From positions 1 to 40,187 of the IMG/VR virus record IMGVR_UViG_3300023106_000020: a stretch of DNA of 40,187 bases; one strand, written 5' to 3'. The translations under genes and the position numbers were made by a program. The DNA is from a virus. Shown piece by piece: positions 1 to 40,187 of the stretch; positions within the stretch are counted from its first letter, which is position 1; every line of letters starts with the position of its first letter. The notes under the pieces were generated by a model. It did not search any database. It was not told where the DNA came from and saw only the letters and a program-made list of their open reading frames with translations.

Positions 1-227
1 CGGTCTGGGGCAAGCGCGGCGACACTATCGCACAGCACCTCACCAAGGGCGCCAAGGCAACTGTGATCGGCGAGCTGACGATCGGGGAGTATCAGGGCAA
101 GCCGCAGTACGAGATCCGCGTGTCGGACGTCGACTGGTCGAAGCCAGCTGGTGACGGACAGCGGCAGCCGGACAGCCGCGGTCGCGCGCCTGCGCAGGAC
201 GACCTCGACGACGATGTCCCATTTTAG
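1..227 (+). CDS. ssb: Single-stranded DNA-binding protein, C-terminal part
   Basis: This is the 3' part of an SSB gene, read from base 3 (bases 1-2 finish a split codon) to TAG at 225-227. The 74 visible residues begin VWGKRGDTIAQHLTKGAKA, the end of an OB fold, and finish with the acidic tip DDDVPF that SSB proteins use to bind partner proteins. SSB coats single-stranded DNA during replication and recombination. The N-terminal half is at 40121-40187 at the other end of the window. Joined, the two pieces keep frame but lack about 30-35 residues of the OB fold, so the window probably breaks inside one gene of a circular genome. An in-frame deletion or two separate ssb genes are less likely. 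Confidence 0.9.
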   Translation, partial: VWGKRGDTIAQHLTKGAKATVIGELTIGEYQGKPQYEIRVSDVDWSKPAGDGQRQPDSRGRAPAQDDLDDDVPF

Positions 228-229
228 TC

Positions 230-664
230 ATGGCTGAAATTTGGAAACCCGTGCCGAGCTACCCTGGTTTACTTGCGAGTGATCAGGGGCGCTTGCTCCT
301 TCCTCCCATCAACGCGCCGCTGCCTAACGGCGGGTATCGGCTTTACCAGCCGCAGCCCGTTTCCGGGAGCGTATGCCGGTCAAAAAAGCTTGCGGCGCAT
401 GTGTTCAAGAACGTGGGCACCCGAGCCTTCGGCAACATCAAGGTTCATCGCGCCGTCTGTGAAGCTTTCCACGGCCCCGCGCCCTTCACTGGAGCAGTTG
501 TTCTTCACCTCGACGAAGATGGTCTGAACAATAGGCCGGATAACCTTCGCTGGGGCACTCAGAAGGAAAATCTCAACATGCCGAAGGTCAAAGCTTACCA
601 CCATTCGCGAACAGGTGAAAATTCGCCGCGAGCTAAGTGGTATGCAAAGCGGAGCGCAGCATGA
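230..664 (+). CDS. HNH homing-type endonuclease with NUMOD4 domain
   Basis: A 144-residue protein. Residues 1-25 (EIWKPVPSYPGLLASDQGRL) match the NUMOD4 DNA-binding motif. Residues 73-115 match the HNH_3 nuclease fold: VHRAVCEAFHG, then a His-Leu-Asp-Glu-Asp-Gly stretch, LNNRPDNLRW and QKENL. Such proteins are usually free-standing homing endonucleases that nick DNA near their own site and spread by recombination. The gene starts 2 nt after the ssb stop and overlaps the next gene by 4 nt. Its place directly behind ssb suggests either a settled homing gene or one recruited to phage recombination. The family is clear; the target is unknown. Confidence 0.8.
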   Translation: MAEIWKPVPSYPGLLASDQGRLLLPPINAPLPNGGYRLYQPQPVSGSVCRSKKLAAHVFKNVGTRAFGNIKVHRAVCEAFHGPAPFTGAVVLHLDEDGLNNRPDNLRWGTQKENLNMPKVKAYHHSRTGENSPRAKWYAKRSAA

Positions 665-1008
665 TGTTGCCGCGCCGCATCCCCAAGCAGTCGAAGCGCG
701 CAAGCCGCTGGCGGTCGCCGGCGCACGCATCCTTCGTCCGCAGCCATGAGTGCTGCATCCCCGGCTGCATTGCGCGCCCGATCGAGTTCGCCCACGTCCG
801 CAAGGGCTCGGGTGCCGGCATGGGCCAGAAGCCTGACGACTGGCGCGGGGTGAGCCTGTGCGCCGAGCATCATCGCCGGCAGCACAACATCGGCGAGGAA
901 GCGTTCTGGCGCGGCATCGATGTCGAGGCGCTGATCAGCGAGTTCATCGCCGCCAGCCCGCGCCGGGCACAAATCCAGCAGGAACAACGGGAGAGGTCCA
1001 ATGCGTGA
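661..1008 (+). CDS. HNH-type putative nuclease (DUF968/Ref-like)
   Basis: A 115-residue protein from ATG 661, overlapping the previous stop as ATGA; ATG 664 is an equally good start. A cysteine-containing element (CCIPGC), then EFAHVR, a GMGQKPDDW stretch and LCAEHHRRQH form the zinc-stabilised HNH layout seen in phage DUF968 and Ref-like proteins. These are thought to be DNA nucleases acting in recombination or repair. It lies directly before ninB, and in lambdoid phages such proteins also sit in the nin region. The nuclease fold is seen. The role in recombination is inferred from neighbours. Confidence 0.7.
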   Translation: MMLPRRIPKQSKRASRWRSPAHASFVRSHECCIPGCIARPIEFAHVRKGSGAGMGQKPDDWRGVSLCAEHHRRQHNIGEEAFWRGIDVEALISEFIAASPRRAQIQQEQRERSNA

Positions 1009-1393
1009 TCAAGTGCGCCTCGTCGGCGATACCCAGCGCGCGTTCGCAAAGCGCCTGGTCGACGAAATGCCTATCGGCTGGATCGTCAAGTTCGTCGAGC
1101 CGACCCGCACCAACGACCAGAACGCACGGATGCACGCCATGTTGGCGGACGTGTCACGCGCCGAGCCGATGGGCCGCAAGCACACGCCGGACGACTGGAA
1201 GGCGATCTTCATGAACGCCTGTGGCTGGGAGTGCCAGTTCACGGTCGGGCTCGACGGGCGCCCGTTCCCGCAGGGGTTTCGGTCCTCGCGCTTGACGGTG
1301 AAGCAGATGAGCAACCTCATCGAATACATCTTCGCCTTCGGTGCAGAGCATGACGTCGCGTGGAGCGAGCCGACCGAGAGGAAGGCAGCATGA
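1001..1393 (+). CDS. ninB: NinB-like recombination protein
   Basis: A 130-residue protein matching lambda NinB (Orf), a recombination mediator that can stand in for host RecFOR in loading strand-exchange proteins onto SSB-coated DNA. The family pattern is visible in order: RTNDQNARMHAMLADVS (about residues 36-52), then DDWKAIFMNACGWE, GLDGRPFPQGFRSSRLT and MSNLIEYIFAFGAEHDVAWSEP near the C-terminus. Length is close to the lambda protein (about 146 residues). It overlaps the HNH gene before it by 8 nt and the next gene as ATGA. Together with ssb and the annealing-type protein upstream it forms a phage recombination set. Confidence 0.85.
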   Translation: MRDQVRLVGDTQRAFAKRLVDEMPIGWIVKFVEPTRTNDQNARMHAMLADVSRAEPMGRKHTPDDWKAIFMNACGWECQFTVGLDGRPFPQGFRSSRLTVKQMSNLIEYIFAFGAEHDVAWSEPTERKAA

Positions 1394-1605
1394 TCGTTGC
1401 CCGCAAATCCTACCGCGACGTGCTCGCCAAGACCGAGCGCCTGCGTCCGGACGGCACGGCAATCTGGCCGCTTGGCTTCCACGATCGCCCGCGAGCGGCA
1501 GCCGCCGGTACGGCCGAAACTGCGCAGCAGGTTCGGGGCGAAGCCCGGCAGAGCGTCCCGTCAGGGCGCGCCAACCTTCTTCCTCATCGGAGTCTTTGGT
1601 CATGA
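1390..1605 (+). CDS. Hypothetical protein, 71 residues
   Basis: No family recognised. The start ATG 1390 overlaps the ninB stop as ATGA, and the stop overlaps the next ATG in the same way. This double coupling is the main support. The first 35 residues (RKSYRDVLAKTERLRPDG and on) look like real coding sequence. The C-terminal half is Ala/Arg/Ser-rich and low in information, so the reading frame there is less certain. Confidence 0.5.
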   Translation: MIVARKSYRDVLAKTERLRPDGTAIWPLGFHDRPRAAAAGTAETAQQVRGEARQSVPSGRANLLPHRSLWS

Positions 1606-2438
1606 CCTACAAACAGAATTCAGATGGTGAGACAAGCGCAGTGGTAGTGAGCCTCCTGCCGTGCCCGTTCTGTGGCAATGACGGCAGCGGAACGGTTGAA
1701 GACGCCCTTCATGTTGTCCACTCCGAACTAAGATGGCGTCCAGCATACGACAGCTACACCGTTCAATGCGACCGCTGCACCGCAACGATGGGCTACAGTG
1801 ATAGCGAAGAAGAAGCTGTCGCCGATTGGAACACCCGCGTCACCTCTACCCCGCAAGCAGCGTCAGCGGAGGTGCTGGAGGCGTTGGAAGCGGCAGGCTC
1901 GGCGCTAGGCATGTTCGTATTGATGATCGGCGAGCAGCGTCCCGGCCACGGTGCGCGCATTGACGCCATGCTGACGGACCAGCAGATCCAGACAGCGCTG
2001 CGAGCTGCGAACGCCGCCAAGATTGCCCTCGCCGCAGTCCCCTCCCATGCTCCGAACGGTAATGCGGGGGAGACGGCCGCAGCGGAAGCTATCCGATCCG
2101 CGTTCTTCACCAGCGTTTCAGGAGGCGCGCCACACCGCTATCATTTGTCGCTGGCCTATCCGACCATGCAGGCGATGCACGATGCCGAAGACGCGATCAA
2201 GTCGTGGGCGAAGTCTGTCCTTGAACCCGCCGCCGCTCCGAACGGTAATGCCGACGCGGAGGGCGAGGTGGCGGACCTCAAGGAATGGGTTGTCGCGTTC
2301 GGCGCGCCTTGGGCAGTCACACAGGCACGCGAGCGCGGTCTGCCCGACGGGCAACTCCATCATCTGCATTACGACATTCTCGCGCGGTGTGGTGCCCGGA
2401 TGGACGATTTCACCCGTTCGCAGGAGGGCGCAGCATGA
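1602..2438 (+). CDS. Lar-family restriction alleviation protein with long C-terminal extension
   Basis: A 278-residue protein from ATG 1602, with CGGAG about 9 nt upstream. Residues 19-79 fit the Lar restriction-alleviation zinc ribbon: LLPCPFCG (Cys21, Cys24), VQCDRCTATMGYSDSEEEAVADWNTR (Cys56, Cys59). Proteins of this family are linked to relief of host type I restriction, in Rac prophage Lar by stimulating host modification. Many phage members have no proven role. The remaining 200 residues are unrecognised and contain two APNGNA linkers encoded by an exact 17-bp repeat (2049-2065 and 2235-2251). The zinc ribbon is clear; anti-restriction activity is inferred. Confidence 0.7.
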   Translation: MTYKQNSDGETSAVVVSLLPCPFCGNDGSGTVEDALHVVHSELRWRPAYDSYTVQCDRCTATMGYSDSEEEAVADWNTRVTSTPQAASAEVLEALEAAGSALGMFVLMIGEQRPGHGARIDAMLTDQQIQTALRAANAAKIALAAVPSHAPNGNAGETAAAEAIRSAFFTSVSGGAPHRYHLSLAYPTMQAMHDAEDAIKSWAKSVLEPAAAPNGNADAEGEVADLKEWVVAFGAPWAVTQARERGLPDGQLHHLHYDILARCGARMDDFTRSQEGAA

Positions 2439-2959
2439 CCGAGCCAACCGGATCGCTGCGGGCGGCGCTTGAGGAAGCGGTCGAGGTGCTGGAGCACGTC
2501 GCGCACGACGGGACCGATTTCGACATCTCGGTCTCAACTGCGATCGAACGCGGTAAGTCAGCCCTCGCCCAGCCCGCACCCCCGACCGAGGCCACGGAAG
2601 CGCGAGCGCGGGAGGTGCTGGCGAAGCATCTTGAAGCTGGCGGGTTTGCAGCCCTCGCGAAGTCTGCACGCGGCTCCGGCCTTGATAGCATGGTCGCCGC
2701 CATGCTCGCTTTTTCCAAGGAGTGCACCCCTCCGCATGACGGGTTGCCACCGTTGACGCCGGAAGAGGCGCGGGAGGTCGGGCGGATCGAGGGGCTGGAG
2801 GAAGCGATCAAGCGGGCGATCAACGAGTTTGTCAGCACGCAAGACGATGGTGCGCTGATGCTTCCGTTCATCCAGTTCTTTTCCAACCGCGACGATCTGC
2901 TGGTTGAGGCCATTGCATCCGCTGTCATCCGCACCCTCGCGAACGGTGAACCAGCATGA
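2435..2959 (+). CDS. Hypothetical protein, 174 residues
   Basis: No family recognised. It is rich in Ala, Glu and Leu and mostly helical, with an Ala/Pro/Thr linker near residue 50 (AQPAPPTEATEARAREVLA). It has no cysteine cluster or membrane segment. The gene is coupled by ATGA overlaps to the Lar-type gene before it and the 63-residue gene after it, so it belongs to the same transcript. Phage genes of this helical type are often accessory proteins of unknown role. Confidence 0.65.
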   Translation: MTEPTGSLRAALEEAVEVLEHVAHDGTDFDISVSTAIERGKSALAQPAPPTEATEARAREVLAKHLEAGGFAALAKSARGSGLDSMVAAMLAFSKECTPPHDGLPPLTPEEAREVGRIEGLEEAIKRAINEFVSTQDDGALMLPFIQFFSNRDDLLVEAIASAVIRTLANGEPA

Positions 2960-3147
2960 GCGGCGGGGCGAACAGAACCGCAAAGCCGGGCGGGTCGCGT
3001 GGACGGCGGAAGGCTCCTGCCAACCTCTCCAACATTCCCGAGTTCATGAAGCGGACCTTGGGCATCTTGGCACCGGCAGATGCTGACCAGCCGGTCAATC
3101 GAGCCCAGCGCCGCGCCCTGGCGAAACGAGCAGGAGGTGAAGCATGA
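2956..3147 (+). CDS. Hypothetical small basic protein, 63 residues
   Basis: A 63-residue basic protein, unrecognised. The N-terminal 22 residues are Lys/Arg/Gly-rich and probably disordered. The C-terminus NRAQRRALAKRAGGEA resembles the short basic helix common at the ends of small phage and nucleic-acid-binding proteins. It has ATGA overlaps on both sides. The Arg-rich composition suggests nucleic-acid contact, but nothing specific can be claimed. Confidence 0.55.
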   Translation: MSGGANRTAKPGGSRGRRKAPANLSNIPEFMKRTLGILAPADADQPVNRAQRRALAKRAGGEA

Positions 3148-3686
3148 CCCATCCCGATACCGCTGAGATGGAGCGCGTGGCGACAGACGACGGGCGCGTG
3201 CCGTTGGCACCGGGCTCTCGTGAACCGAGCCCTACGGTCTCGGCCCTGACGGGCTTCGATCCCTCGCGCGAGGCGTTCGACGAGAACGGCATCCCGTTCG
3301 CGATCGGTGACGTGGTGAAGGTCTTTCACTTCATCGGTGCGCGTCGGAAGCGCCATTTCATGTATAAGCAGGTAGCCGGCGAACGCACATGGCCGAGCGG
3401 CTATCGGTGCTGGCTATTCAGCCATCTGAACATGAAGCCCGCAGATGGCCCCGATGGCGGATTCTACATCGCACGGGACGGCCGGCATCACGAGGGGTAC
3501 GAGATCGTCCAGTGCTGCAGCGCGTATCCGGCGCATTTCTCGACACGCCCTCGCGATAGGGATGCCAGCTTGGCCGAAGACGCGAAGCGGCTGAGCCCCG
3601 AAGGGGTGGCAGCCCGGGCCGAAGGCATCGCCCGACGTGAGGTAGCCCATGCCTCCCGTGTCGGTGACGGGAGGGGGGAAGCATGA
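3144..3686 (+). CDS. Hypothetical protein, 180 residues
   Basis: No family recognised. The middle part (residues 45-125) contains aromatic-rich segments such as DVVKVFHFIGARRKRHFMYKQV and YRCWLFSHLNM, suggesting a compact beta-rich fold. The first 40 and last 45 residues look disordered. It starts at an ATGA overlap and ends with one. A GGAGG-rich stretch near its 3' end (3672-3680) provides the ribosome-binding site of the next gene. Confidence 0.65.
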   Translation: MTHPDTAEMERVATDDGRVPLAPGSREPSPTVSALTGFDPSREAFDENGIPFAIGDVVKVFHFIGARRKRHFMYKQVAGERTWPSGYRCWLFSHLNMKPADGPDGGFYIARDGRHHEGYEIVQCCSAYPAHFSTRPRDRDASLAEDAKRLSPEGVAARAEGIARREVAHASRVGDGRGEA

Positions 3687-3961
3687 GCAACCCGATCCCC
3701 GCACCGCGCGACGGTCGCGTGATCATCGTAGGCCATCCTGACGCCGGCGAGTTCGCGATGGCATGGAACCCAACCGGCACTAACGAGCTGTTCGCGCCCG
3801 GCGAGGTCGGCATCTGGGAAGCCGCTGACCGCAGCTTCACCTGGCGCGACGGCCCCGAATACGGACCCAGCTACTGGATGCCGCTCGAGATGGCCGGCAA
3901 TCCTGCATGCCGCCAGCCTATCGGGGACCTCGCTCTTTCTGATGGAGAGGCCCGTGGGTAG
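3683..3961 (+). CDS. Hypothetical protein, 92 residues (small phage accessory type)
   Basis: A 92-residue protein starting PIPAPRDGRVIIVGHPDAGEF, followed by several Trp-containing segments and YWMPLE. This PRDGR.II opening and Trp-rich body recur in small phage proteins of unknown function, loosely resembling DUF551-type proteins. I cannot assign it to that family with confidence. It overlaps the preceding gene as ATGA and the following excisionase-like gene by up to 20 nt. Confidence 0.6.
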   Translation: MSNPIPAPRDGRVIIVGHPDAGEFAMAWNPTGTNELFAPGEVGIWEAADRSFTWRDGPEYGPSYWMPLEMAGNPACRQPIGDLALSDGEARG

Positions 3962-4325
3962 CGCTCTAGCACTCGATATGCGCCCGCCCTTCACGGTGCG
4001 TAGCCTGGCGGACCGCTGGGGTTGCAGCGAAGGCGTGGTGCGCAAGCAAATCGACCACGGGAACTTGAAGCACTTTCGGATCGGTGCGCTTATTCGCGTC
4101 GCCGCAGCCGAGGTCGAGGATTACGAACGATGCCAGATGAACCCTACACCGTCCAGAAATTCCGAGGCGGGTTCGCCATCGTCTACCGAAACGAGCTCGG
4201 CAACCGCACGCGCATCCAGCTCGAGTCGAGTGATCGCCCGAGTGCGCAGGCGGAAGCCCGTCAGAAGTGGCGAGCAGGAAGCCAAGCCCCATGGACTGTC
4301 GCTCGTGTCATCGACCACTACCTAG
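3942..4325 (+). CDS. xis: Excisionase-like MerR-type helix-turn-helix protein
   Basis: Residues 16-60 form the winged helix-turn-helix of excisionase-family proteins: FTVRSLADRWGCSEGVVRKQIDHG, then the wing LKHFRIGALIRVAAAEVEDYE. Such proteins bend attachment-site DNA and push integrase towards excision. The gene lies directly before the integrase. Its frame stays open to 4325, overlapping the integrase by 196 nt, and the last 65 residues are Ser/Arg-rich, shaped by the other frame. ATG 3942, GTG 3954 (just after GGAGAGG) or ATG 3978 could be the start. The fold is clear. The excisionase role is inferred from position, and the long tail may not matter. Confidence 0.7.
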   Translation: MERPVGSALALDMRPPFTVRSLADRWGCSEGVVRKQIDHGNLKHFRIGALIRVAAAEVEDYERCQMNPTPSRNSEAGSPSSTETSSATARASSSSRVIARVRRRKPVRSGEQEAKPHGLSLVSSTTT

Positions 4326-5149
4326 ACGCCAAGGAGGAAGAGGGGATCGCATCGATCGACCGGCGCCGTAACGCGTGGAAGGCGATGAAGGGGTTCTGGG
4401 CCGGCGTAGACCCCAACCTGATCGACCCGCAGATGTGCCGCCAGTATCGCGAGACCCGCGCGGTGTCCGATACGACCGTGCGGCTCGAGCTGTCATTGCT
4501 GGCGACTGCGCTCGGCATGGTGGTAGCGGATCGATCCATTGAAGCGATCACTGCGAAGCCGCCCATGTGGCTCCCATCCGCCGGAGAGCGCAAGACGCGT
4601 CACCTGACCGTCCGCCAGTTCAAGAAGCTACTGGCGGGTACAGTCGCGCCGCACGCTAGGCTCTATATGTCGCTGGGCGTGTTCACGATGGCTAGGCCGA
4701 GCGCGATCTTTGAGCTCAAGTGGGCGCAGGTCGATTTCATTCGCAACCTGATCGACCTGAACCCGCCGGGCCGGCGTCAGACAGCCAAGAAGCGTCCCGT
4801 GGTGCCGATGCCTCCCGAGCTGCGCGAAGAGATGGAGGCGGCGTTCAAAGCGCGGACCTGCGAATACGTTGTCGAGCGCGGCGGTAAGCCTATCGCTAGC
4901 ATCAAGAAGGCGTTCCAGGCTGCCGGCGAAAGGAGCGGTGTCCATGCGACACCGTACACGCTGCGCCATACTGGTGCCGTTTGGTCCGCCGAGCAGGGCA
5001 CGCCGATGGCGGAATTGGCGCAGTTGATGGGGCATGACGATGACCGGACGACCCAACGGCACTACGCAAAGTTCTCTCCGGATTACCTACGAGGGGCATC
5101 GAACGCGATCAGCGATGCGTTCAACGAAAAGGTCCGAGGTTCCAAATGA
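4130..5149 (+). CDS. int: Tyrosine-type site-specific integrase
   Basis: A 339-residue phage integrase of the tyrosine recombinase family, the enzyme that recombines attP with the host attB. The start ATG 4130 follows GAGGA by 9 nt. An N-terminal arm-binding part (about 1-55) is followed by a core-binding SAM-like domain (about 55-150) and the catalytic domain. Visible catalytic residues are Arg189 (FTMARPSAIFELKW), Lys221 in the beta hairpin, Arg279 in TLRHTGA, His302 in LMGH and nucleophile Tyr312 in RHYAKF. The usual first His of box II is Tyr277 here, a known variation. The attP core lies 55 bp downstream, as in many tRNA-targeting phages. Confidence 0.93.
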   Translation: MPDEPYTVQKFRGGFAIVYRNELGNRTRIQLESSDRPSAQAEARQKWRAGSQAPWTVARVIDHYLDAKEEEGIASIDRRRNAWKAMKGFWAGVDPNLIDPQMCRQYRETRAVSDTTVRLELSLLATALGMVVADRSIEAITAKPPMWLPSAGERKTRHLTVRQFKKLLAGTVAPHARLYMSLGVFTMARPSAIFELKWAQVDFIRNLIDLNPPGRRQTAKKRPVVPMPPELREEMEAAFKARTCEYVVERGGKPIASIKKAFQAAGERSGVHATPYTLRHTGAVWSAEQGTPMAELAQLMGHDDDRTTQRHYAKFSPDYLRGASNAISDAFNEKVRGSK

Positions 5150-5173
5150 CCCGCCGGCCCCTGTTTATGGAGA

Positions 5174-5200
5174 TCGCTAAGTGGCTGTTCTAGTTAGCGA
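5174..5200. repeat. Inverted repeat between int and attP core
   Basis: TCGCTAA (5174-5180) and TTAGCGA (5194-5200) are perfect 7-bp inverted repeats separated by 13 nt. They lie just past the integrase stop and 4 bp from the tRNA-derived core. They could be an arm-type binding site for integrase or excisionase, or a weak terminator stem. There is no T-tract, so the binding-site reading is favoured. Confidence 0.5.
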
Positions 5201-5204
5201 ATTA

Positions 5205-5250
5205 TGGTCGGGAAGAGAGGATTCGAACCTCCGGCCCCTGCCTCCCGAAG
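5205..5250 (-). other. attP core: 3' half of tRNA-Pro(CGG)
   Basis: Read on the minus strand this is the 3' half of a proline tRNA: anticodon loop TTCGGGA (5243-5249, anticodon CGG), the 3' anticodon strand and variable loop, the T-arm GGAGG-TTCGAAT-CCTCT, the acceptor strand, and the encoded CCA (5205-5207). Upstream of the loop the anticodon stem no longer pairs (AGGTC where CTGCC would be needed), so tRNA identity stops at 5250. This is what an attP core looks like when a phage integrates into the 3' half of a tRNA gene and restores it. It sits next to int. No complete tRNA is present. Confidence 0.85.
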
Positions 5251-5272
5251 ACCTTTCCCCTAGACGCACCCC

Positions 5273-5361
5273 ACGGTTTTCCGTCACTTTCCCTTCGCCG
5301 GGGATGCTGTCCGATGCCGCATGTTCCCGCTTCTTTCACGGGAAAAGGTTCAACGTGAACC
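5273..5361. repeat. attP arm region with short inverted repeats
   Basis: Non-coding stretch between the attP core and the RHH gene. It holds three small dyads: ACGG-TTTT-CCGT (5273-5284), TTCCCG...CGGGAA (5324-5329 and 5339-5344) and GGTTC-AACGT-GAACC (5347-5361). Inverted repeats here are expected for arm-type integrase sites, IHF or Xis sites. Their roles are inferred only from position. Together with 5174-5200 they flank the core on both sides. Confidence 0.4.
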
Positions 5362-5377
5362 TGGGCCCCTGTCTATA

Positions 5378-5518
5378 TCATTTGCCGCGGCGCTGTAGCT
5401 CGCGCTCGACGGCCTCGCGGATGAAGCCGACTTGGTTCTCGCCTTCGGTCAAAGCCGACTGGACGCGCGCCAGCGTACCGGCCGGGAAAGCCGCTTCGCG
5501 CTTCTCTGGGTATTCCAT
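5378..5518 (-). CDS. Ribbon-helix-helix (Arc/CopG-like) DNA-binding protein
   Basis: A small protein (46 residues from ATG 5518, or 66 from ATG 5578) whose core KREAAFPAGTLARVQSALTE then NQVGFIREAVERELQRRGK fits a ribbon-helix-helix fold: one beta strand and two helices. Such dimers bind short repeated operators and usually repress their own promoter, often as antitoxins or phage regulators. It is divergent from the gene at 5645, and three GCATATGC repeats lie between them. Neither start has a strong Shine-Dalgarno. I favour 5518 because a start at 5578 would lie within the first repeat. Confidence 0.65.
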   Translation of the reverse strand: MEYPEKREAAFPAGTLARVQSALTEGENQVGFIREAVERELQRRGK

Positions 5519-5574
5519 CTTTCGTCCCACGCGCGAGCCGATAGCCGCGCCGTGATCCTCTGTCGATATATTCA

Positions 5575-5631
5575 GCATATGCTTTTCTCTTGACCCCAAA
5601 GGCATATGCTTTAAATAGGGCATATGCTTTT
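5575..5631. promoter_or_regulatory. Three GCATATGCTTT operator-like repeats
   Basis: The 8-bp palindrome GCATATGC followed by TTT occurs three times in the same orientation: 5575-5586, 5602-5612 and 5620-5631. Start-to-start distances are 27 and 18 bp. The repeats span the divergent region between the RHH gene and the 133-residue gene, overlap a plausible promoter, and the last one ends just before the GGAGG ribosome-binding site. RHH dimers bind this kind of repeated short site, so autoregulation is likely. That the RHH protein binds here is inference. Confidence 0.65.
5590..5617 (+). promoter_or_regulatory. Putative promoter for the gene at 5645
   Basis: TTGACC (5590-5595) and TAAATA (5612-5617) are separated by 16 nt, a reasonable sigma70-type promoter. 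The spacer and -10 overlap the second GCATATGC repeat and the third lies just downstream, so a bound repressor would block it. The -35 is good and the -10 is moderate. Confidence 0.45.
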
Positions 5632-5644
5632 CGGAGGCAATACA

Positions 5645-6046
5645 GTGGACGAGATTAAGGCACCCAAGCGCGACGCGTTCACCAAGCAGCATGTCGACGG
5701 TGTTGCTGCGATCCTGCGCGACTACCCCGGTGCCCGCACTGAGGGTTTCCCGTCTGCCGTGCGCGACTTACGCGATCGCGTCGGGTGCCGCGGCGAAGAG
5801 CCCGCGATCAACTTCGTGCCCGACGCCTTCCGGCTAAACGAAGAGACGTGCGAGATCGAACTGTTTGAGGTCGAGGTGACGCACCCCGTGCCCACTGCGA
5901 AGCTCGCCGACCTCGGGTGGTACTGGTCGCAGTGGGATGCGGAGGATGGCCACGAGTGGCTTCCCGTCCTGATCCAGATTGATCGCTTCGGCACCGCCCA
6001 CCGCCGGGATCTGTCCATCGCGTATTTCGAATTGAGCCTCGCATGA
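5645..6046 (+). CDS. Unknown protein, 133 residues, controlled with the RHH module
   Basis: The start is GTG 5645, 7 nt after GGAGG (5633-5637); an in-frame ATG at 5624 lies inside the repeat operator. No family is recognised. The centre reads PDAFRLNEETCEIELFEVEVTHP followed by WYWSQWDAEDGHEWLPVLIQIDRFG. The PD...ExE pattern is reminiscent of PD-(D/E)XK nuclease cores, but the usual Lys is not evident, so this is only a hint. It is the first gene after attP, divergent from the RHH regulator. An accessory function (exclusion, defence or anti-defence) would fit the position, but nothing shows it directly. Confidence 0.65.
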   Translation: MDEIKAPKRDAFTKQHVDGVAAILRDYPGARTEGFPSAVRDLRDRVGCRGEEPAINFVPDAFRLNEETCEIELFEVEVTHPVPTAKLADLGWYWSQWDAEDGHEWLPVLIQIDRFGTAHRRDLSIAYFELSLA

Positions 6047-6060
6047 ACGGAGCGGCAACA

Positions 6061-6306
6061 ATGCTTACGAACGACAAAAAGGCGGACCATTCGCGGACCA
6101 CCGCAAGCGCAGATGCCCTCTACCTGATCCGCAAGGGCGGGTATTATTACCGCCCAAACGCGCAGGGCTATACCAGCCACAAGGCTGACGCTGGGCGCTA
6201 CACGCTGGCGGAGGCAATCTCACACAGCCACCCGAATGGGCCCAATGGTCCGCGCGACGGCATCGACTACATGCCCGCCGATGACGCTAAGACGGACGCG
6301 GCATGA
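6061..6306 (+). CDS. Hypothetical small protein, 81 residues
   Basis: The start is ATG 6061, 8 nt after GGAG (6049-6052); an alternative ATG at 6043 overlaps the previous stop. The core LYLIRKGGYYYRPNAQGYTSHKADAGRYTLAEA is a short aromatic pattern seen in many small phage proteins of unknown role. It could be a tiny beta-rich nucleic-acid or protein binder. It ends with an ATGA overlap into the DUF4031 gene. Confidence 0.6.
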   Translation: MLTNDKKADHSRTTASADALYLIRKGGYYYRPNAQGYTSHKADAGRYTLAEAISHSHPNGPNGPRDGIDYMPADDAKTDAA

Positions 6307-6689
6307 GCGTCTATGTCGACGACGTCCGCCACCGCTTCGGTCGGATGATCATGTGCCACCTGTGGGCCGACAGCCTAGACGAACTGCTCGCCGCCGCGGA
6401 CGCGATCGGCGTTCAGCGCAAGTGGATCCAAGGCCATCCTACGCTGTCGTTCGGCAAGCACCGCAATGCGTCCTGGGTGCACTTCGATATCTCGTTGACG
6501 ATGAAGGACCGCGCGATCGCGCGCGGCGCCATCCTCACCGACAAGTATGGGCCAGTCGAGCACACCAGCCGCCTGCAGATGCTGTCCGATAACCCGGCGA
6601 CGGCCCAGCGGGGCGCTGCGATGCTGGCCCGTGTCATCTCAATCCGCGGGCAAGGGAGCATGTATGACGCCGCTACCGATAGACGATAA
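6303..6689 (+). CDS. DUF4031 family protein
   Basis: A 128-residue protein beginning MSVYVDDVRHRFGRMIMCHL, followed by WADSLDELLAAADAIGVQRKW and a conserved HFDISLTMKDRAIARGAI segment. This is the DUF4031 pattern found in many phages and bacteria. The biochemical function is unknown. The conserved Asp, His and aromatic residues suggest a ligand-binding or enzymatic fold. The C-terminal 35 residues are not part of the family core. It overlaps the next gene by 26 nt. Confidence 0.75.
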   Translation: MSVYVDDVRHRFGRMIMCHLWADSLDELLAAADAIGVQRKWIQGHPTLSFGKHRNASWVHFDISLTMKDRAIARGAILTDKYGPVEHTSRLQMLSDNPATAQRGAAMLARVISIRGQGSMYDAATDRR

Positions 6690-6846
6690 ACGTGTTGGCC
6701 GCTTGGCGGCTACCTGTGACGCAATCGACGACGAGCGGCCGCGGCGCGCGGACTGGAAGGCCCGGCATGCCGCAGCATACGCGGAGCTTGCCATGGCCTG
6801 CGATCTCGCCGCTGCCAACGCGCGAACCGCTCAGGGCCGAGCATGA
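6664..6846 (+). CDS. Hypothetical small protein, 60 residues
   Basis: The start ATG 6664 lies 5 nt after AAGGGAG. The product is Arg/Ala-rich and largely helical (ERPRRADWKARHAAAYAELA). It overlaps the end of the DUF4031 gene by 26 nt and the next gene by 4 nt. No family is recognised; coupling and the ribosome-binding site are the support. Confidence 0.5.
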   Translation: MTPLPIDDKRVGRLAATCDAIDDERPRRADWKARHAAAYAELAMACDLAAANARTAQGRA

Positions 6847-7016
6847 CCGACGAGCAACTTACGGCCTTCGCTTGGCCGGATGCGACACCGGAGGAGGCCG
6901 CCGCTCTTATCGCGTGCACGACGCCGGAGCGGCGCGCGGTGTTCGAACGCATGGCCTTCGTATGCTCCGAGCTCAACGCAGGTCGCGTCCCCGCCGGCGT
7001 GATGGTGGACCGATGA
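6843..7016 (+). CDS. Hypothetical small protein, 57 residues
   Basis: Starts at ATG 6843 in an ATGA overlap and ends at TGA 7014-7016. The product reads MTDEQLTAFAWPDATPEEAA then TPERRAVFERMAFVCSELNAG: acidic and helical, without a known domain. Strong third-position G/C bias and tight coupling on both sides support a real gene. Confidence 0.55.
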   Translation: MTDEQLTAFAWPDATPEEAAALIACTTPERRAVFERMAFVCSELNAGRVPAGVMVDR

Positions 7017-7153
7017 CCCCGCATGTCTCGCATGACGTCCCAAACCGGTGGGCCCGGCACCTACCGAACTGCAGGCGCAGGAGCGGCGATAGAGGCCGCG
7101 GATTACCCCGTAAATACCCCCGCGTGGGGTTGGCTGGAACAGGAGAGAAGTGA
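7013..7153 (+). CDS. Hypothetical small protein, 46 residues
   Basis: ATG 7013 overlaps the previous stop as ATGA; the TGA at 7151-7153 overlaps ATG 7153. The product is Arg-rich (RWARHLPNCRRRSGDRGRG) and not recognised. Its 3' end encodes the ribosome-binding site of the next gene within a repeated leader (see 7132-7145). Composition is poor, so this may be a leader peptide rather than a functional protein. Confidence 0.35.
   Translation: MTPHVSHDVPNRWARHLPNCRRRSGDRGRGLPRKYPRVGLAGTGEK
7132..7145 (+). repeat. Repeated leader GGCTGGAACAGGAG, copy 1
   Basis: The 14-mer GGCTGGAACAGGAG occurs here and at 7564-7577, each time just before a start codon and containing its Shine-Dalgarno (AGGAG). 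Upstream, both copies share an ACCCC-rich stretch, giving an imperfect repeat of about 45 bp. It may be a duplicated translation-start module. Confidence 0.6.
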
Positions 7154-7374
7154 TGATCAAGAACACGCCGATTGATGCGGCCTATTGGAACGCCCTGCGC
7201 GAATGCATTCAGAGCAGCCTCGAAAATGCAGACCAGCCTGGGGCCGATGCCATTACGTTTATGGCCGAGCGCCCGAAGGCCGAACACCCGGAATATGCTC
7301 GCACGCGCAGGGGCTACCCGCGCGCCGCCTGCATCAACGCCATCGAATTCGCTTTGCAGGAGTGCGCAGCATGA
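7153..7374 (+). CDS. Hypothetical protein, 73 residues
   Basis: The start is ATG 7153, 7 nt after AGGAG in the repeated leader; an in-frame GTG at 7150 is too close to it. The product has a helical N-terminus (DAAYWNALRECIQSSLENA) and a conserved-looking RGYPRAACINAIEFALQECAA end. No known family. It ends in an ATGA overlap. Confidence 0.6.
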   Translation: MIKNTPIDAAYWNALRECIQSSLENADQPGADAITFMAERPKAEHPEYARTRRGYPRAACINAIEFALQECAA

Positions 7375-7541
7375 TCGTCCCGTTTCCCCTGACGCAGGCT
7401 GACCAGCAGATGCAGCGCGTTCAAAGCGCCGTCGAGCAACACCGCAACGCGCCTTTCCGGTCGGCTGAGTGGCTGGCGGGCGAGTTGATGAAAATCTGCG
7501 AAACGGCACCGGCTAACGACGCTGCTTCAGCCCCCGCCTAA
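7371..7541 (+). CDS. Hypothetical small protein, 56 residues
   Basis: ATG 7371 overlaps the previous stop. The product opens MIVPFPLTQADQQMQRVQSA and is helical with an Ala/Pro tail. It is unrecognised. It is followed by a 40-bp gap containing the second repeated leader. Confidence 0.5.
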   Translation: MIVPFPLTQADQQMQRVQSAVEQHRNAPFRSAEWLAGELMKICETAPANDAASAPA

Positions 7542-7563
7542 CCCCCTTACCCCACACGAAGCA

Positions 7564-7577
7564 GGCTGGAACAGGAG
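7564..7577 (+). repeat. Repeated leader GGCTGGAACAGGAG, copy 2
   Basis: Second copy of the 14-mer at 7132-7145, here preceding ATG 7582. The surrounding ACCCC tracts are also similar. The two copies are 432 bp apart. Confidence 0.6.
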
Positions 7578-7581
7578 CAGG

Positions 7582-7878
7582 ATGATGAACGAAGCAAAAC
7601 CTACCGACGAACAGATTATGGAAGTGGTGCGACAGCGGCCTCGCATCATGACCTATGTTGTCCGCAATGTTCTCGCGTCGCGTCCAGCGGCGCACGAGGC
7701 GAGGCGACCGACATACAAGAACCTGGACACGCCGTTCGTCCGACGTCGGCTGTTCGCGCTCGAAAAGGCGGGGCAGGTCGAGCGTGTATCATCGTCCTAC
7801 GCGGTACAGATTTGTTGGAGGGCCACCCCCTCAATCGAATCCGAGATCGCGGTGCTTGAGCAAGGGAGGGTGGGGTGA
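7582..7878 (+). CDS. Putative winged-helix DNA-binding protein
   Basis: A 98-residue protein from ATG 7582 (ATG 7585 is also possible). Residues 8-75 suggest a winged helix: TDEQIMEVVRQRPRIMTYVV as first helices, then FVRRRLFALEKAGQVERVSS as recognition helix and wing, the pattern of small MarR/ArsR-like replication or regulatory proteins. No family is assigned. It could regulate this accessory block. It overlaps the next GTG by 4 nt. Confidence 0.55.
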   Translation: MMNEAKPTDEQIMEVVRQRPRIMTYVVRNVLASRPAAHEARRPTYKNLDTPFVRRRLFALEKAGQVERVSSSYAVQICWRATPSIESEIAVLEQGRVG

Positions 7879-8114
7879 GCGAGCGGAACCAAGCTGAAGG
7901 CCTCGCCCATTTCGCGACCGCAGACGACGACACGCGCCTCTGGTTCATTGACCAGTGGAGCATGTGGCCGCGTCGAGCCGATCAGCGCAAGACGACTAAC
8001 ATCAGCTTCCTCTACGGCGGGGTGCTTGCGTACCGTGCGCGCTACGAGACCGACCCAGCGATGTCGGATGCCTTCCGCTCGCATGTCGACTGGCACGACA
8101 AGCACCCCGCCTAA
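7875..8114 (+). CDS. Hypothetical protein, 79 residues
   Basis: Starts at GTG 7875, overlapping the previous TGA, with GGGAGGGTGGG just upstream. The product contains WFIDQWSMWPRR and FLYGGVLAYRARYETDP: aromatic-rich, soluble and unrecognised. The ribosome-binding site is very strong, suggesting good expression. Confidence 0.55.
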   Translation: MSERNQAEGLAHFATADDDTRLWFIDQWSMWPRRADQRKTTNISFLYGGVLAYRARYETDPAMSDAFRSHVDWHDKHPA

Positions 8115-8149
8115 CCCCACCCCCGCTTTCGGCGATAGGAGATGAGATT

Positions 8150-8341
8150 GTGACGATGAAGCGCTGGAAACTTGAACTGCGCCGCCTGCGTGGGCTGATC
8201 GCTTATCACTTGGTCATCCTGCTGCCGGTCGCGTGGAAGCCGCTGTGGTGGCCGCTGCTGCCGTGGGCCGGGCTGTTCGCCCACTACGACGAAGATCGCA
8301 GCAACTGGGAACTCGACGCCCTCGCATCACAGGAGGCATGA
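8150..8341 (+). CDS. Small membrane protein, 63 residues
   Basis: GTG 8150 is preceded by AGGAG at 8 nt, better spaced than the in-frame ATG 8156. After a basic N-terminus (MKRWKLELRRLRG) comes a hydrophobic stretch, residues 16-44, with several Trp and Pro (LIAYHLVILLPVAW, then PLLPWAGLFAHY), enough for one or two membrane segments with the N-terminus inside. Small phage membrane proteins outside the lysis cassette often act in superinfection exclusion. That role is only a suggestion here. Confidence 0.6.
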   Translation: MTMKRWKLELRRLRGLIAYHLVILLPVAWKPLWWPLLPWAGLFAHYDEDRSNWELDALASQEA

Positions 8342-8343
8342 GT

Positions 8344-8556
8344 ATGTCGGAAGAGCTAGAGCAGCAAGTCGAACGTATAGCCCGCGCTATGTGTGTGGCA
8401 GTTGGAGAAAACCCCGACAAACGGGAGCCGCGTTTGGCTCCCAACTTCAAAAAGCCGGAGCGGTGGACCTATGAGGCCGATCTAGCTCGCAAGATCATCG
8501 CGGCGCATATCGCCCTTGCCACCCCTTGCGACCCCACCGCGGATGATAGAGGATAG
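8344..8556 (+). CDS. Hypothetical protein, 70 residues
   Basis: ATG 8344 lies 7 nt after AGGAGG (8331-8336); ATG 8338 is too close. The product reads EELEQQVERIARAMCVAVGENPD, then RWTYEADLARKIIAAHIA: two helices around a polar loop. Proteins with an 'IARAMC...W' pattern are common in alphaproteobacterial phages, with unknown role. Confidence 0.6.
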   Translation: MSEELEQQVERIARAMCVAVGENPDKREPRLAPNFKKPERWTYEADLARKIIAAHIALATPCDPTADDRG

Positions 8557-8557
8557 G

Positions 8558-8755
8558 ATGACGGACGAATTGCCGGAAACGGTCGAGATCATGCGCGACC
8601 ACGCGGTCAGGATCATGACGCTGGCCCTTATGATCCGCGGGGGCGATATCGACTTTCGAGGACACGACGATGACGATTGCGTATCCGCGCGCGAGCTAGT
8701 TGCGGAACTCGCCGAAGAATGCGCTTTGCACTTCGGTGGTATGCCAGCGAATTGA
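8558..8755 (+). CDS. Hypothetical protein, 65 residues
   Basis: ATG 8558 follows an AGAGGATAGG ribosome-binding site and starts 1 bp after the previous stop. The product is acidic, with GGDIDFRGHDDDDCVSARELV in the middle. Unrecognised. It is the last closely packed gene of this plus-strand block. Confidence 0.55.
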   Translation: MTDELPETVEIMRDHAVRIMTLALMIRGGDIDFRGHDDDDCVSARELVAELAEECALHFGGMPAN

Positions 8756-8881
8756 CGCGGGAGAGTTCGTACCTCCCCCGCATCTCGTAGCGTACTCCAG
8801 CCCATCGACTAGAAAGGCTTACCCTTCTTACCACCCCACGAATCGGGTTGCAACGCCGAGAACGCAGCGCGAACATAGGGG

Positions 8882-9016
8882 ATGGAAAAGCCCGAACCCG
8901 TCCGCCTCGGTCCAGCAGGTAACCAGCCTATCAGAAACACCCTACCAGAGCCGCGGTATTGGCCGGACGAGGATAGCCCGTTGCCGCCTGAGCCAGAGCC
9001 GAGGCGGTTTCCTTAG
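8882..9016 (+). CDS. Possible proline-rich small protein, 44 residues
   Basis: An open frame from ATG 8882 to TAG 9014-9016 whose product is rich in Pro, Glu and Arg and ends PLPPEPEPRRFP. AGGGG touches the ATG, so the ribosome-binding site is too close. It overlaps the minus-strand gene at 9013-9147 by 4 nt, tail to tail. Composition suggests coding, but proof is weak. The 126 bp upstream (8756-8881) shows nothing recognisable. Confidence 0.35.
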   Translation: MEKPEPVRLGPAGNQPIRNTLPEPRYWPDEDSPLPPEPEPRRFP

Positions 9017-9147
9017 GCGCCCGCTTCGTCCTCGCGCGATCGCTTAGGCTTGGCGATCACCGCCTTGACCGTTGCGATGACCGCCGGTGCAGCTGCTGCC
9101 ACCTTGATGACCAGCTTGGCTGCCTTCAGGATCTTGCCGAGGTTCAT
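9013..9147 (-). CDS. Small Ala-rich amphipathic protein at end of lysis cassette, 44 residues
   Basis: ATG 9147 overlaps the stop of the 93-residue membrane gene as ATGA. The product is MNLGKILKAAKLVIKVAAAA followed by PAVIATVKAVIAKPKRSRED: a long hydrophobic/amphipathic helix with a charged tail. It is the most distal gene of the minus-strand late operon. Tiny proteins of this type accompany phage lysis genes, but the role is not known. Confidence 0.55.
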   Translation of the reverse strand: MNLGKILKAAKLVIKVAAAAPAVIATVKAVIAKPKRSREDEAGA

Positions 9148-9425
9148 GGCGTGGTTCCTTCTACGATGGTGGAGGTCACGGTGTCAGGGGTCGGCGCGGA
9201 TGCCCCGAGCTGCTGGCCCATCCGATCGACGCTGCGCTGGGTCCAGCGCTCCTTGATGGCCCCGACGATCAGCGTAAGCACGACCAGGTAGGCGGACGGG
9301 TCGAACGTGTGCTCAGCAGTGGCGTGCCAAAGCCCGACGCCGCACAGGATCATCACACCGGCAGCGACGATCGCCAGGAGGCCAATTTCGCTGCCGTGGT
9401 CGGTCAGCTTGGGCAACGGGATCAT
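9144..9425 (-). CDS. Putative holin (two-segment membrane protein)
   Basis: A 93-residue protein with two membrane segments: EIGLLAIVAAGVMILCGVGL (about 13-32) and AYLVVLTLIVGAIKE (about 45-60), then a polar tail. Size, two segments and position directly after the endolysin fit a class II holin, which makes the inner-membrane hole that lets endolysin reach the wall. The start overlaps the endolysin stop. The sequence does not match a named holin family I recognise, so the role rests on context. Confidence 0.55.
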   Translation of the reverse strand: MIPLPKLTDHGSEIGLLAIVAAGVMILCGVGLWHATAEHTFDPSAYLVVLTLIVGAIKERWTQRSVDRMGQQLGASAPTPDTVTSTIVEGTTP

Positions 9426-10006
9426 TCGCTCTTCCCCTGATAGACAGCCGCCTCAGCAGCGCGCCGGCGCGTCAGGCCGAGCATCACGGCGCCCGCCGCC
9501 TTGTTCCACTTCGCGTATTCTGCCGCGGCCCCTGCGTAGTCCCCCGCGTTGTGCTTCCGGAGGAGCGTGGATGATCCCAGGTTGCCGAGGCCCACGTTGT
9601 AAGCGAAGCTGACCAAGCTAGCCTTCTGAGGCGCCGTGGCAGGCTTTCCGGCGAGCAGCTTGTCGACACCTCGAGCGAACTCGGCGACGTGGGCAGTAAG
9701 GCGCTGGTCGGCCTGTGGCTGCGTCCACTTGGTCCCCGACGCGATCGCGTTGCCCTGAGCGTCCGTGGTCGAGCCCCAGCCGATGGTCCAAGGCTTCCCG
9801 CCGGTCCCGGGATCCGGATACGCCGTCAGCTTGCAGCCTTCGAACTGCTTAATCAGCGCGAGGGCGTACGGCAGCCAGTCGTTGCCTCCGTCCACCCGCG
9901 GCACCCCGAGTTTGTCCAATAGCGTGTCCACAGCTGCCACCTCGTCCATGTCGAATGTCTTGTCGGTGCGCGCGGCACGGATCGCTTCGAAGATCGCGGT
10001 TCTCAT
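9422..10006 (-). CDS. Endolysin, glycoside hydrolase family 24 lysozyme
   Basis: A 194-residue lysozyme of the T4/lambdoid (GH24) type that cuts the peptidoglycan glycan backbone at lysis. The catalytic triad is visible: Glu56 in IKQFEGCKLTAY, Asp65 in YPDPGTGGKPWTIGWG and Thr74. SLVSFAYNVGLGNLGSSTLLRK and LGLTRRRAAEAAVYQG complete the fold. An extra 45-residue N-terminal segment (MRTAIFEAIRAARTDKTFDM and on) precedes the enzyme; it is not a signal peptide and may be a targeting or wall-binding segment. Coupled both sides by ATGA. Confidence 0.92.
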   Translation of the reverse strand: MRTAIFEAIRAARTDKTFDMDEVAAVDTLLDKLGVPRVDGGNDWLPYALALIKQFEGCKLTAYPDPGTGGKPWTIGWGSTTDAQGNAIASGTKWTQPQADQRLTAHVAEFARGVDKLLAGKPATAPQKASLVSFAYNVGLGNLGSSTLLRKHNAGDYAGAAAEYAKWNKAAGAVMLGLTRRRAAEAAVYQGKSE

Positions 10007-10467
10007 TGCTTGTGCTCCCGAAACCGGTCGAGGCTGTTGACGAGATCGCCGAACGGCGCGTCCTCATGCGTCGCGCGGCCGACCATCTCGCGCGCTTGGC
10101 GGATCACCACATTGCCCGGATCCTGGCGCTCGAGCTCGGCGCTCACCATGCCGAACGCAGCGGTCAGGTAGCTCATCTGCAGCTGCGACTTGACGCGCGC
10201 CGTACGCTCCGCCGTGACGTCGCGCTCGCGTACTTCCCGCTCAGATACGATGTCCGCCTCAAGCCCCTCGATACGAACCATCAGTCGGTCGATGTCATCT
10301 TTCCGCTGCCCGATGCCAAGCGTCCGCCATTTCGGCAGGAACGCGAGGATCGCCAGGCATACGACCACGACCAGCGACCACATACCCTTGGCGATGATCG
10401 GCCCGGACTCGGTCTTGATGGCGCCACTGGCGTCGACCGCCGTGCTGACAATGGTTTCAGGGCTCAT
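10003..10467 (-). CDS. Membrane-anchored coiled-coil protein of the lysis cassette (spanin-like)
   Basis: A 154-residue protein with one membrane segment, GMWSLVVVVCLAILAFLPKW (about 28-47), followed by a long charged helix rich in Glu, Arg and heptad-spaced Leu/Val/Ile (DDIDRLMVRIEGLEADIVSE and on). One N-terminal membrane anchor plus a coiled coil, next to the endolysin, resembles inner-membrane spanins (Rz), which help disrupt the outer membrane. No separate Rz1 lipoprotein is seen, and the 27-residue segment before the anchor is long. The spanin role is tentative. Confidence 0.5.
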   Translation of the reverse strand: MSPETIVSTAVDASGAIKTESGPIIAKGMWSLVVVVCLAILAFLPKWRTLGIGQRKDDIDRLMVRIEGLEADIVSEREVRERDVTAERTARVKSQLQMSYLTAAFGMVSAELERQDPGNVVIRQAREMVGRATHEDAPFGDLVNSLDRFREHKQ

Positions 10468-10479
10468 TGGCGGCGTATC

Positions 10480-10944
10480 CTAGCGAGACGTTCGAGAAGC
10501 GCCGGTAGCGCCAGGGTGAGAAGATGATGCGCCGCGGCCAAGCAGCCAGCGACTGCCAGCCACCTCATAACAGGCCCACGCTGCGACGATCCCGAGCTGC
10601 GCCCACGACGACCACTTCAGGAAGTGATAGCCGTAGTAATTCGCTGCCGTGTTGCCGAGGTAGATCCCGCACGCTGCGTGGCAAATGAGTTGGGCGGCAT
10701 AGATGGCACCGATCGCTGCTTGCCACGGTGCCGGGCGCCCCAGCAGCACGAGTATCGCGAAAGCTGCCAAGTAATCCGCGGCAAAGAACCAGGACCATGG
10801 ATATGCCTCCCCCGTCGCGCGAACGACTGCCGTGCACAGCAGCCAATTCGCGAGAAGGATTGCAGCCGTTCCCGGTATGCGGACATCTCGCATCAGAGCC
10901 GTGAAGGCGCATAACGCGAGTAGAGCAGCGAGATACGGCCACAT
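10480..10944 (-). CDS. Multi-pass membrane protein of the lysis cassette
   Basis: A 154-residue protein with about four or five hydrophobic segments: YLAALLALCAFTALM, AAILLANWLLCTAVV, FAADYLAAFAILVLLG, AAIGAIYAAQLICHAACGIY and LGIVAAWACYEVAG. The last 20 residues are Ser/Gly-rich and polar. It may be a second holin-type protein or a virion/membrane protein; no family is recognised. It lies between the small coiled-coil gene and the spanin-like gene in the same operon. Confidence 0.6.
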   Translation of the reverse strand: MWPYLAALLALCAFTALMRDVRIPGTAAILLANWLLCTAVVRATGEAYPWSWFFAADYLAAFAILVLLGRPAPWQAAIGAIYAAQLICHAACGIYLGNTAANYYGYHFLKWSSWAQLGIVAAWACYEVAGSRWLLGRGASSSHPGATGASRTSR

Positions 10945-10946
10945 CG

Positions 10947-11138
10947 TTAGTCGTCCACGCTCGGGGGCGGGGGCGGGGGGCCATTGTTGCCGCTGTCGGT
11001 TTTGGCAGCAGCCTTCTTCAGTGCCCTCAATTCTTCGCCAAGTGAGTGCCGCTGCGCATCGGCGATAGCCAGCGCGTCCATCGCGGCGTTGCGCTGCAGC
11101 TTGAGGTTCTCGATCACCGTGTTGCCGTCAACGTCCAT
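10947..11138 (-). CDS. Small coiled-coil protein with polyproline tail, 63 residues
   Basis: The start is ATG 11138, preceded on the minus strand by GGGAG at good spacing. After VDGNTVIENLKLQRNAAMDA comes a helical stretch to about residue 45, then DSGNNGPPPPPPSVDD. It sits between the tail-fibre gene and the lysis cassette. The six prolines are encoded by a CCC-rich run near 10960-10980. No family is recognised; a fibre chaperone or cassette accessory are guesses. Confidence 0.55.
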   Translation of the reverse strand: MDVDGNTVIENLKLQRNAAMDALAIADAQRHSLGEELRALKKAAAKTDSGNNGPPPPPPSVDD

Positions 11139-11140
11139 GA

Positions 11141-12721
11141 TTATGCTCCCAAAGCCCCGAGACAGGGAATGATGTAAAATTCTCCAGCTGCACCGTGGAT
11201 AGCCAACCACTTGCGAGGAACTGGATCGATCCCCGCAGGAAGCGAGTTTGTCCAAGTCGGCGTCCCAGTTCCCGGCGCGACAAAATTGGAGGAGTTGCCG
11301 ATCGCGATTGTGCCCGTACCCTTCGCGGTTAGCTTAAGGTCGACGTTCGTGTCCGACCCAGCTGCTGCGAGGATCGGGGCGATGCCGGCCGCGCCCGCAG
11401 TGGTGACGACGTAGTTCGCCGAGTTCGCCACCGGCGAAACGAGGAACGTCGCCGTGTCCGTTGGACCGGTGAACACCGCGCCACCGTCCGTGAAGTCCAG
11501 ACCGTTCTTGAAGGTCGCGACCGTAACCGACGAGCTGAGGTTCGACACCTCCGCATCGACGCTGTTCATCCACGTCAGGCGATGCCGACGCGCGAAAACG
11601 ATGGCGTTGCCGTAGCCCGAGCCGATCGACCCGTCAGTGCCGCGAATGGAGTTGTAGCCGAACACGATGCCCGCGCCGAACTTCGTCGGGTTGTGGCGGA
11701 AGTTGATGCCGGCGCTAACGTCCTCGCAGCCTACTCCCGTCAGGGCACCGCCAGATGCAATCTGGTGAACTACCGACTGCTTGTCGTTCTGGTTCCACGG
11801 CGTAACCGGGTGGTAAAGGCCCTTGTTCCTGGAATCCGCTTCGTACGTGATGATCGCGCCGACGCCGTCGCTATCGCGGGTCGCCTCGCTGTAGAGTGCC
11901 CACGCCGGGTGCATGAACGAGGTCTTGTCGTTGACGACGTGCGCCTCAAGCCCGACCGCGCCGCCGACCGAATCCCCGAGATTGCTGGTGCGAGCCGCGA
12001 ATACTGCGCCGATTGCCGCGCCGAAATAGTTGTTGGTCAGCACCGCCATCTGCGACGACAGGATGATCCCGTTCCCGCGGCCCTGCGCGCGCTCGTACGC
12101 CGTGTACCAGTCCTGATAGTTCGGGTCGTCGTTCGGGTAGTTGCCGTCATACTTGTTAGCGCCACCGACCAGTACACGGTCGCCCAGACGATTGATCACA
12201 GCCCCGTCGAGGTTGGTCACGAACCGCGAGGTCACTGGCTTGTTAGCGCCTGCCGCCAGCCCCCCAACAAGCGCGCCGGTCGTGATCGGCACGCTGTTGA
12301 GCGCAACGACGTTCACGTCATCCACGCGTCCGGTGAAGTCGCCGGTCACGTAGGTGTAGGTTGCAGGGCCGTTCGGCGTGGTGAGGATGTACGAGAGCTT
12401 GGAAGGGTCGGCTGCCTTCATAAGCGCCAGCGTCGAATAGCTGCTGTTCGCAGGACCGGTCGGCCCGGGTGCGCCCGGCGCCAGCCCGTCGACCGTGAAC
12501 AACCACCGCCCGGCCTGCAGGGGCGTGCGATCGTTCGGGCGAATGACAGTGGTGCCGTCATCGGTTGCCGTCGAGCCGCTATCGAACTTGTAAACCCCGC
12601 CGAGATCGACAACAAGAAACAGCAGATCCGCCTTTAGCAAGACGGTCGGCACGCGGCGCAGTTCGGAAGCGCTGTCGACCTGCGCCAGGTTCCCCGGAAA
12701 TTCGATATTGACGGCAGCCAT
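11141..12721 (-). CDS. Putative tail fibre / receptor-binding protein
   Basis: A 526-residue structural protein. The N-terminal part (1-85) is followed by a collagen-like GAPGPTGPA linker and SYSTLALMKAADPSKLSYIL. The long middle is Gly/Asn/Ser-rich with beta-strand character. The C-terminal AAGSDTNVDLKLTAKGTGTIAIG stretch is typical of phage fibre and tailspike shafts, with a final WLAIHGAAGEFYIIP. These proteins bind host surface sugars or outer-membrane receptors. It is the last tail gene before lysis, as in many podoviruses. No catalytic residues for polysaccharide cutting could be identified. Confidence 0.7.
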   Translation of the reverse strand: MAAVNIEFPGNLAQVDSASELRRVPTVLLKADLLFLVVDLGGVYKFDSGSTATDDGTTVIRPNDRTPLQAGRWLFTVDGLAPGAPGPTGPANSSYSTLALMKAADPSKLSYILTTPNGPATYTYVTGDFTGRVDDVNVVALNSVPITTGALVGGLAAGANKPVTSRFVTNLDGAVINRLGDRVLVGGANKYDGNYPNDDPNYQDWYTAYERAQGRGNGIILSSQMAVLTNNYFGAAIGAVFAARTSNLGDSVGGAVGLEAHVVNDKTSFMHPAWALYSEATRDSDGVGAIITYEADSRNKGLYHPVTPWNQNDKQSVVHQIASGGALTGVGCEDVSAGINFRHNPTKFGAGIVFGYNSIRGTDGSIGSGYGNAIVFARRHRLTWMNSVDAEVSNLSSSVTVATFKNGLDFTDGGAVFTGPTDTATFLVSPVANSANYVVTTAGAAGIAPILAAAGSDTNVDLKLTAKGTGTIAIGNSSNFVAPGTGTPTWTNSLPAGIDPVPRKWLAIHGAAGEFYIIPCLGALGA

Positions 12722-12814
12722 TTTCGGACCCCTGAATAGGCATAGGTTCCGGGTATTTTAGGCGAACCAGGACAATGCTACATTCGGCATGATTGCGATT
12801 CGCGGGAGGCAGCT

Positions 12815-13144
12815 ATGAAGTGGGTAGCGTTTGTGGTTATGGCAGCAGTTGCGGCACCCGCTTTCGGCCAGTGCGTAGGGTCGGAGCAGTTCAAGACGTG
12901 CACCGACTCCACCGGCAATACCTATTCGGTCAGCCGGATGGGCAATACTACACTCGTGAACGGTTCGAATGCGCAAACTGGGTCGACGTGGAACCAGTCG
13001 ACTTACCACTCCCCCAATATGTCGGTCACCAACGGTACCGACTCTGACGGCAATTCTTGGAACTCGACCGCGACCAGCGCCGGGACCTACGGCACAGATT
13101 CTGATGGAAACTCGTTTTACGTTCCGCCCACGCGCCGGCGGTGA
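12815..13144 (+). CDS. Small secreted protein, candidate lysogenic-conversion (moron) gene
   Basis: A 109-residue protein from ATG 12815, 3 nt after GGGAGGCAGC. Residues 1-18 are a signal peptide (MKWVAFVVMAAVAAPAFG, cut before QCVG). The mature part is Asn/Ser/Thr/Gly-rich with repeats around GNTYSVSRMGNTTLVNGSN, NGTDSDGNSW and YGTDSDGNSF. Similar repeat proteins are common as unknown periplasmic proteins in proteobacteria. It lies on the plus strand between minus-strand tail genes and ends in a hairpin, so it is probably transcribed alone, possibly from the prophage. No clear promoter could be picked in 12722-12814. Confidence 0.75.
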   Translation: MKWVAFVVMAAVAAPAFGQCVGSEQFKTCTDSTGNTYSVSRMGNTTLVNGSNAQTGSTWNQSTYHSPNMSVTNGTDSDGNSWNSTATSAGTYGTDSDGNSFYVPPTRRR

Positions 13145-13176
13145 TATAAAGGGGTATGGCAAGCCCCCTTCATATC
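13143..13176. terminator. Terminator-like hairpin after the secreted-protein gene
   Basis: GATATAAAGGGG (13143-13154) and CCCCTTCATATC (13165-13176) pair at 11 of 12 positions around a 10-nt loop, starting within the stop codon of the secreted-protein gene. There is no long T-tract on either strand, so it may be a weak or bidirectional terminator. It would shield the moron from the late operon running the other way. Confidence 0.55.
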
Positions 13177-13233
13177 GCTGGTGTTACGGCATTCAACGCC
13201 GCACTGATTGCCGGGTATAAACTAGCGAGGCCC

Positions 13234-14961
13234 TCACTGCGGAGGTGGGTTGCTCGGATCATCCGTGGCAGCGGCCGTCAATATGGGCGCGCCTCTCGCG
13301 CCATAGCGAAGAAGCTGCGCAGCCCTTTGCGCGGTTAACCCCGGCTGACGTGCCATTAGGCCACGGATAGCGGCTTGCACAGGCTGGCTGTAGAGGGCGG
13401 CCCCAGCCCCAAGTCCACCGACCCCGGCAAGCGCCCCGACCTTCCCACCGACCGCTCCCGCGCCCAAGGCGGCTAGCATAGCCAAGCTGTTGACGTCCTT
13501 CGAACCGCCCTGCGCAGCGTTGTTGGTCATTACTTGCTGCCCTGCACTTGCAAGGTCTTGATCAAGTGCTTGCCCCCGCGCCGACTGACGGCGCCGAACA
13601 GAAGTGTCCGAGTTGCGCACAGCAGCCCCATACTGAGCAGGCGAGGCTACCCCGTCCGCTGGAGACGCTGCGGCCTTCTCTACGCGAACCAAGCTAGCGT
13701 AGCCGCGGTCGATATCGCGCAGCCGGGCTGCATCGCGCGGGTTTTGCCGACGCGCCAGGCTATGCAACTGCTGCCGGAATTGCTCGGTGATATCTCCGAC
13801 CATGCGCGTATAAGGATCGTCGCTACGCCTCCAGCCGGTTGCCAAATCTGACAGCCGCTCGGACGCATCGCGCAGTGTGCGGCCGCTGTAATAGCCGTTT
13901 GGTCCAGACCTTTGGAAAGCATTCCCAAGCTCAGCCTGAGCTTGGTCGAGCAGGTTGTCGTATTCAGCCGGCAACCTTGCGCGCTGGCGAATGGTATTGA
14001 CGCGAGTTTGGAATGTCTGGTCGAGCCCCCCACTCAACCGTGGCAAGACGTCGCTATACGCAGCCCGCAAGCGGTCACCCGCGAATGCGACTGCGTCGTG
14101 GCCGGCTTCCGTGCCGCCTGGCAACCTCTCTCCGATCGGCCGAAGCGCGCGGTTGACTGCTGCCCTGTTCAAGTCCTCAGTGGCACGGCGTTGCGCGCCC
14201 CCGACCATGCCCTGGATGATCGGCACCGTGGCGGCGATATCCTCCACCCGCTTGATACCGCGCCCCAGCCGGCCACCTTGGCCTGCTATCTGTCCGGTCG
14301 TGAGACGGACACCCTCGTCCAGTAGCGTGCGGACATTCCCCGGAAGTTGGGGAGCGGCGAGCGAAGCAATGCCGCGCATCGCCGTGTCGCCGATGGCGCC
14401 TCCGACCGCGCCGATTGCCGCGTCTTTTGCTACACCTAGCGCGTTGTCCGAATTGGACAGCAATGCGCCGCTTGCAGCTCCTTGGGCGAGAGCCCCGCCG
14501 CGCATTGCTGCTGCAGGCAAAAGAGCCGCTGATTCACCTACGAAGTTGCCGATGCCGCGCAGAGTACCCATGCCCTCCGCAGCAGGCGCGACTTGACCGG
14601 TCAGATCATTCTTGCCGCCACCATTGATAGCGTCTCCCCACTTGCCGCCTCCAACCGTCTCGCCGATCGCGTTCAAGCCGGACTGCGCCCAATCCGCGGC
14701 GTGGTCGAGGACGTTGGCACCACCTTCGAGGACGCCACGCCCCATCTCTGCGACGCCGCTGCCGATGTCCGACAACAGCGCATTCTCGGGATCTTGTGCG
14801 GCAGGTGCGCGAGCCGGTGCACGCGTCTCGATCGCGCTATTCCCAAACTGACCGCCGAGATGTTGACGGATGATCCCGTTTACATCCTCTTCGGTAGCGC
14901 CTTCGGGCGCTTCGATCTCGAACGACTTCCCGTCCGGCGTGTCGATCTTGAACTTGCCCAT
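13234..14961 (-). CDS. Internal virion / DNA-ejection protein, 575 residues
   Basis: The N-terminus FKIDTPDGKSFEIEAPEGAT followed by EEDVNGIIRQHL is a short motif found at the start of many podovirus internal and tail proteins. The rest is mostly helical and Ala/Gly-rich, with glycine-zipper-like segments (ALLPAAAMRGGALAQGAASG, ALGAGAVGGKVGALAGVGGL) able to enter or cross membranes. In P22-like phages such proteins are ejected with DNA and form a channel across the envelope. Position next to the transglycosylase protein supports this. No close named homologue is recognised. Confidence 0.65.
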   Translation of the reverse strand: MGKFKIDTPDGKSFEIEAPEGATEEDVNGIIRQHLGGQFGNSAIETRAPARAPAAQDPENALLSDIGSGVAEMGRGVLEGGANVLDHAADWAQSGLNAIGETVGGGKWGDAINGGGKNDLTGQVAPAAEGMGTLRGIGNFVGESAALLPAAAMRGGALAQGAASGALLSNSDNALGVAKDAAIGAVGGAIGDTAMRGIASLAAPQLPGNVRTLLDEGVRLTTGQIAGQGGRLGRGIKRVEDIAATVPIIQGMVGGAQRRATEDLNRAAVNRALRPIGERLPGGTEAGHDAVAFAGDRLRAAYSDVLPRLSGGLDQTFQTRVNTIRQRARLPAEYDNLLDQAQAELGNAFQRSGPNGYYSGRTLRDASERLSDLATGWRRSDDPYTRMVGDITEQFRQQLHSLARRQNPRDAARLRDIDRGYASLVRVEKAAASPADGVASPAQYGAAVRNSDTSVRRRQSARGQALDQDLASAGQQVMTNNAAQGGSKDVNSLAMLAALGAGAVGGKVGALAGVGGLGAGAALYSQPVQAAIRGLMARQPGLTAQRAAQLLRYGARGAPILTAAATDDPSNPPPQ

Positions 14962-16721
14962 TATTTCACCCGCGTGATGGTGTAGCCGTTGATCTTGGAC
15001 GACTGCCCTACGCCGATCGCGGCAGAAGCGCGCGGCTTGTCGGGCGTGTACGTGCGCGCAACACGCTCCGGATTGATACCGTTATCTCGTGCGTATCCTC
15101 GGTAATTCTCGGCGACCGAGTTGTACGTTTCCCTATAGTTCTGATAATTCGTATAGGCTGCTTTCACCATGTTACGGCGCTGTTCCGCGTTCAAGCGGTG
15201 GCCATTGATTGCCCGATTGTAGGTGTTCCGAACCGTGTCATCCAACCCGCCAGAGTTTTGCGCAGTCGCAAACTCGCCTTCGCGCACGACTGAGCTAGGG
15301 TCCAAGACCTTCATGTAGTTGAAGATCAACGCAATATCGTCTTGCGGCGTCGGGTTCTTTTTCATGCCGAGATCGCGCAACGTGTTGAACTGCTGGCGCG
15401 CACTCTTGAACGTCTTAACCTCCGGCAGTGCGTCGAACTCCTTGCGGTAATCCGCCTCCGCTTTGCGATTGCTCTGAACGTTGCGGCTGGTCGAGGTCGC
15501 AGGGTCGGCAGGACCACCGCGGATAGGGCGCAAGGCATCGCCGTTCCACTCGTACCCGCTCGGTGCGTCGCGCGTCTTGGAGCGAGGCGGGCGCACGTTG
15601 ATGACGCCGGGGTTCCCACCCTGTGGCTGACCACCGCCGAGCCGCGACGTGTTCTTGGCGACATAGGCCTGTGTCTCGGAAGGCAGCGCCGACAGCCAGT
15701 TGTCCCCATTCTGCTGGATCGCGCGATCGACGCGACCGGGACCGGCATTGTACGCCGCCCAAGCCTTCGCCGGGTCGCCATACTTCTGGACCATCGCCGC
15801 AAGATACTCGCGACCGACGCGGTTCTTTTCCTCCACGCTGCCATCGCGAACGGGCGCGACACCGTAGCCGGGATCCGCCTGCGTGCCCGGCATCGTCTGC
15901 ATAGCGCCCTGTGCGCCCTTGGGAGACGTCACTAGCTGACCGTTAGGGAGATAGTCGCGGTTGCCGCTCTCCGACTGCGCGGTGATGCCCACCATCGCCG
16001 ACATCGGCCCGCCTGCGCCCATCTGCGGCATACCAGCGCCGGGCGCATACCCGGGCTGTGGCATTGCCGCGGGACCAGTCCCCGTGCCGGGCTTCATCAG
16101 CCACGAACCGCTTTCGCTGTCGAAGATGTAGTCGGGGTTGTTCGGCTTGGGGTTTTCGGCGATCAGCTGGTCACCGGACATGCGGCGCGCGCCCGGTGCA
16201 AGCGTGTAGGGCTCGGCAGCCTTGAGACGAGCGGCGACGGCCTGCTTGCCTGCTGCGGAAAGCTGGTACTGCAGGTTTAGCCCTTCGTCGGACCAATCCA
16301 TCTGGGCGAGCTGCTGGGGCGTAAAGCCCGCCTGTGCGAGGACCTGCGACCCGACTGCCGCGCGCTGTTCTGGCGGAAGGGCAAGCAACTGCGGGTGAAG
16401 GTTGCCCACGACATCTGCCTGATGCGCGAACTCCTTCAACTGGTCGTCGCGCAGTCCGCCAAGCGCATTGGCGAACTCCATATCCCCACCGAGCGCAGCT
16501 TCCTGGCGAGCGCCCGCAAAGTCGCCGGTGCGCGCTCGAGCAGCCAAGCCGGTCCGCGCCTGGTCCTGCTGCTTCTGGCGGCCGAACACGTAATCCTGCT
16601 GCTGCGCGCGGGTCTGCGCCAACCGCGCCTGTTGCTCATTCAGCCGCATCTGCTGGTCGCGTGATGCTTCCTCGCCGTATGCCTGCAGCGTGCGGATACC
16701 GAGGTTGAAGTCGATCGCCAT
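14961..16721 (-). CDS. Internal virion protein with lytic transglycosylase domain
   Basis: A 586-residue protein. Residues 1-180 are helical and Gln-rich, and a Pro/Gly linker follows (about 205-240). Residues 240-350 form a lytic transglycosylase (SLT) domain: catalytic Glu251 in ITAQSESGNRDY, then GAQGAMQTMPGT (269-280) and AAYNAGPGRVD (322-332). The remaining C-terminal part is helical. Such virion proteins locally cut peptidoglycan so the ejection channel can cross the cell wall. Its stop and the next start overlap as TAATG. The domain is certain; ejection use is known for the family. Confidence 0.85.
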   Translation of the reverse strand: MAIDFNLGIRTLQAYGEEASRDQQMRLNEQQARLAQTRAQQQDYVFGRQKQQDQARTGLAARARTGDFAGARQEAALGGDMEFANALGGLRDDQLKEFAHQADVVGNLHPQLLALPPEQRAAVGSQVLAQAGFTPQQLAQMDWSDEGLNLQYQLSAAGKQAVAARLKAAEPYTLAPGARRMSGDQLIAENPKPNNPDYIFDSESGSWLMKPGTGTGPAAMPQPGYAPGAGMPQMGAGGPMSAMVGITAQSESGNRDYLPNGQLVTSPKGAQGAMQTMPGTQADPGYGVAPVRDGSVEEKNRVGREYLAAMVQKYGDPAKAWAAYNAGPGRVDRAIQQNGDNWLSALPSETQAYVAKNTSRLGGGQPQGGNPGVINVRPPRSKTRDAPSGYEWNGDALRPIRGGPADPATSTSRNVQSNRKAEADYRKEFDALPEVKTFKSARQQFNTLRDLGMKKNPTPQDDIALIFNYMKVLDPSSVVREGEFATAQNSGGLDDTVRNTYNRAINGHRLNAEQRRNMVKAAYTNYQNYRETYNSVAENYRGYARDNGINPERVARTYTPDKPRASAAIGVGQSSKINGYTITRVK

Positions 16722-17368
16722 TATCTGGCTCCACCGAAGCCAAGCGCGCTCCCGATACCCCCGCCGAAGCTCGACCCCAATGCGCTCGCGATGTTGCGAT
16801 CGGTGTTCTTGATCAGACCCGACCAGATCGCGCCATTCTGCAGCGCTGCGTTGCCTCGAGCATCTGCTAGCGTCTGGTTCGCCGCGTTGTTCGCCTGCGT
16901 CGTCTGCGTCGCTACACCCGACACGTTGCCGATCGCGCTGTTGCCGGTCTGGATCAGCGTGTTGAGGTTGCCGAGGTACTGCTGCTGGTTCTGGTCAGCC
17001 AGCGCCATGCCCTTGGTCTGCAGCGCCTTGAGCGTCGCGCCGCTGTCGCCCATGCCGCGGGCGTAGGCGTTCGAGTTGACCGAGCCGAGACCGGTGTTCA
17101 GCAGGTCCTGATAGCCCGTCGAGCTGCGGTAGGTGTCGAGTGCAGCTGCGGATGCAGCAGGATCCCCGCCGACCCCGAGCAGACCCGCATAGGTCGTCCC
17201 GGCCGCATTGCCGCGGTCCATGTTCGGCTGGTTTAGTCCAGTAATGAACTGCTGGTTGGCCGCGTTGGCCGCAAGGATCTTGTCGGTCGTCTGCGCCTGG
17301 ATCTTGGCGGCCTTCTTCGTCGCCTTGCTAGAGACGATCGAGCCCAACACATCACCAAAGATCGACAT
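16721..17368 (-). CDS. DNA-ejection/transfer protein, P22 gp7-like type
   Basis: A 215-residue helical protein. It opens with IFGDVLGSIVSSKATKKAAK, continues with Gln/Asn/Ala-rich helices and ends with a glycine-rich ALGSSFGGGIGSALGFGGAR. This layout matches podovirus DNA-transfer proteins such as P22 gp7 in style, not in clear sequence identity. It is the first of three ejection-type genes in a row in transcription order. The start ATG 17368 has AGGA about 8 nt upstream on the minus strand. A 73-bp gap (17369-17441) before it shows nothing recognisable. Confidence 0.6.
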   Translation of the reverse strand: MSIFGDVLGSIVSSKATKKAAKIQAQTTDKILAANAANQQFITGLNQPNMDRGNAAGTTYAGLLGVGGDPAASAAALDTYRSSTGYQDLLNTGLGSVNSNAYARGMGDSGATLKALQTKGMALADQNQQQYLGNLNTLIQTGNSAIGNVSGVATQTTQANNAANQTLADARGNAALQNGAIWSGLIKNTDRNIASALGSSFGGGIGSALGFGGAR

Positions 17369-17441
17369 GACGAGGTCCTAACGTGCCGCCACAGGAATAA
17401 GCATAGGGGTAGATTGTCGGATGTTGGCGAGCGCTAGGCAA

Positions 17442-18059
17442 TCAAACATCGGGTTCGACGGCGAACTTGGCGACGACATAGCCCGGTCGGCGCGGCCCTT
17501 CGCCGCCGTCTGCGGTGCCCGTAGCGGGGATCTCGACGGCTCCGACCACATGCGTATCGCCAGTCTGCACAGGCGGAGTTGTCGAAACGACGTAGGTGAC
17601 CGTCCCGCCAGACCGATCGGCATCCACGTAGGATACGTAATCCACATCCGTGCTCGCGGTCGCTGCAGCCGTTCCGCCGGTGACCGATGCCGTCGTGCCA
17701 TCCGCGTACATGCGGGTATGCGAGGCAATCGTGATCGTCGTGGTGGATGCTGTCAGGACGCTTGCCGGCTCGATGTAGCTGTTCACTAGCGCCTGTTCGC
17801 GCTTCTGGGCATCAGTGGACGTCTGTGCGCCTACCGCGGCCGTGTTGGCGGCTGCAGCGGCTGCCTGCGCCGCCTGCGTCGCCTCGTCCAGATTTTCCAG
17901 CGCCGCCTGGATCTCGGGGATCTGCGCCAGCGTGTTCAGCGCCTCGCCGAGCGTCTTGAACGCATCGTTGAGGCTGCGCAGGGCTGCCGGGGAGAAACGC
18001 CCATCGGAATCCACAACGACCTGCGTCTGCTGGAACGACGGGATGCGGACGAACACCAT
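17442..18059 (-). CDS. Virion-associated protein with coiled coil, 205 residues
   Basis: Residues 20-90 form an Ala/Gln-rich coiled coil (LGEALNTLAQIPEIQAALEN, then QAAQAAAAAANTAA). From about residue 100 the sequence becomes beta-rich and Thr/Val-rich (ASTTTITIASHTRMYADGTT). A helical stem plus beta head fits a small trimeric fibre or needle-like tail part; P22 gp26 occupies a similar place in the gene order. No sequence match is evident, so this is position-based. Its start overlaps the gp10-like stop by 1 nt. Confidence 0.55.
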   Translation of the reverse strand: MVFVRIPSFQQTQVVVDSDGRFSPAALRSLNDAFKTLGEALNTLAQIPEIQAALENLDEATQAAQAAAAAANTAAVGAQTSTDAQKREQALVNSYIEPASVLTASTTTITIASHTRMYADGTTASVTGGTAAATASTDVDYVSYVDADRSGGTVTYVVSTTPPVQTGDTHVVGAVEIPATGTADGGEGPRRPGYVVAKFAVEPDV

Positions 18060-19375
18060 CAGCGCCAGCCCTCGTTTGCCATCATGCCGGCGATGCGAAT
18101 ACGCACCGGCTCCACGCAGCTGATCTCGTAGGAGCGATAGGGCTGGTCGGGTGAGCCCAGCCGCCAGAGCGTGCCGACATCGAACGGCGCGCGGACAAGG
18201 AGCTCTTCGTAGAACGCGGGGTAATCGTCCTGTCCATCCTTCCAGCGCAGGCGGATCGTGCAGTCGACCGAAGACCCGGTGCCGATCGACACGCTGTCGT
18301 TCCGTGGCGGCTTGCCGAGCATCGGCACGGTCGCAGTCACGGTCCGCTCGATCACGGCGCCGTCATCGGTCATGGCGTCCGCATCGACACGCCAGAGCCG
18401 ACTGTCGACCGCGGACCCGACGATGGTCTCGCCTGCCTCCTGATAACCCACCAGCACCGGCCAGGTGAACTCGCTCCAGACCTGCGTCGAGGCGTCATAG
18501 GCCAGCACGCCTTGCCCGGGCACACGCAGCACGTAGAAGCTGTGCCCATCCATGCTGTAGACCCATGCCGAGCAGGGTGACGTTGCCTTGCGGATACGCT
18601 CGGCAATACCCGGGTCGCTGATCACCTGCGGCACCGACGACGCCCGATATACCTGATAGTCGTCGCCGACCCACACCAGCGTGTTGTCGAACCGCCGCAC
18701 GGTATCGCGGGCGAGGCAGCCACGTTCGAAGTTGCGGCCCGACGCGCGTTGAAACGGTGCATCGAGGTCGCCGGTTGGCTGCCATACTTCGACGTTCTGC
18801 GTGCCGAAGATCCAGAACTCGTCACCCAGCCGGCGCACAGCAACCGCCTTGTCGGGCAGGCTCTCCGCGGTCGCGAAGTTGAGCGGGTCGATCGTAGTCT
18901 CGCCAGGGACCAGCCAGTAGAAACGCCCGTTGGGCAGCAGTACGATGCCGTACGCGTTGAGCTGGTCGACGTCCTGCACGAACCCGCCAGACGGCGCATC
19001 GTCAGGCAACTCCAGCGTGATGATGCTCGTATCGTAGAGGTAAGCGATCCCGCCGCCGGCGATGATGCTGGCGAACGGCGTCGACACCAAGGCAGCGATC
19101 CCCGACCCGGCAATGGTGCCCTGCGGCTGCTCGGTGGAGTACAGCGTGTTACCCGCGACCACGAGGCGCTCGCCCGTTGCCGTGCGGTAGTGCACCCCCC
19201 GCATGAGCCCCGTATAGCTCGCGATGCGCGTCAGGCCCGGTCGCTGGATACGCAACGTCTGGTCCGGGCTGATCCCGCTCATGTCCTTCTCGAGGTACAT
19301 ATTGCGCAGCACCACGTCCGGTACGAGACCGTCCGCGCGCTTGAAGCTGCCGATGCCGAGAGGGACGATAGGCAT
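18059..19375 (-). CDS. P22 gp10-like packaged-DNA stabilisation / tail hub protein
   Basis: A 438-residue protein from ATG 19375, overlapping the previous TAA as TAATG. It follows the P22 gp10 pattern: MPIVPLGIGSFKRADGLVPD, NMYLEKDMSG, RPGLTRIASYTGLMRGVHYR, TGERLVVAGNTLYS, then repeated beta-propeller-like strands and VLAYDASTQVWSEFTW. gp10 plugs the tail after DNA packaging and carries the needle and tailspikes. The length is close to P22 gp10 (472). The frame stays open upstream to 19834, but that part is a shadow of the next gene. Confidence 0.85.
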   Translation of the reverse strand: MPIVPLGIGSFKRADGLVPDVVLRNMYLEKDMSGISPDQTLRIQRPGLTRIASYTGLMRGVHYRTATGERLVVAGNTLYSTEQPQGTIAGSGIAALVSTPFASIIAGGGIAYLYDTSIITLELPDDAPSGGFVQDVDQLNAYGIVLLPNGRFYWLVPGETTIDPLNFATAESLPDKAVAVRRLGDEFWIFGTQNVEVWQPTGDLDAPFQRASGRNFERGCLARDTVRRFDNTLVWVGDDYQVYRASSVPQVISDPGIAERIRKATSPCSAWVYSMDGHSFYVLRVPGQGVLAYDASTQVWSEFTWPVLVGYQEAGETIVGSAVDSRLWRVDADAMTDDGAVIERTVTATVPMLGKPPRNDSVSIGTGSSVDCTIRLRWKDGQDDYPAFYEELLVRAPFDVGTLWRLGSPDQPYRSYEISCVEPVRIRIAGMMANEGWR

Positions 19376-19818
19376 TAGGGCTCCAGTGCCGTGCAATGTA
19401 CATTGATGGTACCCGGTGCGGGGTTGAAGCCGATCGCGCCCGTCAGCAGCCCGAACAGCCCGGCCGTCTGCCGCTTGACGCGGAACACGCACTGAGTGTT
19501 CGTGGGGACGCCGGTGATCTGCACGTTGTAGCTGTCGAGAGCGCTGTCTGCCGGATCCTCGGCGATGCCGTTGCAGATCGGCACTACACCCGTAGCGAAT
19601 GGCGTAGGATAGACCCAGGTGAACGTCGCGGTGTTCACGCCGGTCATGCGTTGCTTGCGCGCCTTGCTGGCGTGTGTGTGGTCTGCACGGGCATAGGGCG
19701 ACTGGCTTCCTACCGCGCCAGCGTCCGACACACCCGGGGGCATCGTGGTCGCCGGCTTCGGTATCGCAGCCTGTAGCGCGCTGATATCCGGGGCAGGGGT
19801 GTAAGCAACGCCACTCAT
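19375..19818 (-). CDS. Small tail-fibre-like virion protein, 147 residues
   Basis: The segment PPGVSDAGAVGSQSPYARAD followed by HTHASKARKQRM is a module found in many phage fibre and appendage proteins. After it comes a beta-rich domain (TGVNTATFTWVYPTPFATGV, VQITGVPTNTQCVFRVKR). The gene lies between the PhoD-like and gp10-like genes, so it is most likely a virion appendage or head fibre. Its stop overlaps the gp10-like start. Confidence 0.6.
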   Translation of the reverse strand: MSGVAYTPAPDISALQAAIPKPATTMPPGVSDAGAVGSQSPYARADHTHASKARKQRMTGVNTATFTWVYPTPFATGVVPICNGIAEDPADSALDSYNVQITGVPTNTQCVFRVKRQTAGLFGLLTGAIGFNPAPGTINVHCTALEP

Positions 19819-19892
19819 ACTGGTACTCCTGCATTAATCCCCGCCCACAGCAGCGCGGAAAGCGGGATGGCGGTTAGGGAGGCGCGGTTCAT
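19815..19892 (-). CDS. Possible 25-residue hydrophobic micro-protein
   Basis: A tiny frame that exactly bridges two genes: ATG 19892 overlaps the PhoD-like stop as ATGA, and its TGA (19815-19817) overlaps the next start in the same way. The product starts MNRASLTAIPLSALLWAGIN and is hydrophobic, able to form one short membrane helix. AGGAG inside its 3' end is the ribosome-binding site of the next gene. It may be a real micro-protein or only a translational bridge. Confidence 0.4.
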   Translation of the reverse strand: MNRASLTAIPLSALLWAGINAGVPV

Positions 19893-22129
19893 GGCGCCGG
19901 GCGAATAGCGACGAGGAAGATCACGTTCTCGTCGGTTGTGCCGCCTTCCCAAGCGAACGCCGTCGAGACCGCCCCCGCTGTCCCAACGACTTTTTGCCCG
20001 GTGCTGAACGAGACGAACGAGCCCCCGGTATCCAGCTTCTCCGTAAGTATCGCGAACCCGTTGGAGAAGCCGTGCGCTGTCAGGCTTGCCGTCGAGGTCG
20101 CGCTATCGCAGCCCCAGAACGCAAGGGCCAACTCATTGTTGTAAAGCGTCGTCGCCGAAACCACACCCGAGTCGCGGGTGGGCGTCGAAGCATTGACGAC
20201 CGACTTCGCGTACTGGTCGATTGGTGTGGTCGGGTGATGACCTGTTACCTCGATGACCGTGTAGCCCTTATAGACGGAGGAACCGGTTGACACGAGCGCC
20301 GATGCTTCGCCACCGGCTGCAATTTTGTAGAACACTGCGCCAGACATGCCGGTGCCGGTCAGATGCGGCGCACCCGCCGACGTGTAGCCGGACGGCGTGC
20401 CGACGGAGTTAGGGATTTTGTCCAACGCGGCGAAGATGACAATGAGGTTTCCAGCCGTTGCGGGCTTCGTCCAACTGAAATTGCCGCTTGTACCCGAGCT
20501 GCCCTGAATAGACTCGCTTGCGACGATCGAAGGGGGCGTCCCGACAGGTGCCACCGGCTCGACGGTGACAGTGACGGTGACTGTTATATCCGACGTGAGC
20601 CCAAAGGCATTCGTTGCCCTGAACACGCTCGCATAGCTGCCCGCGCTGGCCTGAGCGGGCAACGTCGCGGTGTTGCCGGAAAGCGTATGCGGTCCGCTGA
20701 TCTTCTGCCAAGTCACATAGTCGTCGGCCGTCAGCGCGGTTGCGATCGCGTTATTGGTGTACCCTGACTGCGAAGGGTTGGTGCTGATGACAGGAGCCGT
20801 CGTGTCGGCGGGCACTGCCGCGATGCTACGCGTGAAGGTGTAATCGTAGAGCGGAGTAGCGACGCGATCGCGGCGCGCCTTCCAGTTGATCGAAATCGTA
20901 TCTGCTGACGGGTACGAAATGGACATGATCGCGTACTGGTGGTTCACGGCAATAGGTGCACCCGTCCAGCCGCTGCCCTTGCTTGACAGGCCGCTGTTGA
21001 TCGGCGCGGCTTGGAATACAGGGAACCCACCGATGGTGTTCGTGCCGACCTCGTAGGCGACAGAGTGCATATCGCCGGAGATGACGCACATCCGGTTCGA
21101 CATACCGACGCCAACGACGAACGAGCCGATCTCCTGCCGCTCATCAGCGTATCCGTCCCAGCTATCCCCGAACTCGCCATCACCGCCGCGCCACGGCATC
21201 GTGCAGCCCCAGATGACGTATTCACCAGCAGTCCGCGCCGCGAGAAGCTGGTCCTTGAACCACTGCTTCTGCACCGCACCCATCATCGTCTTGTTTGGCC
21301 CGTTGGCATCTGCCGGGCTGTCGCGCATTGACCGGAGATCTGTCATGACGAACCGAACGCGACCGATCTTGTACGAGTAGTAGATCGGGTCAGCCGCACC
21401 GGCCAGAACAAGCGCGGGGGAAGGTACACGGCGGTGGTATCCTGCGATAGCAGCAAGACGCGACGGGCTGGTCTTGTTGCTGCCGTCAGGGCCGTAATCG
21501 TGATCGTCCCACATGGCGAGAATGGGGAGGTTGCGATACAAAGCCTGTGCATTCGGCTGGGTCAGCGTAGCATCATAGGCGTTCTGAAACAGTGTCTCGT
21601 TGTTGGTTCCGATGCTGTCGTAGAACTGGTCGCCCAGGTGCTGCATGAACAAAGCGCCCGACGAAAGCCACTCCTGATAAATGTTGAAGTCGTAAGTTGT
21701 AACGTTCGAACAGGATGCGTGAACGAACGAGAACGGGTAGTTGCCGGTGCCGGGCGTCTTGAACTGCCCGATCTTGATGAATGTCTCGCCCGCTGCGCGA
21801 ACGCTGTAATGATAGGTGGTGTCGGGCTGCAAGCCGGTCGCCTTCAACTTAGCCAGCCGGTACGTCGCGTCCGGCGTGACCGACGCGGAAATAACCGGGT
21901 TCGACATATCCTCCGACTGCGATACGACCATCTGCACCGGATTAGCTGCGCTGGTCATCTTGGCGGTCATGGTGACGCTGCCATCGTCAATCGCACCAAG
22001 CCATGCGTTATCGATGGGTGCCGAATTGACGGGCGTAGGCGTAGGCGTCGGGGTTGGAGTGGGGGTGCCTCCGGTCGCGACCTGCCCCGGAGCCAGCGGC
22101 CAGCCATTGCGGACCGCGCGCGACCTCAT
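19889..22129 (-). CDS. PhoD-like metallophosphoesterase in the tail gene cluster
   Basis: A 746-residue multidomain protein. A (TP)n linker (22-33) leads to a fibronectin-type PhoD_N domain (about 38-125). A calcineurin-like PhoD phosphatase follows (about 130-430) with metal motifs HASC (137-140), GDQFY (166-170), WDDHDYG (207-213) and GDMH (352-355). Then comes an Ig-like domain (about 440-525) and a beta-rich C-terminal domain (530-746). PhoD enzymes are normally secreted and cleave phosphodiesters, including wall teichoic acids. Here there is no signal peptide and the neighbours are connector and tail genes, so a virion enzyme or receptor binder is likely. Substrate unknown. Confidence 0.85.
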   Translation of the reverse strand: MRSRAVRNGWPLAPGQVATGGTPTPTPTPTPTPVNSAPIDNAWLGAIDDGSVTMTAKMTSAANPVQMVVSQSEDMSNPVISASVTPDATYRLAKLKATGLQPDTTYHYSVRAAGETFIKIGQFKTPGTGNYPFSFVHASCSNVTTYDFNIYQEWLSSGALFMQHLGDQFYDSIGTNNETLFQNAYDATLTQPNAQALYRNLPILAMWDDHDYGPDGSNKTSPSRLAAIAGYHRRVPSPALVLAGAADPIYYSYKIGRVRFVMTDLRSMRDSPADANGPNKTMMGAVQKQWFKDQLLAARTAGEYVIWGCTMPWRGGDGEFGDSWDGYADERQEIGSFVVGVGMSNRMCVISGDMHSVAYEVGTNTIGGFPVFQAAPINSGLSSKGSGWTGAPIAVNHQYAIMSISYPSADTISINWKARRDRVATPLYDYTFTRSIAAVPADTTAPVISTNPSQSGYTNNAIATALTADDYVTWQKISGPHTLSGNTATLPAQASAGSYASVFRATNAFGLTSDITVTVTVTVEPVAPVGTPPSIVASESIQGSSGTSGNFSWTKPATAGNLIVIFAALDKIPNSVGTPSGYTSAGAPHLTGTGMSGAVFYKIAAGGEASALVSTGSSVYKGYTVIEVTGHHPTTPIDQYAKSVVNASTPTRDSGVVSATTLYNNELALAFWGCDSATSTASLTAHGFSNGFAILTEKLDTGGSFVSFSTGQKVVGTAGAVSTAFAWEGGTTDENVIFLVAIRPAP

Positions 22130-22497
22130 GGAATGCGGCTCAGCGAGGCGTACAGCCCCGAAGGCGTGCCGCCGGTGATCGTTGCCCGCACAGTCGCATT
22201 GGAGCCCAAGCCGACGCCTGTGCCGCCCGTGGTGTCAGGTGCGGTCTTCGCCGCCCCGATGTTCTGGTAGGTCGTGCCGTCAGGGCTCAGCGACTGCAAC
22301 TGCACCGAGGCGCCACCGAACGTGCCGACCACCGACCAGACGTAGTCGCCGCCGTATGCCGTCTGCGCGGCCGCTGCGACGTTGTTCGTGATAAGCGCCA
22401 GCGTTTCCTGCCTGCCGCCGGTCGACAGCGGATTGCCGTCGTCATCGGACAGCCAAACCGGTAGCGCGTTGGACGAACGGTTGCGAAATCCTGGCAT
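22126..22497 (-). CDS. Hypothetical virion protein, 123 residues
   Basis: A beta-rich protein with GDYVWSVVGTFGGASVQLQS, SPDGTTYQNIG and ATVRATITGGTPSGLYASLS. This 'variance of signal' pattern is common in small structural proteins that decorate heads or fibres. It is unassigned. It lies between the gp4-like connector and the PhoD-like gene, with ATGA overlap to the latter. Confidence 0.6.
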   Translation of the reverse strand: MPGFRNRSSNALPVWLSDDDGNPLSTGGRQETLALITNNVAAAAQTAYGGDYVWSVVGTFGGASVQLQSLSPDGTTYQNIGAAKTAPDTTGGTGVGLGSNATVRATITGGTPSGLYASLSRIP

Positions 22498-23117
22498 CAG
22501 AAATACACTCCTGCAGCGGCTTCAGCACGCATCCCGTAGCGGTGCGTCATCGCGGTTTGATAGCGGGTGGCCTGGCGCACCGTCGTAGGCCCGACGTCTG
22601 CGCCGAACGTGTCGGCAAGCTCGAGCGCCAGCGCGGCAGACAACCCTTCCGGATCGCTGGCCGATCGCGGCGCCTCGTTGTCCAATTGCAGAAGCCCGAT
22701 GTCGGTCCACACGCGCAAGGCAGCGTCGTAGATCCATGTCTCGGTCTGCTGGCCGTTGGTGTCCATGATCTGGACGACCGAGCCATCACGGGGCGGCACA
22801 TGCTCGCGGCCGTAACCGTCGCATGGGCGCTCCTCTCCGTACGTCATCGGGTCGCCATACATTGGCATGAATTCCGGTAGCGTCACCGTCACGACCTCGG
22901 GATCGCGAATGATGCGCTGGTTGACGCCGGCGGTGTAATCCACGAGCGGAATCACATCCGCCAGACGCCCGAATGCCCCGGCAGCGACCCAGGAGCTGTA
23001 AAGCCCCTGAAGCGCCGCCAGGGCATCAGTCTGGTCTGCCGTACGTGGTTCACGGCCCGCACCAAGCCTACCTAGCTTGCGCAGCGCGCCGTTGATCACA
23101 GTGCGGCAAGTCGCCAT
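22497..23117 (-). CDS. P22 gp4-like head-tail connector / tail accessory factor
   Basis: A 206-residue protein. Residues 5-55 (TVINGALRKLGRLGAGREPR, then DALAALQGLYSSWVAAGAFG) match the N-terminal helices of P22 gp4-type connector proteins. Those form a dodecamer under the portal and start tail assembly. The C-terminal helix ALALELADTFGADVGPTTVR also fits. It is longer than P22 gp4 (166 residues) because of a beta insertion (about 75-150). Position between capsid and tail genes agrees. Confidence 0.75.
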   Translation of the reverse strand: MATCRTVINGALRKLGRLGAGREPRTADQTDALAALQGLYSSWVAAGAFGRLADVIPLVDYTAGVNQRIIRDPEVVTVTLPEFMPMYGDPMTYGEERPCDGYGREHVPPRDGSVVQIMDTNGQQTETWIYDAALRVWTDIGLLQLDNEAPRSASDPEGLSAALALELADTFGADVGPTTVRQATRYQTAMTHRYGMRAEAAAGVYF

Positions 23118-23441
23118 CTACTTCGTCGCTTCGTCGAGCTTCGCGCGCAGGGCGGGTGCCTTCGCGGTCTTGCTATAGCTGACGCCGAGCGCGTCGAGGT
23201 GCTCGCGCAACTCTTCCAGCTCGGCGTCTTCGTCGCTCGTGTTGAGTTCGTCTTCATCGACCGTCCCCACTTCGAACATCGGGTTGTTGCGGATCTGGTC
23301 CGCCCACGGGAGCCCGTTGAACATGAGATCGGCAGGCACAGACGCCGCCTCGCCCTTGATGAAGCGCAGACCACCTTCCGTGATGATTTGCGCCTCGGGC
23401 GAGCCGTCGCCGAGCCACGTTGCCTTGAACGGCTTGGACAT
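23118..23441 (-). CDS. Hypothetical structural-cluster protein with HeH/SAP-like C-terminus
   Basis: A 107-residue acidic protein. The N-terminal half (ATWLGDGSPEAQIITEGGLR) is a small beta fold seen in phage head-completion neighbours. The C-terminal ELREHLDALGVSYSKTAKAP then ALRAKLDEATK resembles the helix-extended-loop-helix (HeH/SAP) DNA-binding motif. Such proteins commonly lie between capsid and connector genes. The role is unknown. Confidence 0.6.
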   Translation of the reverse strand: MSKPFKATWLGDGSPEAQIITEGGLRFIKGEAASVPADLMFNGLPWADQIRNNPMFEVGTVDEDELNTSDEDAELEELREHLDALGVSYSKTAKAPALRAKLDEATK

Positions 23442-23450
23442 AACGCCTCC

Positions 23451-23885
23451 TTACGCGGGGTTTTCGATCACGCCGTGGAGCTCGGCAGTGATCGTGCCAG
23501 TTGCCGCGGTGGTTGCGCCGGCGATCGTCAGGATGACGGTCGTGAAACCGGCGTTGTTGAAGTCGCGGCCCTTGATATCGAGAGCCACCGTGCTGCCCGC
23601 GGTCGCCGCAGACGTCGCAGCGAAATACCGCGTGGCATCCCCTGCATCGCCGAGCGAGATCGTGACGCCCGCGCCCATCGCATCCCACTTCATGAAGCCC
23701 TGCTTCACGAGGAAGTTGCGATGGACGCGGAACATCCGAACCGTGTCGGCGACCGCCAGAGCACCCGCCGACTGCGTGCCGAGCGTGAAGGTGCCGTGCG
23801 CACCCTGGAGGGCGCGACCGTCACCCGTGGGCCCCGAGACCGGGTAGGTCGGAGGCGTCATCTGAAGAGAATTGAAAGTTGCCAT
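23451..23885 (-). CDS. Putative head decoration or capsid-stabilising protein
   Basis: A 144-residue beta-rich protein (GAGVTISLGDAGDATRYFAA, GFTTVILTIAGATTAATGTI). It lies directly after the major capsid gene, where many phages encode a decoration protein. No family is recognised; the role comes from position and composition. An AGGAGG-type ribosome-binding site precedes ATG 23885. Confidence 0.6.
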   Translation of the reverse strand: MATFNSLQMTPPTYPVSGPTGDGRALQGAHGTFTLGTQSAGALAVADTVRMFRVHRNFLVKQGFMKWDAMGAGVTISLGDAGDATRYFAATSAATAGSTVALDIKGRDFNNAGFTTVILTIAGATTAATGTITAELHGVIENPA

Positions 23886-23897
23886 GATGCGTCCTCC

Positions 23898-25067
23898 TTA
23901 TGCCAGAGCGGGAACAGCGGTGACCGAGGTCACGATGCCGTACTGAGCGCCGCCGAAGCTGGTCTTGGCGATGCCGCGGAGTTCCTCGACGGCCATGCCG
24001 GGGCGGAAGTTGTAGTCCTCCGTGCGGTCCTCCTGGACCGTGGTGCGCTGGCCGTAGCCGACTGCCAGAGCGGACTGGCCGCACAGGAAGCCGAACGCCA
24101 GATCGGCGCCGGAACCGCCCGCACCGGCGAGCAGCAGCAGGTCGTCAATCTCGGGGATCTCGCGAATGATCACCCCCATGTACATCAGGTCGCCGTCCTG
24201 GAAGAGCGGGTTGCTGTCGACGCCACCAGCTTCGCGCGGACGCGACGAGGTGTTGATGTTCACGATGGTCGTATCCTGCGACAGCACCGAGAACTCGCGG
24301 CTGCCGACGAAATAGACGAACCACTCGCGGCCCGCCGTCATATCCGACTTGTACGGACGGATGGCGGTCGTGAACTGCGTCGTGCTGCCGGCGGGGATCT
24401 GCTTGCCGGCGGTCTTGGCGATGGTCTTGAGCAGGCGCACATGCGCTGCCGAGGACTGCCCCGTGGTCGTGTTGACGTTGCCGAGCGACGTCGCCCAGTT
24501 GCCCGACGAGGTGTTCGCGCGAGCGTTGCCCATCAGGATGCGGTCGCTGTTGTTCAGCAGGAACGTGTTGCGCTGAGCCGCAGTCGCCAGCGAGTAGAGC
24601 ACCTGGCTGTCGGTGCCCGGAAGGCCCTTCGCATCGACGGTGCCCGGCACGATCACCGAAGCGAACGCGAGCAGGCTGTCATCGCGGAGCAGTTCCGACG
24701 ACCACTGACGGAGCTGCGTCTTCGAAGCGTTCCAGAGGTCGATCGCCGTGCGGAACGTGGTCGACTTGGGCAGCTTGGCGCCCTGGCGGATCCAGTCGAC
24801 GACGACCTTCGTGTTCGCGAGACCGATGTCGACCTCGTTGCCCTTCAGGATCTCGGACCCGCGAACGCCGCGGCCCTTGATGCGCTGGATGAGCGGGAAG
24901 TTGATCGTGTCGCCGGCCGTCGAGACCAGCTGGTAGTCGAGACGGATGATCGCGCTGTCCTCGGTGCCCATGTACGGCTTGAGGCCGGACTCACGGACAT
25001 ATTCATAGGTGAGCTTGGTGGCCCACTCCTGGCGCTCGAGCGCCGATGCAAGCTGAATTTCTGCCAT
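23898..25067 (-). CDS. Major capsid protein, N4 gp56 (DUF4043) type
   Basis: A 389-residue coat protein. The N-terminus AEIQLASALERQEWATKLTY and the segments DTINFPLIQRIKGRGVRGSE, LKGNEVDIGLANTKVVVDWI, QLRQWSSELLRDDSLLAF and TAGREWFVYFVGSREFSVLS match the N4 gp56-like capsid family, which adopts the HK97 fold. It assembles the head with the scaffold protein encoded just upstream in transcription order. An N4-type capsid gene beside P22-like portal, gp4 and gp10 genes shows a mosaic head module. Confidence 0.85.
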   Translation of the reverse strand: MAEIQLASALERQEWATKLTYEYVRESGLKPYMGTEDSAIIRLDYQLVSTAGDTINFPLIQRIKGRGVRGSEILKGNEVDIGLANTKVVVDWIRQGAKLPKSTTFRTAIDLWNASKTQLRQWSSELLRDDSLLAFASVIVPGTVDAKGLPGTDSQVLYSLATAAQRNTFLLNNSDRILMGNARANTSSGNWATSLGNVNTTTGQSSAAHVRLLKTIAKTAGKQIPAGSTTQFTTAIRPYKSDMTAGREWFVYFVGSREFSVLSQDTTIVNINTSSRPREAGGVDSNPLFQDGDLMYMGVIIREIPEIDDLLLLAGAGGSGADLAFGFLCGQSALAVGYGQRTTVQEDRTEDYNFRPGMAVEELRGIAKTSFGGAQYGIVTSVTAVPALA

Positions 25068-25070
25068 GTC

Positions 25071-25841
25071 TTACTTCCCTACGATGGAAGCGAGAAAGCC
25101 GTCCCTTTCGCCCTCTGGACTCGCCTGTACCGAAGCGGCTGACCGATCCGATGCAATTGACCGCGGGGGAGGTGCTGGCCTCGTCGCCGGTTGAACGACA
25201 GCAGCCACAGGGACTGCCGCAACGGGCGCGCTCGGCGTCACATATCCGCGCTTGGCAGCTTCGCGCGCAAACCAGTCATCCAGCTTGCTCGGGTCGCCAA
25301 TATCGGACAGCAGCGCGTCACGCTGGTGCTGCTGGACGATCCATTGAATCGGTCGCGTCTTGCCCATGTACTCGGTTGCGAAAGCCGGGTTCTGCTGGGC
25401 TCGGGCTGATGCCCAATCCACAGCGGCCTTCACGGTATCTTCCCCGTACTTCTCGACCGCATCCTCGTTCGACCGCTCGAAGCGGTCATGGATGATGGCC
25501 TGCTGTACGAGGCCTTGCTGATGGGCAGCGAAGCCTTCTGGATCATCGAAGGGGTCGATCGTGGGCGCCTGACGCTGCTGCGCCTCGAACGCTTCCACCC
25601 GGCGCTTGTACTCCTTCGCCTCGTCGCGCCAGTTCAGGGCGGTTGCGAGCGGAATGGTCCGCTGCTCGTCCTTGTGCGCTTCGGGTTCCGGCGTAGGCTC
25701 CGGGGCGGGTTCCAGTGCTGGCGGGGCTTCGGGTTCTGGCTGTGCCTCGACCTGCGGCTCTACCGGCGTCTCGACAGGTGCAGCGACTTCGGCGGGTTCT
25801 CCCGCAGTGTCATCAAGCATTCCGTCCAGGAAATCCGCCAT
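25071..25841 (-). CDS. Scaffolding protein
   Basis: A 256-residue acidic protein. Residues 12-58 are Pro/Glu/Ala repeats (VETPVEPQVEAQPEPEAPPA), then long charged helices (WRDEAKEYKRRVEAFEAQQR) and a Pro/Ala linker before a basic/helical end. This composition and the place between portal and capsid genes fit a phage scaffold, which guides coat assembly and then leaves the head. It lies 3 bp from the capsid start. Sequence identity to named scaffolds is low, as usual. Confidence 0.75.
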   Translation of the reverse strand: MADFLDGMLDDTAGEPAEVAAPVETPVEPQVEAQPEPEAPPALEPAPEPTPEPEAHKDEQRTIPLATALNWRDEAKEYKRRVEAFEAQQRQAPTIDPFDDPEGFAAHQQGLVQQAIIHDRFERSNEDAVEKYGEDTVKAAVDWASARAQQNPAFATEYMGKTRPIQWIVQQHQRDALLSDIGDPSKLDDWFAREAAKRGYVTPSAPVAAVPVAAVVQPATRPAPPPRSIASDRSAASVQASPEGERDGFLASIVGK

Positions 25842-25989
25842 CTCAACTCCTCCTCGCCTGTATCGTCGGCGACATACGCAGCGCCCGGTTCACCGGCGGC
25901 GTGAGGAGCGATTACGAGGGCCCCCACCTCGGACATCGCTAATTAGGCATAGCGACAGGGAGTATTGTCCGAAGCGGGTTAGACCGGTG
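25842..25989. other. Intergenic gap between portal and scaffold genes
   Basis: The largest gap in the structural operon (148 bp). It contains CGAGG-GCCCCCA-CCTCG, a 5-bp hairpin near 25915-25933, and GCTA...TAGC at about 25938-25953. These could fold as an RNA processing or attenuation element. No convincing promoter hexamers facing the scaffold gene were found. Confidence 0.3.
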
Positions 25990-28005
25990 TCAATCGTCTT
26001 GATCGGGCCTCTGCAGGTGGTTCGGCAACAGCGCGTCCATTACCGACTTCTCGGTCTCAACCTGCGTCTGCGTGGCCTTGGCCGATGCCAGCTGAGACTG
26101 CGCGTTCTTGTGCTGCACGTTGGCCTGCACCTCCGCGCCGTCCATCTGACGCTTTTGCTCGAGTTGCTGCGTCAGCTGCTGAACCTGCTGCGAGAGCTGC
26201 TGCACCTGGTTCTGCTGCTGCTCCTCGCGCCCCTTCTTGATCAGTTCGATAACGCGCGTCTTGTCGGCGATCGGCGATGCCTCGACCATGAGCTCGAACG
26301 CCGGCGAATAGACCGCCTCAAGCCCACCAGCCTGGCCGACCAGTTGGACCAGTTCAGCCCACACCTCCTGAGCCAGCGTGGCCGTGTCCTCGACCGTATC
26401 GAGGATGATGTCGACATCCATCTCGGCAAGGCGGTTCTTCATTCCAACGATGCCGACCGCGGGCATCATCTGCACCGCTGGCTGCCCGGTCGCTGGGTCG
26501 ACGATAGGCTGGCCGGTCATCGGGTCCATGATCGGCTGCGGCTCCATCACCATGCCCATCTCGGGCTCGTTGACCTTCAGCCACTCCGGTGCCTTCGTGT
26601 CGTCGGTGATGCGGATGAACATCTCGTCGGTCCAGAACTGGCGAGCGCGTGCCCATATCTGCCGATAGACGCGCAACTCCCAATTGTTCAGCCGGCCGAT
26701 CGGTCGCGCCAGCTCGGTAAGCCCCGCCTGCTGCGACACGAGGCGAGCGCGGCCGGACTGCGATGCGCCCTCCTGGCGACCGAGCACGGCAGGCGTCGGG
26801 CCCATGCGCTCGATCTCGCCTTTGGCCTCCTGGTTACGCAGCATGTTCGCCTGCGTCATGTCGGAGGTCTGGACGGACACCCACCCGAACGGCAGCACGC
26901 CATCGGCCTTCGCAGCCTCGGTGCGCGCCATCTCGCTATCGGTAGGATCGCCGCCCGACTTCGGATCGAACTGCAGCTGGCGGCTGTTCATCAGGTGAAG
27001 CGAGCGCGAACGGCTGGCGTTGATCTCGTCCTGGATCGGCAGCATGTCGTCGACAATGCCGTAGCGCCCGTTGTCGAGATCGACATAGCACGACGTCGCC
27101 TCGATCGGGTTCGACGGGCGCTGCTTCTCGTCCAGATAGGGCGAGGGGCCGTATTCGAGATGCCCGGCCGCAATGAAGACGATGCGCTTCCACTCGCCAT
27201 CCTCTAGCGCGTATTCCTCGCACAGCAGGACGCGGCGCCGCTTGGTGTTGATCCAGCCAGCCCCGTTGTCGCCGCGGTCCTCGTAAGTCTCGGAGAAGAT
27301 CGTTTCCCCGCTAGGGCTCATCGGGTCGCCGATCTCCTGCAACCGCTCAGGGTAGCGCGCGCGGATCGTCTCGGCGTCCACCCACTTGGCAATGCCCATG
27401 TAGCGCGCGTCGAGGAAGTCATGCCGCCGGCTGTATGGGTCGAAGTAGAACTCCTCCCACCGGATCTGCGTCGGCGTCGGGTTGTTGTCGTCGTCCATCT
27501 CGACGATCACCGCGCCGGCGCCTTCGATGAAGTGGTTCTCGCCCACGTCAATCTTGATGTTGGAGAAGTCGCACTTGTCTGCGGCGAACCGCAGCACCTT
27601 GGTCACGACGTCCGCGCTATCCTGGTCCTGCGGGTTACGAGGATATGCCTGCGGGTCGCTGCGAGCCTGTTCCAGCACGCCGAGGATGCCATTGACCGCC
27701 GGGCGTACGCGGTTGGTGTAGATCGCCGGCTGGGCACGCAGGCGGAGGGTATTGCGCACCTCGCTGTTGAGCTGCCCGGGCCCGTCGTAATATTCGCGGG
27801 CCGTCCGCGACTTCTTGCGGCGCCCCTTGGAGTCCGACCGCGCTTCCTCCGCCCTGCGTCGTAGCTCCTCGATCTTGGGCGGCGTGCCCTTGATGTACTC
27901 GGGGATGGTCAGCGTCTCGCCACTGATGGCGATGCCGTCGCGATTCTCGTCACCGAGGAGGGGGATGGTTTCAGGCATAGCAGGCGTAATTGTCGGATAG
28001 GTCAA
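25990..28005 (-). CDS. P22-like portal protein
   Basis: A portal of up to 671 residues, forming the dodecameric DNA gate of the head. It matches P22-type portals: IEELRRRAEEARSDSKGRRK, then ARE-YYDG-PGQL, NRVRPAVNGILGVLEQARSD and EGAGAVIVEMDDD. The Gln-rich coiled C-terminus (QQQNQVQQLSQQVQQLTQQL) would form the helical barrel. TTG 28005 overlaps the terminase TGA as TTGA, while ATG 27978 is nine codons later; neither has a strong Shine-Dalgarno, so the start is uncertain. Confidence 0.88.
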   Translation of the reverse strand: MTYPTITPAMPETIPLLGDENRDGIAISGETLTIPEYIKGTPPKIEELRRRAEEARSDSKGRRKKSRTAREYYDGPGQLNSEVRNTLRLRAQPAIYTNRVRPAVNGILGVLEQARSDPQAYPRNPQDQDSADVVTKVLRFAADKCDFSNIKIDVGENHFIEGAGAVIVEMDDDNNPTPTQIRWEEFYFDPYSRRHDFLDARYMGIAKWVDAETIRARYPERLQEIGDPMSPSGETIFSETYEDRGDNGAGWINTKRRRVLLCEEYALEDGEWKRIVFIAAGHLEYGPSPYLDEKQRPSNPIEATSCYVDLDNGRYGIVDDMLPIQDEINASRSRSLHLMNSRQLQFDPKSGGDPTDSEMARTEAAKADGVLPFGWVSVQTSDMTQANMLRNQEAKGEIERMGPTPAVLGRQEGASQSGRARLVSQQAGLTELARPIGRLNNWELRVYRQIWARARQFWTDEMFIRITDDTKAPEWLKVNEPEMGMVMEPQPIMDPMTGQPIVDPATGQPAVQMMPAVGIVGMKNRLAEMDVDIILDTVEDTATLAQEVWAELVQLVGQAGGLEAVYSPAFELMVEASPIADKTRVIELIKKGREEQQQNQVQQLSQQVQQLTQQLEQKRQMDGAEVQANVQHKNAQSQLASAKATQTQVETEKSVMDALLPNHLQRPDQDD

Positions 28006-29468
28006 CCCCAGGCGCTAGGTGCCTCCGTGCGCCGCGGACGGTAGTCGCCGGGTCGGGGGTTGAGGTTCGGCGATATAGCCTTGACGATCGCCGGATGCAT
28101 GTCGTCGAGCGCGCGGCCTATCAGCGACGCGGTGTCCACGTCATCGTCGTGCTTGCCCGCCGGGAACATGAGATACTCGGACACATCGGCGCCGGGCTCG
28201 AACCGCACCTTGCCCATCGCAGCGCGAGCCTGGAAGCCACGGGCGCGGGTCGGCTTGTCGCTGATGGACGATATCCACTCGAGCCGGCAGTACACCTTGC
28301 GCTCAATCATGCGGCGCCTCAGCATCGGCTCGATCGCCTTCTGGATCACGCCAGCCTCGCCGAACCATGCGAGTGGCTTCCATCGCTGGATCAGGTTGAG
28401 CTTCTCTTCGATCCACACGTCGGACGTCGACTGACCGCGCCAGCCTGCGACGCGGTAGATCGTGCCATGCTGGTCGACGCCCCATACGCGGTGCACGGTG
28501 TAGTCGCCCCCGCCATCGGTAACCGCGTAATCGCTGGTGCCGTAGAAGTTGACCGCGGGGAGCTCGGTCCACTCCTGCAGCCATTCGCGCTGGAAGTATG
28601 TGCCCTCGTCGGGCTGCGGCTGCTGCTGGTACAGTGCCGACCATTCGCGCGCGCCGATCGTGTCCTTGATGCGCGTCAGGGCAGGGACGTCATACCACTC
28701 CGGCCACAGCGCATCACCGGCCTTGTCGATCGCTGGCAGATCAAGCACGGTCCACTGCCCGCCGTCCTCAATGCGCCCCTCATGCTCGAGCAGGCGCCCC
28801 GCAAGGTCATCCTCGTGCCAGCGCGTCTGGATCAGCACGATGGCCCCACCGGGCATCAGGCGGGTGTACAGCGTCGATCGGTACCAATCCCACACCAGAT
28901 CCCTGCGCCGCTCGCTGTCGGCCTCCTCACGGTCCTTGAACGGGTCGTCTATCAGCGCGATGTCGGCGCCGCGCCCGGTCACCGCGGTTCCGACGCCAGC
29001 TGCAACGTACGTGCCACCCCTATTCGTGTTCATCCGGTTGGCTGCCTGGCTGTCCGGTGCGAGGCTAATACCCGTGAACACCTGCCCAAATTCGGGCGAT
29101 GCAACGATGTTGCGCACGTTGCGGCCGAAGTCGGATGCGAGGTCGCTGTTGTAGCTCGCGGCTATGATCTGGCGTTTCGGGTTACGCCCCAAGCACCAGG
29201 CGGGGAAACGCTTCGAAGCTAGCTCTGACTTGCCATGGCGCGGCGGCATGAAGATCATGAGCCGGTCTATCTCGCCACGCTCCACCGCCTCGAGCTTCTC
29301 GGCAATGCGCTGGTGATGCCCGGCCGGGATATAAACTTCGTTCGTGTACTCAGTGAACGCGAGTAGCCGGCGCCTCGCCAGTTGCTTCCGCAGTGCCTCC
29401 AACTCGGCGATCGAGGAAAGGAGCAACTGCCGCTGTGAGGCGCTGGATGCGATCGGCAAGCTCGTCAT
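28002..29468 (-). CDS. terL: Terminase large subunit
   Basis: A 488-residue packaging motor. ATPase motifs are Walker A MPPRHGKSE (74-82) and Walker B IALIDDP (170-176), followed by QTRWHEDDLAG. The C-terminal nuclease has FYGTSDYAVTDGGGDYTVH and the late acidic HDDDVDTASL. It pumps and cuts DNA at the portal. The N-terminus overlaps the terminase-small-like gene by 119 nt, an unusually long overlap. ATG 29468 gives LRKQLARRRLLAFTEYTNEV, which fits family N-termini, so the overlap seems real. Confidence 0.93.
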   Translation of the reverse strand: MTSLPIASSASQRQLLLSSIAELEALRKQLARRRLLAFTEYTNEVYIPAGHHQRIAEKLEAVERGEIDRLMIFMPPRHGKSELASKRFPAWCLGRNPKRQIIAASYNSDLASDFGRNVRNIVASPEFGQVFTGISLAPDSQAANRMNTNRGGTYVAAGVGTAVTGRGADIALIDDPFKDREEADSERRRDLVWDWYRSTLYTRLMPGGAIVLIQTRWHEDDLAGRLLEHEGRIEDGGQWTVLDLPAIDKAGDALWPEWYDVPALTRIKDTIGAREWSALYQQQPQPDEGTYFQREWLQEWTELPAVNFYGTSDYAVTDGGGDYTVHRVWGVDQHGTIYRVAGWRGQSTSDVWIEEKLNLIQRWKPLAWFGEAGVIQKAIEPMLRRRMIERKVYCRLEWISSISDKPTRARGFQARAAMGKVRFEPGADVSEYLMFPAGKHDDDVDTASLIGRALDDMHPAIVKAISPNLNPRPGDYRPRRTEAPSAWG

Positions 29469-29745
29469 CGCTCATCTCGCTCGTGTCATCGGTGATGTTG
29501 AGGTTCACGTCCTTGGGCAGCAGTGAGGCGATCACCTTCAGGTACTGCTCGGGCTTGTCGTCGATCACCTTCTCGATCGCCGCTGCACCGCGCTTCTGGA
29601 AGCTTTCGTGCAGAGCCTCGATGAATGCCTCGCCCAGCTTGGTTCGTGCACCCTTGGGCTTCCCAGCCGGGTTCCCGGATACGCCGGGCTTGAACCGCGT
29701 ATCTTTCGGCTCCCTGGTTTCGCCTGAATTATCAGAATCAGCCAT
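29350..29745 (-). CDS. DUF5681-type putative terminase small subunit
   Basis: A 131-residue protein with RFKPGVSGNPAGKPKGARTK (about 17-36), the hallmark of DUF5681, then helices GEAFIEALHESFQKRGAAAI and PEQYLKVIASLLPKDVNL. Proteins of this family stand directly before large terminase genes and are taken to be small subunits that recognise packaging sites. The C-terminal 40 residues overlap terL. The family is clear; the packaging role is from position. Confidence 0.75.
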   Translation of the reverse strand: MADSDNSGETREPKDTRFKPGVSGNPAGKPKGARTKLGEAFIEALHESFQKRGAAAIEKVIDDKPEQYLKVIASLLPKDVNLNITDDTSEMSDDELADRIQRLTAAVAPFLDRRVGGTAEATGEAPATRVH

Positions 29746-29881
29746 CGCCGTTCGCCGATTTGCGTTCGATCTCGTCTATCCGCTGCTGGATAGCCTTGAT
29801 GCGGTCAGCATATCCGCCGCCCATTCGTTCGGAAGCGGCGACTTTCGCCTTGAGGCGGTCGAGCTCTGTGCGTTCAGCCAT
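29738..29881 (-). CDS. Small coiled-coil protein, 47 residues
   Basis: ATG 29881 to TGA 29738-29740. The product AERTELDRLKAKVAASERMG then DRIKAIQQRIDEIERKSANG is two charged helices, probably a coiled coil. The start overlaps the previous stop by 1 nt (TGATG) and the end overlaps the terminase-small gene by 8 nt. It might assist the terminase, but no evidence beyond location exists. Confidence 0.6.
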   Translation of the reverse strand: MAERTELDRLKAKVAASERMGGGYADRIKAIQQRIDEIERKSANGDG

Positions 29882-30165
29882 CACCAGTTCCCCGCTCCAC
29901 CGGTCCGAAGGCACAAGCCCAGGTCGAACCCGTCATCTAGATCCTCGATCTGCTCCTGACGCTCCCAGCGCGCCCGTATGCGCTTCTTGGCTGCGGTGGG
30001 GATGCGTTTGGGCATAGCCGGACGATTGTACCGCGCACCTATGAGTGCCCGCCAGCGTTCGATGGTGGCGCCTCCTACGTTGAACCGCTTGCGCAGCTTG
30101 AGGTTGCCTTCCACGCTGGCATAGCGCTCGAAGTCGGGCGGAATGGGGAGTGAGGGGCGGGGCAC
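29881..30165 (-). CDS. Hypothetical basic protein with possible HTH, 94 residues
   Basis: Residues 12-45 (FERYASVEGNLKLRKRFNVG, GATIERWRALIG) look like a helix-turn-helix, and residues 50-75 are very basic (MPKRIPTAAKKRIRARWERQ). It may be a DNA-binding accessory to packaging. It stands two genes before the terminase-small gene in transcription order. No named family. Confidence 0.55.
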   Translation of the reverse strand: MPRPSLPIPPDFERYASVEGNLKLRKRFNVGGATIERWRALIGARYNRPAMPKRIPTAAKKRIRARWERQEQIEDLDDGFDLGLCLRTGGAGNW

Positions 30166-30167
30166 CG

Positions 30168-30305
30168 TTACTCCGCTCCTGCCGTCTCAGCCCACCGCAT
30201 GAACATCTGCCCGAGCTTGCGGTACATGCGCTTGCGGAAGGGGAGGGAGTTGCGGATCATCGTGACCCGCTCTTCCTCGGTAAAAGTGCACTCGCTGCGA
30301 CGCAT
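30168..30305 (-). CDS. Hypothetical small basic protein, 45 residues
   Basis: ATG 30305 to TAA 30168-30170; the product is MRRSECTFTEEERVTMIRNS followed by a basic helix. It starts in the repeated junction AAGGAGACCACTAATG, where the ribosome-binding site lies in the end of the preceding gene. Coupling and codon use support it. Unrecognised. Confidence 0.55.
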   Translation of the reverse strand: MRRSECTFTEEERVTMIRNSLPFRKRMYRKLGQMFMRWAETAGAE

Positions 30306-30508
30306 TAGTGGTCTCCTTCAACTTGCTGCGCGTGATGCTTGCCGGCCAAGGCCGACCGAAGCGCGGTCATCGCGCATAAGTGAACTGGGGCGCCCGACCT
30401 GTTCAGCTCATCAATGACACCACGGGCGTCGGCGATGGTTACCGCCAGCGACCCATCGGATTCTCGGAACAGATTGAACGTGGCGAGGTGCTTACCGATA
30501 GCCATCAT
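30305..30508 (-). CDS. Hypothetical protein, 67 residues
   Basis: The start ATG 30508 overlaps the previous stop as ATGA. The product has a beta-alpha pattern (HLATFNLFRESDGSLAVTIA, DARGVIDELNRSGAPVHLC) and ends QVEGDH, where the last codons carry the next ribosome-binding site. No family is recognised; the small alpha-beta fold may bind a peptide or nucleic acid. Confidence 0.55.
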   Translation of the reverse strand: MMAIGKHLATFNLFRESDGSLAVTIADARGVIDELNRSGAPVHLCAMTALRSALAGKHHAQQVEGDH

Positions 30509-30693
30509 CGATCTTCCTGCGTCGAGAGAATGGCTTTGATCGCAGCAACGGCCCATTCTTGCTCTTCTTCGAACAGGTAAAGGTTCCGCATAAGCTCGTC
30601 GCGATCAGCAACATGCCCTTGCTGCTTGGCGATCACGCTGACGATGGCGAACGTGACGTCAGCCACCATCTCCGGGGACAAGTTCTCATCCAT
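30505..30693 (-). CDS. Hypothetical protein, 62 residues, N-terminal paralogue of the 30941-31243 gene
   Basis: Start chosen at ATG 30693 because MDENLSPEMV matches MTENVSPEMV at the start of the gene at 30941-31243; the DNA is also similar there. The rest is helical (FAIVSVIAKQQGHVADRDEL, FEEEQEWAVAAIKAILS). The frame continues upstream to ATG 30792, but that part looks like a different small gene. The ribosome-binding site is weak, so coupling to the upstream gene is likely. Confidence 0.5.
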   Translation of the reverse strand: MDENLSPEMVADVTFAIVSVIAKQQGHVADRDELMRNLYLFEEEQEWAVAAIKAILSTQEDR

Positions 30694-30792
30694 CAGCGGT
30701 GATTTCCGGGCCGTGGAGCGCGATGTGGCCGTCGCGAGGTAGTGATGCCCCACACGATCGCCGTACGCGTCGTAGTCACCGTCGCTGCACAT
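30686..30792 (-). pseudogene. Possible frameshifted small gene
   Basis: ATG 30792 opens well (CSDGDYDAYGDRVGHHYLA) after a good AGGGAGA, but the frame then degrades to TATSRSTARKSP. Restoring one base near 30738 gives DGHIALHGPEITADG and a stop at 30686-30688 that overlaps the next start. Codon use is typical in the first frame before the point and in the other frame after it. Either a base is missing (mutation or sequencing error) or the ribosome shifts. Confidence 0.35.
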
Positions 30793-30941
30793 TAGCGGTC
30801 TCCCTGATCGTCGGGCTTCTCAGGCTCGGGCAACAGATCGGTCAGGTTGTTGACCGCGGTGATCAGCCTGTTCACGTAAGCGTAGAGCTCCTTCACCTGC
30901 CCTTCGAGGTGAGCGATGCGTTTGCGCGCTTCGAAGTCCAT
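30792..30941 (-). CDS. Small coiled-coil protein, 49 residues
   Basis: ATG 30941 to TAA 30792-30794. The product MDFEARKRIAHLEGQVKELY, AYVNRLITAVNNL, then an acidic PEPEKPDDQGDR tail is a leucine-zipper-like helix. Both ends use the junction motif AGGGAGACCGCTAATG / AAGGAGACCGCTAATG. It probably dimerises; the function is unknown. Confidence 0.6.
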   Translation of the reverse strand: MDFEARKRIAHLEGQVKELYAYVNRLITAVNNLTDLLPEPEKPDDQGDR

Positions 30942-31243
30942 TAGCGGTCTCCTTGGGTGGCGAGGGTGCTGGCAGAACGGAACGCAGCCACAGCGCAGCG
31001 CATGATGTCGCCGGCATCAAACTCACCTGTGTTGAACGTCTCGTCCTGCAGCGTTTCAGCGCAGACCGAGCGGGCAAGGAAGACTGCCGGATCGACCGGC
31101 GCGGGCAACTCGGCCGAAAGAGCCTTCGCTACCATTACCAAGGTCTCGTCGAGGCTGTTGCCCTCTATCGGCTCACATTCTGAAACCAAGCGAACGAACT
31201 GAGCCAACTTGCCCACCATCTCCGGCGATACGTTCTCGGTCAT
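30941..31243 (-). CDS. Hypothetical protein, 100 residues
   Basis: ATG 31243 has GGGAG at 8 nt. The product starts MTENVSPEMVGKLAQFVRLV and is helical and Ala-rich (VAKALSAELPAPVDPAVFLA). It ends TQGDR, encoding the next ribosome-binding site. The N-terminus is paralogous to 30505-30693. No family is known; small proteins opening this way seem typical of this phage's packaging-side early genes. Confidence 0.6.
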   Translation of the reverse strand: MTENVSPEMVGKLAQFVRLVSECEPIEGNSLDETLVMVAKALSAELPAPVDPAVFLARSVCAETLQDETFNTGEFDAGDIMRCAVAAFRSASTLATQGDR

Positions 31244-31530
31244 TGGGGTGCTCCCGAATGGGCAGGGGTGTGCTGCGGCTTGCAGGCGCGGATCTGGCGG
31301 GTGAACTCTTCGTCAGCGCGGGGGAGCTTCTGGAAGCGGCGAGCGTCGTACGACCCCTTCACCGTTCGGCTGCGTTTCCCCTTCAGGAACAGCCCGAGTT
31401 CCGACACGCCAAGCATCGAAAGCTCCGACCCCACACGGAAGCCCTCGATGCGGTGTATCTCACCCTGCTCGATGGTCGGGCCGCTGAGCACGCACACCAC
31501 GACATCGCCGACTTGAAACTCCTCGCTCAT
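31240..31530 (-). CDS. Hypothetical protein with small beta-barrel N-terminus, 96 residues
   Basis: The start is ATG 31530 with GGGAGGAACGAG just upstream. The first 60 residues alternate strands like a KOW/SH3-like barrel (FQVGDVVVCVLSGPTIEQGE, IHRIEGFRVGSELSMLGVSE). Then comes a basic segment and DARRFQKLPRADEEFTRQI. Such barrels often bind RNA or proteins. No family is assigned. The stop overlaps the next start. Confidence 0.6.
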   Translation of the reverse strand: MSEEFQVGDVVVCVLSGPTIEQGEIHRIEGFRVGSELSMLGVSELGLFLKGKRSRTVKGSYDARRFQKLPRADEEFTRQIRACKPQHTPAHSGAPQ

Positions 31531-31676
31531 CTCGTTCCTCCCTTTGCATGAAGCCGCAGATGGGCGGCGTGGGTGATCGTGTTCGGGCGCATCCCTGCGG
31601 GACCGCGCTGGCGTGGCTTCGCCATCGAGCCGCTGCGCGTCTCGCCCCTCCGGGCTTTCATCGCTTGCGCAGTCAT
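31527..31676 (-). CDS. Small basic protein, 49 residues
   Basis: ATG 31676 overlaps the Dam-like stop as ATGA. The product (TAQAMKARRGETRSGSMAKP, PNTITHAAHLRLHAKGGTR) is Arg/Lys-rich and its last codons hold the AAGGGAGG ribosome-binding site of the next gene. Possibly a nucleic-acid binder. Low-complexity codons leave some doubt. Confidence 0.45.
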   Translation of the reverse strand: MTAQAMKARRGETRSGSMAKPRQRGPAGMRPNTITHAAHLRLHAKGGTR

Positions 31677-32173
31677 GCTGCGACCCGAACGGGTTGTGCG
31701 AGGATGCCGAGGCCAGCCGCGGCGGCGCGATCCAGTGCTGCAGCCGCCCGATCGCCCGCCGCAAACAGGCACGTCCCATTCGACGGGCTGACACCTTGCG
31801 ACCCGTCGGGGCGCAGGAACCGGATCTTGCGGGTGAACAGCGCGCGATCGCACCGCTGCCACGCATCCCAGAACCACGGCGCCGACGTGCGGTCCGGCGT
31901 CAGAGCGATGCCGTTGCCGTGGTCGAAGAACTTCGTCAGCCACGGCTCGAGCGCGTTCCGACCGCCAAACGGCGGGTTCATCCAGACGAAGCCCCGCCAT
32001 TCGCAATCAGGCGCGAGGCTGCCCGCCCAGAGATACGCATCCGAGGGCGTGATGATATCGCCGGTGACCAGCGGGTGCGCGACGTCGAGATCGAACCGCT
32101 CGCCCAAAGCCTCGAATACGTAGGCGGGCGTGTACCATTCGTCCGACGCGCCTGCAGTTTCCCAATGGCTCAT
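31673..32173 (-). CDS. dam: DNA N6-adenine methyltransferase (phage Dam type)
   Basis: A 166-residue enzyme of the phage DNA N-6-adenine-methyltransferase family. DEWYTPAYVFEALGERFDLD (11-30) and the catalytic NPPF in GFVWMNPPFGGR (61-72) are clear. Later FLRPDGSQGVSPSNGTCLFA completes the family. It methylates adenine in DNA, protecting phage DNA from host enzymes or affecting timing. ATG 32173 has GGAGGG at 8-10 nt. With the Lar-like gene it makes a possible two-part anti-restriction set. Its recognition site cannot be told from sequence. Confidence 0.88.
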   Translation of the reverse strand: MSHWETAGASDEWYTPAYVFEALGERFDLDVAHPLVTGDIITPSDAYLWAGSLAPDCEWRGFVWMNPPFGGRNALEPWLTKFFDHGNGIALTPDRTSAPWFWDAWQRCDRALFTRKIRFLRPDGSQGVSPSNGTCLFAAGDRAAAALDRAAAAGLGILAQPVRVAA

Positions 32174-32176
32174 GCC

Positions 32177-32359
32177 TCAAGCCCTCCAAAATTCTGCGAT
32201 GTCGTGGTCGAAGCCGCGCTTCTTCCATTCGAGCTGCTCGACCGTGTACGTGTGCCGAGCGTCTTGGCCGTTCGCCCAGCGCACTTGCACGCGAACGTCT
32301 GCGGCCCACTTGCTCGGCGCCCTTCCGGGGTTGGGAAACCGACGCGGCTCATGCTGCAT
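32177..32359 (-). CDS. Hypothetical small protein, 60 residues
   Basis: The product carries VRVQVRWANGQDARHTYTVE followed by QLEWKKRGFDHDIAEFWRA, a coherent small beta-alpha protein. A competing frame at 32170-32352 is low-complexity (SSSSNGRSAASTTTS) and is a shadow. It overlaps the next upstream gene by 11 nt and ends 3 bp before Dam. No family. Confidence 0.6.
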   Translation of the reverse strand: MQHEPRRFPNPGRAPSKWAADVRVQVRWANGQDARHTYTVEQLEWKKRGFDHDIAEFWRA

Positions 32360-32501
32360 CGCCCGCCGTCATCGCACCGCGAAGCGCTGCCAGAGCCTCA
32401 GGACCCGTCGCGCAGATCACCAGCTCTCGGGTCTCGTCGATACGGATAGCGGTTAGGCCAGAGTAGTGCTCGCTGGCGGGGATCTCGCGGATGTCGGTCA
32501 T
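32349..32501 (-). CDS. Hypothetical small protein, 50 residues
   Basis: ATG 32501 to TGA 32349-32351. The product MTDIREIPASEHYSGLTAIR, IDETRELVICATGPEALAAL is a typical alpha-beta mini-protein with normal codon use. ATGA overlap with the O-like stop. Unrecognised. Confidence 0.6.
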   Translation of the reverse strand: MTDIREIPASEHYSGLTAIRIDETRELVICATGPEALAALRGAMTAGDAA

Positions 32502-33226
32502 GCTGCATGGTCCGTGATACGGTGGATGAGGTCGCCGACTGCGGTTGGGCCGCGGCCGTGCGTCGGGTTGCGGCTCGGCGCCGGGGTCTCGGTCTGGTTA
32601 CCGCGCAGCCATGGCTTGTCGTTCAGCTTGGCGAGGTAGGCGGCGTGGTCGATCGGCGTAGCGGGCGGTCCACCCGGCTTGCCGCCACCCATCTCGAGCG
32701 CTTTGACGAAATTCTCGGGGCTTTTCAGCATCCAGCCGATGTTGACCCGCCATCCCCGGTCGTTCTTGCCGCAGTGGAACTCGCTGGCGGCGAGGTTGCC
32801 GATGGCTTCCAGCACCGCGGCCTCGCTGTGGTCCCGAACCCGCATCGCCAGGGCTTTCCGGCGGCCAGCGTCCAGCGAAGTTGCTTTCGTGGCCCCACGG
32901 GCTGCCGGTCCGTCGTTCCAAACCGAAACCACCTTTTCCGAAAAAGGGGGGGATGGAGCTTTAGCTCCATCAGGGTTCTCGGGGGGGTTAGAATATATAT
33001 CATTGGGGGGGATCGGCTTTCGGGCCTTTTCCACTCGTTCCGCGGATTCCGGTGGAATTCCGGTGTATTTAGCAGCCCGCTTGCGTTCGCGGTCATAGGC
33101 GCGGCGCTTCTCCGCTGCCGCGTCAACAGGGCGCGATGCCTCCATATCGGCGATGGCAGAGACCAGCGCTTCCCCGGTAACGCCAGCTGCGAGCAGGTGG
33201 CGGACGGCGGTTGCGATCACGCTCAT
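32498..33226 (-). CDS. O-like replication initiation protein
   Basis: A 242-residue protein from ATG 33226. An N-terminal helical part is followed by a basic segment (KRRAYDRERKRAAKYTG), a Pro/Asn-rich linker (about 68-90) and a C-terminal domain with RKALAMRVRDHSEAAVLEAI then RGWRVNIGWMLKSPENFVKA. That C-terminal pattern is seen in phage replisome organiser proteins related to lambda O in role. Such proteins bind an origin lying within their own gene and recruit host helicase. The linker DNA here has that kind of origin-like structure. No phage helicase is present. Confidence 0.65.
   Translation of the reverse strand: MSVIATAVRHLLAAGVTGEALVSAIADMEASRPVDAAAEKRRAYDRERKRAAKYTGIPPESAERVEKARKPIPPNDIYSNPPENPDGAKAPSPPFSEKVVSVWNDGPAARGATKATSLDAGRRKALAMRVRDHSEAAVLEAIGNLAASEFHCGKNDRGWRVNIGWMLKSPENFVKALEMGGGKPGGPPATPIDHAAYLAKLNDKPWLRGNQTETPAPSRNPTHGRGPTAVGDLIHRITDHAA
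32946..33011. other. Candidate replication origin inside the O-like gene
   Basis: Within the linker-coding part are three G7 runs on the plus strand (32946-32952, 32981-32987, 33005-33011), a perfect 9-bp inverted repeat GATGGAGCT-TT-AGCTCCATC (32952-32971), and the AT-rich TTAGAATATATATCATT (32988-33004), unusual in this GC-rich genome. In lambdoid phages the origin lies inside the initiator gene with repeats beside an AT-rich segment. The match here is architectural, not by sequence. Confidence 0.5.
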
Positions 33227-33651
33227 GCGACACCCTGCCAATGAGCAAGACCGCCGTGCAGCGCGGATACCGACACACCATCACGGATGTAGCGGAGAGT
33301 ATCCTCGTTGGTGATCAACCAGCCTTCGGGCGTGCGATAGCCCTTAGGGAATGGCGCAGGCGGGATGTTTGCAAGAGCCGAGATGTCACCTTCGATCAAA
33401 GCGCTCACCAGCGACTTGATCTCATCCGCGTAATCGAACCACTCACGGTGCCGCCAATGCGCTGCGAAGTGCTGATGCAGCGCGATCTCTCGGCTTGACG
33501 CGACGTTCAGCTCGGCGTGCTCCAAGCAGAGTGTTACCGGGCTGCCTGCCTGCAAATCCTTGAGGCGCAGGAAAGGGTCGCGTCGGGTCGGGCCGATCTT
33601 GACCGCCGTCCGCGCAACATCGGCGATGAAATAGAGAGTGCAGCTTTTCAT
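33223..33651 (-). CDS. GIY-YIG nuclease domain protein, T5orf172/MUG113 type
   Basis: A 142-residue protein. LYFIADVARTAVKIGPTRRD, then LRLKDLQAGSPVTLCLEH, is the T5orf172/MUG113 branch of GIY-YIG folds. EIALHQHFAAHWRHREWFDY provides the later conserved His/Glu. These small proteins are common in phage replication regions; some are nucleases, many untested. The first GIY pair is modified here (YFI...VKIG), which is usual for the branch. ATGA overlaps on both sides. Confidence 0.7.
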   Translation of the reverse strand: MKSCTLYFIADVARTAVKIGPTRRDPFLRLKDLQAGSPVTLCLEHAELNVASSREIALHQHFAAHWRHREWFDYADEIKSLVSALIEGDISALANIPPAPFPKGYRTPEGWLITNEDTLRYIRDGVSVSALHGGLAHWQGVA

Positions 33652-33998
33652 GCGGCCTTCGCCTTCCGCACCTTGCGCTTGCGCGGCGGGAACAGCGTGA
33701 TCACGACGCCAGGATGCGACGCCTCGACCAGCTTCTTCTTCAGGTTGAAGACCGGGGTCGTGACGCCTTTGACGTCCTCGACGATCCGGGCGTCACCCTT
33801 CCACCACGCGAAGTCCGCGATGTATTTGCAGATCAGCTTGCCGTTGACCTCGACGCGGAAGACCGGCTGGAATTCCAGGTCGGCAATGTGGCCCATGTCT
33901 TCGAGCGCGCGCAGATCATCGCACCGCGCAGCCTCAGCCTTGCTGTCGTGCGTGTGACCGCCTGCGCAGGGGGTCCGGATGGCGCGGTACTTCGTCAC
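33648..33998 (-). CDS. DUF1064 putative nuclease
   Basis: A 116-residue protein starting at GTG 33998. THDSKAEAARCDDLRALEDM, HIADLEFQPVFRVEVNGKLI, then YIADFAWWKGDARIVEDVKG and LKKKL match DUF1064. The D...ExK-like arrangement (AD-F...VEDVKG) is the PD-(D/E)XK nuclease core, so it may cut branched DNA or act in recombination/repair. It lies between GapR and GIY-YIG genes. Activity is inferred from the fold. Confidence 0.75.
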   Translation of the reverse strand: MTKYRAIRTPCAGGHTHDSKAEAARCDDLRALEDMGHIADLEFQPVFRVEVNGKLICKYIADFAWWKGDARIVEDVKGVTTPVFNLKKKLVEASHPGVVITLFPPRKRKVRKAKAA

Positions 33999-34000
33999 GA

Positions 34001-34234
34001 TCAGAACAGCCCGAGCTGCGGGCCGTAGGCATCCAGCGCGTTCTGGAAGTCGCGGCGCTTGTCGGCGTCCATCTTGCGGAGCCGCAGCGCTTCACGGACC
34101 GCCAGCATGTCGTAGCCGCGCGACTTGAGCGCGGCCATGATCTCGGACACGTCCTCGCCGATAGCCTTCTGCTCGGCCTTCAGGCGTTCGATCCGTTCGA
34201 TCTCGCGCGGCAGTTCCTCGGTTGCGTCGGTCAT
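34001..34234 (-). CDS. gapR: GapR-family (DUF2312) nucleoid protein
   Basis: A 77-residue protein from ATG 34234, with GAGGA at a good distance. The sequence EIERIERLKAEQKAIGEDVS, IMAALKSRGYDMLAVREALR, LRKMDADKRRDFQNALDAYG matches GapR. In Caulobacter GapR clamps over-twisted DNA ahead of forks and stimulates topoisomerases. GapR is characteristic of alphaproteobacteria and their phages, supporting the host guess. Near the replication genes it may ease fork movement or compete with host GapR. Confidence 0.8.
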   Translation of the reverse strand: MTDATEELPREIERIERLKAEQKAIGEDVSEIMAALKSRGYDMLAVREALRLRKMDADKRRDFQNALDAYGPQLGLF

Positions 34235-34244
34235 GCTGGTGTCC

Positions 34245-34772
34245 TCAGTAGGATTGGGCTGCATCGCGCTCGTGGCGGATGCGCTGGGCGTCTTGATTGT
34301 TCAGGACCGTGCGGCGAGCGTGCGCGGCCGTGCCGGCGATCGACGGCATCAAGGCCTCGCGAGCATCCTGTGCGGAGGCGAGCTTCTTGCTCAGCGCGCG
34401 GTAGGTCGGGATCAGGTCGGCAGGGCACCAATGGAGCATGGTCGCTGTCCGCTTGGCGGCGCTCGCTGCCTTCGTCTCCGGCGCCTTGCACTTCGCCTTG
34501 ATCTCAGGGCTCTGAAGCGTCGAGACCATCCGCTTGCCCTGCTCGCTACGGCGCTGGCGCTCGGCAGCAGACATGTTCTCCATGCCCTTGCGGATCGAGG
34601 CGCAGTAGGCGGCGCGCTTTACAGGATCAGCTAGGTAGTCACGGCGAGCAGCGGCGACGCAGGCCTTCTGCTCCGGCGATGCGTTACGACGCGCGAGGGC
34701 GTGCGGTGCGCAATAGCCCGACTTGTTGTTCGGCTGCAGCACCTTGCCGCAATCAGGGCAAGAGCGGCTCAT
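34245..34772 (-). CDS. Zinc-ribbon-containing hypothetical protein, 175 residues
   Basis: The N-terminus SCPDCGKVLQPNNKSGYCAP (Cys4, Cys7, Cys19 plus His22) is a zinc ribbon. The rest is basic and helical, with AAERQRRSEQGKRMVSTLQS and a C-terminal WCPADLIPTYRALSKKLASA. DNA binding is likely. Late or middle regulators of phages often have such a build, but I cannot assign a family. ATGA overlap with the upstream gene. Confidence 0.6.
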   Translation of the reverse strand: MSRSCPDCGKVLQPNNKSGYCAPHALARRNASPEQKACVAAARRDYLADPVKRAAYCASIRKGMENMSAAERQRRSEQGKRMVSTLQSPEIKAKCKAPETKAASAAKRTATMLHWCPADLIPTYRALSKKLASAQDAREALMPSIAGTAAHARRTVLNNQDAQRIRHERDAAQSY

Positions 34773-35050
34773 GCCTGCTCTCCCTTCATACGACGATACC
34801 TCGCGCGGTGACGGCTACGATAGCATTCACGGCAGCGGGTCCGGCCTCGGCTATCAGTAGCTACATTGGCCGGGACCTTGGCATGACCGCATACGAAGTC
34901 GTTCTTGCGTGGCGGTGCATAGCCGGGGCCGCAGTCGTACGATGGCAGAGACCCGCGAATAGGCGGAGCGACCAAGTGAAGCGTGAACAGCACGTTGCCG
35001 CTGTAGATCCGGGCGCAAGGCGCTTGGACGCGGGCAGGGGCGAGGATCAT
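34769..35050 (-). CDS. Cys/Arg-rich zinc-finger-like protein, 93 residues
   Basis: ATG 35050 overlaps the previous stop (ATGA). The second half DFVCGHAKVPANVATDSRGR then TRCRECYRSRHRARYRRMKG has C-x-H ... C-x-x-C spacing plus a very basic end, as in HNH-like or zinc-finger phage proteins. No catalytic HNH set is visible. A nucleic-acid-binding role is probable. Confidence 0.6.
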   Translation of the reverse strand: MILAPARVQAPCARIYSGNVLFTLHLVAPPIRGSLPSYDCGPGYAPPRKNDFVCGHAKVPANVATDSRGRTRCRECYRSRHRARYRRMKGEQA

Positions 35051-35238
35051 GCCTTCCACCCCAGGTGCGCGATGCGGCCGGTGGCGACACAGGCCTTGAG
35101 ACGGGCGAGGGTGGCAGCGCGGCGATCGGCTGCGTTCTGCTTGGCGATGGCGCCGAGAGCTCGACCAGCGTCCGAAGGCAGCACAGTGCCGCGCGACAGG
35201 AAGCGGTTGATGACCCGCATGGGGTTGCCGGCGATCAT
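35047..35238 (-). CDS. Hypothetical small basic protein, 63 residues
   Basis: ATG 35238 is preceded by GGGAGAAGG and overlaps the previous stop. The product MIAGNPMRVINRFLSRGTVL, AIAKQNAADRRAATLARLKA is helical and basic. Unrecognised. It is part of the cro transcript. Confidence 0.55.
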   Translation of the reverse strand: MIAGNPMRVINRFLSRGTVLPSDAGRALGAIAKQNAADRRAATLARLKACVATGRIAHLGWKA

Positions 35239-35684
35239 GCTGCCTTCTCCCGGAAGGAGTCGATCGCCTCGCCCGCTTCGATCAGCGTGCGCTTCATGCC
35301 GTTGAGCTCGAACGGGGTAATCACGCCGTCTTCCAGCGCGACCGACACCTCGAACATCAGCTTGGCGAGGCGAGTCTGCAGCGTCTGGTCGTTGACCTCG
35401 GCGTTCGCGATCGGGACCAGCTTCATGCCGATCAGCGCGAGCGTGTCGTTGGCGAATCTTCCGTTCCAACGCTCGCAGCCGCGCAGAAACGACGTGACCG
35501 GCATCTCGGCATAGCCGGTGCGGTATGCCTTGCCCGCGTCCACGCCCTTGTGGAGGAACTTGCCGATCTCGGCGTCGGTCAGACCGTCTTCCGACTTAAT
35601 CTCGGTCAAGCTGCCCGCGAGAACATCGATCAGCTTTGAACCCGAAACGGTTCGGTGCAGTGGGGCGATTGCCTTATCGGACAT
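35235..35684 (-). CDS. Hypothetical early protein, 149 residues
   Basis: Helical protein. DGLTDAEIGKFLHKGVDAGK then AYRTGYAEMPVTSFLRGCER, WNGRFANDTLALIGMKLVPI and ELNGMKRTLIEAGEAIDSF are well-ordered segments. The place directly after cro and a small membrane protein is where lambdoid phages encode CII-type or early regulators. The first part may be a helix-turn-helix. No family assigned. Confidence 0.6.
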   Translation of the reverse strand: MSDKAIAPLHRTVSGSKLIDVLAGSLTEIKSEDGLTDAEIGKFLHKGVDAGKAYRTGYAEMPVTSFLRGCERWNGRFANDTLALIGMKLVPIANAEVNDQTLQTRLAKLMFEVSVALEDGVITPFELNGMKRTLIEAGEAIDSFREKAA

Positions 35685-35880
35685 TCGTATTGCTCCCGTT
35701 ATGGAAATGATCGATCATCCCCGGCTCGCCGAAGCGCCCACCGAGTTCCGCGTTCACTGCGCGCGGCTGGTGCTGGTCTGGTTCTGGATGAGCTGGGCCG
35801 CGGATCAGGGCGCCGAGAAGGGGCGCGAGAACGCAATCGAGGGCGAGCCAGCCGACAAGGATCCAGCCCGCGGTGTTCAT
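35674..35880 (-). CDS. Small membrane protein downstream of cro, 68 residues
   Basis: ATG 35880 overlaps the cro stop (ATGA). Residues 5-27 form one membrane helix (GWILVGWLALDCVLAPLLGA), then a polar tail (AHPEPDQHQPRAVNAELGGR). The start has no good Shine-Dalgarno, so it depends on coupling to cro. A role in exclusion or membrane signalling is possible. Confidence 0.55.
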   Translation of the reverse strand: MNTAGWILVGWLALDCVLAPLLGALIRGPAHPEPDQHQPRAVNAELGGRFGEPGMIDHFHNGSNTNVR

Positions 35881-36113
35881 GCTGCGACTTCGACAGCCGG
35901 GGCTGGCGACTTGCGAGGCGCAGGGGGTGGGAAGTCGGCGCGCGTAAGCGGGGTGCCGGATTTCTTCGCCAGCGTGACGAGCGCCGGAATCCGCCAAGCG
36001 GGGACGACCCCCGAACGCTTCCAGCCATGAACCGTAGTGATCGGGGATCCGATCTTGCGTGCAACGGCGGTAGCACCGCCCAATGCCTCGATGATGTCGC
36101 CTGCTGTCTTCAT
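35877..36113 (-). CDS. cro: Cro-like helix-turn-helix repressor
   Basis: A 78-residue protein from ATG 36113. Residues 1-45 carry KTAGDIIEALGGATAVARKI, GSPITTVHGWKRSGVVPAWR, the Cro/YdaS-type helix-turn-helix, then IPALVTLAKKSGTPLTRADF. A Pro/Ala tail follows. It is divergent from the CI-like gene and first in the long leftward operon, as Cro should be. The promoter's -10 ends 8 nt before the ATG, so the mRNA has almost no leader. Longer starts at 36125 or 36224 would lie inside or upstream of the promoter. Confidence 0.75.
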   Translation of the reverse strand: MKTAGDIIEALGGATAVARKIGSPITTVHGWKRSGVVPAWRIPALVTLAKKSGTPLTRADFPPPAPRKSPAPAVEVAA

Positions 36114-36120
36114 GTCACTG

Positions 36121-36149
36121 ACCATACGGAAAACGCATGAACAGTGCAA
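36121..36149 (-). promoter_or_regulatory. Leftward promoter for cro
   Basis: On the minus strand TTGCAC (complement of 36144-36149) and TATGGT (complement of 36121-36126) are exactly 17 nt apart. The operator at 36124-36138 covers the spacer and first 3 bases of the -10; the one at 36149-36163 ends on the first base of the -35. Transcription would begin near 36114-36113, at the cro start codon. Confidence 0.7.
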
Positions 36150-36163
36150 TAGGGTTTCCGCAT
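36124..36163. promoter_or_regulatory. Operator pair at the cro promoter
   Basis: ATACG-GAAAA-CGCAT (36124-36138) fits the 15-bp dyad ATRCG-N5-CGYAT exactly. ATAGG-GTTTC-CGCAT (36149-36163) fits with one mismatch. They are 25 bp apart centre to centre, the same as the pair at 36904-36943. They are the probable binding sites of the Cro-like and/or CI-like protein. Confidence 0.7.
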
Positions 36164-36205
36164 CTCGTATTTGCGGGCGCGGTCGCTTTCGGCGATTGCG
36201 GGGAA

Positions 36206-36625
36206 ATGCAGGACGCCCAAGCAATCCTCGACGCGCTGGACCGCAAAGGCGTGACGCGGGAGGCGCTTGCGCAGGCGATCGGCGTCAGCCAGCCGAACGC
36301 GACCAGGCTCTACAAGCCGGACGCACGGACCAACAAGAAGCGGACGCTAGGTTACGACGAGGGCCGGAAGCTCATTGAGGTGTTCCACCTAGAGGACGAC
36401 GCGGAGCCGGAGGCCGACCCGCATTACCTCAATGAAGAGCTGCTGATCCCCATTGTGGACGAGATAGCGGCTGTTGCCCGGCAAAATCAGTCGGAGTCAG
36501 CCTCTCGACCTCTAGCTGAAGCGCTCGCGCGGTATCTTCGGCAGATTGTAGGCCGGCCAGCCATTCATTCCAGCCGGGATGCGCTCGAGGCGGTTGCCCA
36601 GTCCGTCGTTCCTCGACCTCAGTAA
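36206..36625 (+). CDS. CI-like repressor without protease domain
   Basis: A 139-residue protein from ATG 36206 (GGGG shortly upstream). Residues 5-40 (AILDALDRKGVTREALAQAI, GVSQPNATRLYKPD) are a helix-turn-helix of the XRE/Cro-CI class, then helical parts to the end. It is divergent from cro and shares the operator region, so it is the probable lysogeny repressor. There is no S24/LexA-like Ser-Lys protease domain, so RecA-triggered self-cleavage is not expected. An upstream in-frame ATG at 36137 lies inside the operator and is unlikely. Confidence 0.7.
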   Translation: MQDAQAILDALDRKGVTREALAQAIGVSQPNATRLYKPDARTNKKRTLGYDEGRKLIEVFHLEDDAEPEADPHYLNEELLIPIVDEIAAVARQNQSESASRPLAEALARYLRQIVGRPAIHSSRDALEAVAQSVVPRPQ

Positions 36626-36903
36626 GCCATGAGGCGAGCATGATTCGCTTCGCCGCACACCTTGGTAAGCAGGACTGACATCCGAGGCGGCACGCTGCCT
36701 GGGGCATCTTTACACTGTAGCTACGCTGTTCTCCCATAGCCCTGCTTTGTTCCACAAAATCCAACAAGTCACATGGATTAATCAAGATCAACCCGGACCC
36801 TTTTAGCTCGCGTAGGAGGGGGAGCCGCGTCGGCTTCATTGGTTGTAAAAATCTACCATGTTGCCGCATACGTAAGGAATGCCGGTTATCGGCTCGAAGA
36901 AAA
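36626..36903. other. Non-coding region between repressor gene and rightward promoter
   Basis: About 280 bp with no credible gene on either strand. AGGC...GCCT (near 36683-36700) could be a weak hairpin ending the repressor transcript. AATCC...GGATT (36759-36779) lies in a relatively AT-rich stretch. Nothing else is evident; an antisense or small RNA cannot be excluded. Confidence 0.4.
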
Positions 36904-36943
36904 ATGCGATTTCCGTATTGACGGAGTGATACGGATAACGCAT
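36904..36943. promoter_or_regulatory. Operator pair at the rightward early promoter
   Basis: ATGCG-ATTTC-CGTAT (36904-36918) and ATACG-GATAA-CGCAT (36929-36943) are both perfect ATRCG-N5-CGYAT dyads, 25 bp centre to centre. The first ends on the first base of the -35, and the second covers the spacer and the first 3 bases of the -10. The geometry is the same as at cro. Confidence 0.75.
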
Positions 36944-36946
36944 AAA
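36918..36946 (+). promoter_or_regulatory. Rightward early promoter
   Basis: TTGACG (36918-36923) and CATAAA (36941-36946) are 17 nt apart. The start of transcription would be near 36953, leaving a 37-nt leader before ATG 36990. It would drive the recombination and integration block through ssb to int. Confidence 0.7.
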
Positions 36947-36989
36947 GCTTCCAGACGCAGCGCTCTTGCTGCTCAGTCTGGAGGCCACG

Positions 36990-37148
36990 ATGACACAGTG
37001 CAGCAACCTCGACGCATTCATCGCAGCGAACCCCGCCGATAAGCGCGTCATCGCCTACAAGGCTTGGTCGGCACGCCCGATCGCCAAGGTGGGCTTCCGC
37101 TACCCCTCGGGCTTCAAGTCCCTCCTCGCCGACGCAGCAGCGGCATGA
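36990..37148 (+). CDS. Hypothetical small protein, 52 residues
   Basis: ATG 36990 is 5 nt after GGAGG (36980-36984). It is the first gene of the rightward operon. The product MTQCSNLDAFIAANPADKRV, IAYKAWSARPIAKVGFRYPS is compact and unrecognised. First genes after such promoters are often regulators or anti-host proteins; no specific claim is made. Confidence 0.6.
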   Translation: MTQCSNLDAFIAANPADKRVIAYKAWSARPIAKVGFRYPSGFKSLLADAAAA

Positions 37149-37387
37149 GCGAGGCTGTGAACCAGCGCGCCGCATGGTGGGGGCAGTCTTACGGCTTCCC
37201 CGCCACGCTGGCCGGCGCTCAGGCCTGTATGCGCCAACACGGCAGCTGGACCTTCATGGGCTTTATCGCCCGCTGTGTCCGCATTGCCGAGCAGGCGGGC
37301 CTTCGCCCTGCATCCGACCGCACCCGCTTCGACCAGATCGTTCTGCGCGAAGCCATCGCTGACACTCTTCGGAGGTTCCCGGCATGA
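37145..37387 (+). CDS. Hypothetical protein, 80 residues
   Basis: Starts in an ATGA overlap. The product contains AAWWGQSYGFPATLAGAQAC, MRQHGSWTFMGFIARCVRIA: helical with several Trp. No family. It ends in another ATGA overlap. Confidence 0.55.
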   Translation: MSEAVNQRAAWWGQSYGFPATLAGAQACMRQHGSWTFMGFIARCVRIAEQAGLRPASDRTRFDQIVLREAIADTLRRFPA

Positions 37388-37620
37388 ACGCCCCCGCCAA
37401 CATCATCCCGTTCCCGCGCTCGGCTGACCTGCCAGCATCGGTCATCACCGCCGCGGCCCTCGCACTCCCCCCGCTTCAGCAGATCGAGCTTATGCGCTTG
37501 CTCGCCGGGGAGTTCAGCTATTCCTACGGTGTAGACGAGATCGACCGCGGCATCGACATGGTGCTGGTCGACCTGCGCGATGGGTCTGAGGCTGCTCGTA
37601 GCGATGGGTGGCGGTCGTGA
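37384..37620 (+). CDS. Hypothetical protein, 78 residues
   Basis: Opens NAPANIIPFPRSADLPASVI, a start seen in many alphaproteobacterial small proteins ('NIIPFPR'), then helices LPPLQQIELMRLLAGEFSYS. Function unknown. Coupled to both neighbours. Confidence 0.55.
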   Translation: MNAPANIIPFPRSADLPASVITAAALALPPLQQIELMRLLAGEFSYSYGVDEIDRGIDMVLVDLRDGSEAARSDGWRS

Positions 37621-37931
37621 GCGCCCTCGACAAGATGCGCGAAGAGATCGTTCACTATCTCGACAACAAGGTCACGCTGCATCAGCCGAAAGGCTACGGC
37701 ACGACGAAGACCAGCGGCTTCACGGCCGCGCTCGTACCCGAGTGGCAGCTGCGCAAGTGGCGCGGCGTTGCAATGCAGCCGGTCCACTGTGCGCCGTTCA
37801 GCAGCTACCCCGAAGACCGGGTCAAGCTGCTGGATCTCGCCCGCAAGTGCGAACTGTCTGACGACGCCAACGCGATCGAACTTGGCGACCTCGTGCGCGC
37901 CATCCTCGAAGACGAACAGGTGTCGGCATGA
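37617..37931 (+). CDS. Hypothetical protein, 104 residues
   Basis: The start is taken as GTG 37617, overlapping the previous TGA (GTGA). The product SALDKMREEIVHYLDNKVTL, PEWQLRKWRGVAMQPVHCAP, then an acidic helical end, is unrecognised. ATG 37635 is a possible later start. ATGA overlap to the next gene. Confidence 0.55.
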   Translation: MSALDKMREEIVHYLDNKVTLHQPKGYGTTKTSGFTAALVPEWQLRKWRGVAMQPVHCAPFSSYPEDRVKLLDLARKCELSDDANAIELGDLVRAILEDEQVSA

Positions 37932-38140
37932 GCCACATAGACCGCCCCGGCGCCTTCGAGCGCTGCCTGAACGACCTCGCCGGTGATCTGGTTGCTGCGT
38001 CTCAGGGCTTCACGGCACGCGAGGCTGACTACCGCGCCAATCGCGATCGGGCCTTGTCGTCGTTCGCTGTCCACGATGCTCGCGAGAAGGCCAAGCAAGA
38101 GGCTCGGTGGGCGCGTGAAGCGCAGGGAGGTGTGCTGTGA
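37928..38140 (+). CDS. Hypothetical helical protein, 70 residues
   Basis: Almost entirely charged helix (FERCLNDLAGDLVAASQGFT, then AREKAKQEARWAREAQGGVL). It may be a small coiled coil. Overlaps with both neighbours as ATGA and GTGA. Unassigned. Confidence 0.55.
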   Translation: MSHIDRPGAFERCLNDLAGDLVAASQGFTAREADYRANRDRALSSFAVHDAREKAKQEARWAREAQGGVL

Positions 38141-38700
38141 GGCGCCCCGACGTGGACGGCAGGCTCGCCGAGAAGCTGCGGCAAATCGCTACATCGCAGA
38201 CTGACAGTTGGGTGAGCGCTGGTGGCGTCTCTGGCCTGCTGTCCGGCGACGAGAAGGCTCGCATCCTCAACATCGCTGCTGATGTTTTCGAGGAATACAT
38301 CCTCGCCCACCGCCACCCCGCATACTCCGGAGAACGTCTCATGAGCGCGCATACTCCTTTCCCAGCGTCGGCTCTCGACGGTGTTGAGCGATTAGTCGCG
38401 CCGCATGTCAAGTCAGCTGCCGATCGTATCTACGAGGACGTGATGCTGACCGTGCAGGATTATCTGCGCGACAACGTCGAGTACAACATCGCGCAACAGA
38501 TTGCGACTGCCGAGCGTGAGGCAACATACGCCTACGGCAGACTGCGCGAAATGACTGATCACCGAGACGCGATCCGCGATGCGGCTTGGGCGCTTCTCCG
38601 TCGGTTTCCGGCTGACCAGCACGACGACTCGCCGCTGAAGGACGAGGCCGACGCCCTGCGCGCTGCCATCTCCCTCGCTACCGGGGAGACGCCACGATGA
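38137..38700 (+). CDS. Hypothetical protein, 187 residues
   Basis: Starts at GTG 38137. Helical throughout: RLAEKLRQIATSQTDSWVSA, KARILNIAADVFEEYILAHR, DYLRDNVEYNIAQQIATAER. An internal ATG at 38341 (LMSAHTP) after a loop could mark a second gene of 119 residues, since the two halves look separate. No family is recognised. Confidence 0.55.
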   Translation: MRRPDVDGRLAEKLRQIATSQTDSWVSAGGVSGLLSGDEKARILNIAADVFEEYILAHRHPAYSGERLMSAHTPFPASALDGVERLVAPHVKSAADRIYEDVMLTVQDYLRDNVEYNIAQQIATAEREATYAYGRLREMTDHRDAIRDAAWALLRRFPADQHDDSPLKDEADALRAAISLATGETPR

Positions 38701-38873
38701 CCCCCGACGCTACACAAGTCGTGCGCTGTCCTTCGGACCCGCGCTCTCATACTCCGCACGAAGCCCGCAAGCGGTCTTCGCCTTCGGTTTCGATCGCTAG
38801 CGCGGTCGCTGACCTCGCCATGTGGCTCGTCATCATCTCCGCCATGGCCCTTACCTGGATCATTCTCCCATGA
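38697..38873 (+). CDS. Small membrane protein, 58 residues
   Basis: ATG 38697 to TGA 38871-38873, with ATGA overlaps at both ends. A polar, His/Arg/Ser-rich N-terminal half is followed by a C-terminal membrane helix, ADLAMWLVIISAMALTWIIL. It would be a tail-anchored inner-membrane protein facing the cytoplasm. Function unknown; exclusion is one possibility. Confidence 0.6.
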   Translation: MTPDATQVVRCPSDPRSHTPHEARKRSSPSVSIASAVADLAMWLVIISAMALTWIILP

Positions 38874-39010
38874 TCAAAACATACGAAGGAGACGGCGGCT
38901 GGTACGCTGAGACCGTCCCATACCGCTTTCTCGCTATCGCCTACGCGCGCACTCGCGAAGCTGCTGTAGCGCGGCTCGAGAAGTGGCTGTCCGAAGTGGG
39001 GCAACACTGA
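38870..39010 (+). CDS. Hypothetical small protein, 46 residues
   Basis: ATG 38870 in an ATGA overlap. IKTYEGDGGWYAETVPYRFL, AIAYARTREAAVARLEKWLS is a beta-beta-alpha mini-domain similar in style to small HicB/DUF1902-like folds ('GGWYAE...G..TREEA...L'). No HicA partner is present. Unassigned. Confidence 0.55.
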   Translation: MIKTYEGDGGWYAETVPYRFLAIAYARTREAAVARLEKWLSEVGQH

Positions 39011-39507
39011 TGCGGTACGATCTCACCCGTATGCAGGTCGAGAGCGTCATGCTCGCCCTACGCGATGCGTTCGAAGAGGACGAGCAGCTCAAGCTGGACA
39101 CGCTGGAAGGCGAGACCGACCTGTTCGAGCTCGCCCGGCGTATCCTCGACGGCATCGAAGCGGACGAGGGCGATAGTGCCGCGCTGGCCGAGCAGATGGA
39201 AGCGCGCAAGGTCCGCAAGGATCGGTGCGCGGCCCGCATCAAGGCGCGGCGCCAGGCGCTGATCGACCTGCTGGCCTGCGCCGAGCTCGACAAGCTGGCG
39301 CTGCCCGAGGCGACGCTTTCGGTGCGGCAGACCGCGGCCAAACTGGCCGTCAACGAAGCCGCCGGCGTGCCCGACGAATACGCTGTCCCGGTGATGAAGC
39401 CGAGCATGGACCTGATCAGGGCCGTGTTCTCCGCCGAGACGCCGAACCTTCCAAACTGGCTGCGCGTCGAAGATCCGCGGCCGAGTCTGACTGTGAGGCG
39501 CAAATGA
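39010..39507 (+). CDS. Gp157-like protein
   Basis: A 165-residue protein from ATG 39010 (TGATG overlap). The helical core ETDLFELARRILDGIEADEG, MEARKVRKDRCAARIKARRQ and the pattern LPEATLSVRQTAAKLAVNEA, AGVPDEYAV match phage Gp157 (Siphovirus Gp157 family). In Streptococcus phages Gp157 has been linked to resistance to infection, but in most phages it sits beside annealing protein and ssb, as here, suggesting a replication or recombination role. Confidence 0.75.
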   Translation: MRYDLTRMQVESVMLALRDAFEEDEQLKLDTLEGETDLFELARRILDGIEADEGDSAALAEQMEARKVRKDRCAARIKARRQALIDLLACAELDKLALPEATLSVRQTAAKLAVNEAAGVPDEYAVPVMKPSMDLIRAVFSAETPNLPNWLRVEDPRPSLTVRRK

Positions 39508-40121
39508 CCGAGAACCTTCGCATCTGGGATGCCGTCTCCAAGACGAACCCGGCCAACACCAAGACCGTTAACCAGCGTGGAGGCTTCACGGCCATCAACG
39601 CGAATTCGCAAATCATGGAAGCAACGCGCCAGTTCGGCCCGATTGGTATCGGCTGGGGCTACATCGCCAATGACCCGATCTTCCATGAGACGCTGATGTT
39701 CGTACCCGTGACGCTTTGGCACGGCGACCGCTCCAACACCTTCGGCCCGGTACTCGGCTGCGAAGAATGGAAGGTCAAGGATCGCGTCGATAGCGATGCC
39801 GGCAAGAAGGCAACCACGGACGCGGTGACCAAGCTTCTGTCGCAGCTTGGCTTCAACGCCGACGTGTTTCTCGGTCTCTACGATGACCAGAAATATGTCG
39901 AAGAGCGCAAGCGCGAATTCGCAGCACCTGTCGCGCCAATCGACCCCAACGCCAAAATCACTGACGCACAGCGCGACTGGCTGATCGGCCATGCCGAACG
40001 CAGCGTCGGCGTCGCTGAGCTCTGCCGGCACTACGGCAAGACCACCGTCAAGGACTTCACCGTCGGCGAGCTCGAGCCCGCCCGCGACTGGCTCAAATCC
40101 CCTACCGCAAAGGCAGCATAA
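39504..40121 (+). CDS. Putative single-strand annealing recombination protein (Rad52/Erf type)
   Basis: A 205-residue protein. LRIWDAVSKTNPANTKTVNQ, RGGFTAINANSQIMEATRQF, GPIGIGWGY, then the DSDAGKKATTDAVTKLLSQLGF segment and ADVFLGLYDDQKYV follow the pattern of phage Rad52-like annealing proteins that stand next to ssb. The C-terminal 50 residues (TDAQRDWLIGHAERSVGVAE) are a separate helical tip that may contact SSB. Such proteins pair complementary single strands in phage recombination and genome circularisation. The stop overlaps ssb as TAATG. Family call is by pattern. Confidence 0.6.
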   Translation: MTENLRIWDAVSKTNPANTKTVNQRGGFTAINANSQIMEATRQFGPIGIGWGYIANDPIFHETLMFVPVTLWHGDRSNTFGPVLGCEEWKVKDRVDSDAGKKATTDAVTKLLSQLGFNADVFLGLYDDQKYVEERKREFAAPVAPIDPNAKITDAQRDWLIGHAERSVGVAELCRHYGKTTVKDFTVGELEPARDWLKSPTAKAA

Positions 40122-40187
40122 TGCAGTTCATCACCATCACCGGCAACATCGGAAAAGAGCCCGAGCAGCGCAACGTCAGCAGCGGCG
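40121..40187 (+). CDS. ssb: Single-stranded DNA-binding protein, N-terminal part
   Basis: ATG 40121 overlaps the annealing-protein stop. The 22 visible residues FITITGNIGKEPEQRNVSSG with the first two (MQ) are the start of an SSB OB fold. The window ends one base into codon 23, and bases 1-2 of the window would complete it in frame. The missing middle explains why neither end alone is a full gene. Confidence 0.88.
   Translation, partial: MQFITITGNIGKEPEQRNVSSG

Follow-up and report, generated by a model that had tools for sequence, protein, structure and literature searches.

The window, that is, the whole stretch of DNA analyzed here, spans 40,187 bases and is itself a virus record of IMG/VR. 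It raises the question of what a PhoD-like phosphatase does when its gene lies among those for virion morphogenesis, since phoD genes in phages are commonly taken to be auxiliary and to aid the phosphate supply of the host. The original prediction, made from the sequence alone, had placed such a gene at 19889-22129 between gp4-like and gp10-like genes, and had suggested that its product is carried by the virion and modifies the host surface, perhaps as a depolymerase or receptor-destroying enzyme. The gene itself was borne out: an uninterrupted ORF of 746 codons runs from 22129 to 19889 on the minus strand, a strand that the prediction had not given.

The window encodes a PhoD family protein with additional domains

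The gene product is a member of the PhoD family. Residues 135-358 matched PF09423 (PhoD) with E=1.2e-25 and 90.8 bits, versus a curated Pfam cut-off of 27. The nearest solved relative by sequence was Bacillus subtilis PhoD (2yeq; phmmer E=1.6e-13), and this structure was also the top fold match of the predicted model (Foldseek E=1.2e-25, TM-score by target 0.64). The PF09423 score together with both 2yeq matches excludes a chance match. Against the NCBIfam equivalog for alkaline phosphatase PhoD (NF058638) the protein scored 40.2 bits, which is below the curated cut-off of 1000 bits. The gene and its parts are:

19889..22129, minus strand: PhoD-like protein, whole gene, 746 aa (PF09423 E=1.2e-25; AF2 model; Foldseek 2yeq E=1.2e-25)
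22070..22129, minus strand: N-terminal tag, residues 1-20 (MRSRAVRNGWPLAPGQVATG), with GWxxxPGQ motif (motif scans and alignment)
22031..22066, minus strand: (TP)n linker, residues 22-33 (sequence; TP linkers alike in the slot enzymes of L149 and L158)
21755..21961, minus strand: Fn3-like PhoD_N / purple acid phosphatase N-terminal domain, residues 57-125 (PF16656 E=1.3e-8, PF16655 E=3.2e-6)
20825..21742, minus strand: PhoD catalytic domain, residues 130-435 (pLDDT ~95; metal ligands by alignment)
20555..20797, minus strand: Ig-like domain, residues about 445-525 (predicted beta strands, pLDDT ~83; full-length homologue L012)
19892..20539, minus strand: C-terminal all-beta domain, residues 531-746 (pLDDT 85, pTM 0.87)

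The unit formed by PhoD_N and the catalytic domain (residues 39-435) was modelled by AlphaFold with a pLDDT of ~95. The proposal that a PhoD_N-type domain precedes the catalytic core held for Pur_ac_phosph_N, which scored above its cut-off (35.7 versus 30 bits), but PhoD_N remained slightly below its own (28 versus 30 bits). The Ig-like and C-terminal beta domains that had been placed after the core are both predicted. Other phage PhoDs begin with a homologue of the C-terminal beta domain (hhalign 98.3%, E=1.8e-14), and its presence at opposite ends of phage PhoDs argues that it is a mobile module. When used as the sole query this domain recovered few loci, and no PDB structure matched its fold at E<=1e-3. 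It is also present in phage proteins of loci L173 (3143-6139) and L174 (3749-4561), near genes that were read by eye as capsid and head-tail connector genes.

As had been predicted, a signal-peptide heuristic detected no hydrophobic segment near the N-terminus; a signal peptide is typical of bacterial PF09423 members and lies outside the Pfam definition. The GC content of the catalytic part is 59.2%, versus 63.4% for the genome, which is consistent with import into the phage genome.

Most metal ligands of PhoD are conserved

The window PhoD contains the motifs GDQFY (residues 166-170), WDDHDYG (207-213) and GDMH (352-355), plus Cys140. According to the alignment, the Fe and CaA ligands are complete (C140, D167, Y170, D208, D209, D353 and H355), and the two CaB positions are occupied by D215, a conservative replacement, and G216, a non-conservative one. 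Hence, the claim that all metal-binding motifs are present was correct for the three motifs but slightly overstated, because in B. subtilis PhoD the residue aligned with Gly216 is the CaB ligand Asn272. Glycine occupies the equivalent position in 2/26 viral and 4/32 bacterial relatives. Ligands C180, D207, D265, D266, N271, N272 and D436 of the B. subtilis enzyme have been tested by mutation, and N272A abolished its activity (PMC4223295); Y210 and H438 are assigned as ligands by position. The metal site of the window PhoD is probably functional, though not certainly so because of Gly216. A phage enzyme, PhoD22, hydrolysed pNPP (PMC10987575), an activity that is compatible with a virion enzyme as well as with phosphate acquisition.

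The gene lies in the adaptor-nozzle slot of a Pam1-like phage

The best cultured match of the window is Pseudanabaena phage Pam1, with 40.6% identity over 77% of the portal; the Pan3 portal is 35.7% identical. For both the portal and the gp10-like protein the nearest relatives are the short-tailed cyanophages Pam1 and Pan3, and the gene order agrees with that of Pam1. By these comparisons the phage is a distant Pam1 relative and predicted to be short-tailed (a podovirus), so that Pam1-like fits better than the label P22-like given to it before. The genes surrounding phoD are:

22497..23117, minus strand: gp4-like head-tail adaptor, upstream border of the slot (phrog_12985 E=1.9e-5; synteny with the Pam1 adaptor)
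22126..22497, minus strand: s123, 123 aa, directly before the PhoD gene with ATGA overlap; proposed display base (homologues ahead of hydrolase genes)
19375..19818, minus strand: f147, 147 aa, short fibre-type protein with DHTHASK motif, after the PhoD gene (tblastn matches)
18059..19375, minus strand: gp10-like nozzle / head closure Hc3, downstream border of the slot (phrog_578 E=1.1e-62; start set by the TAATG junction)

PhoD is thus encoded between the adaptor and nozzle genes, within the virion morphogenesis module. Both gp4-like and gp10-like neighbours were confirmed; the two small genes that flank phoD within the slot (22126-22497 and 19375-19818) had been missed. The phrog_12985 match of the adaptor covers its N-terminal 46 residues only and concerns a family of unknown function; the adaptor is 33-64% conserved at the same position in Pam1-like relatives. 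For f147, tblastn matches were obtained in the slots of L141, L148, L150, L151, L160, L162, L163 and L164 and also in L179, with no match among cultured phages. Elsewhere in the window (14961-16721), after an ejection-type gene, a 586-aa protein with an SLT transglycosylase domain (PF01464 2.9e-10) is encoded, probably an ejected wall-degrading protein.

In none of 30 metagenomic relatives, gathered from IMG/VR by a gp10 search, does the slot contain PhoD, in line with the suspicion that the arrangement is novel. Pam1, L142 and L152 have an empty slot; elsewhere its content measures 0.6-4.9 kb. A Pfam search of ten large ORFs in the slots of nine relatives revealed GDSL lipases (L149, 1.9e-10; L168, 1.6e-10; weakly in L146), SASA (sialate-type) esterases (L159, 3.4e-29; L158, 4.8e-10), a BNR sialidase-like protein (L153, 1.5e-6), a LamG lectin domain (L162), an Ig domain (L163) and DUF1996 (L149); one ORF gave no Pfam match. 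Lectin-type cargo is present in the slots of L155 and L162. The varied cargo and the shared TP linkers form the pattern expected of a slot for exchangeable surface enzymes. The Pam1-like slot is hypervariable in general, with esterases, lectin-like, collagen-repeat and DUF1996 proteins (L146/L147 4544-8004, L149 3127-7991, L158, L159, L162, L163 and L168).

s123 recurs next to tagged hydrolases

In Rhizobium phage RHEph04 an s123 homologue is encoded directly 5' of an untagged SGNH esterase annotated as lysophospholipase L1-like. In Caulobacter phage BL198 the homologue (gp052) lies directly 5' of gp053, a tagged GDSL protein (5.9e-8) whose start, ...LGWSFGPGQV, is like the PhoD tag. Homologues in L179, L186 and L146 also precede tagged ORFs. 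In L186 the tagged ORF is a polysaccharide deacetylase (1.1e-8), followed by gp10; L179, identified in a scan with s123 only, has s123, then an SGNH-like protein (so read by eye, without a Pfam match) with ...AGWVTAPGQ, and then a second short ORF with ...LGWPVAPGQ. Because relatives of s123 occur in Rhizobium and Caulobacter phages, the host may be an alphaproteobacterium. The s123 family consists of small beta-type proteins, encoded repeatedly ahead of hydrolase genes in podoviruses and RHEph04, with homologues in L176, L177, L179 and L186.

The window has the same arrangement, with an s123-type gene directly upstream and GWxxxPGQ, here GWPLAPGQ, within the first ~20 residues of PhoD. GW[PVS]xx[PSG]GQ was matched only six times (the window and its own copy taken as one) in the six-frame ORFs of 180 loci, 3.2 million residues in all, and each time beside an s123-type gene. 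GWP[LV]APGQ was scanned for in 2.9 million viral contigs after the motif had been defined, the motif having been derived from the cassette phages themselves, and gave 13 DNA matches: seven out of ORF frame, three mid-ORF and three near an ORF start. The latter (residues 11-12) belong to L183 (the same as L179), L184, whose 1.1 kb contig is too short to cover the upstream gene, and L186, and all three are slot-type ORFs. The long form of the tag, WPLxPGQVATGG, had no match in the pattern scan. The recurrence of the tag in these scans, in about six independent cases, indicates that it is more than coincidence. The tag may dock onto s123 or the particle, and we propose that s123 and the tagged ORF would constitute a two-gene display cassette in which PhoD is one interchangeable enzyme. 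More tentatively, and with somewhat less than even odds in our estimate, unrelated phages would share this as a portable system: s123, bound to the particle, would capture any GWxxxPGQ-tagged enzyme, and hydrolases would be swapped to fit the host surface. In either form, the pairing is a testable hypothesis for how interchangeable enzymes are attached to a phage particle.

PhoD in other phages is mostly encoded near virion genes

Phage PhoD itself is already known. It makes up three PHROG families (phrog_13624, phrog_24476 and phrog_25497) and occurs in 65 phage records and 50 viral contigs, and it was the commonest phosphate-acquisition auxiliary metabolic gene (AMG) in a survey of soil phages (PMC10987575). 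These records, and the PhoD genes that Microbacterium and Thermobifida phages carry in their structural modules, limit the claimed novelty to the slot. Among 29 viral PhoD loci with a scanned neighbour, 18 gave a functionally annotated one, and for 16/18 this is a tail, head or connector gene. The full PhoD-Ig-beta architecture occurs among the tail fibre genes of an unrelated siphovirus, L012. PhoD is encoded between capsid and head-tail genes in Microbacterium phages Hortus1 and Rowlf, after the tape measure and a tail gene in Thermobifida phage P1312, and outside structural modules in Streptomyces and jumbo Microbacterium phages. In cyanophages Dfl-JY23, Elbi and YongM (L003, L004 and L009) PhoD lies in a small operon, and the next gene is annotated as capsid fiber protein in 2/3. 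Fadolivirus and Klosneuvirus, both giant viruses, encode PhoD-like proteins as well (BFVD). In L021 (2982-9365), on a 211-kb viral contig, a PhoD domain ends a 2127-aa protein, with an RNA-ligase-like gene upstream.

The signal-peptide heuristic, which is crude, was positive for 6/45 viral versus 41/76 bacterial PhoDs. Most of the six viral positives are internal in-frame starts of long proteins, although the one in L019 could be real; by this measure no convincing signal peptide was found in phage PhoDs. In a tree of 50 viral and 75 bacterial tips, six viral/bacterial changes suffice and the two groups are largely separate. Because the window tip has low local support and phage sequences served as seeds for the sampling, the tree is read for this separation and not for the direction of transfer. 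We considered a recent single capture from bacteria but did not adopt it: only six changes are needed, and 2/4 bacterial tips within phage clades are prophages. The 'bacterial' PhoDs L137 (Actinomadura litoris) and L119 (a Chloroflexi MAG) are encoded by prophages, within the tail module and immediately behind tape measure and tail genes.

A literature search for virion proteomics of a PhoD protein yielded P1312 only. In its LC-MS/MS table the PhoD row (ORF22) has no coverage value (PMC4569894), which neither supports virion PhoD nor rules it out, as several tail proteins likewise have none. The 'phosphoesterase' detected with P318 virions was discarded as a PhoD example, as its authors list it as a nucleotide enzyme, and the papers on Acinetobacter phage AJO2 and Serratia phage eta had no bearing on the question.

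A virion-displayed phosphoesterase is the preferred explanation

Our preferred reading, to which we assign a probability of roughly 60%, is that the window PhoD is a virion-displayed phosphoesterase that s123 and the tag would anchor near the neck or tail and that would cleave phosphoesters of the host envelope. This reading is supported by the slot position, the coupling to s123, the swappable cargo, the recurrence of the cassette, the architecture of L012, the virion genes next to other phage PhoDs, the rarity of signal peptides among these and the activity of PhoD22. Against it count the P1312 table with no coverage value for PhoD, the Streptomyces and jumbo Microbacterium phages whose PhoD lies elsewhere than in structural modules, Gly216 at a CaB position, and the small number of tag cases. 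The surface-modifying enzyme of the original prediction draws support from the slot, its hydrolase cargo, the shared tag, the virion-type beta domains and the lack of a signal peptide. In the proposed mechanism, s123 and the GWPLAPGQ tag, followed by the flexible TP linker, would hold PhoD near the neck or tail of the Pam1-like podovirus, and the Ig-like domain and the C-terminal beta domain would serve as spacer or surface-binding parts. On contact PhoD would hydrolyse phosphate esters or diesters in the capsule, LPS or phospholipid of the host envelope, which would help the phage to reach or release its receptor. The gene, its domains, most metal ligands, the slot position and the recurrence of the cassette with other hydrolases are observed; we infer the attachment through s123 and the tag, the presence on the particle, the enzyme activity and the substrate.

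The same metal site can be read differently. If the PhoD fold were a structural or receptor-binding module, catalytically weak or dead, that binds a phosphorylated surface ligand, then Gly216, the attached Ig and beta domains and the lectin-type cargo of two sister slots (L155 and L162) would all fit; the fully kept Fe and CaA ligands, the predominance of hydrolases among sister cargoes and the activity of a related phage PhoD (PMC10987575) argue against this, and we consider it improbable. Slightly less probable still is an auxiliary metabolic role, in which the enzyme, once released, would supply the infected host with phosphate cleaved from organic phosphorus. The frequency of PhoD among phosphate-acquisition AMGs of soil phages, one of them active on pNPP (PMC10987575), and the location of some phage PhoD genes in accessory regions fit such a role. 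However, no export signal that would provide a signal-peptide route out of the cell was found in the window PhoD, its start overlaps the upstream gene within a morphogenesis-module operon, the slots of relatives hold glycan and lipid esterases rather than phosphate genes, and phage PhoDs carry virion-type beta domains.

Least probable, at long odds, is an intracellular or lysis-stage role, i.e. nuclease-like superinfection exclusion or breakdown of wall polymers, along the lines of the DNA degradation or teichoic acid hydrolysis that the P1312 authors proposed for ORF22 (PMC4569894). Those authors assumed secretion, but neither the window PhoD nor the P1312 sequence has a signal-peptide-like N-terminus; moreover, the window gene lies outside a lysis or early module, and its portal and gp10 relatives are podoviruses of Gram-negative type.

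Overall, the original interpretation is partly supported. What would be new with the virion-displayed phosphoesterase is a virion hydrolase with PhoD chemistry together with a possible portable display cassette. Phosphoester cleavage would be uncommon chemistry for a virion-attached enzyme. Gene positions and domain designs suggest that many phage PhoDs are virion enzymes, which would change how these genes are interpreted in viromes.

Comparison with known systems

The window PhoD shares its catalytic fold and Fe/CaA ligands with B. subtilis PhoD (2yeq). Unlike that enzyme, it has no secretion signal, has Gly at one CaB position and is encoded in a phage morphogenesis operon, and the tag, linker, Ig and beta domains are additional. 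The PhoDs of the three PHROG families (from Streptomyces, Thermobifida and Microbacterium phages and cyanophages) share the core, have no obvious signal peptide and often adjoin virion genes. They also have the beta domain, in several of them at the opposite end, but they are only 24-35% identical, belong to other phage types, and none combines s123 with the GWxxxPGQ tag. L012 (IMGVR_UViG_3300027653_000055) has the same PhoD_N-PhoD-Ig-beta architecture, with 33% identity over residues 43-742; it differs in its N-terminus and in its location, a siphovirus operon for tail fibres that follows the gene for a gpJ-like protein. BL198 gp052-gp053 and L186 resemble the window in having an s123-type gene immediately ahead of an N-terminally tagged hydrolase, but where the window has PhoD they have a GDSL esterase or a polysaccharide deacetylase. 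Finally, Pam1 has the same order of portal, scaffold, coat, cement, adaptor and nozzle genes, and the adaptor-nozzle slot that is empty in Pam1 is filled by PhoD in the window.
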